This document shows positions 1 to 42,926 of a DNA stretch of 42,926 nucleotides, piece after piece. Under the pieces are notes generated by a model that saw only the letters and a program-made list of their open reading frames with translations, searched no databases and was not told the DNA's origin. Numbering within the stretch: the first letter of the stretch is position 1; every line of letters starts with the position of its first letter. Source of the DNA: a bacterium (GTDB taxonomy: Bacteria > Patescibacteriota > Minisyncoccia > Phycocordibacterales > UBA5272); contig JAHFNC010000006.1 of the NCBI GenBank assembly GCA_023267535.1, forward strand, positions 1 through 42,926, written 5' to 3'. Made by a program: the position numbers and the translations under genes.

Positions 1-3000
1 GTGGTGTATGCATAGCGTCCAGAGACATATACTTCTGAAGGATTGTTTAAGAAGGATGATGTTCCCACTATCTTCTGAGCGATAGAAGTAGTAGCGATGT
101 TTTGGATGTTACCGTAAACAGTTAATGCACCATTTGTATTATCCCAAGACAAAGATGATGTTGCTCCATAAGAACCGTTGTTGTTAAATTGAATTTGCCC
201 AGTAGAACCAGCCGGTGTTCCTGCCGCTCCTCCACAAGTGTTTCCTGTTCCAATAACTTGTCCACTAGGATTTACAGCCACACATTGTGTAGAACCATTC
301 ATTATTCCTGATATAACTAAGTTTGTAGTTGAAGCTGTACCAACGACAGAAAGAGTTGCTTGTGGATTGTTTGTTCCAATTCCAATTCTGTTTAACGCGG
401 TGTTCACATAAAGTAACGGAGTGGTTCCATCTGTAGAAGTGGACACTGCAAATGAGCCGTAGACCGCGGTGTCTCCTTGAACATTTAATCCCGCACCAAT
501 CGTTGCTCCACCGTAAACATTCAACTGTCCTTGTGTAGTGATATCGTTTCTAACTTGTAATTGTCCAACTTCTAGAGAATGAATAATTGCAGAAGTAGTT
601 TCCATTCCACTAACATCAACAACTGACACATTGTTCCCAGATTGGTTAGCAGTGTAAGCATATCTACCTGCTATAAATAAAGAAACTGGATTATTTAAAT
701 ATAGAGATGTGTTTACAACTATTGGATTAGTTGAAGAAGAAATATCAATCGTAGAAATATTATTGCCTCCGGCGTTTGTTACATATACATATCTACCAGA
801 TACCAAAACTTGGGTTGGATTATTAAGCCCCGTAGTTGTTCCAACAATAACGGGAGATGTGGAAGATGATATGTCTATAACAGATAAACTATTTGAACTG
901 CTGTTTACTGTGTACGCGTAGCGTCCTGAAGCATAAATTGATTGTGGCGCCCCTATAAAAGATGATGTTCCGACGACGACAGGATTTAGTGGGGATGAAA
1001 TATCAATTATGGAAATATTATTACCTCCAGCATTTGCAGTGTAAGCGAAGCGTCCAGAAACGAAGACAGATTCAACGTTGTTTAAGTATGATGAAGTAGA
1101 GACAACTATTGGCCCAGATGGATTTGTAATATCAATGATTGAAAGATTACCGCTTGATCTATTGGCGGTGTATGCATACCTACCTGCTACAAAAATATTT
1201 TGAATACCTGACAAGAAAGAAGACGTTCCGACGACGACAGGAGTTGTAGGATTGGAAATATCTATCACGGACATATAATTACCCCCGTTGTTTGCAGTGT
1301 AAGCATAACGACCAACGACATAAATTGAAAGAGGGTTATTCAGATACGAACTTGTTCCGATTATTATCGGATTTGTCACGTCCGTCATATCTATCACGTT
1401 CATATTGTTACCTGTACTGTTTGCTACATAAACATATCTGCCAGAAACAAAAACAGATGAAGGGTTTTGAAGATTTGAACTTACTCCCACTACTTTCGGA
1501 CTAATTGCAGACGAAGCTAAATTTTGTATATTTCCATAAACATCAAGCGCAAGTGGTGAGGAAGAATCAGTCGCCATTAAAGTAGTCGTGCCAGAGACAG
1601 AAAGATTTGAATTATTCTTTGAAGATGTTCCTATGGAAACTCTACCTAATGTGTCGATGCTAAATAAAGTGGCACCAGATGATGAAGAAATATTTAGTAA
1701 TCCTTTGCCTGCTGTTGCTTGAATGTTTAGAGTATAAGAAGAAGAGGTAACATTAATACCAATGACTGAGCCGTCATCTAACAACATAGTAGAAGATGAT
1801 ATGGAACCAGGGGCGGTGAACTTAGCAAGAAAACCTGGTGTGCCAGTACCCGACATACTTGCTCCTCCCACTATTGTTCCCCAGTACATGTAACCATTTC
1901 CATCTGTTAGCATTACTTGCCCGTTAGCTCCATTATCATTTGGTAAAACAAAAGTTAAACTTGAGGTTGCAGTAGATGATGCTGAAAGTGTTGTCTTGTA
2001 ACCATTTGAACCATTGAAAAAATTAATGCTTCCTTGATCAATCAGTGTTCCAATCATCATCGTCCCAGTCGCCACCACATTCCCCCCAAAATACCCACTC
2101 CCTCCAACAGTAAGAGGATAAGTTGCAGATGTCGTAGCTAAAGCAAGCCAACCATTTGAGTTAAAGAGTGAGAAGACATTGTTAGAGTAATCTCTTAATT
2201 CAAAGAGATTAGTAATGGATTGTCCTTGTCCTGCTTGTACGGTAAGAGTGGTAGAGCCAGTAGAAGGTATTTCATTTTGTATCTTAAAGGATTGATTAGT
2301 TTCAAATCTTTTAGTAGTAGAATTCCAGCGGAATATAGAAGATGGTGATTGATTACCTCTAGTAAAGAGTAGAGAGGAGTCTTGTATGTCATTGGTAGTA
2401 GTATTTCCTTGATTGATAGTAAATGAAGAGTTGTTTGTTCCAGATAGAGAAGTAGAAGAGACTACTAGGTTACTAGTAGTTACTGTATTAGCGTAGAGAT
2501 TGTTAAATCCTAAAGCAGGAGCACCTAAGTCATAGGTGAAGTTAGTAGTAGGTACTAAAGAAGAAGAGAGTCTGCCGTTAATAGTTACAGTGTTAGATGA
2601 AGATGTACCTAGTGTAGTATCTCCTGTAGTTAGATTGTTTAATGAAGCAACGATTGAAAAGAGATTAGTTGAAGTTGCGTTAGTTAGTATGGAGTTATTA
2701 GCAGATAGGTTACTAGTAGTAGCGTAAGAACTATTAAAGTTAGAGATGAAGCCATTGGTTGAGTAGAAGTAGGAAGAGGTAGAGTTAGTTAGATTAGAGT
2801 AAGTAGAGAAGAGATTAGTAGATGTTGAGTTGTTTCCAGTTTGATTGTTAAAGGAGAAGGAAGATGCGTAGAGATTAGTGGAAGTAGCGTTAACTAGATT
2901 AGAAGAGGTGGCGTAGAGATTGGTGGTGGTGGCGTTAGTTGTTAGGAGATTAGTGAAGAAGGAAGATAAAGCACGGAGAGTAGTCGCAAAGAAGTTAGTA

Positions 3001-4154
3001 GAAGAACCGTTATCTACTAAAGAAGAGGATGCTACCCAGCTAGATGTTGCTACATAGACACCAGCAGAAGCTCCACCGATAACTGTGCCGTTTACTATGA
3101 GTGGGCCATTGATAGTTGTAGTTCCATTTAGTGTAGTACTACCTGAGACTGTGAGATTCCCTCCTATTGTTTGGTCGTTTTGTATAGTCGAAGTCCCAAT
3201 AACACTAATAGCTATATAGCTATTAGTGCTTGTAGCGTTTGTGATAGTTGAGGAAGTAGCAAAGAGATTATTGATATTAGTAATACCTGAGAAGGTGGTA
3301 GTTCCAGTAAACAAGTTGTTACCAGAAAAGACTGAATCGATAATGGTAGCAGTAGATAGTGACATACCTGTGGCAGAACCTCCTGTAATCACAGGGTTTT
3401 GAATGTTAGAAGCATCAAAGGTTCCTCCACCTGTTGTAGTAGTAACTACAGTTTGAGTTACAGGTGAGGAGGAGACATAGTAGGAGCCAACAGATAATCC
3501 ATCTCTTCCGTTTGCTCCTGGAGCACCAGCTGGACCTTGTGGGCCTGGTACTGCTACTTCTTGAGTGATGTAGTTATTGATTATGGTAGTAGAACCAGTA
3601 CTTCCTTGGTTATTGTTGTAGTTACCTTGAGTACCAGTAGTAGTGAAGTATTGATTGTTATATGTTGTAGTACTTAGATATTGATTAATGGTTACATTGT
3701 TAATTGGAGGTATATCGTTAGTTAATTGATTAGTGTAGTCACATCTAGATAGATCTACATCTTTAAATAAAGAAGAGAATCCACAGTACATGTTAAGAGA
3801 TAGAGAATCTATTAGTTTTACTGACTTCTTTGTTTGTTTAACTACAGTAGTAGTTTGTGCATGGGCTACCTGTGGGAATAGTACTAGCTTAGTGTAGGAA
3901 GAGATTGGAGTAAATACTTTAGGTAAAGAAGATATGGAAGAACTAATTAAGTTATTAAAAGATTTAATGGAGAACTGATTAGGAGATAGAGACTTAGCTA
4001 GATTATTAAATGCTGTTACTTCTTCTTTAGGGAATATGTTAACTCCTACGATGAGTGGTGTTTTGTTTAAAGAGAGAGCGTAAGAGCTATTTACAGAAAT
4101 TGTAAGTAGAGAAATACAGAGTAGTGTTAGATTTATAGCTCTCTTGAGGTGCAT
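1..4154 (-). CDS. Large secreted/surface protein, C-terminus beyond the window edge: signal peptide, Asn/Thr-rich region, collagen-like GPQGPAGAPGANGRDG, ATSTNLFA-type repeats, then LVIVD-type beta-propeller repeats
   Basis: My own minus-strand translation from ATG at 4154 (MHLKRAINLTLLCISLLTISVNSSYALSLNKTPLIVGVNIF...) read in one frame to the left edge (...VYVSGRYAYTT). Absent from the ORF track, presumably because it is open at the edge. Confidence 0.85.
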   Translation of the reverse strand, partial: MHLKRAINLTLLCISLLTISVNSSYALSLNKTPLIVGVNIFPKEEVTAFNNLAKSLSPNQFSIKSFNNLISSSISSLPKVFTPISSYTKLVLFPQVAHAQTTTVVKQTKKSVKLIDSLSLNMYCGFSSLFKDVDLSRCDYTNQLTNDIPPINNVTINQYLSTTTYNNQYFTTTGTQGNYNNNQGSTGSTTIINNYITQEVAVPGPQGPAGAPGANGRDGLSVGSYYVSSSPVTQTVVTTTTGGGTFDASNIQNPVITGGSATGMSLSTATIIDSVFSGNNLFTGTTTFSGITNINNLFATSSTITNATSTNSYIAISVIGTSTIQNDQTIGGNLTVSGSTTLNGTTTINGPLIVNGTVIGGASAGVYVATSSWVASSSLVDNGSSTNFFATTLRALSSFFTNLLTTNATTTNLYATSSNLVNATSTNLYASSFSFNNQTGNNSTSTNLFSTYSNLTNSTSSYFYSTNGFISNFNSSYATTSNLSANNSILTNATSTNLFSIVASLNNLTTGDTTLGTSSSNTVTINGRLSSSLVPTTNFTYDLGAPALGFNNLYANTVTTSNLVVSSTSLSGTNNSSFTINQGNTTTNDIQDSSLLFTRGNQSPSSIFRWNSTTKRFETNQSFKIQNEIPSTGSTTLTVQAGQGQSITNLFELRDYSNNVFSLFNSNGWLALATTSATYPLTVGGSGYFGGNVVATGTMMIGTLIDQGSINFFNGSNGYKTTLSASSTATSSLTFVLPNDNGANGQVMLTDGNGYMYWGTIVGGASMSGTGTPGFLAKFTAPGSISSSTMLLDDGSVIGINVTSSSYTLNIQATAGKGLLNISSSSGATLFSIDTLGRVSIGTSSKNNSNLSVSGTTTLMATDSSSPLALDVYGNIQNLASSAISPKVVGVSSNLQNPSSVFVSGRYVYVANSTGNNMNVIDMTDVTNPIIIGTSSYLNNPLSIYVVGRYAYTANNGGNYMSVIDISNPTTPVVVGTSSFLSGIQNIFVAGRYAYTANRSSGNLSIIDITNPSGPIVVSTSSYLNNVESVFVSGRFAYTANAGGNNISIIDISSPLNPVVVGTSSFIGAPQSIYASGRYAYTVNSSSNSLSVIDISSSTSPVIVGTTTGLNNPTQVLVSGRYVYVTNAGGNNISTIDISSSTNPIVVNTSLYLNNPVSLFIAGRYAYTANQSGNNVSVVDVSGMETTSAIIHSLEVGQLQVRNDITTQGQLNVYGGATIGAGLNVQGDTAVYGSFAVSTSTDGTTPLLYVNTALNRIGIGTNNPQATLSVVGTASTTNLVISGIMNGSTQCVAVNPSGQVIGTGNTCGGAAGTPAGSTGQIQFNNNGSYGATSSLSWDNTNGALTVYGNIQNIATTSIAQKIVGTSSFLNNPSEVYVSGRYAYT
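606..1454 (-). repeat. Seven tandem ~43-aa (~129-nt) LVIVD-type repeats (V.VSGRYAYTAN..GNN.SVIDISNPT.PVVVGTSSYLNNP.S)
   Basis: Seven consecutive repeats read in the minus-strand translation, the last partial. A further block starts at the left edge. Confidence 0.85.
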
Positions 4155-4286
4155 AGAAAATGAGTGGAAAATATCTGTTTTTCAACTAGATATTTTGTTA
4201 TATATATTATATTAAAAATCACAGTATATTCACAGCTAAATCTGTGGATAAAGGACAGAGAAAATATTTGGAAAATATGGGGGAAA

Positions 4287-4925
4287 TTAAAGATTAATGA
4301 ATGTCTTCCTGTGGTATTTTGTGACACCGTTTTTCTTGATAGATTTTATGTGTTCTTCTGTGCCATAACCAACGTTTTTATCCCAAGCATAATCTGGAAA
4401 AAACCTTGATAATTTAAGCATATAATCATCTCTTTTAACTTTAGCTATGATAGAAGCTAGTGCAATGCTCACATATTTTTCATCACCTTTTATAAAAGAT
4501 TCCTGATTTTTATAGGTTTTTTTAGCCTTTAGACCCCCGTCCATTTTTATATTTAAATCATTTATTTCAATACCATTTTTTAATAATTCTTTATCTAATT
4601 TTATTAAGCAGTTATCTATGCATTTTTGTATAGCTTTATTGATTCCATGTCGATCAATAAACTCAGCTTTTTGTGAGCAAACAACAAATTTTATATCATT
4701 GTTTAACTTACTGTTTTTCCTAATTGTTTGAAATATCTTTTCTCTTAAATCTTTTTTAACTTTCTTACTATCTCTAATAGTTTGATTAAAATATTCTTTA
4801 GATGCCTTACTTTTGTTAGCAACATAGCAGGCACATACCGTAACAGGACCAGCAAGTGGACCTCTTCCTACCTCATCTATACCTATTTCCCCTGTTGGTT
4901 TCGTCATTAAGCTAATTATACCCAA
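4287..4925 (-). CDS. rnhB: Ribonuclease HII
   Basis: GEIGIDEVGRGPLAGPVTVCA and SIIAKVKRD motifs. More likely start is MTKPTGEIGIDE at 4907. Confidence 0.93.
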   Translation of the reverse strand: MGIISLMTKPTGEIGIDEVGRGPLAGPVTVCACYVANKSKASKEYFNQTIRDSKKVKKDLREKIFQTIRKNSKLNNDIKFVVCSQKAEFIDRHGINKAIQKCIDNCLIKLDKELLKNGIEINDLNIKMDGGLKAKKTYKNQESFIKGDEKYVSIALASIIAKVKRDDYMLKLSRFFPDYAWDKNVGYGTEEHIKSIKKNGVTKYHRKTFINL

Positions 4926-4944
4926 TTATGTTAAAATTCTCATT

Positions 4945-7900
4945 ATGTTCGTCAGTCTTAGAAATCATAGCCACTACTCCCTATTGAAAGCTCTTCCTAA
5001 GGTTGATGCTCTTGTGAGACATGCCAAAAAATTAGGTGGCGAGGCTGTTGCCTTAACCGACTACAATAATATGTACGGGGCCATTGAGTTCTACAAAGCT
5101 TGTAAAAAGGAGCGGGTAAAGCCAATAGTTGGAGTTGAGTTTTCGATAATGTTTCGTGAAAGAAAATTCCAAATAGTTCTACTGGCAAAGAATGAAACTG
5201 GATATAAAAATCTGATGAGAATGACTTCAATAGTTAACCTAGAGAATCCAGAAACCCCTGTCTTGTCTGATGAGACTTTAAAAGAATTTAGTGACGGATT
5301 AATAGCTCTTTCCGGAGGAGTCTTTGGAGACATCAGCAATTTACTAGCGATAAATGAAAAAGTAGCTGAAGAGAGACTTATTTTTTATAAAGATATTTTC
5401 AAAGGTAATTACTACCTAGAGATAACCCCTCATACTTCTATGGACAGAGGTAGTTTTATGAAGTTAAAAACAATTGACTTTGCAAAAAAACATAACGCTC
5501 CCCTTGTGGCATCTTGGAACAGTCACTACCTTTTAGAACAAGATAAAAGTGCTCATAAAACTTTATTTATGGTTCATGGTGACGAGTCATCCCTTGCACA
5601 ATACAATGAACAATTCCAAAAAGATAAATTTCATTTTGGAGACGACGACGAAATAAAAAAGATATTTGAAGACACTCCTGAAGCAATAGAGAATTCAGAA
5701 AAAATTGCGAATGAAGTAGACTTAGAATTGAAGCTTGGTGAGTGGGTATTCCCTAATATCGAATATAAAAAAAGTTACGAAGAGGATGTCAAAGAGCTAG
5801 CTTATGCGGGATTAAAAATAAGAAACATGGAACCTACAGAAGAAGTAATGACTAGACTCGAATACGAGTTAAAAGTCATATCAGACAAGGGATTTTTCCC
5901 ATATTTCTTAGTTGTGTACGACCTTCTTCGTTTCGCTAGAGAGAATAAAATTCTTACAAATATTAGAGGGTCTGTTGCTGGATCTTTAGTCACTTATCTT
6001 CTTCAGATTACAAAATGTAATCCGATAGATTATAAGCTCCCATTTGAAAGATTTTTAAATCCAGAGAGACCTTCTGCGCCTGATATTGATATGGATTATG
6101 CCGATACCAGAAGAGATGAAGTTATTGACTACGCTAGAAAAAAATACGGAGTAGACAACGTTGCTCAAATAGGAACATTCGGAACAATGATGGCACGCGG
6201 TGCAGTCAGAGATGTTGCTCGTGCAATGAAATTTCCGTATATGGTTGGCGACAGAATAAGTAAATTAATCCCAATGCCGAAGCAAGGGTTTCCGGTAACA
6301 ATTAAAAAAGCGATAGACGAAGTCCCTGAATTAAAACAAGTTTACGATACAGATCGTGAAGCACAAATAATTTTGGATATGGCACAACAAGTAGAAGGTT
6401 GTGCTCGTCACATCTCTGTCCATGCAGCTGGAACTGTTATCTCCCCTTCCCCACTGTGGGAATTTACCCCCATACAAAAGGACCCGAAGGGTGGAAAAAT
6501 TATCACTCAGTATGATATGTATACGATTGAAGAAGCAGGACTACTGAAGTTTGATTTTCTTGGTATTCGTAACTTAACAATACTCGGAGATGCAATTGAT
6601 TTAGTTAGAGAAAAATATAACTTAGAGGTAGATATAGAGGATATACCTCTTGATGATAAAAAAACTTTCGAAATGCTTGCCCGCGGAGAAACAATGGGGC
6701 TATTTCAATTAAACGGGTCTGGAATGACCAGATTTTTAAAGGAACTCGAACCCTCAACTATCTTTGATATAAACGCTATGGTGGCACTTTATCGCCCAGG
6801 GCCAATTGAAATGATTCCCGAATATATCAAAAGAAAGAAAAAACCATCATTAATAAGGTATCTAGATGAAAGATTAGAGCCAATACTTGATCAATCTTTT
6901 GGAGTTATTACCTATCAGGATGATGTTATGTTAATTGCTATTCATCTTGCTGGTTATACATGGCTTGAGGCGGACAAGCTTCGTAAAGCTATGGGTAAGA
7001 AAATTCCAGCAGAAATGGAGGCTCAGAAAGAGAAACTTTTGGTTGGTTTCGTTAAAAATGGACTGACTCAGGAAAAAGCAGAAATACTTTGGAAATTAAT
7101 TGAACCTTTCGCCGCCTACGGGTTCAACAAAGCTCACGCCGCAAGTTATGGAAGAGTGGCTTACCAAACATCTTATATGAAGGCCAACTTCCCTTTTGCT
7201 TATATGACTGCCATATTAACTAATGAAAGTGGAGATATAGAAAAAATATCTGAAATCGTTTCTGAATGTAAAAGAATGAAAATAAAAGTTTTACCACCTG
7301 ATATAAATTACAGTCAGGGAGGTTTCAGTATTGTTAAAAACGAAAAGACTGAAGAAGAAATTAGATTCGGATTGTATACAATTAAAAATCTTGGAGTTGA
7401 TATATCTGATGCCATTATAAAAGAAAGACATCAAAATGGACGATATAAAACATTTGAAGATTTTATAAAAAGAGTCACTCATAAAAATTTAAATAAAAAA
7501 TCACTAGAGGCCTTAACAAAATGTGGAGCATTAGATGAGCTGGCGAAAAGAGGAGAGGTACTTGGTAACCTAGAAGACATCTTAGAGTTCCATAAAAAAG
7601 TTGTTAAAGATAATATTCATCAAGACAGCTTGTTTGGTGGAGAAGAGGCTTCTTCTTTTTCAATGAAAAAATTTGATGATGCTAGCAATGATCAAAAGTT
7701 AATTTGGGAAAAAGATTTACTTGGACTGTTTGTGTCGGGATTCCCTCTTGATAGATGGAAAGAAAAAATTTCAAATCTAAAAACAAATATTGAGAAAATA
7801 ATAAATACAGAGAAAGATAATACTGAAGTAACAATACCGGTAATAATTGAAAATATAAAAACAACAATAACAAAAAAAGGAGATAAGATGGCACTCATTA

Positions 7901-8070
7901 GACTAAGAGATTACACCGGAGTTATAGAAGTGGCGGTATTTCCTGAATCCTACAAAAAATATAAGGATGTCATTATGTTAGACAAACCAATCACAATTAA
8001 AGGTAAAGTAGCAACTAGAAATAACGAAAAAACCATGGTAATTGATGAAATTAAACCTTTGATTGGCTAG
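4945..8070 (+). CDS. dnaE: DNA polymerase III subunit alpha
   Basis: PHP-like N-terminus, PDIDMDYADTRRDEVIDY, VALYRPGPIEMIPEYI, AYGFNKAHAASYG and an OB-fold at the C-terminus; 1041 aa. Confidence 0.97.
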   Translation: MFVSLRNHSHYSLLKALPKVDALVRHAKKLGGEAVALTDYNNMYGAIEFYKACKKERVKPIVGVEFSIMFRERKFQIVLLAKNETGYKNLMRMTSIVNLENPETPVLSDETLKEFSDGLIALSGGVFGDISNLLAINEKVAEERLIFYKDIFKGNYYLEITPHTSMDRGSFMKLKTIDFAKKHNAPLVASWNSHYLLEQDKSAHKTLFMVHGDESSLAQYNEQFQKDKFHFGDDDEIKKIFEDTPEAIENSEKIANEVDLELKLGEWVFPNIEYKKSYEEDVKELAYAGLKIRNMEPTEEVMTRLEYELKVISDKGFFPYFLVVYDLLRFARENKILTNIRGSVAGSLVTYLLQITKCNPIDYKLPFERFLNPERPSAPDIDMDYADTRRDEVIDYARKKYGVDNVAQIGTFGTMMARGAVRDVARAMKFPYMVGDRISKLIPMPKQGFPVTIKKAIDEVPELKQVYDTDREAQIILDMAQQVEGCARHISVHAAGTVISPSPLWEFTPIQKDPKGGKIITQYDMYTIEEAGLLKFDFLGIRNLTILGDAIDLVREKYNLEVDIEDIPLDDKKTFEMLARGETMGLFQLNGSGMTRFLKELEPSTIFDINAMVALYRPGPIEMIPEYIKRKKKPSLIRYLDERLEPILDQSFGVITYQDDVMLIAIHLAGYTWLEADKLRKAMGKKIPAEMEAQKEKLLVGFVKNGLTQEKAEILWKLIEPFAAYGFNKAHAASYGRVAYQTSYMKANFPFAYMTAILTNESGDIEKISEIVSECKRMKIKVLPPDINYSQGGFSIVKNEKTEEEIRFGLYTIKNLGVDISDAIIKERHQNGRYKTFEDFIKRVTHKNLNKKSLEALTKCGALDELAKRGEVLGNLEDILEFHKKVVKDNIHQDSLFGGEEASSFSMKKFDDASNDQKLIWEKDLLGLFVSGFPLDRWKEKISNLKTNIEKIINTEKDNTEVTIPVIIENIKTTITKKGDKMALIRLRDYTGVIEVAVFPESYKKYKDVIMLDKPITIKGKVATRNNEKTMVIDEIKPLIG

Positions 8071-8117
8071 TTATTTTAGCTATTCCATTTTAATTTGAAA
8101 TATGATAATATGGAAAA

Positions 8118-8342
8118 ATGATTAAATCGCTATCTATAGCGCAATTAATTCTAGCAGTTCTCCTTATAGCACTAATTTTAATTCAAAGGGCAAACACAGA
8201 CGCGTCTGGAGCTCTTGGTGCAGATGGAGGATCTGGAACTATTCTTGAGAAAAGAGGTGCAGAAAAAGTGTTGCATCGTTTTACTGTTGTGGTTGCAATA
8301 CTTTTTGTGGCTTCTTTATTGTCACACATATTTCTCAACTAG
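8118..8342 (+). CDS. secG: Preprotein translocase subunit SecG
   Basis: 74 aa, two TM segments, IQRANTDASGALGADGGSGTILEKRGAEKVLHRFT typical of SecG. Confidence 0.88.
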   Translation: MIKSLSIAQLILAVLLIALILIQRANTDASGALGADGGSGTILEKRGAEKVLHRFTVVVAILFVASLLSHIFLN

Positions 8343-8380
8343 TACGCTTTATATAGGTAGTCCCTTAACTCATTCAACAA

Positions 8381-10102
8381 ATGGAAACGGACGAAAAAAA
8401 CTATCTTTCTAAAATAAAAAAATATCTACTTAAAATAAAAGTAGCTTATAAGTCTTTGTCACCAGAAAAAGTCTTAATTGTCTGGTCTTTGTTTGCACTA
8501 TCAATAGTTTTAATGTTTTCCGCTTTAATAATAGTAAACAATAGATTCGTTAAAGTTATACCTAAATTAGGTGGATCTATAAGTGAAGGAATGATTGGAA
8601 CACCGAGATTTATAAATCCAGTCTTGGCAACATCGGATCAAGATAATAGTTTAACAGCTCTAATATTTGCTGGGCTAACCAAAAGAGACGAGAGTGGAAA
8701 TATTATTCTTGATATGGCGGAGTCGATAGATGAAAGTGACGACAAATTAAATTACGATATCGTAATTAAAAAAGATGCCCAATTTCACGATGGAGTAAAA
8801 TTAACTGCGGACGATGTTATATATACTATATCTCTAATACAAAATTCTTTAATTAAAAGTCCGCACAGATTAGAGTGGGAGGGCGTAACTCTAGAAAAGA
8901 AAAATGATAATGAGATCTTGTTCTCTTTAAAAAAGCCCTACCCTCTTTTTATGAACGTGTTAACAATTGGTATTCTCCCAAAACACATTTGGAAGAATTT
9001 AACGGAGGAACAATTTAGTTTAAGTGAATACAATATTAAAGCTATCGGCAGCGGTCCATTTATGATTAGCAGCATACAAAATAATTCTGGTATTCCGACT
9101 TCATTCAAACTTGTATCAAATAAATACTATACACTTGGTAGACCTTACCTAGATGAAATAGATATAAGGACATATCAAAATGAAAAATACTTAATGCAAG
9201 CATTAAAGGATGGAGAAGTAAGTAGAATCTATGGAATATCTCCAGAAAAATTTGAGACTTTAAAAATTTCTACCAGCACCATTAAAACATCTCTTCTGCC
9301 AAAGACAATAACTATTTTCTTTAACTCAAATAAAGTCGAAGCCTTATCTGATAAAAAAATTCGCCAAGCTCTTAATATGGCAATCAATAAAGATGAGATT
9401 GTGCAAACTGTATTAAAAGGTTATGGAAAAACGGTAGACGGGCCTTTCCCTTTTGATGAAGGTGATGTTTCAAATGTTTACAATGTTGATCAAGCTAAGG
9501 AATTATTAAGTGAAAGTAAATATAGCAAGAAAGCATCTAGCACTCTTAGTCTGACACTTTCAACTGTTAATACAGATGAGTTAAAAAAGGTTGCCGACAT
9601 GATAAAGACTGACTGGGAAAAGATTGGTGTCACTACTACTATCTTGGTTTACGAACCATCAGATTTAAACCAATCAGTTATAAAAGATAGAGATTATCAA
9701 ACACTTCTTTATGGAACTCTAACTGAAACACCGAGTGATTTATATGCCTTCTGGCATTCAAGTCAAAGAAATTATCCCGGACTTAATATCTCAAATTATG
9801 TAAGTAATAAATTGGACACAGAATTAGAAACATTAAAAAACGACAATGATCCGCTAATAAGGATAGATGCTTATGATAAAGCAAAAGAAGAATTTAAAGA
9901 TGAGGTCCCTGGAATATTCTTATACGCACCAGATTTAATCTATATAGCAAACGATAAGGTTGTAACCCCTTTACCAAAATTTAGCTTAGACAACTCATCA
10001 AGATTCGACTTAGTGGAAAAATGGTACGCACGAACAGAAAAAGTTTGGCCAAAAACATACTACAGACCATTAATAGATTTATTAGAAAAAATTATTCATT
10101 AA
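8381..10102 (+). CDS. Peptide/oligopeptide ABC transporter substrate-binding protein (SBP_bac_5 family), membrane-anchored
   Basis: GGSISEGMIGTPRFINPVLA, FHDGVKLTADDVIYTI and IRQALNMAINKDEIV motifs; N-terminal TM. Confidence 0.88.
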   Translation: METDEKNYLSKIKKYLLKIKVAYKSLSPEKVLIVWSLFALSIVLMFSALIIVNNRFVKVIPKLGGSISEGMIGTPRFINPVLATSDQDNSLTALIFAGLTKRDESGNIILDMAESIDESDDKLNYDIVIKKDAQFHDGVKLTADDVIYTISLIQNSLIKSPHRLEWEGVTLEKKNDNEILFSLKKPYPLFMNVLTIGILPKHIWKNLTEEQFSLSEYNIKAIGSGPFMISSIQNNSGIPTSFKLVSNKYYTLGRPYLDEIDIRTYQNEKYLMQALKDGEVSRIYGISPEKFETLKISTSTIKTSLLPKTITIFFNSNKVEALSDKKIRQALNMAINKDEIVQTVLKGYGKTVDGPFPFDEGDVSNVYNVDQAKELLSESKYSKKASSTLSLTLSTVNTDELKKVADMIKTDWEKIGVTTTILVYEPSDLNQSVIKDRDYQTLLYGTLTETPSDLYAFWHSSQRNYPGLNISNYVSNKLDTELETLKNDNDPLIRIDAYDKAKEEFKDEVPGIFLYAPDLIYIANDKVVTPLPKFSLDNSSRFDLVEKWYARTEKVWPKTYYRPLIDLLEKIIH

Positions 10103-10108
10103 AAATAT

Positions 10109-11980
10109 ATGACAAACGAAACAAATACAAACACAAATAGCCAAACGACTCCAGCTCCAGAAACAAAAGCCCCTTTTCATAGAGACTTCAAAAAAAATGA
10201 CAGGCCAAAAGTCAGAAGAACAAATCAAAGAGGTAGATCAACTGTCGGACCGAGATTTGATACAACTGTTTCTCTAAAAACTGAGATTGACCATATTCCT
10301 CCACTTAAAGATGGGAACATAAGAATCATTCACTTGGGTGGTGTTGAAGAAATTGGTAGAAATATGAGCATGATTGAATACAAAGATTCGATTGTGGTAG
10401 TGGATTGCGGTGTTCAATTCACTGAAGTTCACACACCTGGTATCGATTTCATTTTACCTAACGCCAGATACCTTGAAGAAAACAAACATAAAATAAAGGG
10501 GGTCATGATAACTCACGGTCACTTAGATCACATTGGCGCTATACCTTATATCATGCCTCGTATTGGAAACCCACAGATCTATGCGAGATTGTTCACTTCT
10601 CTAATGATTAGAAAAAGACAAGAGGAATTCCCTCACCTACAACCGCTTAATATAACTGTTGTAGAAAAAGACGACACCATGACCTTTGGTGATTTAAAAG
10701 TTAGATTCTTTGCAGTATCACACGCTATCCCAGATAGTATGGGAATAATAGTAGAAACCCCTTACGGAGACATTGTTCACACCGGAGACCTTAGACTTGA
10801 TCATGATGACGGAGTTCCAACTGACGCCGAGATAGACAGATATAAAATGTTTGAAGATAGAAAAGTTTTACTTTTAATGACTGACTCGACCAATTGCGAG
10901 AATCCAGGATTTTCTATTTCTGATCGTATAATTTACAGAAATATCGAAAATGTTATAAAAGAAACACCAGGAAGATTAATAGTTTCTACTTTCGCTTCTC
11001 AAGTAGAGAGAATGTTATTTATGTTGGAAACTGCGGAAAGATTCGGTAAAAAAGTTGTGGTTGAAGGAAGAAGTATGAAAACAAACGTTGAGGTTGCCAA
11101 GCTTGCCGAGATGTTAAAAGTTAAACCAGAAACTTTGATTCCAATTGATGACATGGGTAAATATCCAGAAAACAAAATGGTTGTTCTGGCGACAGGAGCG
11201 CAAGGAGAAGAATTTGCGGCTCTTGGTAGAATAGCTAACAAGGTTCATAAATACATAAAGTTAACAAAAAGAGATACCATATTGATGTCTTCATCGATTG
11301 TCCCAGGAAATGAAAGGTCTGTACAAAATCTGAAAGATAAACTATCTCGCCAAGGAGCACATCTCATTCACTACAGAACATCCGATGTTCACTCGTCTGG
11401 TCACGCCAATAGTGAAGAGTTAATTTGGATACATAAAAAAATTCATCCAAAATTCTTCGTCCCTGTTCACGGATATCACTATATGTTAAGAGTTCACGCT
11501 GACATAGAAAGAAGATTAGGAATGATGGAAGAAAATATAATTATTCCAGATAATGGAATGATAATAGAAATCATTGACCAAGGAGATAAGATTGTTCAAT
11601 TAAAAGAAAAGGCTCCTTCGGAAATGATGGTTGTTGACGGAACTTCTGTTGGAAAGATTCAAGACGTTGTTATTCGTGATAGACAAACCCTAGCTGAAGA
11701 TGGAATGTTTGTGGTTATTGGAGTTATTGACTCGCACACTAGGACACTAAAGAAATCCCCTGACTTAATCTCGCGTGGTTTCGTTTATCTAAAAGAGTCC
11801 CAAGATCTTCTATATCAAACAAGACTTTTGACGAAAAAAATTATTGAAGACTCGTTAGCAAAGAGTGGTTTTGTTAATCTTGATCAGCTCAAACAAGACA
11901 TTGCCGAAGCAACAACAAAATTCTTACTACAAAAAACAGCCAAGAGACCAGTCATAATTCCTGTTATCATCAGTGTTTAA
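10109..11980 (+). CDS. rnj: Ribonuclease J (metallo-beta-lactamase / beta-CASP)
   Basis: IRIIHLGGVEEIGRNMSMIEY, ITHGHLDHIGAIPYIMPRIG, HVSGHA-like HSSGHAN; basic N-terminal extension. Confidence 0.95.
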   Translation: MTNETNTNTNSQTTPAPETKAPFHRDFKKNDRPKVRRTNQRGRSTVGPRFDTTVSLKTEIDHIPPLKDGNIRIIHLGGVEEIGRNMSMIEYKDSIVVVDCGVQFTEVHTPGIDFILPNARYLEENKHKIKGVMITHGHLDHIGAIPYIMPRIGNPQIYARLFTSLMIRKRQEEFPHLQPLNITVVEKDDTMTFGDLKVRFFAVSHAIPDSMGIIVETPYGDIVHTGDLRLDHDDGVPTDAEIDRYKMFEDRKVLLLMTDSTNCENPGFSISDRIIYRNIENVIKETPGRLIVSTFASQVERMLFMLETAERFGKKVVVEGRSMKTNVEVAKLAEMLKVKPETLIPIDDMGKYPENKMVVLATGAQGEEFAALGRIANKVHKYIKLTKRDTILMSSSIVPGNERSVQNLKDKLSRQGAHLIHYRTSDVHSSGHANSEELIWIHKKIHPKFFVPVHGYHYMLRVHADIERRLGMMEENIIIPDNGMIIEIIDQGDKIVQLKEKAPSEMMVVDGTSVGKIQDVVIRDRQTLAEDGMFVVIGVIDSHTRTLKKSPDLISRGFVYLKESQDLLYQTRLLTKKIIEDSLAKSGFVNLDQLKQDIAEATTKFLLQKTAKRPVIIPVIISV

Positions 11981-12036
11981 AATTAGATTTAGTTTTCCAC
12001 TAACAAATAGCAATCAAAAACTATAAACTGTATCAT

Positions 12037-13206
12037 ATGCACGCAATCATAAGAAATAAGTTGCTTCTAGTCACGTATATAATGACGCTTCTATATGCGC
12101 TTCATTATGGTATTCCACTTTATGCTTCTTCGTCATTTTTGCATCAGTATTTTACTCCAAAAATGATAAGTCTGATTTATGCCGTGAGTGCACTTGTAGC
12201 CATAATAACTTCTGTACACTTCACAAAATACCTAAAAAGATATCACACTTATCGCTTCACAGTGTTTTTAGTAATAACCCAGATCATATCAACCATATCA
12301 GTAGCTTTCAGTGATAATAATTTTTTAGTAGCCTTCTTTTTCATTGCCCATTTCTTTTTATCAGCCCTTATCTTTACGGTACTTAATGTTTTCATTGAAA
12401 ATCTAAGCCCTCACGGAGAAACAGGAATGGTCAGAGGTTTATTTTTAACCCTTCTTAATTTGGGTATTGTCGTTTCGCCATTTATTGGAGCTTCCATTAT
12501 TGCTAGAGAGGGTTACGCTGCTCTCTATGTTGTTGCCGGAATAATGCTTATACCTTTTTTATTCTTTTTAAGAAAATATATGAACCATATGGAAGAGCCA
12601 ACCTATCACAACATAGATTTATGGAGTGCCTTTAGAGATGCGTGGAAAAATGAAAATCTTAGAAACGCACTTGTCGTTGTTCTTTTGCTTCAGTGTTTCT
12701 ATGTAATTATGATTATTTATTCGCCTATCTATGTGACATCGATAGGTATATCATTAACCACTTATTTATCAGCGATACTCCCTCTTGCTTTAACTCCTTT
12801 TATTTTAATGCCTTATGAGCTTGGAATAATAGCTGACACTAAGCTTGGAGAAAAAGAACTGATGATTCTTGGATTGGTAATTATGGCCATAGCAACTCTT
12901 AGTATTGCTGTAATCGAAACCACTAACGTTTTAGTTTGGCTTGCTGTATTTTTGTTTTCAAGAATTGGAGCGGCTTGTGTGGAAACAATGACCTTTTCGT
13001 ATTATTTTAAAAAAATAAGCGCCAAAGATTCTTCTTTAATTGTTTTGTTTAGCAATATGAGTAACTTAGCAACTATGATAGTGGCAGTAATCGGAATAGC
13101 TATCGCCCCTATGTTGGTTACCTATTCTGGAATTATGTTTATAATAATGGGCGTCGCACTATTATTGGGAGTTTTATTTGTAATACCAATACAAGACACA
13201 AAATAA
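12037..13206 (+). CDS. MFS-type transporter
   Basis: 389 aa, about 12 hydrophobic segments, MFS-like organisation. Confidence 0.7.
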   Translation: MHAIIRNKLLLVTYIMTLLYALHYGIPLYASSSFLHQYFTPKMISLIYAVSALVAIITSVHFTKYLKRYHTYRFTVFLVITQIISTISVAFSDNNFLVAFFFIAHFFLSALIFTVLNVFIENLSPHGETGMVRGLFLTLLNLGIVVSPFIGASIIAREGYAALYVVAGIMLIPFLFFLRKYMNHMEEPTYHNIDLWSAFRDAWKNENLRNALVVVLLLQCFYVIMIIYSPIYVTSIGISLTTYLSAILPLALTPFILMPYELGIIADTKLGEKELMILGLVIMAIATLSIAVIETTNVLVWLAVFLFSRIGAACVETMTFSYYFKKISAKDSSLIVLFSNMSNLATMIVAVIGIAIAPMLVTYSGIMFIIMGVALLLGVLFVIPIQDTK

Positions 13207-13207
13207 T

Positions 13208-13915
13208 ATGAAAGAAATAATTGTTAATGTAAAAGAACCAGTAAGAGTAAATAAATTTCTAGGACAAAGTGGAATAGTCTCAAGAAGAAATGCTGATCAA
13301 ATAATAAAAGATAAGAAAGTTTTTATAAATGGAAAACTAGCGACTTTGGGTGAGAAAGTAAAAAATAAAGATGTCATCACTCTAAAAATAGCCGAGACAA
13401 AATTAATCTATGCTCTGTACCACAAACCAAGAGGAGATGTAACAGACAAAATAACAGAGCTGGCAGATTGTGTACCAGTTGGAAGATTAGATAAAGAAAG
13501 TGAAGGCTTACTTTTTTATACCAATGATTACCGCCTAATAGACGCTCTACTTAATCCAAAAAATAAAATAGAAAAGGAGTATGAAATCAGAGTAAGAGAA
13601 AAAGCGACTGAAAGAGTAGAGAGAATTCTATTAAACGGAATAAACACTCAAGAAGCAAGTTACGCTCCTGTTAAGAAAGTTCATATCTCAAATGAAGGAC
13701 ATTCTATAAACATAATATTAACAGAAGGTAAAAAACATGAAATAAGAAGAATGCTAAACGCTTTATATCTGACAGTTATGTCGCTACGAAGAATTCGTAT
13801 TATGAACTTTGCCTTAAGAGGAATCGCTCCTGGTAAAATCCATCACCTCAACGAAAGACAAATATCTGTATTGCTCAAGAACCTAAAGTTAGATAAAAAG
13901 GCAGAACTCAGCTAA
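13208..13915 (+). CDS. rRNA pseudouridine synthase, RsuA/RluB/RluF type, with S4 domain
   Basis: S4-like RVNKFLGQSGIVSRRNADQIIKDKKVFING, VGRLDKESEGLLFYTND, EGKKHEIRRM. Confidence 0.92.
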   Translation: MKEIIVNVKEPVRVNKFLGQSGIVSRRNADQIIKDKKVFINGKLATLGEKVKNKDVITLKIAETKLIYALYHKPRGDVTDKITELADCVPVGRLDKESEGLLFYTNDYRLIDALLNPKNKIEKEYEIRVREKATERVERILLNGINTQEASYAPVKKVHISNEGHSINIILTEGKKHEIRRMLNALYLTVMSLRRIRIMNFALRGIAPGKIHHLNERQISVLLKNLKLDKKAELS

Positions 13916-14120
13916 AAAAATAAATAACTAATTAAAAGGTCTATATTTCGTGCGAAAATTGTAAAGAACAAGGAGTCATATAGACATATGTCGACGAGTG
14001 ATGAGCAATTTACAGCCGAAATATAGGACTTTTGATAGTTAAGATAATACTGTGTCACTTTTTAAGTGACACAGTATATAAATTGTTTTGTTTAAAGCGG
14101 TTTATTTTTAGCTGAGTTCT
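13904..14120. repeat. Nested palindromic intergenic element A between convergent genes
   Basis: Outer arms 13904-13925 AGAACTCAGCTAAAAAAATAAA and 14101-14120 TTTATTTTTAGCTGAGTTCT. Inner arms 13934-13950 and 14017-14033 are 15/17 complementary. Central CATATAGACATATG. Confidence 0.8.
14047..14077. terminator. Perfect 14-bp hairpin with 3-nt loop between convergent genes (bidirectional terminator candidate)
   Basis: ATACTGTGTCACTT-TTT-AAGTGACACAGTAT. Confidence 0.75.
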
Positions 14121-14122
14121 AA

Positions 14123-14518
14123 CTAAACAACCTTTTCTCCGAATTCCTCATCTTCAGCGTCAGCAATAGCATCTTCTATGGTTTTATGAATTCTCCCATC
14201 AATATGATTTGGGGGTGAATAGACAGTGATTATTTTAACAGGTTGATTACCAACATTAATAAAGTTATGTTTAGTGTTTGGAGTGACAACAACAATACCT
14301 CCAGCTTCAACCTTACTTGTTATATCATTTAAAATAACTTCACACGTTCCAGAAATAATATAAAGTGTTTGTTCAACGTGACGATGAGTCTCTTCTCCGA
14401 CTTCACCAGCAACAGGAATAGACATCACTACCAGTTGAGTTTTTTCTCCAGTAAAAATAACTTCTCGGAAATTTTCATTCTGCATCGCCTTATCCGAAAT
14501 ATTTATTGAAAATGACAT
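14123..14518 (-). CDS. Cupin-domain protein
   Basis: ETHRHVEQTLYIISGTCEVILN...VTPNTKHNFINVGNQPVKIITVYSPP cupin motifs. Confidence 0.85.
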   Translation of the reverse strand: MSFSINISDKAMQNENFREVIFTGEKTQLVVMSIPVAGEVGEETHRHVEQTLYIISGTCEVILNDITSKVEAGGIVVVTPNTKHNFINVGNQPVKIITVYSPPNHIDGRIHKTIEDAIADAEDEEFGEKVV

Positions 14519-14629
14519 AATTGTTGATATGTGAATAACTTATTTGTAATGGCTTGATTATAACACGGTGTGTTGCTACAATAATACCAGACAGTTGTTT
14601 CATTATCAGCTTTTAATATAGAAAACAAG

Positions 14630-14929
14630 ATGTCAAAAATGACAATCATAGAAGTCTGCAAAGACAAGAAGGGCTTGCACTATTTCAAATTGATTTCAAA
14701 AACAGGCGCAACCGTTTTCACTTCAGAAAAAAATGAAAGGAAAGCAGTTGTTATGAGTACTGTTAAGAGATTATCTGACATGGTATCAAAAGCTAAAATT
14801 GTTGATGCTGATAAAAAAGCAGATGCGGCTTCAAAAACAACTGGTAAGCAAGTGCCAAAAGCACAAGCTAAAAAAGCGGTTAAAACCGCAAAAAAAGTTG
14901 GTAAAGTTGCCAAGGAAGCAACCGCCTAA
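14630..14929 (+). CDS. YegP/DUF1508-like N-terminal segment with Lys/Ala-rich histone-H1-like tail
   Basis: HYFKLISKTGATVFTSE resembles DUF1508; tail KTTGKQVPKAQAKKAVKTAKKVGKVAKEATA. Confidence 0.6.
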   Translation: MSKMTIIEVCKDKKGLHYFKLISKTGATVFTSEKNERKAVVMSTVKRLSDMVSKAKIVDADKKADAASKTTGKQVPKAQAKKAVKTAKKVGKVAKEATA

Positions 14930-14980
14930 ACGCATCAAACAAAGACGTCCCTTTCTTTCTCGACAAAAGAAGGATTATTA

Positions 14981-15013
14981 ACAAAATCGCTACCACCAGA
15001 GGGGCGATTTTGT
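14981..15013 (+). terminator. Hairpin ACAAAATCGC...GCGATTTTGT after the DUF1508-like gene
   Basis: 10-bp complementary arms 14981-14990 and 15004-15013. Confidence 0.55.
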
Positions 15014-15032
15014 GTTTAAGGCCTGACTCTAA

Positions 15033-15971
15033 TTAATCGTTAACTCTACTATAAAGATAATGTCCGAGTTCACATCCAGTACTTCCAAGTGATTTCATAA
15101 ATCTTCCATCCTCTCTAAATGACGGTCTACCTTCTACATTAACAACCATATAACTATTCTTATAAGGAATAAGATCCACCAAAACAGCATCGCTTGGTTG
15201 CAAGATATCACAAACAGAAATAGCTGTATCTATAATTTTACTTTTTTCAGAATCCATACAATTTAATAAAACCTGATTGACGGAGTCCTTGTCTGGTAAA
15301 TTCTTTTTATTGTTTAATGTTTTTACCGGTATGGGAGTATAAAATCTCTCGCCTCTATAATTTGGTAAAACGGCCACAGAGAAAGTTTGCTCTTCCTTAT
15401 AACTTAAAATATGAGCATCTATTTTCTTTTCTGTAAAATAATTTATATATTTTACTAAATCTTTAAATCCCCTAACTAGAAAAGATGGCTCACAAGAATA
15501 TCTATCAAGAGCTCTAACTAATACTGGGGTATGAAAAGTTGTCCAAAACTCTTTTAGCTTAAGAATAAGTTTTTCTCCGCCTTCTGTTGATCTAATAACA
15601 ACGGTATCAGGAACTGAAAACCCATCCTGCCTTAATAAACGGTAAATGTTTTCTCTATCGTGATTTATAGGAAAGGATTGATAAGATAACATTTTGGGTA
15701 TACCCATTTTCTCTGCCAGAATATGATAATCATTATTCTTGGAAAATGTTGTATCCACAAAACAGTCCACCGAAGAAAACACCTTATGTGGATTAGTCTC
15801 AAGTCCGGCATTAAACCATTTTCCATCTTTATCAACATAAACATCAATCGCCTTATGACCCAATTTATCAAGAGATAATAAAACACTAGCACCGTCCGTT
15901 AAAGAATTTTTATGAGATATATTTCCGCCTCTAATGACAGCAACTTTAAACAGATGATTATCCGATTTCAT
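15033..15971 (-). CDS. Divergent ATP-grasp protein, D-alanine--D-alanine ligase-like
   Basis: VAVIRGGNISHKNSLTDGASVLLSLDKLGH N-terminus and PVLVRALDRYSCEPSFLV, VVNVEGRPSF; lacks the canonical Ddl EINTxPG signature. Confidence 0.65.
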   Translation of the reverse strand: MKSDNHLFKVAVIRGGNISHKNSLTDGASVLLSLDKLGHKAIDVYVDKDGKWFNAGLETNPHKVFSSVDCFVDTTFSKNNDYHILAEKMGIPKMLSYQSFPINHDRENIYRLLRQDGFSVPDTVVIRSTEGGEKLILKLKEFWTTFHTPVLVRALDRYSCEPSFLVRGFKDLVKYINYFTEKKIDAHILSYKEEQTFSVAVLPNYRGERFYTPIPVKTLNNKKNLPDKDSVNQVLLNCMDSEKSKIIDTAISVCDILQPSDAVLVDLIPYKNSYMVVNVEGRPSFREDGRFMKSLGSTGCELGHYLYSRVND

Positions 15972-16028
15972 ACTAAAGATTATATCATGTAGTAAAATAC
16001 TATAAAATAATTATATATTATAGTACTA

Positions 16029-16057
16029 TTGACAAATACAGTTATATATAGTATAAT
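16029..16057 (+). promoter_or_regulatory. Perfect-consensus sigma70-type promoter TTGACA-N17-TATAAT
   Basis: TTGACA 16029-16034, TATAAT 16052-16057, 17-nt spacer. Confidence 0.85.
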
Positions 16058-16085
16058 TTACCAAGTCAGTCCTAGGGAGAAATCT

Positions 16086-16226
16086 ATGAAGAAATTGGTC
16101 ATCGGTGTCCTTTTGGTGTTCATCTTAGGGGCAATTACCGCTGTGGTGTCTGCGACAGGCACAAGCAATAATAATGCCATCGCAGGTGGAATCACTTCCG
16201 CCTTCAATCAGCAAGCCATCCGCTAA
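16086..16226 (+). CDS. Small (46 aa) exported/membrane protein MKKLVIGVLLVFILGAITAVVSATGTSNNNAIAGGITSAFNQQAIR
   Basis: SD-like GGGAGA upstream, consensus promoter, terminator overlapping the stop codon. The track's longer ORF from 16029 would begin at the -35 box. Confidence 0.75.
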   Translation: MKKLVIGVLLVFILGAITAVVSATGTSNNNAIAGGITSAFNQQAIR

Positions 16227-16246
16227 GAAATTAGCGGATGTTTTTT
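16217..16246 (+). terminator. Intrinsic terminator overlapping the stop codon
   Basis: CATCCGCTAA-GAAA-TTAGCGGATG followed by TTTTTT. Confidence 0.92.
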
Positions 16247-16249
16247 GTT

Positions 16250-17479
16250 TTAAATTATTTTGCTTCTTAGTTTTTTATGATAAGAAATAGAAAATCTATG
16301 AGCTTCGGAGTTAATCAAAAGAATCTCTTTTTTATTTTGATTTATGTGAATCTTGTCTCCCAAAATATCTTTCGGCTTGTGTTTATTATCTTTCACCACC
16401 GAAACACATGGAATGTATAATCCCATTTCGGCTATTACTTTTTCTCCTGTTTGTTTTTGACCTATACCACCATCAAAAACAATTAAATCTGGAAGCCTCC
16501 ATTCTTTATGAGAAAATCTTCTTTTTAAGACCTCTCTTAAACCTCCGTAGTCATCATTAACCTTTTCAATTAATTTGAACTTCCTGTAATCTTCTTTTTT
16601 CTTTTCTTTTCCTTCAATAACCACCATAACCCCTACCCTACTTGTTCCTGAAATATGGGCAACATCATACCCTTCAATTCTAAAATCTCTATCTTTAAAA
16701 GAAACAATATCTTCTTCTTTAATTAAATTAGTATCTTTTATATGGTCTAGAGCAAAAATAGTATCTCTTGCTTCTTTTGCTTTTTCAAACAAATGTTTTT
16801 TTGCATAAGAATTCATTTCTTTTTTCAAATTATTTTGAACAGCTTTTTTGTTTCCTTCAAAAAGTTTTACAATGTTTGTTATATTTTTCTTGTAATCTTT
16901 TTCGCTAATAGCACCAATACAAACCCCAGGACACAATTTTATCTGAGCATTAAAACAAGGCTTCTTATTTATATCACTCTTATCTAAGGGAAGACATTTA
17001 TCACGATAAGGAAAAAGTTTACGAATTATTTTCATCGCTTCCGATAATTGTGTTTGTGATGGAAATGGACCGTACACTTTAAGAACATCTTTTTTTGATA
17101 ACTTTTTTTCAAAATCTCTTATTCTCATTATTAAAACTCTAGGAAATTTTTCTTTCATTATAACAACACAAGAAAAACTTTTATTATCTTTTTCTTTGAC
17201 ATTGTAAGGTGGATTATATTTTTTAATAAATAAACTTTCTAGTAACAAGGCTTCTAAGACGCTATCTGTTTTTTGAAAAGTTACTATCTTAGCAATTGTG
17301 ACCATACTTTTTATTCGTAGGCCACGAGATAAAATAACATCATCATTGAAATAACTTTTAACTCTATCAGAGAGAGATGTGGCTTTACCAATGTACAAAA
17401 TACCTCCATTTTCATCACGGAAAAAATATACACCAGAATCGCTTGGTAATTCACACTTTTTTAGGTCTTGCCTTTTCAT
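16250..17479 (-). CDS. uvrC: UvrC-type excinuclease subunit (GIY-YIG, UVR and RNase H-like), short C-terminus
   Basis: SGVYFFRDENGGILYIGKATSLSDRVKSYF, LPDLIVFDGGIGQ; ends at RFSISYHKKLRSKII. Confidence 0.9.
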   Translation of the reverse strand: MKRQDLKKCELPSDSGVYFFRDENGGILYIGKATSLSDRVKSYFNDDVILSRGLRIKSMVTIAKIVTFQKTDSVLEALLLESLFIKKYNPPYNVKEKDNKSFSCVVIMKEKFPRVLIMRIRDFEKKLSKKDVLKVYGPFPSQTQLSEAMKIIRKLFPYRDKCLPLDKSDINKKPCFNAQIKLCPGVCIGAISEKDYKKNITNIVKLFEGNKKAVQNNLKKEMNSYAKKHLFEKAKEARDTIFALDHIKDTNLIKEEDIVSFKDRDFRIEGYDVAHISGTSRVGVMVVIEGKEKKKEDYRKFKLIEKVNDDYGGLREVLKRRFSHKEWRLPDLIVFDGGIGQKQTGEKVIAEMGLYIPCVSVVKDNKHKPKDILGDKIHINQNKKEILLINSEAHRFSISYHKKLRSKII

Positions 17480-17573
17480 AGTTTGTATTATATAATATTA
17501 ATTCACCTTTGCCACGCGTTATAAAAAAACGGGGACTCGGGTGGATATTGTACTTTAAGTTAAGGGGAAATAC

Positions 17574-17651
17574 ATGCAACTGAAAGACATCAAGAAGTTT
17601 TTAGTACTCTCACGGTCGTACCTCCTAGGAGGAAAGAAGAATGCCGTGTGA
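17574..17651 (+). CDS. Putative 25-aa leader ORF MQLKDIKKFLVLSRSYLLGGKKNAV
   Basis: AAGGGG before ATG; stop overlaps the start of the next small ORF (ATGCCGTGTGA). Confidence 0.5.
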   Translation: MQLKDIKKFLVLSRSYLLGGKKNAV

Positions 17652-17808
17652 AAGAGATTGCATATGTTGCAACTGCGATGTCCCAGAAGACCCGATGACA
17701 ATAACTTTGCCAGACGGCAAGGAAATTGTCTCGATGCTACCAGGATGTCATCCGCAAGTTCATTTCAAGCCATTCAAAGAAGTGGCTCGAGCAGAGCAGT
17801 CACCATAA
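17641..17808 (+). CDS. Cys-rich 55-aa protein MPCERDCICCNCDVPEDPMTITLPDGKEIVSMLPGCHPQVHFKPFKEVARAEQSP
   Basis: Strong SD (AGGAGG) 8 nt before ATG; downstream terminator; not in the ORF track, presumably below its length cut-off. Confidence 0.65.
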   Translation: MPCERDCICCNCDVPEDPMTITLPDGKEIVSMLPGCHPQVHFKPFKEVARAEQSP

Positions 17809-17835
17809 CTAGAAATAAGTCCTAAAAGGACATAC

Positions 17836-17858
17836 GCCAATCCAAAAGATTGGCTTTT
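17836..17858 (+). terminator. Intrinsic terminator GCCAATC-CAAAA-GATTGGC-TTTT
   Basis: 7-bp stem and T-tract. Confidence 0.75.
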
Positions 17859-17863
17859 CATTT

Positions 17864-17935
17864 GCAAAATTTTTATAAGTGAAGTTGTAATCTATCTGCC
17901 GACAGGCAGACAACGAAGATAAGATTATTTTTTGC
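17864..17935. repeat. Palindromic element D downstream of uvrA (central TCTGCC-GACA-GGCAGA)
   Basis: Hairpin 17895-17910; weak outer arms GCAAAA/TTTTGC; right-hand CAACGAAGATAAGAT resembles CAACAAAGCAGATGAAGT of elements B and C. Confidence 0.45.
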
Positions 17936-20552
17936 GTTTTAATACCTTTTTTAAATATTGTCCTGTATAAGATTTTATATTTGATGCCACTTGCTCTGGC
18001 GTTCCAACTGCTACAATCTTTCCACCCCCTATTCCACCTTCTGGACCAATATCAATAATATAATCAGCACATTTAATAATATCTAAATTATGTTCAATTA
18101 AGACAACAGTATTACCATGATTAACCAATTTATTCAGAATTTCAATTAATTTTAATACATCTTCATAATGAAGACCGATTGAGGGTTCGTCTAAAAGATA
18201 AATAGTTTTCTCAGTGTGTTGTCTATATAATTCAGAAGAGATTTTTACACGCTGTGCTTCTCCACCTGATAAAGTTGTAGCTGATTGTCCGAGTTCAAGA
18301 TACGAAAGACCGACATCGTTTAATGTTTTTATTCTATCGTGTACCGCCGGTATTTCACTAAAGAATGAAAGAGCCTCTTCCACTGTCATTTTTAAAATAT
18401 CATAAATATTTTTTCCTTTATATTTTACCTCAAGAGTTTCTTTAGTAAATCTCTTTCCACGACAAACATCACACTCCACATAAACTGTTGGCAAAAAGTG
18501 CATCTCAACAGCAATCTCACCATTCCCCTGACAAACTTCACATCTTCCCCCTTTAACATTAAAAGAAAAACGGGAGGCTTTCCAACCACGAATCCTAGAC
18601 TCTTCACTAAAAGCAAACAAATCTCTGATGTGAGTCCACGCGCCAGTATATGTTGCTGGATTAGAACGTGGTGTTCTACCAATTGGGGACTGGTCAATTA
18701 AAACCGTGCGAGATAAATATTCTGTACCAGAAAAATCTGTGCAATTATAAATCTTCGCAGTTCTATGTCTTCTTTCTAATTTAGCCAGTAGGTTACGATG
18801 TAGTATTTCGTACATCAAAGAACTTTTACCAGAACCAGAAACCCCAGTAATGACATTAAATTTCCCAAGCGGAAGGGTGACATTCATATCTTTAATATTA
18901 AATATATTTCCACCTTTAACTTTTATTGACCCCTTATCTTGTTGTCTTCTATTTTCGGGAATAGGAATACTTTTTTCTCCGCGCAAATAAGCAAGTGTGG
19001 AACTACCCGATTTATTTCTTGGAGCAGTTAGAAGTTCTTCTAAATAATCAGAAACAACAACCTCTCCACCGTGTATTCCGGCAAGTGGTCCGATATCCAC
19101 AATAAAATCAGATGCGAAAATAGTGTCTTCATCATGTTCAACCACAATAATAGTGTTACCAATATCTCTTAAGTGAGTTAGAGTTTTTATTAATCTTTCA
19201 TTATCCCTTTGATGAAGTCCAATAGTTGGCTCATCTAACACATATAAAGCTCCAACTAATTTAGATCCAAGTTGGGAAGCTAATCTTATTCTTTGAGCTT
19301 CTCCTCCAGACAAAGTGTCCGCTTTTCTATTTAATGACAAATAATCAAGTCCAACATTTAACATAAACTCCAATCTTGATTCAATTTCTTTTATAACAAC
19401 AGAAGCAATTTCTTGCTCTTTCTTAGTTAGGGGCAACTTTTCAAAATAACTTTGTGCATCTCTAATAGACAAAGCGGTGATATCTACAATGTTTAGTTTT
19501 TCTTTGTCATCCAAAAAAACATTGAGTGCCTCATTACGCAATCTTTTACCGTGACAATCATCACATTCATCCAATCCTCCAAAATATTTTGTTCCAAGAC
19601 CGTTACAAGTAGGACAAGCTCCGTACGGAGAATTAAAAGAAAACAGCCTTGGTTCTATTTCTGGAAATGAAAATCCACAATTACTACAAGAAAATTTGCT
19701 ACTCATGATTGTTCTGTCTCCCAAAATATCAACTTCAAGTAGTCCGTCGGACTCTTGCACCGCTCTTTCTATAGCTTCTGATAATCTGATTAGCGCATCT
19801 TTTTCAGATTGTCTGTTTTTGAAACTATCAATTGAAATTGAATCAATCACAATTGAGATTTCGTGCTTTTTATTTTTAGATAAAATTATCTGTTCACGAA
19901 GGCTCTTTCTTTCTCCGTCTACTAATGCCTCTGTATAACCCTTACCCAAGAAGTCATAAAGTAATTGATAGTATTCGCCTTTTCTTCCACGGACGACGGG
20001 AGATAAAATATGAACTTCTTCAGAAGAAAACTCGACACCTAAAACTTCCTTCTTAACTTTCTTACCCGTCTTTGCAGTCAGATAATCAACGGCTTTTATT
20101 TTTTCTAAAATAAAATTCATTATTTCTTCGTTAGAAAGTTTTTGAATTTTTGAGCCACATTCCACACAATAAGGCTTTCCAACTCTGGCATATAAAACTC
20201 TTAAATAATCATAGATTTCGGTTATGGTGGCTACTGTTGACCTTGGGTTTCTTCCAGCTGATTTTTGATCAATAGATATAGCCGGTGATAATCCGACAAT
20301 CTCATCAACGTCCGGCTTTTGCATTTGATTCAAAAATTGCCTAGCATAAGCCGAAAGAGATTCAACATATCTTCTTTGTCCTTCAGCAAAGATGGTGTCA
20401 AAAGCCAGGGATGATTTGCCACTGCCAGAAAGACCGGTGAAAACAACCATTTTATGTCTTGGTATTTCAACAGTAATATTTTTCAAGTTATGAGTTCTAG
20501 CTCCTTTAACGATTATTGATTCTATGTGGTTTTTATCGTCTTTTTTAGTCAT
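17925..20552 (-). CDS. uvrA: Excinuclease ABC subunit A
   Basis: Two Walker A (TGLSGSGKSSLAFDTIFAEGQRRYVESLSAYARQFL; TGVSGSGKSSLMYEIL), zinc fingers, LSGGEAQRI/LSGGEAQRV. Confidence 0.97.
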   Translation of the reverse strand: MTKKDDKNHIESIIVKGARTHNLKNITVEIPRHKMVVFTGLSGSGKSSLAFDTIFAEGQRRYVESLSAYARQFLNQMQKPDVDEIVGLSPAISIDQKSAGRNPRSTVATITEIYDYLRVLYARVGKPYCVECGSKIQKLSNEEIMNFILEKIKAVDYLTAKTGKKVKKEVLGVEFSSEEVHILSPVVRGRKGEYYQLLYDFLGKGYTEALVDGERKSLREQIILSKNKKHEISIVIDSISIDSFKNRQSEKDALIRLSEAIERAVQESDGLLEVDILGDRTIMSSKFSCSNCGFSFPEIEPRLFSFNSPYGACPTCNGLGTKYFGGLDECDDCHGKRLRNEALNVFLDDKEKLNIVDITALSIRDAQSYFEKLPLTKKEQEIASVVIKEIESRLEFMLNVGLDYLSLNRKADTLSGGEAQRIRLASQLGSKLVGALYVLDEPTIGLHQRDNERLIKTLTHLRDIGNTIIVVEHDEDTIFASDFIVDIGPLAGIHGGEVVVSDYLEELLTAPRNKSGSSTLAYLRGEKSIPIPENRRQQDKGSIKVKGGNIFNIKDMNVTLPLGKFNVITGVSGSGKSSLMYEILHRNLLAKLERRHRTAKIYNCTDFSGTEYLSRTVLIDQSPIGRTPRSNPATYTGAWTHIRDLFAFSEESRIRGWKASRFSFNVKGGRCEVCQGNGEIAVEMHFLPTVYVECDVCRGKRFTKETLEVKYKGKNIYDILKMTVEEALSFFSEIPAVHDRIKTLNDVGLSYLELGQSATTLSGGEAQRVKISSELYRQHTEKTIYLLDEPSIGLHYEDVLKLIEILNKLVNHGNTVVLIEHNLDIIKCADYIIDIGPEGGIGGGKIVAVGTPEQVASNIKSYTGQYLKKVLKRKK

Positions 20553-20601
20553 ATCAAACGCATATTATACAACAAAATAAGCATTTTGTCTTTACAAATT
20601 A

Positions 20602-20632
20602 AAATGACCAAGCCTGTAAGGCTTGGTCATTT
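20602..20632. terminator. 13-bp perfect hairpin AAATGACCAAGCC-TGTAA-GGCTTGGTCATTT
   Basis: Located between the 20645-21178 gene and uvrA, both on the minus strand. Confidence 0.8.
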
Positions 20633-20644
20633 ATAGACAAAAAA

Positions 20645-21178
20645 CTATTTAACCTTCACCGAAGAGATAATGTCATCTACTTCTTTTTGATGGGTTTTTC
20701 TACCCTCAACAACAATTAACCACTTACCATCTTTTGCTTTAGCGATATACCAATTAGTTCCGGCAGAACTTGTAACTTCCCATGTATAATCACCAGACAC
20801 AACTTCTCCTGATGGATCAATAACAGAAACGTGTGGTGCGATTATTTCTGATAAATAATCATCTGGTGTGTATCCTCTATCTCCCTCGTAACTGAAATAT
20901 ACAGAAGAATAAAATGGAGTTGATTCATCAGAAATCCTGACTAATGCCCCGTCGAATGTTGTTGTAGCTATAGCATCAGCTGGAAGATTGAAATTATAAG
21001 AAATATTTTTCTCTGCTTCTGGAAATCTTTTGACATCATAAGAAAATGGAACTGTTTTTAATAAATAACTAACTTGGTTATTCGTTTTATGTTTTGAATT
21101 TTGATTTATCTTGTAACCGGTAAAAACAACTACTGCTAAAAGTGCCACTCCTAGAATCACAGAAATATATGTTTTCAT
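20645..21178 (-). CDS. Hypothetical protein with N-terminal TM/signal anchor
   Basis: 177 aa; MKTYISVILGVALLAVVVFTGYKINQ; preceded by TATAAT. Confidence 0.7.
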   Translation of the reverse strand: MKTYISVILGVALLAVVVFTGYKINQNSKHKTNNQVSYLLKTVPFSYDVKRFPEAEKNISYNFNLPADAIATTTFDGALVRISDESTPFYSSVYFSYEGDRGYTPDDYLSEIIAPHVSVIDPSGEVVSGDYTWEVTSSAGTNWYIAKAKDGKWLIVVEGRKTHQKEVDDIISSVKVK

Positions 21179-21252
21179 ATGCCGGTATTATACGCTTTAA
21201 ATTTGGGGCTAGCAAAGATTGACAATGTGTGAAAATTTGTGTTATTTCGAAA

Positions 21253-23271
21253 CTACATCTTTGATTTTAATATCTCTATTTCATCTCTTAATATGGCCGC
21301 CGTCTCAAAATCTAAAATTTTTACAGCTTCTTTCATTTGCTTCTCTTTTAATTTTAATAGTTTGTTTGGATTTTTAGCAAATAATTTTTTATCAATTTCT
21401 AATTCTTGATTAATTGCTCTGTCGTGTTCTTTTTGTAGCCCATCAGTAATATCTTTTATATTCTTTTTAATCGTCTGTGGAGTAATGTTATGTTCTTTAT
21501 TATAAGCCGCTTGAATTGTGCGACGACGAGAGGTTTCACCAATTGCTCTTTCAAGTGAGCCTGTCATATTATCAGCATATAGAATTACCCTACCTTCAGA
21601 ATTACGAGCAGCACGACCAATAGTTTGAATAAGTGATGTCTCACTTCTTAAAAACCCTTCTTTATCAGCATCAAGTATTCCAATCAATGTTACTTCTGGT
21701 AAATCAAGACCTTCACGAAGAAGGTTTACTCCAACCAAGCAATCAAATTTTCCTCTTCTGAAGCTTGTTAGTATTTGTATTCTATCCATTGTCTTTATAT
21801 CGCTGTGTAAATATTCAGCTTTTACACCCTCTCCCTTCAAATATTCAGACAAGCTCTCAGCCATCTTTTTTGTTAGTGTGGTAGCAAGAACACGACCTCC
21901 TTTTTTAATATCTTTTATAGCTTCATCAATAAAATCATGAATCTGACCTTTGTATTTTCCTTTTACTCCGATGGGACGAACGGAAAGCTCTGGATCAAGT
22001 AGTCCAGTTGGACGAATTATCTGTTCTACAATCTGTTCTGAATTTTCTCTTTCATAAGTAGACGGTGTAGCTGAAACATAAATGACTTCATTAATACGCT
22101 CTTGGAATTCCTCATACTTAAGGGGGCGATTATCTTTAGCCGAAGGCAAACGAAAACCATATTCAACCAAGGTATTTTTTCTTGATTGATCTCCAGCATA
22201 CATACCGTGCAATTGTGGGAGCGTTACATGAGACTCATCAATGACAGTCAAAAATTCTGGTTTACCATTTTTGTCATGTGGAAAATATTCCAATAAAGTG
22301 TCTGGTGCTACACCGGCTTTTTTACCAGATAAATGTCTGGAATAATTTTCAATTCCCTGACAAAAACCAGCTTCGCGAATCATGGCCACATCATATTTGG
22401 TGCGTCTTCTTAATCTTTCTATTTCTAAAATCTTCCCCTCTTTTTCTAAAACTTTAAGTCTGTCTTCTAATTCTTTTAAAATAGTTTTTATTGCTCTTTC
22501 TCTAGTTGGTAAGTCAGAAATAAAATGTTTAGCTGGAAAAATAAAATAATTTTCTACTTCTTTCAAAATTTTCATTGATACTGGGTCGGTTACTGTTAAG
22601 GATGAAATTTTATTACCTTCAATTTGAATTTGAAGCATAACAGTTTCGGAAACCGGCATAACATCAAGTCTGTTTCCAATGGCTCGAAATGTTCCTGGTG
22701 ATAAGTCGGCATTTGTTCTCTCATAATAAATATTTACAAGTTTTTGCATAAGCAAAACTTTACTCACTGGATCTCCAACACTTAATTTCATATTCTCTCT
22801 TTCGTATTCAACAGGAGAACCAAGACCGTAAATACAAGAAACCGATGCAACAATAATCACATCTTTTCTAGTAAGTAATGCTTGGGTGGAGGCGTGACGT
22901 AATCTATCTATTTCTTCGTTGATTTGAGCATCTTTTTCAATATAAGTATCAGTCACTGGCATATACGCTTCTGGTTGATAATAGTCATAATAAGAAACGA
23001 AATAATGCACGGCAGCATCTGGAAAAAACTCTCTGAACTCTTGGGCAAGTTGAGCGGCTAAAGTTTTATTATGAGCAACAACTAGCGTTGGTCTTTGCAC
23101 TTTATCTATCACGCTGGCAATGGTAAAAGTTTTACCAGTTCCAGTTGCCCCAAGCAATGTTTGTTTCTTCATTCCCTTATTAAGTCCAGTAACTAATTGC
23201 AAAACCGCCTTGGGCTGATCGCCAGCTGGAATAAAACCTTTCAATACAAATTTTCCTTCGTTTCTTGACAT
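21253..23271 (-). CDS. uvrB: Excinuclease ABC subunit B (helicase)
   Basis: FIPAGDQPKAVLQLV, GATGTGKTFTIA, NKTLAAQLAQEFREFFPDAAVHYFVSYYDYYQPEAY, IGRAARN. Start re-placed at MSRNEGKF; the track start at 23343 gives an atypical extension overlapping the divergent ORF. Confidence 0.96.
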   Translation of the reverse strand: MSRNEGKFVLKGFIPAGDQPKAVLQLVTGLNKGMKKQTLLGATGTGKTFTIASVIDKVQRPTLVVAHNKTLAAQLAQEFREFFPDAAVHYFVSYYDYYQPEAYMPVTDTYIEKDAQINEEIDRLRHASTQALLTRKDVIIVASVSCIYGLGSPVEYERENMKLSVGDPVSKVLLMQKLVNIYYERTNADLSPGTFRAIGNRLDVMPVSETVMLQIQIEGNKISSLTVTDPVSMKILKEVENYFIFPAKHFISDLPTRERAIKTILKELEDRLKVLEKEGKILEIERLRRRTKYDVAMIREAGFCQGIENYSRHLSGKKAGVAPDTLLEYFPHDKNGKPEFLTVIDESHVTLPQLHGMYAGDQSRKNTLVEYGFRLPSAKDNRPLKYEEFQERINEVIYVSATPSTYERENSEQIVEQIIRPTGLLDPELSVRPIGVKGKYKGQIHDFIDEAIKDIKKGGRVLATTLTKKMAESLSEYLKGEGVKAEYLHSDIKTMDRIQILTSFRRGKFDCLVGVNLLREGLDLPEVTLIGILDADKEGFLRSETSLIQTIGRAARNSEGRVILYADNMTGSLERAIGETSRRRTIQAAYNKEHNITPQTIKKNIKDITDGLQKEHDRAINQELEIDKKLFAKNPNKLLKLKEKQMKEAVKILDFETAAILRDEIEILKSKM

Positions 23272-23335
23272 AATCGATTTTAAATTATAACATAAAAACC
23301 AGCTTTGTTCTTCAAACAGGAAATGGGGAGGTAAT

Positions 23336-23659
23336 ATGACCAAAGGACAATCTGGCTACGAGGGCGAAGGTCCGGAATGGTTATCTAAAACCAAAAACGA
23401 AAATGACATTATTGAAGTTAACAACGAAACAATGCTGGCCATGGGTGCGCTTGTTTGCGCAATCATACTTATGGCGTCGGTTGCGTTTTTGTATTTTTAT
23501 TTCTCTGATAGACGCATTGATGTGTTTGCAATAAAAGAAACAATTAAGTACGTCATCTTTACTTTCATTGTAATTTTTTGTTTTTCCGCCGTCTATTCCA
23601 ACCTTTTTGAAAAAGAAAAAAACATAGAGGGTGGCAAAGAAATAGAGGAAGTCGTTTAA
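23336..23659 (+). CDS. Small membrane protein (107 aa, two predicted TM segments)
   Basis: SD GGGGAGG before ATG, hydrophobic MLAMGALVCAIILMASVAFLYFYF and YVIFTFIVIFCFSAVY, terminator downstream. Confidence 0.75.
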   Translation: MTKGQSGYEGEGPEWLSKTKNENDIIEVNNETMLAMGALVCAIILMASVAFLYFYFSDRRIDVFAIKETIKYVIFTFIVIFCFSAVYSNLFEKEKNIEGGKEIEEVV

Positions 23660-23667
23660 CATCCACA

Positions 23668-23696
23668 GGTGCAAAGCAGAAGCTTTGCACCATTTT
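23668..23696. terminator. 10-bp hairpin GGTGCAAAGC-AGAA-GCTTTGCACC then ATTTTT
   Basis: Perfect stem between convergent genes. Confidence 0.88.
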
Positions 23697-23701
23697 TGTT
23701 T

Positions 23702-24946
23702 CTAAACTTTTACTCCGTAATATCTTTTTATAAACTCATCTTTGAATTTTATAAATGTCCCTCTCTCTAAATTCTCTCTGGCGTCATCTACTAATTGCGT
23801 AATAAATTTTAAATTATGTATTGAAGCGAGCGTTGAAGCCAGTATTTCATTTGATCTAAATAAGTGTGATAAATAACTTTTTGTATATTTATGTGTATAC
23901 CAAGATTCATTTTCTGAAATTGGTGACATGTCATCTTTATATTTAGCATTATTAATATTTATTCTACCGTCATAAGTATAAAGTGCTCCATTTCTAGCAA
24001 TACGAGTTGGTGCTACGCAATCAAAAGTGTCAATTCCATTTTCAATAGCCATCAAAATATCAATTGGTTCACCTATTCCAAGTAAATGACGCGGTTTATT
24101 TTCTGGCAACTCTTCACACACCCATCTAACCGCCGTTCCCATATCCTCTTTTGTAAAACTTCCGCCAATTCCATAACCATCAAAATTCATAGCGCCTAAT
24201 ACTTTAGCGGACTCTTTTCGTAAATCTTCATACGCTCCACCTTGCACGACACCAAACAAGGCTTGCTCCATGCCAGTTGCTTTAGATACTCCTAATCTTT
24301 TATGTTCATCTAAACTTCTTTTTGCCCAACGGTGAGTTCTTTCCATTGCTTCTACTTGATAATCTTTTGGAGACAATGGGGAAGTGCATTCATCAAACGC
24401 AAAAAAAATATCAGCTCCTAAATTATGTTGTATCTGCATACTGACCTCTGGTGTAAATTTATGTGTTCCACCATCTATTATAGATTTAAAAGTCACTCCA
24501 TCTTCATCAATGATTGCTAATTTTTCGTGATTACTTTCCTCTTCTTCGTTTCTTAAATCATAAGCCGATAATTCTTCTGATGTTGCCACCTTTGAAACTC
24601 CTCTGCCTAAAGCTTGTCCTAATGAAAATACTTGAAATCCTCCCGAATCAGTAAATGTTGGTCCGTCCCAGTTCATCATCTTTCCAAAACCACCATGCTT
24701 TGCAATAATTTCATCCCCTGGTTCTAAATACAAATGATAAGTGTTAGCTAGCACCGCTTGAGCACCGACAAAATCTTTTACTTGTTCTGGATTAAGAGCC
24801 TTAACAGTTGCCTTCGTTCCAACAACAATAAAAGCAGGAGTCTTGATGTCTCCGTGCGGAGTATGAATAATACCAGTACGAGCAAGAGGTGCTTCATTAC
24901 TGTTTTTTTCTATTTCAAATGAAAATGACATAATAATTCGTCTCAC
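23702..24946 (-). CDS. tgt: Queuine/7-cyano-7-deazaguanine tRNA-ribosyltransferase family protein, non-canonical zinc region
   Basis: NTYHLYLEPGDEIIAKHGG, FTDSGGFQVFSL, GIGEPIDILMAIENGIDTFDCVAPTRIARNGALYT. Start may be MSFSFEIE at 24931. Confidence 0.93.
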   Translation of the reverse strand: MRRIIMSFSFEIEKNSNEAPLARTGIIHTPHGDIKTPAFIVVGTKATVKALNPEQVKDFVGAQAVLANTYHLYLEPGDEIIAKHGGFGKMMNWDGPTFTDSGGFQVFSLGQALGRGVSKVATSEELSAYDLRNEEEESNHEKLAIIDEDGVTFKSIIDGGTHKFTPEVSMQIQHNLGADIFFAFDECTSPLSPKDYQVEAMERTHRWAKRSLDEHKRLGVSKATGMEQALFGVVQGGAYEDLRKESAKVLGAMNFDGYGIGGSFTKEDMGTAVRWVCEELPENKPRHLLGIGEPIDILMAIENGIDTFDCVAPTRIARNGALYTYDGRININNAKYKDDMSPISENESWYTHKYTKSYLSHLFRSNEILASTLASIHNLKFITQLVDDARENLERGTFIKFKDEFIKRYYGVKV

Positions 24947-25039
24947 TATAGCAAAAAAACTCTGGTTTGACTATATTCTCTTTTACTTGTAAAGTGCTTA
25001 CAGTTGCTCCCTGTAATTCAACCAAAAGAGAGGTCTGTG

Positions 25040-25645
25040 ATGAATAATTTTCTTCATCTTCACATGCCTCCTTTTTTGGAGGCAAAACATTACATTCATT
25101 TTAAGCCAAGCGAAATAACGCAAATAAATTGGGCTTATGCTTATGCTCATACAGTGCTTTACGGTCAAATGCGAAAAAACGGCACGCTGTATATCGAGCA
25201 TCCTGTCAGAATGGTTTCAATTCAATTAGACAGGTTAAAAGTCTACGATGCCGAGCTTTCTCTTATTCTTATTTTCCACGACGTTGATGAAGAGTCAGAG
25301 CTTATGTTCGTTAGCGACACCGTTGGCGCTTGGTTTGGTCTAAAACAAAAGCACCATATGGGAATGCTGACCAAAACAAAAGAGAATGAATCAACTTACT
25401 TAAGTGCTATCATCAATTCTGGAAATTGGCGACTTATTTTGGCAAAGCTAATAGACAGAACAGACAACATGGAAACACTCGCCGGACTTGAAGTTGATTT
25501 TCAGAAGAAACAAGCTAAGGAGACGAGAGAGCTTTTCCTTGACATGTGTAAGGTTTTGGAAAAAGTAATTCCGGTAGAATACAGAGAAGTTCCAAAAATA
25601 ATTCATAAACGATTAGCTGTTCTTTGCGAACAATACGGATGTTAA
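25040..25645 (+). CDS. Standalone HD-domain protein, RelA/SpoT-hydrolase (MESH1/SAH)-like
   Basis: YIEHPVRMV, LILIFHDVDEES, KLIDRTDNMETL; start re-placed after an AGAGAGG SD-like sequence. Confidence 0.72.
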   Translation: MNNFLHLHMPPFLEAKHYIHFKPSEITQINWAYAYAHTVLYGQMRKNGTLYIEHPVRMVSIQLDRLKVYDAELSLILIFHDVDEESELMFVSDTVGAWFGLKQKHHMGMLTKTKENESTYLSAIINSGNWRLILAKLIDRTDNMETLAGLEVDFQKKQAKETRELFLDMCKVLEKVIPVEYREVPKIIHKRLAVLCEQYGC

Positions 25646-25683
25646 GAACCTCAAACTAGTAAGTGAGAGGTTCTTTTTTATTT

Positions 25684-26016
25684 TTATCTAACAAGCAATA
25701 ACACAAGACCCAAGACGCAGAAAGTTGTTGCAAGAATTTGTAATGTTGATAACTGTTCGTGTACAAACAGTGTCCCAATAATAACAACTGCCACTATATT
25801 TATAGTTACCGTTATTGTAGTTGCTGTATTTAAATTTTCACTTTTTAAAAAATATCCGTAACCTGTCAAACTAATAACATAAAAAATCATTGCAACTAAC
25901 CAATACAAGAAACTGTATCCTTGCCAAGAATTTCCTAGTATCATCCATTTATTCATAAAAAAGTCCCCCGCTGCCATTCCCAATCCGATAATTAAAGAAA
26001 ATAATACTATAGCCAT
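25684..26016 (-). CDS. Small four-TM transporter (SMR/EamA-like)
   Basis: 110 aa, four hydrophobic helices, EmrE-like layout. Confidence 0.6.
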   Translation of the reverse strand: MAIVLFSLIIGLGMAAGDFFMNKWMILGNSWQGYSFLYWLVAMIFYVISLTGYGYFLKSENLNTATTITVTINIVAVVIIGTLFVHEQLSTLQILATTFCVLGLVLLLVR

Positions 26017-26019
26017 AAA

Positions 26020-26940
26020 TTATTTGTTAGTAAAAACCCTATAAATTTCATAATATTCTTTGGCAATCATTTGAATTGCGTCATCTCTAGAAATTTTCTG
26101 ATCACGATACAAAGTAAGAGGTTCCCAGAATATTGTTCTACCGACAGCAAAACCAATTATACCATTTACATTTCTTCCAGCTGTAATCCACTCCCTCACT
26201 CTTTCTTTAGTTTCATTACGACCTAAAATTATAACTCCAACCAATGGACGATTCCCTCTTTCTTGTGCCACAGTAATTATAGATTCATAATCACTCGCAT
26301 TTTCAAACCCTTCAATTTTCCAAACATCAACCACAATTTCAGCTTGATAAAATTCATTAATCATTTTTATAGTCAAATCTTTTCTTAACTCTTTATCAAA
26401 TCTATGTTTATCGTTACCACAAAGTTTTAATTGCTCATCAGTTGCAATCACTAGCGGTTCAATCAACAACATTAAATCATTAGCACTGGCGAAATCAGAA
26501 ACTTTTTTTATTCTTTCTAATTGAATTTGATTATTTTCTTTATTTCCTTCTGCATTATATCTAACCAAAACCTTAGCAAAGGTTGGTTTTATCTCAAGTA
26601 AATGATTTCCAAAATCGTCCCCGAACTCACATTCAAAAATATCTACCCCTGATTTCTCAACTGTTTGCATAGTTATAAATCCGCGAGCCTTAGCATCTTT
26701 CAAAATTTCTTTTCCGTAAATTTCATCTACCAATACTGCCGCATTTTCTCTAGGAATACCAAAATCGATGGCTTTGTCTATAGCCTCATAAATTATTGTT
26801 TTGTAATCAGTTACTGTTTGCTTTTGATTTATATTTAACTCACCTTTAAATGAAAGTAAATTCTCCACAAAAGATGCCCTGTGATCAAAGGGCAAGACAA
26901 ACAAATTCTTATTATATCCCACGGCGTTATTCCTAGTCAT
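26020..26940 (-). CDS. DUF2090/IolC-C-terminal-like class I aldolase
   Basis: NLFVLPFDHRASF, VLVRYN, VVDVWKIEGF (Schiff-base Lys candidate), GIIGFAVGRTIFWEPL. Confidence 0.75.
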   Translation of the reverse strand: MTRNNAVGYNKNLFVLPFDHRASFVENLLSFKGELNINQKQTVTDYKTIIYEAIDKAIDFGIPRENAAVLVDEIYGKEILKDAKARGFITMQTVEKSGVDIFECEFGDDFGNHLLEIKPTFAKVLVRYNAEGNKENNQIQLERIKKVSDFASANDLMLLIEPLVIATDEQLKLCGNDKHRFDKELRKDLTIKMINEFYQAEIVVDVWKIEGFENASDYESIITVAQERGNRPLVGVIILGRNETKERVREWITAGRNVNGIIGFAVGRTIFWEPLTLYRDQKISRDDAIQMIAKEYYEIYRVFTNK

Positions 26941-26977
26941 AACGCCTAGTATATCTTATACTTATAACTAAATAAAC

Positions 26978-27967
26978 ATGAATGAAGAAAACTTATTTGA
27001 TATAGTCGGAATTGGTGATGTTGTTGTTGACGCTTTTATTAAATTAGAAGTGGGACATACCGAAGAAACAGCCAATGGCGCCGAATATTGTTTGCCTTTT
27101 GGGTCAAAAATCCCTTACGAATCAATGACGGAAGTCCCTGCTGTTGGAAATTCAGCAAATGCCGTAGTTTCTGCGTCTCGTCTTGGACTAAAAACTGCTC
27201 TTGTTTCTTGTGTTGGAAATGATAATGACGGAAAGAAGTGTGTAGAAAAATTAAAGAAAGAAAATGTTTCAACCAACTTTATAAAAGTAGAAGAAAACAA
27301 AAAGACTAACTATCATTATGTTTTGTGGTTTGGTGACGATAGAACCATACTTATCAAACACGAAAATTTTCATCCAGAATTAGATGATGCAAAAACAAAA
27401 TGGATTTATCTGTCATCAATTGGTGAAAATGAAAAATATCTTCATGATGATGTTTTAAAATATTTAGAAAAATATCCAGAAACCAAATTAGCCTTCCAAC
27501 CAGGGACTTACCAATTAATATTAGGAAAAGAATTATTGCCGATTTATAAAAAAGCTACTGTAGTTTGTATGAATAAAGAAGAAGCTAAAGAATTGCTAGA
27601 AACAAATAGCGATGACATAAAAGAATTGTTGGAAGGTGTTGCCTCAATGGGTCCACAAACAGTATTAATAACTGACGGAGCAAATGGTTCTTATGTAAAA
27701 TATGATGGCACACTTTTATTTATGCCTACTTATCCTGATATAAAGACACCTTACGAAAGAACTGGCGCTGGAGATGCTTTCTTTTCGACTTTCGTTTCTT
27801 ATATGGCCAAAGGTTTCGATGAAAAACACGCTATACAAAGAGCTCCTATTAACGCGATGAACGTTGTTCAGTGCATTGGTGCTCAAGAAGGATTATTGTC
27901 AGAAGAAAAAATAGAAGAATATTTAAAGAACGCACCTGAAGATTACAAACTTGAAATATTAGTTTAG
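26978..27967 (+). CDS. PfkB-family carbohydrate kinase
   Basis: GNSANAVVSASRLGLKTALVSCVGND and ERTGAGDAFFSTFVSYMAKG signatures. Confidence 0.92.
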   Translation: MNEENLFDIVGIGDVVVDAFIKLEVGHTEETANGAEYCLPFGSKIPYESMTEVPAVGNSANAVVSASRLGLKTALVSCVGNDNDGKKCVEKLKKENVSTNFIKVEENKKTNYHYVLWFGDDRTILIKHENFHPELDDAKTKWIYLSSIGENEKYLHDDVLKYLEKYPETKLAFQPGTYQLILGKELLPIYKKATVVCMNKEEAKELLETNSDDIKELLEGVASMGPQTVLITDGANGSYVKYDGTLLFMPTYPDIKTPYERTGAGDAFFSTFVSYMAKGFDEKHAIQRAPINAMNVVQCIGAQEGLLSEEKIEEYLKNAPEDYKLEILV

Positions 27968-27982
27968 GGTTTATACAAAAAG

Positions 27983-28016
27983 AAAACCCCGCCAGTTGTA
28001 ATCGCGAGGTTTTTTG
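27983..28016 (+). terminator. Intrinsic terminator AAAACCCCGC...GCGAGGTTTTTT
   Basis: 10-bp stem with one G.U, then T-run, just after the PfkB gene. Confidence 0.78.
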
Positions 28017-28041
28017 TTGATGATTGAATGATTCATATTAG

Positions 28042-28254
28042 TCATCTGGTAGTAAATGTGGTTATCAACATTGCCACAATAGCTAGTAAAACAGTAGATG
28101 TAATCGAGATTAAACAATTCTCACCGGCGTCCCATGTTGCTTCATAAAGTTTGGTTTGATGAGGATCTTTACATGAAATGTCGACTGCTTTGTAATGCGC
28201 GACAAACGTTACAATTATTCCAACAATGGGAATATACTTCCATTTAACTTCCAC
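28042..28254 (-). CDS. Small (70 aa) membrane protein with two hydrophobic segments
   Basis: GTG start after GGGAG; TTGACA promoter upstream. Confidence 0.6.
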   Translation of the reverse strand: MEVKWKYIPIVGIIVTFVAHYKAVDISCKDPHQTKLYEATWDAGENCLISITSTVLLAIVAMLITTFTTR

Positions 28255-28309
28255 GTTATATCTCCCGTAAACATTAAGCTAAAGAGCTGAAGGTATTAGA
28301 ACTCTTCTA

Positions 28310-28347
28310 GTATTACATATTTTGTCTATTTTGTCAATAGACAAAAT
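28310..28347 (-). promoter_or_regulatory. Promoter with -35 TTGACA (28332-28337) embedded in a 12-bp inverted repeat (possible operator)
   Basis: ATTTTGTCTATT-TTGTC-AATAGACAAAAT at 28319-28347; -10-like AATACT/TAATAC on the minus strand. Confidence 0.55.
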
Positions 28348-28381
28348 CCCTATTTTCAAGGACTTTTTGTGCTAGAAATAC

Positions 28382-29353
28382 CTAAACAATTACAGATTTT
28401 ACTTTCTCCACAATATGTTTTGCTGTTAATCCGTATTCTTCGTATAAATCTTTCATCTTACCGCTTTGACCAAATCTGTCTTCAATACCAACTCTAACAA
28501 TTTTCATTGGATGATGTTCGCTCAAAAATTCAGCCACAGCACTTCCTAATCCTCCTGCTACTTGATGTTCTTCAACTGTCACTAACGATTGCACATTTTT
28601 AACAAAGCGAAGTAGAAATGAAGTATCAAGTGGTTTTACTGTTGGCATATTTACAACCGTTACTCCAATCCCCTCTTTTTCAAGAAGTCTTGCCGCTTTC
28701 ATGGCTTCATAAATAACTGGACCACAAGAAATTATTCCCACCCTGTAATTGAATTCCTTTTTAGGCAAATGAATTATATAAGCCTTACCAAGAAAGAACT
28801 TATAATTTTCATCTAAAATAACCGGCGTGTTTTCTCTGGTTAAGCGAATATATGCCGGATGATTAAAATCAAGCATTGTCTTAGTTATTTCGCGAGCCTC
28901 AATATAATCACAGGGCACAAAGACATTCATATTTGGAATAACGCGCATAAGAGCGATATCTTCAATAGCTTGATGTGTGGCACCGTCTGGTCCGACTGAC
29001 ACTCCGGCGTGAGCACCAATTATTTTTACTGGTTGATTGTTGTAACAAATTGTCGTCCTGATTTGCTCCCAATTTCTCCCTGGAGAAAACATAGCATAGC
29101 TAGCAATAAACGGAACATAACCCATAGAAGCCATACCAGACGCAACTCCTGACATTGCTTGTTCAGTAATACCCATTTCGAAAAATCTTTTTGGATATTC
29201 TTTTTTAAATAAATTCATCTTCACACTGTCGGTCAAATCAGCACAAAGTGCCATTACTCGCTCATCTTTTCCGATAGAAAGCAGTCCTTCACCAAATCCT
29301 TCACGAGTTGGTTTTTCTTCTTCATTAATTGTAAAAAGGTTTTTGTTTAACAT
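28382..29353 (-). CDS. Transketolase, C-terminal half
   Basis: VMALCADLTDSVKMNLFKKEYPKRFFEMGITEQAMSGVASGMA. Confidence 0.93.
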   Translation of the reverse strand: MLNKNLFTINEEEKPTREGFGEGLLSIGKDERVMALCADLTDSVKMNLFKKEYPKRFFEMGITEQAMSGVASGMASMGYVPFIASYAMFSPGRNWEQIRTTICYNNQPVKIIGAHAGVSVGPDGATHQAIEDIALMRVIPNMNVFVPCDYIEAREITKTMLDFNHPAYIRLTRENTPVILDENYKFFLGKAYIIHLPKKEFNYRVGIISCGPVIYEAMKAARLLEKEGIGVTVVNMPTVKPLDTSFLLRFVKNVQSLVTVEEHQVAGGLGSAVAEFLSEHHPMKIVRVGIEDRFGQSGKMKDLYEEYGLTAKHIVEKVKSVIV

Positions 29354-29354
29354 A

Positions 29355-30221
29355 TTAATCTCCAGAGTGTGTTACTTTTCCACGAAACGACCGCAATTCC
29401 TTTAACGCTTCTTTTGCTTCTTCTTCATTTGGAGCTTTACCATGCCAGTTGAAGTTGCCTTCAAAATCTTTTACCCCACGACCTGGAATAGTATGAGCAA
29501 TTATCACTGTTGGTTTATTCAAAATACTTTTTGCTTGCCATACTGCTCCGGCAATATCGCGAAAATTATGTCCATCAATTTCGATAACATTTAAATTAAA
29601 ACTTTCTAATTTATCTTTTAGTGGTTCCAGTGGCAAAACATCTTCCGTAAAACCATCAATCTGAATTGTATTTCTGTCTATTATAGAAATAACTTTATTT
29701 AATTTATTTTTCCCAAGCAATAAAAATGATTCCCAGACTTGTCCCTCATCCATCTCCCCGTCTCCCATCAAACAATAAAAATATCTGTCTGGCTTATGCT
29801 CTTCAAATTTATCAATAAGTGCCATTCCAATAGCTTGAGATAATCCGCAACCAAGTGGCCCTGATGTTGTCTCAAGTCCAGGGAGTGATTCACGATGTGG
29901 ATGACCCTGAAGTCTTGTTCCAAAGGCTCTTAATGTTTTTAATTCTCCAACTGGAAAATAACCAGCAAAAGCTAAAGTAGCATACAAGACAGGAGCGATA
30001 TGGCCATTTGATAAAATCACCCTATCTCTTTGATTCCAAGCAGGATGTTTCGGATTATGATTTAACAATCTAAAATACAAACAAGTAAAAATATCAGCCA
30101 TTCCAAGAGGCCCGGCAGTGTGTCCAGAACCGGCAGAAAGCAACATTTTTATTATATTTTCCCTTATATCTTCAGCACGAAGCGTCAGAGCCTTTACTTC
30201 AACATCAGTTAAAGAATTCAT
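29355..30221 (-). CDS. Transketolase, N-terminal (TPP-binding) half
   Basis: SAGSGHTAGPLGMADIFTCLYF, GDGEMDEGQVWES, IDGHNF. Confidence 0.94.
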   Translation of the reverse strand: MNSLTDVEVKALTLRAEDIRENIIKMLLSAGSGHTAGPLGMADIFTCLYFRLLNHNPKHPAWNQRDRVILSNGHIAPVLYATLAFAGYFPVGELKTLRAFGTRLQGHPHRESLPGLETTSGPLGCGLSQAIGMALIDKFEEHKPDRYFYCLMGDGEMDEGQVWESFLLLGKNKLNKVISIIDRNTIQIDGFTEDVLPLEPLKDKLESFNLNVIEIDGHNFRDIAGAVWQAKSILNKPTVIIAHTIPGRGVKDFEGNFNWHGKAPNEEEAKEALKELRSFRGKVTHSGD

Positions 30222-30277
30222 TAGTTTATTATAACAGTTAAAAAATAAATGGTGTTAATGATTTACACAGAGAACCC

Positions 30278-30934
30278 CTAAGAAGCTATTGATTGTAATT
30301 GTCCTATCATTCCACCAGCATCTTCTTGTCCAAAAATAAGTGAGCCAGAAATAATACTATCCGCTCCAGCTTCAATCACCTTTTTTGCAGTTTCAAAATT
30401 AATTCCACCATCAACTTGTAATTCAATATCGCCAAATGATGCCTTTATGGTTTTTATTCTAGCTATACAACTCTCATCAAATTCTTGTCCTTGCTCTCCT
30501 ATACTTTTTATACCCATAACTTGAGCTCCGATATTTGGATACTGACTTTTGCAAAGATTAATCAAATTTATATGAGTATCAATCGGTGTGTCATTAGAAG
30601 TAGCAATAATAAGTTTGCAATTATATTGTTTTAATCTTTCAATGGCGTCATTACATTCATCATCAGTAAACGCATCCATATGTAAAACAATTCTTTGAGT
30701 TCCAAGAGTTAACGTCTTCTCTACATATTTTCTCCAATCAGCCACCATCAAATCAAATTCATAATGAATACCTGTTGGCAACTCTTCATTACCTTCTGGA
30801 AGCCAAGTTTGACCCCGTCCGACAGTGCCGTCACACACATCAATTTGCACAAGTGAAGCTACTCCGTCTACACGAGATAATTTCTCTTTTACATCATCAA
30901 GTGTAGTAGTTAATATAGCGGGTATTACTTGCAT
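30278..30934 (-). CDS. Ribulose-phosphate 3-epimerase-like protein
   Basis: VIPAILTT, VQIDVCDG, LQVDGGINFETAKKVIEAGADSIISGSLIF. Start re-placed at MQVIPAI; the upstream extension reads through tandem heptamers. Confidence 0.82.
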   Translation of the reverse strand: MQVIPAILTTTLDDVKEKLSRVDGVASLVQIDVCDGTVGRGQTWLPEGNEELPTGIHYEFDLMVADWRKYVEKTLTLGTQRIVLHMDAFTDDECNDAIERLKQYNCKLIIATSNDTPIDTHINLINLCKSQYPNIGAQVMGIKSIGEQGQEFDESCIARIKTIKASFGDIELQVDGGINFETAKKVIEAGADSIISGSLIFGQEDAGGMIGQLQSIAS

Positions 30935-30983
30935 CAATACAGTATAAACGCAAAAGTCAAAAGTCAAAAGTCAAATTACTCAA

Positions 30984-31109
30984 ACCAAATGGAAAAAATT
31001 GCTTTAGATGCGAGGCGGATAAGATTTTTGTGACTAAAATGTACAGCTAGTACATTGCAGGAGAAAAAATCTTATTCAACAAAGCAGATGAAGTAATTTT
31101 TTCTATTTG
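30984..31109. repeat. Nested palindromic element B overlapping the rpiB stop codon
   Basis: Outer arms CCAAATGGAAAAAATTGCTT / AAGTAATTTTTTCTATTTGG. Shared core GCTTTAGATGCGAGGCG (31000-31016) and CAACAAAGCAGATGAAGT (31076-31093). Inner GATAAGATTTTT/AAAAATCTTAT. Confidence 0.92.
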
Positions 31110-31573
31110 GACACTTCGTCAATTTGAATAACGCGGTCTGCATGACGCTCTAAATGAGAGAACGGTGTTTTTAAAAATAATTCAATCGCCTGCATAGCTT
31201 CTTTTTCTGTAACAAATCTAGCACCAATAGCTAAGACATTAGCGTCGTTATGTTCTCGTCCAACTTTAATTAATTCCAAATCTCCGCCAGCATAAACAAT
31301 AGCTCTCACATGATGAAATCTGTTGGCCACAATTGCCTCCCCTTGTCCTGAGCCACCAAAGAAAATTCCAATAGCTGGTGCGTGAAGTGCATCCCTTTGA
31401 ACATTAAGTGCCGCCTGTGCCATATATTCTGGATAATCATCCCCGTCTTGAAAAGCTAACGCTCCGCAGTCAGATACTTCAACATCAAGCCCATCTTTAC
31501 TTTCTTCAAGATTTTTCTTAATTTTTTCTTTTAATTCAAAACCAGCGTGGTCGGTAGCTAAATAAATTATCAT
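31103..31573 (-). CDS. rpiB: Ribose-5-phosphate isomerase B (RpiB/LacAB family)
   Basis: IYLATDHAGFELKEKIK, GIFFGGSGQGEAIVANRFHHVRA, REHNDANVLAIGARFV. Confidence 0.93.
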   Translation of the reverse strand: MIIYLATDHAGFELKEKIKKNLEESKDGLDVEVSDCGALAFQDGDDYPEYMAQAALNVQRDALHAPAIGIFFGGSGQGEAIVANRFHHVRAIVYAGGDLELIKVGREHNDANVLAIGARFVTEKEAMQAIELFLKTPFSHLERHADRVIQIDEVSK

Positions 31574-31630
31574 AATGTTTATAGTTTAACATAGAATTAT
31601 TTTCGTAAACCCTATACCATAATTTCTAAC

Positions 31631-31750
31631 AAATCAATAAAATAGCTTTAGATGCGAGGCGCAAGTATTTTTTAGAAGAAGGCGTAGTAGACCTACGACG
31701 ACTGATAAAAAATACTTACAACAAAGCAGATGAAGTTATTTTATTGATTT
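31631..31750. repeat. Nested palindromic element C overlapping the gap stop codon
   Basis: Outer arms AAATCAATAAAATAGCTT / AAGTTATTTTATTGATTT. Same 17-nt and 18-nt cores as element B (31645-31661; 31719-31736). Inner AAGTATTTTTTA/TAAAAAATACTT. Central CGTAG-TAGAC-CTACG. Confidence 0.93.
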
Positions 31751-32794
31751 ACCCGCAAGAAAGACATGCTGAACTAAGGTGTGAGTATACCCCATCTCAT
31801 TATCATACCAAGCCAAAACCTTAACTAAATTTCCATCAACCACTCTGGTCATTTTAAGATCAGCCACTGATGCAAAAGGAAGTCCAACAATATCAGATGA
31901 CACCAATTCTTCTTCTGTTGCTCTAAAAATTTCTTTCCATTTATCAGTTTTGCTTGCCTCAGTCAAAATTTTATTAACTTCTTCTTTGGTTGTATTTCTT
32001 TTAGCAATAAAAGTAATATCGGCAATTGACCCAACCGCCACAGGCACTCTAATAGAAATACCATCAAATTTCCCAGCCAATCCTGTGATTGCCTTGGTAA
32101 CAGCAATCGCGGCGCCTGTTGAAGATGGCACAATATTTTGTCCACCAGCACGTCCCTCACGGAAATCTTTTTTATTTGGACCGTCCACAATTGATTGCGA
32201 AGCCGTGTAAGCATGAACTGTATTTAAAATAGCTTTTTCAATTCCAATTGCTTCATCTAAAATAGAAATCACCGGTGATGAAGCGTTTGTTGTGCAAGAA
32301 GCATTGGAAGTTATGTTACAAGAGCCAAACTTGTCTTCATTAATTGACAACAAAACTGTTTCTCCTTTTATACTTGCGTCCTCTCCCTCTTTAGCAGGCG
32401 CTGATATAACCACATGTTTAGCCCCAGCTAAAATATGGGCATTAGCTTTGTCATAAGTTGTAAAAAGTCCTGTTGATTCCACCACCACATCAATAGTTAA
32501 AGCTTTCCAAGGAAGATTATTTGGTTCTTTTTCTTTGGTGACAATTATTCTTTTTTGTTCGCCGTTGTGAGAAATAATCAATTCCTGAGCGCCCGATTCA
32601 TCCACCGCTGCCGAAACATCAAAATGCGCAGTTTTATAAACAGTGTCGTATTGTAAAAGATAAGCTAAATTATAAACATCACCCAAATCATTAACCGCTA
32701 CAATTTCCATATCATCTCTCAAAAGAGCTACTTTTAGAAAAGCTCTTCCAATTCTCCCAAAGCCATTTATGGCTACTCTAAGTTTTTTATCCAT
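31736..32794 (-). CDS. gap: Glyceraldehyde-3-phosphate dehydrogenase
   Basis: VAINGFGRIGRAFLK, SNASCTTNASSP, WYDNEMGYTHTLV. Confidence 0.97.
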   Translation of the reverse strand: MDKKLRVAINGFGRIGRAFLKVALLRDDMEIVAVNDLGDVYNLAYLLQYDTVYKTAHFDVSAAVDESGAQELIISHNGEQKRIIVTKEKEPNNLPWKALTIDVVVESTGLFTTYDKANAHILAGAKHVVISAPAKEGEDASIKGETVLLSINEDKFGSCNITSNASCTTNASSPVISILDEAIGIEKAILNTVHAYTASQSIVDGPNKKDFREGRAGGQNIVPSSTGAAIAVTKAITGLAGKFDGISIRVPVAVGSIADITFIAKRNTTKEEVNKILTEASKTDKWKEIFRATEEELVSSDIVGLPFASVADLKMTRVVDGNLVKVLAWYDNEMGYTHTLVQHVFLAGKSIK

Positions 32795-32850
32795 ACCTAA
32801 ATTATATCAACAAAAGAATGTAATTATCTGTTGATAAAGGTAAACAACAA

Positions 32851-33522
32851 CTACCACTTAATCTCTTCTTTATTATGACTCTTTAGATACTCGTTACATT
32901 TAGAAAAATGTTTGCATCCAAAAAATCCATTATAAGCAGAAAATGGTGATGGATGAGCTGACTCAAGTATCAAATGTTTACTCTCATCAATTAAACTTTT
33001 TTTACTTCGTGCAAAATTCCCCCACAACATAAAAACAAGATTTTCATGTTTATCGCTTATTGTTTTAATCACATTATCAGTAAATTCTTCCCAACCTTTC
33101 CCCCTGTGTGAAGCTGGATTTGATGCCACAACAGAAAGTATAACGTTTAATAAAAACACTCCTTGCTTGGCCCACTCTTCTAAAGAACCATCTTTAAAAT
33201 CTTTTTTTATTCCCAAATCATTTTCTATTTCTTTATAAATATTTTGTAGCGACGGTGGAAGAGGTATCCCCTTCGGCACAGAAAAAGATAAACCTTCGGC
33301 TTGTCCAACGCCATGATACGGATCTTGTCCCAAAATCACAACTTTTACTTTAGAAAAAGGTGTCACCCAAAAAGCTTTGAACAAATCTTTTGGTTTGGGA
33401 TAAATAGTTTTTGATTTGTATTCTTCTCTAACAAATTCTGTTAAGTCACGAAATTTTTCAGTTTCAAAATAATTATGAAGCTCGTTTTCCCACTCCGGCT
33501 CAATTTCGACTTTCTTTGACAT
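32851..33522 (-). CDS. ung: Uracil-DNA glycosylase
   Basis: VVILGQDPYHGVGQAEGLSFSVP, GVFLLNVILSV, LESAHPSPFSAYNGFFGCKHF. Confidence 0.96.
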   Translation of the reverse strand: MSKKVEIEPEWENELHNYFETEKFRDLTEFVREEYKSKTIYPKPKDLFKAFWVTPFSKVKVVILGQDPYHGVGQAEGLSFSVPKGIPLPPSLQNIYKEIENDLGIKKDFKDGSLEEWAKQGVFLLNVILSVVASNPASHRGKGWEEFTDNVIKTISDKHENLVFMLWGNFARSKKSLIDESKHLILESAHPSPFSAYNGFFGCKHFSKCNEYLKSHNKEEIKW

Positions 33523-33556
33523 ATTTATAATATTTTAACACGCTAAAAAACCCTTA

Positions 33557-34297
33557 TTAAATAAGGGAATCTATGATTTCCATTGTTTCTTTTGGTCCTT
33601 TGGTTTCCATAGTTTGAATCCCAGTTTGTATAACCACCGCATCATTTCCTCCAGCAAAAAGTGCGTCTCCAATATAAACCATTTCAGAAATTGGAACAGA
33701 AAGTTTTTCTGATAACCACTTGATTGAATAAGTTTTGTTAATTCCCTTTTTAGTAATATCAATTGATGTTCCTCCGCCGATTGATACTTCGTATTCAGGA
33801 AGTAATAAATCAAGTCGAGATTTTAAATCTTTTCTTTTTGCTCCATCTGGGTCAAAGGCGTGTTTCAAATCAACTGGCGCTTCTTGCCCCAAAGCAGATA
33901 AAGTAACTTGAGCTCCGCGATTTTCTATTCTTTCTCCGTAGGAAGGTTGTCCTTCTAAAATTTTTGTTTCTTCTAAAACAGAATTAAGCGCATTTATGAT
34001 TTTTGTCGTCTCAACTTCCGTCATAGCAAATGTGTATTGCTCTACCCAAGAGTTTCCATCAAAAGCTAAACACTGCGCCGCGCTTTGCGGAAATGAATAT
34101 AAATTTTTAAAGTTAGCATCTTTCGGAAGATGATTGATAAATTGATTTAACTGTTGTTCAAACTTTGCACCAGAGACAATCGCCACAGGCATCACCGCTA
34201 AAAGATTTGTAAAATGTGTGACCATTTCATCGCTCACGGGTTGTTTACTTTCGGTTAAAGTGTCATCAAGATCAAATAAAGCTATTCTGTATTTCAT
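33557..34297 (-). CDS. HAD-superfamily phosphomannomutase-like protein
   Basis: IALFDLDDTLTESKQPVSDEM, IENRGAQVTLSALGQEAP, YIGDALFAGGNDAVV; overlaps the upstream GH130 gene by 4 nt. Confidence 0.8.
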   Translation of the reverse strand: MKYRIALFDLDDTLTESKQPVSDEMVTHFTNLLAVMPVAIVSGAKFEQQLNQFINHLPKDANFKNLYSFPQSAAQCLAFDGNSWVEQYTFAMTEVETTKIINALNSVLEETKILEGQPSYGERIENRGAQVTLSALGQEAPVDLKHAFDPDGAKRKDLKSRLDLLLPEYEVSIGGGTSIDITKKGINKTYSIKWLSEKLSVPISEMVYIGDALFAGGNDAVVIQTGIQTMETKGPKETMEIIDSLI

Positions 34298-36237
34298 TTT
34301 ACAATTTTTTTAATTAATTCTTTTGGTAAAAGCACATCAAGTAATTTTGAAAGGGAACATTTCGCCACGCCCACCACCGAATCCCCTCCTCCATAATAAA
34401 CAAAAATATCATCTCCTCGCAAAACTGATCCGCAAGGAAATACTACATTGTTTATTTGTCCTTCTTTCTCGTATTTTTCTTGTGGCTCAAATAATGGCTG
34501 AGCTAAACGAGAAATAACATAAGTCGGATCATACAAATCAAGTAGTGCCGCTCCAATACGATACACACCCTCTTCCGAAACACCGTGATAAAAAAGTAAC
34601 CAGCCAACTTCGGTCTTAATCGGTGGACCAGCGATGCCAACTTTTCTACTATCCCACATCCCAGGTCTCGGCATAAGTATCTCAATACAACGATTAAACA
34701 TCTTACCATCATCTTTTAGTGATAATAAAAAGTCTGCACAAATTTGATTTCCAATTCTATGAAAAACTAAATACCCATACCCGAATTTTGCCGGCACAAT
34801 ACAAGCATCTTTGTCATCAATCGTTACCGGCGAAAGCACTCTGGGTTTTGACCATTTAGAAAATTTCCCAGCGACAAAATCTTTCACAGAAATATTAGTG
34901 ATCGCTACCGCCGGTGGATGCACACCGTTATACGCGGTGTATAACATATATAATTTATCATCAATTTGAGTTATTCTCGGGTCTTCGCAACCAGAATTTC
35001 CACTAGGCTGGACTCCCTTTTGTTCAAAGTCTTCTCTTGGAACATAAATCGGCTCATCTCTTCTTTCGGTAATGGTGACACCATCGTGACTAATAGCTAA
35101 ACCAATGGTTGAAGTGTTATCTTCCGACATCGCACGATACAAAATATAAATCACGCCATCTATTTCTATGGCCGCTGGATTAAACACTGCTCTAGCTTCA
35201 AAAGCATTTTCTTTTTTCGGAAGAAGAATTGGATTTTTTGGAAAGCGCGCCATAAGTGGAGTTCCTGTTTCTTTCATTGTCTCAAGAAGGTCATCACAAG
35301 AAAGAGAGGCTCTGGCGACAACTGTATCTGCTCCACCATAATAAATATCTAACTTTCCATTTTCATATAAAAGCGCTCCACTTGGAAAAGTAATATTTTT
35401 TACCATTCCATATAATTCATAAGAGGCTTCTGGCACAATTATCGGCCCCTTGGTGCGACCAAGAATATGGAATGGGGACAATTTATCAAGCAACACCGCC
35501 TCAATACCAAATATCCGCCTGCTCTCATCAAAATAATGTTGTATGTGCGAATAAACAATCAACCAACCATCTTTGGTTAAAATTGGTGCCGCTCCGACTT
35601 CACAATGGTCGTGTTCCCCTCTTTCCAAAACCAAAATATCTTTTTTGTAATCTTTATACCACTCGTTCCAAAATTCTGCATTCCAAAAATCTTTTACTTC
35701 ATCGGCTTGAACAATAGCAATATGCGCTGGTGGCATATCAGTGTGCATAGTTAAAATCGCCGTTACTTTGCCATTTATTCTTTCTGGAAAAAGCGCCATT
35801 GCTTTAGCATTAAAAGGTGTAACCAAATGTTTCTCAGAAATATTTTCCAAATCATCACTCACCGCACAACAAACTTTAATTCCTTCGGCGCGAAATGGCA
35901 CTTCCGAAAGTCCTGTATAAAAAATATAATATTTACCTTCAAAAAAAGTTACTCGTGGATCTTCACAGCCATATTTATCAAAATCATCATTCGGAATAAT
36001 CAAAGGAGTGGTGACATCAAAATGATTTCCGTCTTTTGATGAAGCCTTAGCGATAATAGAAGTGTTAACTTGTGGAGACAAAATCAAATCCGGCTTACCG
36101 ACCGCACGATAAACAATATGCAATTCTTTATTTTTTCCACGCACTGGGCAACCATTAAGTGCTGCCACCGATTCCCAAGAACGATCAACACTGGGTTGCA
36201 AAATTGGATTATGCCTAGAACGATGGACGGTATACAT
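34294..36237 (-). CDS. Tandem two-domain GH130-family glycosidase/phosphorylase
   Basis: Two modules, each with CEDPR and a terminal PCGS/FPSG...YYGGxD motif. Confidence 0.85.
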   Translation of the reverse strand: MYTVHRSRHNPILQPSVDRSWESVAALNGCPVRGKNKELHIVYRAVGKPDLILSPQVNTSIIAKASSKDGNHFDVTTPLIIPNDDFDKYGCEDPRVTFFEGKYYIFYTGLSEVPFRAEGIKVCCAVSDDLENISEKHLVTPFNAKAMALFPERINGKVTAILTMHTDMPPAHIAIVQADEVKDFWNAEFWNEWYKDYKKDILVLERGEHDHCEVGAAPILTKDGWLIVYSHIQHYFDESRRIFGIEAVLLDKLSPFHILGRTKGPIIVPEASYELYGMVKNITFPSGALLYENGKLDIYYGGADTVVARASLSCDDLLETMKETGTPLMARFPKNPILLPKKENAFEARAVFNPAAIEIDGVIYILYRAMSEDNTSTIGLAISHDGVTITERRDEPIYVPREDFEQKGVQPSGNSGCEDPRITQIDDKLYMLYTAYNGVHPPAVAITNISVKDFVAGKFSKWSKPRVLSPVTIDDKDACIVPAKFGYGYLVFHRIGNQICADFLLSLKDDGKMFNRCIEILMPRPGMWDSRKVGIAGPPIKTEVGWLLFYHGVSEEGVYRIGAALLDLYDPTYVISRLAQPLFEPQEKYEKEGQINNVVFPCGSVLRGDDIFVYYGGGDSVVGVAKCSLSKLLDVLLPKELIKKIVK

Positions 36238-36242
36238 AATTA

Positions 36243-37379
36243 TTAGTTTACACTCCCATGATTAATAAGCCAATCCAAAAGTGGATTTAAATCCGTGTAA
36301 GCAGCGCAAACATATTTGTCTCCCCCACCATAATAAACATATAATCTATCTTTTCCTTCGTGTTCTTTAACTATCGCTCCACAAGCATAAACAATTCCTG
36401 GCTTCCAATCATTCTCATACCAAGAGTCTGGTTCAAGAAGTGGCAAGACCGATTGAGCGATTACCTTTCTTGGATTTTTCAAATCAAGTAATTGCGCTCC
36501 AAGTTTATATTTATGTGGTTCAGAATCTTGATTGGCATGATAAAGCACAAGCCACCCCTTTTCTGTTTTAAGTGGTGGTGGCCCAGCTCCACGAATACGA
36601 GACTCCCAGCCACCTTCTCTTCCTGAAGTGCGCACTCCGACCGGACTTTTTATAAATGGTTCAGTGATTCCAATATCAGTCAGCGAATCTCGGTATTCAA
36701 TTTCTACTTTCGGAGAAATTGAATGAAGCACCGCAAACTTCCCTCTAATTTTTTCTGGAAAGACCATCCAGTTTTTATGAATCTCTTGCGGAGGAGAAAT
36801 AAGTATCGGTTTACTCCACGCCGACCATCTCTTTTGCAAAAAATCTTTTTCACTAATCATTGTTAATCCAATACGAATAAAATCCCAACCATCAAAAGCG
36901 TTGAAGGTCATATAAATAGTTCCATCAATACAAACAATTCTTGGGTCTTCACACCCGCCGAAGCTTCCACCGGATGGATACATTACTGGGTCAAATTTCT
37001 GTAGCCCTTTATAAATGAGTCTTGGCTTTTCAAAAGAAAAAGCTGGGTAAGTGTCACCATTTCCAAAATGAAATCCATCTTTGCTCGTTGCATATCCGAC
37101 TCGTGACACACCATCAGAGCCAACTGCTCGGTATAGCATATGAATATCATCACCGATTTTAATCGCCGCCGGATTAAACACTCCTTCGCTTTCCCATGAC
37201 AAATGTTGTCTAGGACTTAGTATTGGATTTTTTTCATTTCTAGTTAACGAGTGTTTAACGGGAGCCAATTTCCCTTTTTTTCTTTCAAAAAAAAGAAAAA
37301 TACCAACCCCAACCAAAACAACAATCGCTATTAAGCCAATCTGGTTAACGAGTGTTGTAAAAGTTAGCGGTTGATCCAT
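36243..37379 (-). CDS. N-terminally membrane-anchored GH130-family protein
   Basis: LIAIVVLVGVGIFLFFERKKGK TM anchor then FNPAAIKIGDDIHMLYRAVG, GGCEDPRIVCIDG, YVYYGGGDKYV. Confidence 0.85.
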   Translation of the reverse strand: MDQPLTFTTLVNQIGLIAIVVLVGVGIFLFFERKKGKLAPVKHSLTRNEKNPILSPRQHLSWESEGVFNPAAIKIGDDIHMLYRAVGSDGVSRVGYATSKDGFHFGNGDTYPAFSFEKPRLIYKGLQKFDPVMYPSGGSFGGCEDPRIVCIDGTIYMTFNAFDGWDFIRIGLTMISEKDFLQKRWSAWSKPILISPPQEIHKNWMVFPEKIRGKFAVLHSISPKVEIEYRDSLTDIGITEPFIKSPVGVRTSGREGGWESRIRGAGPPPLKTEKGWLVLYHANQDSEPHKYKLGAQLLDLKNPRKVIAQSVLPLLEPDSWYENDWKPGIVYACGAIVKEHEGKDRLYVYYGGGDKYVCAAYTDLNPLLDWLINHGSVN

Positions 37380-37394
37380 AATTATTAAAATAAA

Positions 37395-37748
37395 CTAGGC
37401 TCGTCCGTATTTGTCTTCTATTCTTTCTATATCATTTTCATCAAATTCTCCAAAGGCAATTTCAAGGATAATGACCTCTTTATCCCCGGCCTCAACTCTA
37501 TGCTCAGTCTCAGGTGGTACCGTCATTTCATCTCCAACTAAAACATTTCTTTTGTCATCACCAATGGTAATTACTCCAGTTCCGGAAATGATTTTCCAAA
37601 ACTCACTTCTATGAGAATGTTTTTGTAAACTAAAAGATTCGTTAGGTAGAACTGTGATTATTTTTACTGTTGATTTTTCGTTCAAAGTAAAACGTTCAAA
37701 ACTCCCCCACGGTCTTATTTCTTTATCATAAGATTTTAACGGGTCCAT
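37395..37748 (-). CDS. Cupin-type mannose-6-phosphate isomerase (PMI type II-like)
   Basis: RPWGSFERFTLNEKSTVKIITVLPNESFSLQKHSHRSEFWKIISGTGVITIGD...PPETEHRVEAGDKEVIILEIAFG. Confidence 0.9.
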   Translation of the reverse strand: MDPLKSYDKEIRPWGSFERFTLNEKSTVKIITVLPNESFSLQKHSHRSEFWKIISGTGVITIGDDKRNVLVGDEMTVPPETEHRVEAGDKEVIILEIAFGEFDENDIERIEDKYGRA

Positions 37749-37841
37749 TTAAATATTATATATCCATATTGGTATATCTTTAGGTGGATAAACCTGTGTG
37801 GATTAGATTTAAATCCAAAATATGATAATATTAGAAAACTT

Positions 37842-37929
37842 GGAGAGTTGGCTGAGCTGGTCGAAGGCACCTCACTGCTAACGAGGCGAGGGTTTACACC
37901 CTCCGTGGGTTCGAATCCCACACTCTCCG
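37842..37929 (+). tRNA. tRNA-Ser (anticodon GCU)
   Basis: GGAGAGT/ACTCTCC acceptor, anticodon loop CTGCTAA, long variable arm GAGGGTTTACACCCTC, TGGGTTCGAATCCCA T-arm. Confidence 0.96.
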
Positions 37930-37934
37930 CTCGT

Positions 37935-37967
37935 ATAAAAAAGAGACGCTCCTGCGTCCTTTTTTAT
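37935..37967 (+). terminator. Terminator-like hairpin after tRNA-Ser
   Basis: ATAAAAAAG-(A)-GACGC-TCCT-GCGTC-CTTTTTTAT. Confidence 0.75.
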
Positions 37968-38002
37968 TGAGTGGGAAGTGTAACAAGACAACTGCTTGTC
38001 TT

Positions 38003-38133
38003 GTGTGGGATTCGAACTGAGTCGCTTCGAACAAAGTGAGGTGACGAAGCCGGGGTCGCGACTTTGAGTGTTTTGTAAGTGTAATCACGAAACAAAATAC
38101 CAAAGTGGTGACCGAATATCCCACACTCTCCGC
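38003..38133. repeat. Inverted tRNA-Ser fragment and direct repeat of the tRNA 3' end
   Basis: GTGTGGGATTCGAAC 38003-38017 is the reverse complement of the tRNA T-arm; AGTGAGGTG 38036-38044 is the reverse complement of CACCTCACT; TCCCACACTCTCCGC 38119-38133 exactly repeats 37916-37930. Confidence 0.75.
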
Positions 38134-38138
38134 ACAAC

Positions 38139-38168
38139 ACAAAACAGAAGCAGTTGCTTCTGTTTTGT
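38139..38168. terminator. 14-bp perfect hairpin ACAAAACAGAAGCA-GT-TGCTTCTGTTTTGT
   Basis: Immediately after the repeated tRNA 3' end. Confidence 0.7.
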
Positions 38169-38249
38169 TAATTAATAATCTTATGTTACATTATCTTGGT
38201 CAGTAAGCAGTAACAACAACACTGATGAAGCACTTTTAAAAGAAGGGAG

Positions 38250-38273
38250 GTTAATATGGAAAACCATATTAAC
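38250..38273 (+). promoter_or_regulatory. Perfect 10-bp hairpin containing the start codon of the 53-aa ORF
   Basis: GTTAATATGG-AAAA-CCATATTAAC, adjoining GGGAGG. Confidence 0.75.
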
Positions 38274-38417
38274 TACGCATTATATGAAGAAATAGTTGGT
38301 TTTGATGGCGAAAACATTGTTGCCTATATCCAAGCACTCATCGAGTGTGAGGATTATGTGACATTGTATTCTGCCAAGAAGCCATCGCTTTCTGATTATG
38401 ATGCATCTGGGGTCTAA
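38256..38417 (+). CDS. Small (53 aa) acidic protein MENHINYALYEEIVGFDGENIVAYIQALIECEDYVTLYSAKKPSLSDYDASGV
   Basis: Strong SD GGGAGG directly upstream, terminator downstream; not in the ORF track. Confidence 0.62.
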   Translation: MENHINYALYEEIVGFDGENIVAYIQALIECEDYVTLYSAKKPSLSDYDASGV

Positions 38418-38491
38418 CCCTAGAATCTCTGCTCGAGTGGGTGGCGTCGTGTGATATTACTTCGCACAAATATTCCCCCATAGAAGCAGAC

Positions 38492-38517
38492 AACCCGCAT
38501 TTGATATGCGGGTTTTT
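38492..38517 (+). terminator. Intrinsic terminator AACCCGCAT-TTGAT-ATGCGGGTT-TTT
   Basis: 9-bp stem and T-tract. Confidence 0.9.
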
Positions 38518-38549
38518 GATTTTCTATAATTTTATTTTTCCATAAATAC

Positions 38550-38581
38550 AAAACAACACCGCTATAAGTCGGTGTTGTTTT
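38550..38581. terminator. 12-bp perfect hairpin AAAACAACACCG...CGGTGTTGTTTT
   Basis: Between the small ORF and the convergent 38655-39191 gene. Confidence 0.8.
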
Positions 38582-38654
38582 GATTTTGTTTTCTAACTCT
38601 GGTATTTCTGTCTACCTTGCGGTAGAAAGAGAAAGTTACGAGACATACTAGATG

Positions 38655-39191
38655 TTAATCTGTGTCTGTCTCGATATTACTCATAATAGTTAGAACTTCG
38701 TCAGGATAAGTTGGAACAACAGTTCCGTTGTAATAGTAGAGCTTATCTGAAACAGATTTACCAGCATAGTATCTAGAGGTCTTAAGATTAGCACCACCTA
38801 GGTTTTTACCAAGAGCTTCAATAGACTCTTCATAGGTTTTAAAGTTATTTAGCTTACAAGATCCCCAACCGAATGGATTGTGACCACAAGCTTCCTTTCC
38901 ACCAGAAGACTCACGAATAGCGATAGCTGGAAGTAAACGATAGTCTAGACCGTATTTTTCAGCGACTAAAACGAAAGACATACCTGTTCCGTAAAGTGGC
39001 ATAGATCTTTCTTTGAAATAAGTGTCCAAGATACTAGCCTTTTGTTTACGCAAATCGTCCACAGAAATCTCAACCTTGGTTTGAGGTGAAGACTTTAGTG
39101 AACCCATATTTAGAGTAAGAGTTGCTGTCGGAATCGTTAAAAATGGAACGAAAGCGAGAAGCTTACTTACTTTGTATATTTGTTTTAACAT
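38655..39191 (-). CDS. Secreted lysozyme/glucosaminidase-like protein
   Basis: Hydrophobic N-terminus; EKYGLDYRLLPAIAIRESSGGKEACGHNPFGWG...FKTYEESIEALGKNL typical of glucosaminidase/transglycosylase-like domains. Confidence 0.72.
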   Translation of the reverse strand: MLKQIYKVSKLLAFVPFLTIPTATLTLNMGSLKSSPQTKVEISVDDLRKQKASILDTYFKERSMPLYGTGMSFVLVAEKYGLDYRLLPAIAIRESSGGKEACGHNPFGWGSCKLNNFKTYEESIEALGKNLGGANLKTSRYYAGKSVSDKLYYYNGTVVPTYPDEVLTIMSNIETDTD

Positions 39192-39299
39192 AGTGTGTCA
39201 GTTACGCTCTGACAACGGCCCGAAACTGCATTTGGGAAAAAATAAAATACCGATATGACTCTGGTATTTGACTTTTAACCTTGTTTATTGTGTGGTAAC

Positions 39300-39328
39300 A
39301 TTGTAGCAGAAAACTTCCCTCTTGTCAA
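39300..39328 (-). promoter_or_regulatory. Promoter TTGACA-N17-TACAAT upstream of the lysozyme-like gene
   Basis: Minus strand: TTGACA 39323-39328, TACAAT 39300-39305, 17-nt spacer. Confidence 0.8.
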
Positions 39329-39564
39329 GGATTACAACACAAAACAGCCTATATTGTCAATAGTAAAGGACAGAAAATACCTTGATTTTAAAGTATTTTT
39401 TTAGATATAAAAATTTGAGCCAATTTCTGCCTAAACCTAGTAATTCCCCCTATTTTGATTATATTTTAGCCACCTTACACCCGATAGACATTAATTATCT
39501 TATAAAGATTGTTTATGGGATAACTTTTTTAAACATAATAGTATACTTGAATCATTAAGTATCT

Positions 39565-42500
39565 ATGACTCATAAAAATGACTATCTTGATGTTGCTGTA
39601 GTAGTCTTACTTTTAATAATTTCAGGATTTGTGTTAATTAGGCATCTATTTGGTGCCACATGGATAGTCCACACGATTCCTGGGGGAAACCATACTTGGA
39701 CTTCTGTAATCTCATCGTCTGACGGCACAAAGCTGGCAGCTGTTGAGTATGGCGGCTATATTTATACTTCTACCGATAGTGGCACTAATTGGACCCAAAG
39801 AGCTACTGATAGTTTTAGAACTTGGAAATCTGTTACTTCATCTTCAGATGGAGTAAAGTTGGTTGCAACTGTGGAGAACGGCTACATTTACACCTCTGTA
39901 GATAGCGGAGTAAATTGGGTTGAACGAACAACGTCCGGCATTCACAGCTGGTCTTCTGTAACATCATCGTCTGATGGAACCAAACTTGTGGCGGTTGTTT
40001 ATGGTGGTTACATTTATACTTCATCAGATAGTGGTGCTAATTGGAATGAAAGAGTAGTTGAAAATGCAAACAACAATTGGCTCTCGGTCACTTCTTCGTC
40101 TAACGGAACTAAGCTCGCTGTAATTGATGGCGGAGGATACATTTATACTTCTACTGACAGTGGAGCTAATTGGGCTGAGAGCACAACATCCGATACTCGT
40201 AGCTGGTCTTCAATAACATCTTCATCAGATGGAACTAAACTTGCGGCAACAGTGGATGGTAGTGGCTATATCTATACTTCTACTGACAGTGGTGCTACAT
40301 GGGTAGAACGAACTGATGCTGGAGCGCTCGGATGGAAATCAATCACTTCTTCTTCTGATGGAATGAAACTTGCAGCTGTTGATAATTTTGAAAGGGATTA
40401 CATACATACATCTTCAGATGGTGGAGCCACCTGGACTGAGCAAACTTCTTCTGGCTCACACCCATGGATTTCAATCACCTCCTCTTCTGATGGAACCAAA
40501 CTTGTGGCAGTTGTAGATGGTGGTCGTATATATACTTCTACTAACAGTGGTGGGGCTTGGTCGGAAAAAACTACTCCAGGTGGTGGACATTACTTTACAC
40601 ATCTAACTTCTTCTTCAGATGGGGTTAAGCTCGCTGTCGCAGACAATGTTGGTTATATTTATACTTCTACTGACAGCGGAAATACTTGGACTGAACGAAC
40701 TTCTTCTGGTATGCGCGCTTGGTCTTCAATCACTTCATCATCTGATGGAACAAAGCTTGCGGCAACTGAATATGGGGGTTTTGTTTATGTCTCTACTGAC
40801 AGTGGAGCAACATGGAGAAGAACTGATGCTGGTGCCATGCCATGGCTTTCAATTACTTCATCTTCAGATGGGGTTAAGCTCGTCGCTTCTGAAAATGGTG
40901 GCAATATTTATACTTCTACTGATAGCGGAAGTACTTGGGTTAACCGCTCCCCTGTTTTACGATGGCTCGCTTCTGTTACCTCTTCTTCTGACGGCACTAA
41001 ACTTGCTGTTGCAGAATTTAATGACACTATTGGAGATATTTATGTATCAAACAACAGTGGAGCAACATGGACTATAACATCTGCTGGTTCTCTTGGTTGG
41101 ACTTCTATAACCTCATCATCTGATGGCACAAAACTTGCAGCAACTGATGGAGGCACAACTAATGGCGGAGGATACATTTATACTTCTACTGACAGTGGAG
41201 CTACCTGGGTAGTCCGAACTTCCTTAGGCATACACAATTGGTCTTCAATTATTTCATCATCCGACGGCATTAGACTAGCAGCAGTAGAAAACAGTGGTTA
41301 TGTTTACACTTCTGCTGATGGTGGAGCTAGTTGGACCAGCCATACTTCTATAGGACCATTTGCATGGACTTCGATTACCTCATCATCAGATGGAACAAAA
41401 TTGATAGCAACTAACGGCGGGGAGATTTACACTACTACAGTTGACCCTGTTTCAGCTCCAACTTTAACCACACAGTCAGCATCATTAGTAACTGCAGTTT
41501 CAGCAAGTTTAAATGGAAGTATTACAGCAACAGGAGGAGCTTATGCCTCTATTCGTGGTTTTGTTTATGGAACAACCACTCTTTATGGAGCCACAACAAC
41601 AGAAAATGGTTCATTTGGTATTGAAACATTTACAGCGACTACTTCAAATTTAATCTGTAATACTCTTTATCATTTTAAATCATATGCAACAAATTCTGGT
41701 GGCACAGCATTTGGCGCAGACACCACATTTACCACATCTCCCTGCGATATAACTCCACCAACCATATCAAATATTTCATCGGGAACTCCTGGTAGCAATG
41801 CAGCCACAATATCGTGGAACACAAACGAAGGTGCGACTAGTCAGGTGCAGTATGGATTAACATCAAGTTACGGAACAACCACAATTGACCCAACTTTAGT
41901 TACTTCTCACTCAGTAAACATTTCAGGATTGTCGGCTAGCACCACCTATCATTTCAAAATTACTTCCGTTGACGCTTCTAATAATTCTACAACTTCAATT
42001 GATTTAACATTTAGAACTGCTTTAACTCCCGATATCACACCTCCAGTTATATCAAATATTTCGTCTGCAACTCCAGGGAATAATACAGCTATAATAACTT
42101 GGACAACGAATGAGGGAGCAACTAGTCAGGTTCAGTATGGAATGACACCACCGAGTTATGGGTCTTACACTACACTTGATCCTGCCTTAACAACTTCTCA
42201 TTCAGTTACCCTTTCTAATCTTCCTTCTGGCATCATCTACCACTTTAGAGTTATCTCTTCTGACACATCGCACAACACTTCAACATCTAGTGATCAATCC
42301 TTAGCGGCTACATACCCCTCTGTTGTTGTTTCTACTCCACCAAGCAATAATGTAAGTGGTGGTGGGGGCGGAGGAGGAGGTGGTGGAGGAGGAAGCGTAG
42401 GAATTATGCAACCATCTTATGTTGTTTCTTCAACTACGATAGTGAATAAAGTAACCACCACGGCTTCATCGTCAAAACCTTCATCAAAGACTTCTACAAG

Positions 42501-42795
42501 TTTAATTCCTTCTACTACTTCTAACTCTTCTGCCAAAATAACATCAACATCAAAACCTACATTCAGTGGAGATATTTTCTTAGGTTCAAGTGGAAATGAT
42601 GTTAAGTTACTCCAACAATTTCTTAATGCAAACGGATACATAATTGCTACTCAAGGAATCGGCTCCCCTGGTAAAGAAAGCACTTTTTTTGGAGCTATGA
42701 CTAAAAAGGCACTTGCTAAATATCAAGCAGATAAAGGTATATCAGCTACTGGTTATCTAGGACCAATTACTAGAAAATTTATTTCTGGAAAATAA
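39565..42795 (+). CDS. Surface protein: N-terminal TM, 14 sialidase/BNR-like propeller repeats, FN3-like domains, poly-Gly linker, Ser/Thr-rich spacer, C-terminal peptidoglycan-binding domain
   Basis: Repeats of W.SITSSSDGTKLAA...GGYIYTSTDSGATW; TPPTISNISSGTPGSNAATISWNTNEGATSQVQYG twice; LGSSGNDVKLLQQFLNANGY...YLGPITRKFI. Confidence 0.92.
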   Translation: MTHKNDYLDVAVVVLLLIISGFVLIRHLFGATWIVHTIPGGNHTWTSVISSSDGTKLAAVEYGGYIYTSTDSGTNWTQRATDSFRTWKSVTSSSDGVKLVATVENGYIYTSVDSGVNWVERTTSGIHSWSSVTSSSDGTKLVAVVYGGYIYTSSDSGANWNERVVENANNNWLSVTSSSNGTKLAVIDGGGYIYTSTDSGANWAESTTSDTRSWSSITSSSDGTKLAATVDGSGYIYTSTDSGATWVERTDAGALGWKSITSSSDGMKLAAVDNFERDYIHTSSDGGATWTEQTSSGSHPWISITSSSDGTKLVAVVDGGRIYTSTNSGGAWSEKTTPGGGHYFTHLTSSSDGVKLAVADNVGYIYTSTDSGNTWTERTSSGMRAWSSITSSSDGTKLAATEYGGFVYVSTDSGATWRRTDAGAMPWLSITSSSDGVKLVASENGGNIYTSTDSGSTWVNRSPVLRWLASVTSSSDGTKLAVAEFNDTIGDIYVSNNSGATWTITSAGSLGWTSITSSSDGTKLAATDGGTTNGGGYIYTSTDSGATWVVRTSLGIHNWSSIISSSDGIRLAAVENSGYVYTSADGGASWTSHTSIGPFAWTSITSSSDGTKLIATNGGEIYTTTVDPVSAPTLTTQSASLVTAVSASLNGSITATGGAYASIRGFVYGTTTLYGATTTENGSFGIETFTATTSNLICNTLYHFKSYATNSGGTAFGADTTFTTSPCDITPPTISNISSGTPGSNAATISWNTNEGATSQVQYGLTSSYGTTTIDPTLVTSHSVNISGLSASTTYHFKITSVDASNNSTTSIDLTFRTALTPDITPPVISNISSATPGNNTAIITWTTNEGATSQVQYGMTPPSYGSYTTLDPALTTSHSVTLSNLPSGIIYHFRVISSDTSHNTSTSSDQSLAATYPSVVVSTPPSNNVSGGGGGGGGGGGGSVGIMQPSYVVSSTTIVNKVTTTASSSKPSSKTSTSLIPSTTSNSSAKITSTSKPTFSGDIFLGSSGNDVKLLQQFLNANGYIIATQGIGSPGKESTFFGAMTKKALAKYQADKGISATGYLGPITRKFISGK
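39691..41446 (+). repeat. Fourteen tandem ~40-aa propeller repeats
   Basis: Fourteen SSS(D/N)G(T/V/M/I) occurrences counted in the translation. Confidence 0.88.
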
Positions 42796-42926
42796 TTTTA
42801 CCGATGTGAGGGTTCAACAGGTAGAACTTAATGAGTTCATTACCCCATAAGGCTTATTTATTGTTTTTTAGTGTATCATTTTAACCCTTCTCGTGACTAT
42901 ATGAAAAAGTGACAAAAGTGACACAT

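Follow-up and report, generated by a model that had tools for sequence, protein, structure and literature searches.

Four genes on one strand of a Patescibacteria genome encode three GH130 propellers and two putative mannose-phosphate enzymes. Do they salvage mannosides from outside, or do they cycle a mannan reserve inside the cell? An earlier note on this DNA had left both readings standing. We addressed the question by computation, and in this way established the gene set, its domain identities, residue patterns, linkage and co-occurrence, as well as the alternative routes that are missing at the sensitivity used. The window is the whole stretch of DNA analysed, 42,926 nucleotides long.

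The four genes and their products

The minus-strand run at 37748-33557 consists of four ORFs, exactly as previously claimed. By HMM their products are a cupin of PMI type, a GH130 with a membrane anchor, a second GH130 with two propellers in tandem, and a HAD protein of the PMM/α-PGM type. The features are:

37395..37748, minus strand: type II PMI-like cupin, 117 aa; predicted mannose-6-phosphate isomerase (M6P <-> F6P); Pfam MannoseP_isomer, 2.6e-22
36243..37379, minus strand: single GH130 propeller, 378 aa, with N-terminal TM helix and partial phosphate site; Pfam, 4.4e-37
35260..36237, minus strand: tandem GH130, N-terminal propeller, residues 1-326; predicted non-phosphorylase; residue table, 26 genomes
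34294..35259, minus strand: tandem GH130, C-terminal propeller, residues 327-647; predicted β-1,2-mannan phosphorylase; NCBIfam BMBP model, 259 bits, and residue table
33557..34297, minus strand: HAD-IIB protein, 246 aa, eukaryotic-type PMM / α-PGM group; predicted Man1P <-> M6P mutase; Pfam PMM, 8.4e-9

The whole tandem gene spans 34294-36237 on the minus strand (Glyco_hydro_130, 9.2e-96, two domains by HMM). Gaps of 15 nt and 5 nt separate the cupin from the single GH130 gene and the latter from the tandem gene, which overlaps the HAD gene by 4 nt (ATGA).

All three GH130 domains score above the Pfam cut-off, and their family membership, as five-bladed propellers, is also backed by AF2 models and Foldseek. 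The catalytic Asp of the ED(P)R motif is kept in the three propellers (26/26, 26/26 and 25/25). A Lys equivalent to BT3780 Lys199 has been tied to β-1,2 specificity (PMC4599007), and an invariant Lys in all three propellers aligns with the NKDA Lys of 7fip. Because the best solved relatives are Teth514_1788/1789 and this specificity Lys is invariant, all three propellers can be narrowed, as a prediction from sequence, to the β-1,2-mannan type. Scores against the β-1,2-mannobiose phosphorylase equivalog NF052550 stay below its 450-bit cut-off (whole tandem 414, C-half 259, single 184), and by this measure the window GH130s are relatives of the equivalog and not members.

Phosphate sites were judged by their basic residues (H-R, K/R and YH), with the Teth514 enzymes as the reference of the alignment. 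The full set was found in the tandem C-half only, in 26/26 genomes; His493, Arg494, Lys532 and His551 are invariant or nearly so, and Asp419 and Lys476 are also kept. The whole tandem protein matches PDB 9fj8 at 2.4e-57, and a Foldseek match to 9fj8 (TM 0.91) also backs the C-half assignment. The tandem N-half keeps the acid Asp93 together with Asn28, Arg44, Lys145 and Asp304, while across the 26 genomes its phosphate-site basics are replaced (H to L/F, R to T, K/R to H/Q, YH to YS/YA). It carries an invariant Glu213, which with Asp167, also invariant, lies approximately near the BT3780 base positions Glu227/Glu268. N-half sequences form a separate clade (support 100/100), and this propeller is predicted to be a non-phosphorylase, whether mannosidase-like, transferase-like or chain-binding. 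Like the BT3780-type GH130 β-1,2-mannosidases, it keeps the sugar-binding residues and misses the phosphate-binding basics; unlike them, it is cytosolic and fused to a phosphorylase propeller, and it scores higher with phosphorylase models (160 bits) than with the BT3780 model (69 bits). The two halves would be a clean case of a glycoside phosphorylase duplicate that shed its phosphate site and kept its sugar site.

The single propeller, whose best PDB matches are 9fj8/7fip, has a partial phosphate site (H 25/25, YH 18/25, R 8/25). Modules lacking GH130 catalytic and phosphate-binding residues would have refuted the earlier note, and this did not occur: the residues are complete in the tandem C-half and partial in the single propeller, while the N-half has the catalytic acid and not the phosphate basics. 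The transmembrane anchor of the single propeller was recovered both by hydropathy and as a helix at residues 7-35 of the AF2 model (pLDDT 88). Since basic residues follow this helix, the catalytic domain is predicted to be cytosolic. No signal peptide was seen on the GH130 proteins, and in the cassettes the cytosolic anchor of the single GH130 is either a TM helix or a Lys-rich tail.

No PMI-like gene other than the cupin was found in the genome. The cupin matches PF01050 (79.6 bits, cut-off 23.6) and the C-terminal part of NCBIfam GMP_PMI (77 bits), and its QKHSHRSEFW fits the metal/substrate motif QxHxHRxExW. The HAD protein, matched by PF03332 (PMM; 36 bits, cut-off 22.4) and by HAD-IIB, carries FDLDDT (DxDxT) and GD....GGND motifs that align with 4bnd and 6i5x. 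Judged by these matches it falls in the eukaryotic-type PMM / α-PGM group, as the earlier note had proposed, and not among unrelated phosphatases. Its closest solved relative is the Lactococcus lactis α-phosphoglucomutase (4bnd, 2.2e-40; the PMM 6i5x follows at 6e-15), so that Glc1P might be a substrate besides or instead of Man1P. This similarity would fit a generic hexose-1-P route for glucose-type sugars, with the HAD protein as α-phosphoglucomutase and the GH130s acting on another β-mannoside (e.g. Man-Glc). We consider such a route very improbable, as the cassette contains a PMI cupin, the GH130s appear to be of β-1,2-mannan type, and Glc6P would lead nowhere, as no PGI was detected in the genome.

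Recurrence of the cassette

Of 16 genomes of the genus, 6 contain the complete set of four genes, and the GH130 trio, the HAD gene and the cassette-type PMI are found in these same 6 genomes (HAD, 6/6 vs 0/10; Fisher p = 1.2e-4 each, uncorrected for shared ancestry). In 95 of 103 non-redundant loci, most of them from Patescibacteria, the single and tandem GH130 genes lie next to each other on the same strand, and the genomic site of the pair changes between genomes. The neighbourhood is conserved in relatives, and its recurrence in five further genomes of the genus and across the phylum excludes chance: the four genes are a real cassette. A PMI gene lies near 40 of the 103 loci and a HAD gene near 39, while some 46 lack every partner looked for in the 5 kb around them. 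At the level of the phylum, PF03332 and the GH130 trio do co-occur, but loosely (9/22 vs 46/358). In other lineages a conventional PGM/PMM adjoins the GH130s (L224, HMM-confirmed; L216, a fragment, by inspection).

At 17 loci the cassette has an RfaE/TagD-group nucleotidyltransferase beside it, which in 3 of them forms a fusion with the HAD protein, and a ManC-like gene stands beside the cassette in 1; because of this linkage, some lineages may make activated mannose. This would suit the synthesis of a β-1,2-mannose cell-surface or lipid-linked glycan, in which PMI and HAD make Man1P, some lineages activate it by the nucleotidyltransferase, and tethered GH130s elongate or trim the chain on the inner face of the membrane. 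The membrane or polycationic tether of the single GH130 agrees with such a role, and one of the structural relatives, the GH130 Uhgb_MS, bears the name 'mannoside synthase' in its deposition. However, the window genome has neither an RfaE/TagD-type homologue nor a detected NTP_transferase, and no flippase, glycosyltransferase or exporter was found to recur beside the cassette. Overall, we regard a surface glycan as improbable.

A literature search for the GH130 cassette in Patescibacteria gave only one report, on Microgenomates bacterium Ch65 (CPR), whose two GH130 genes without signal peptides were interpreted as intracellular (PMC7143001); the cassette, its linkage and a mechanism are not described there.

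Import or internal cycling

The genome is 94% complete, and gene absences are thus provisional. We detected no PGI, no PGM/PMM (PGM_PMM_I) and no sugar-nucleotide pyrophosphorylase (NTP_transferase or ManC-like), which leaves the cassette as the sole hexose-1-P/6-P route found. Provisionally, Man1P has no detectable competing fate in this genome at the sensitivity used.

Salvage would require the same reactions in the direction that phosphorylases normally take: host or environmental β-1,2-mannosides would be imported and phosphorolysed to Man1P, which would pass through M6P to F6P, with one ATP spared for each hexose. Among characterised enzymes the nearest are Teth514_1788/1789 of Thermoanaerobacter X-514, which sit beside an ABC importer and were interpreted in this way (PMC4264767). 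Both systems have two adjacent β-1,2-mannan-type GH130s with Man1P as product (predicted here), and no solved structures are closer to the tandem C-half than those of the Teth514 enzymes. However, the enzymes of that cluster have one domain each and are accompanied by five ABC transporter genes, GH5, ManC and a GT4, whereas here there are tandem and tethered propellers, a PMI and a HAD mutase, with no ABC importer and with no ManC in the window genome. No binding-protein-dependent permease (BPD_transp_1) was detected in the genome, no importer or secreted mannanase recurs across 107 loci, and the GH130s show no signal peptide. Moreover, three differing propellers, one of them without a phosphate site, exceed the needs of salvage. 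Of the two options in the earlier note, salvage is thus weakened to an unlikely one and reserve cycling becomes the favoured prediction. An MFS protein is encoded at 12037-13206, and uptake by MFS or other importers may occur.

A mannogen-like cycle, favoured though unproven, is preferred here to import salvage and to surface-glycan synthesis. From the above we infer substrate, direction, reserve role and all enzyme activities as follows. The four-gene unit would interconvert intracellular β-1,2-linked mannan (or mannoside) and F6P. The tandem C-half would phosphorolyse the mannan to α-Man1P or elongate chains from Man1P; the HAD protein would interconvert Man1P and M6P, and the cupin M6P and F6P. 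The single propeller, C-type-derived and tethered by membrane or polyLys on the cytosolic side, would be a second phosphorylase or handle chains, and the N-half could hold the same mannan without phosphate use, as hydrolase, transferase or chain holder. That the four genes work together as a unit serving such a cytosolic carbon reserve has, in our judgement, close to an even chance of being right. Cytosolic anchors on the single GH130 and the lack of secretion speak for a reserve, and so do the conserved cassette with its co-occurrence in the genus, the β-1,2 type, the complete C-half phosphate site, and the lack of a detected competing fate for Man1P and of a BPD-type permease; the partnerless loci and the loose PF03332 co-occurrence speak against it. 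Also against it, phosphorylases at cellular phosphate levels usually run towards degradation, and no sugar-nucleotide donor that could drive synthesis was detected in the window genome.

In the mannogen cycle of Leishmania, five-bladed propellers (GT108 MTPs) make and degrade intracellular β-1,2-mannan. The tandem protein matches MTP4 (6q50, TM 0.66) and MTP2 (6q4y, 0.69) in fold. Leishmania synthesis uses GDP-Man, whereas no canonical GDP-Man route was found here (no NTP_transferase). Membership of GT108 was rejected for the window GH130s, with no MTP chain among PDB profile matches up to E = 5.

More tentatively, it is conceivable that a β-1,2-mannan reserve driven by phosphorolysis, a bacterial mannogen, exists in many Patescibacteria and in a few other bacteria and archaea. 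It would be run by a dedicated machine of three or four propellers, one without phosphate chemistry, with its own PMI and mutase, in cells where neither a glycogen route nor any further hexose-1-phosphate metabolism is detectable. If so, reduced, host-dependent bacteria would gain a buffer for carbon and energy such as has so far been known from Leishmania and its relatives alone, and the hexose-phosphate enzymes that some genomes retain and sister genomes miss would be explained.

Neighbours of the cassette

The proposal that F6P feeds the adjacent transketolase/RPE/RpiB/GAPDH genes did not hold: this linkage is kept in no relative inspected (L044-L048), and these genes were rejected as part of the module. 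Two other candidates were also rejected, a DUF2090 aldolase present in the window's genome only (1/16) and PfkB, present in 16/16 genomes. In the relative L045, glycerate kinase, enolase and pyruvate kinase, and not the transketolase set, lie downstream of the cassette.

The cassette and its distribution

The four genes form a conserved cassette. The compact minus-strand run described in the earlier note is borne out by the coordinates and HMM matches in the window, which is contig C10 of a 652 kb genome (completeness 94.3%):

37395-37748, minus: PMI-type cupin (HMM MannoseP_isomer, 2.6e-22)
36243-37379, minus: single GH130 protein with one TM helix (HMM GH130, 4.4e-37)
34294-36237, minus: tandem GH130 protein (HMM GH130, 9.2e-96, two stretches)
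33557-34297, minus: HAD protein (HMM PMM, 8.4e-9)

The intergenic gaps measure 15 nt and then 5 nt, and the tandem GH130 and HAD genes overlap by ATGA. Exactly three GH130 domains were found genome-wide, every one inside the cassette. The enzyme families are already known, and two GH130 genes have been reported, with no further analysis, in one Microgenomates genome (PMC7143001). No prior description of a PMI-GH130-GH130-HAD cassette was found in the open-access literature.

Among the 16 genus genomes examined, the GH130 trio is present in six; the HAD and the cassette-type PMI are each restricted to these same six (Fisher p = 1.2e-4 for each co-occurrence, kinship among genomes ignored). In one additional genus genome, G006, which has no GH130, a 474-aa frame matches the PMI distantly (35%) and is probably a ManC-PMI fusion. 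The order PMI-single-tandem-HAD is retained in five of the six, counting the PMI at C17:7186-7527 in G017; in the exception, G014, the PMI lies ~5 kb from the rest. The genomic site of the cassette varies. The tandem-protein tree (100 sequences) groups five of the genus's six in one clade and places G014 outside it, which fits mostly vertical descent with losses and one separate acquisition. Another genus genome, G011, encodes an extra short GH130 (271 aa; L049:9289-10104) outside the cassette; downstream of it lies a gene homologous to window ORF 15033-15971.

Beyond the genus, 55 of 380 sampled phylum genomes gave a GH130 match and about 22 hold the three-domain set. A scan of named genomes added 80 loci, predominantly from Patescibacteria (Nomura-, Taylor-, Adler-, Zambryski-, Kaiser-, Campbell-, Levy-, Peregrinibacteria and others), with a minority from Omnitrophota, Chloroflexota, Syntrophaceae, Babeliales and archaeal bins, for which bin contamination is possible. 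Conservation of gene order across Patescibacteria, a check proposed in the earlier note, is borne out for the GH130 pair: over the 103 non-redundant loci on which our counts rest, the single adjoins the tandem on the same strand in 95. Their partners are PMI (40), HAD (39) and an RfaE/TagD-type nucleotidyltransferase (17), at least one of these being present in 57. A ManC-like gene lies beside the cassette in one locus, and a conventional PGM/PMM adjoins the GH130s in L224 (HMM-confirmed) and in L216 (where the call rests on a C-terminal fragment).

The three propellers

In an alignment with the Thermoanaerobacter Teth514 enzymes, Lin0857 and Uhgb_MS, several residues are invariant in all three propellers across 25-26 genomes: Asn and Asp at subsite -1, Arg at subsite +1, the ED pair, and a Lys linked to beta-1,2 specificity in GH130 (PMC4599007). 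The phosphate-site residues expected under the earlier proposal of phosphorolysis are complete in the tandem C-half, which keeps every basic one (His, Arg, Lys/Arg, YH), and partial in the single (His always, YH in 18/25, Arg in 8/25); the expectation failed for the tandem N-half, where these basics are all missing and Glu213 is invariant. We propose that the N-half may be a hydrolase, but family models score it closer to phosphorylases. The N-halves group as one clade in the domain tree (100/100); the singles make up another (100/99), branching with the C-halves. The AlphaFold model of the tandem protein (pLDDT 92.6) best matches the PDB structure 9fj8 (TM 0.91); its fold matches to the Leishmania enzymes MTP4 and MTP2 are lower (TM 0.66 and 0.69). 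Mannogen (GT108; PMC8950772) is the closest known cycle, although its enzymes have no detectable sequence relation to the cassette GH130s.

Cellular location and possible roles

Basic residues follow the TM helix of the single GH130 in the window and in genus relatives, and thus its catalytic domain should be cytosolic. No signal peptide was seen on the GH130 proteins. Other relatives carry, in place of the helix, a second, divergent propeller or a very Lys/Arg-rich tail. Such N-terminal tails, of about 40-80 residues (L093, L094, L095, L099, L100, L101, L102), resemble polyanion-binding tails. In L114 (7635-11480) the entire propeller set is fused into a 1281-aa protein with four PF04041 stretches.

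Most likely, the tandem C-half, and perhaps the single too, would interconvert beta-1,2-mannan plus Pi and Man1P, the HAD would interconvert Man1P and M6P, and the PMI cupin M6P and F6P. Searches found PGM_PMM_I in none of the 16 genus genomes and PGI in only one (G006:C26:9466-10557, with one in-frame TAA). The window genome has no match to NTP_transferase, no nucleotidyltransferase or ManC homologue and no BPD_transp_1 permease; consequently, no further user of Man1P or M6P and no ABC sugar-import route were found in it. Motif scans, which are weaker evidence, gave no glycogen phosphorylase/synthase. Given the cytosolic location, the lack of an importer and the lack of another use for the intermediates, we infer that the mannan would serve as a carbon reserve.

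Salvage of mannosides is a live alternative. An MFS protein (window 12037-13206) could still allow sugar import. The closest known operon, the Thermoanaerobacter cluster (PMC4264767), differs in having importer and GDP-Man genes. Surface-glycan synthesis is live as well. Across loci, no recurrent importer, secreted mannanase or glycosyltransferase was found among cassette neighbours. Net mannan synthesis in the window genome is disfavoured both thermodynamically and by the lack of a sugar nucleotide; in other lineages the nucleotidyltransferase may be the answer to this problem. In three loci (L101:10210-11457, L214, L217) a single protein beside the GH130 pair combines an RfaE/TagD-like nucleotidyltransferase with a PMM-type HAD, which suggests sugar-1-phosphate activation in those lineages.

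Other genes of the window include a family 5 ABC solute-binding protein (8381-10102), an orphan given that no BPD_transp_1 permease was found in the genome, and a transketolase encoded as separate N- and C-terminal subunit genes (28382-30221). A DUF2090 gene (IolC C-terminal / tagatose-bisphosphate aldolase-like; 26020-26940, minus), present in the window genome only among the 16 of the genus, is divergent from a PfkB kinase gene (26978-27967, plus), the two possibly forming an unusual aldolase/kinase pair.
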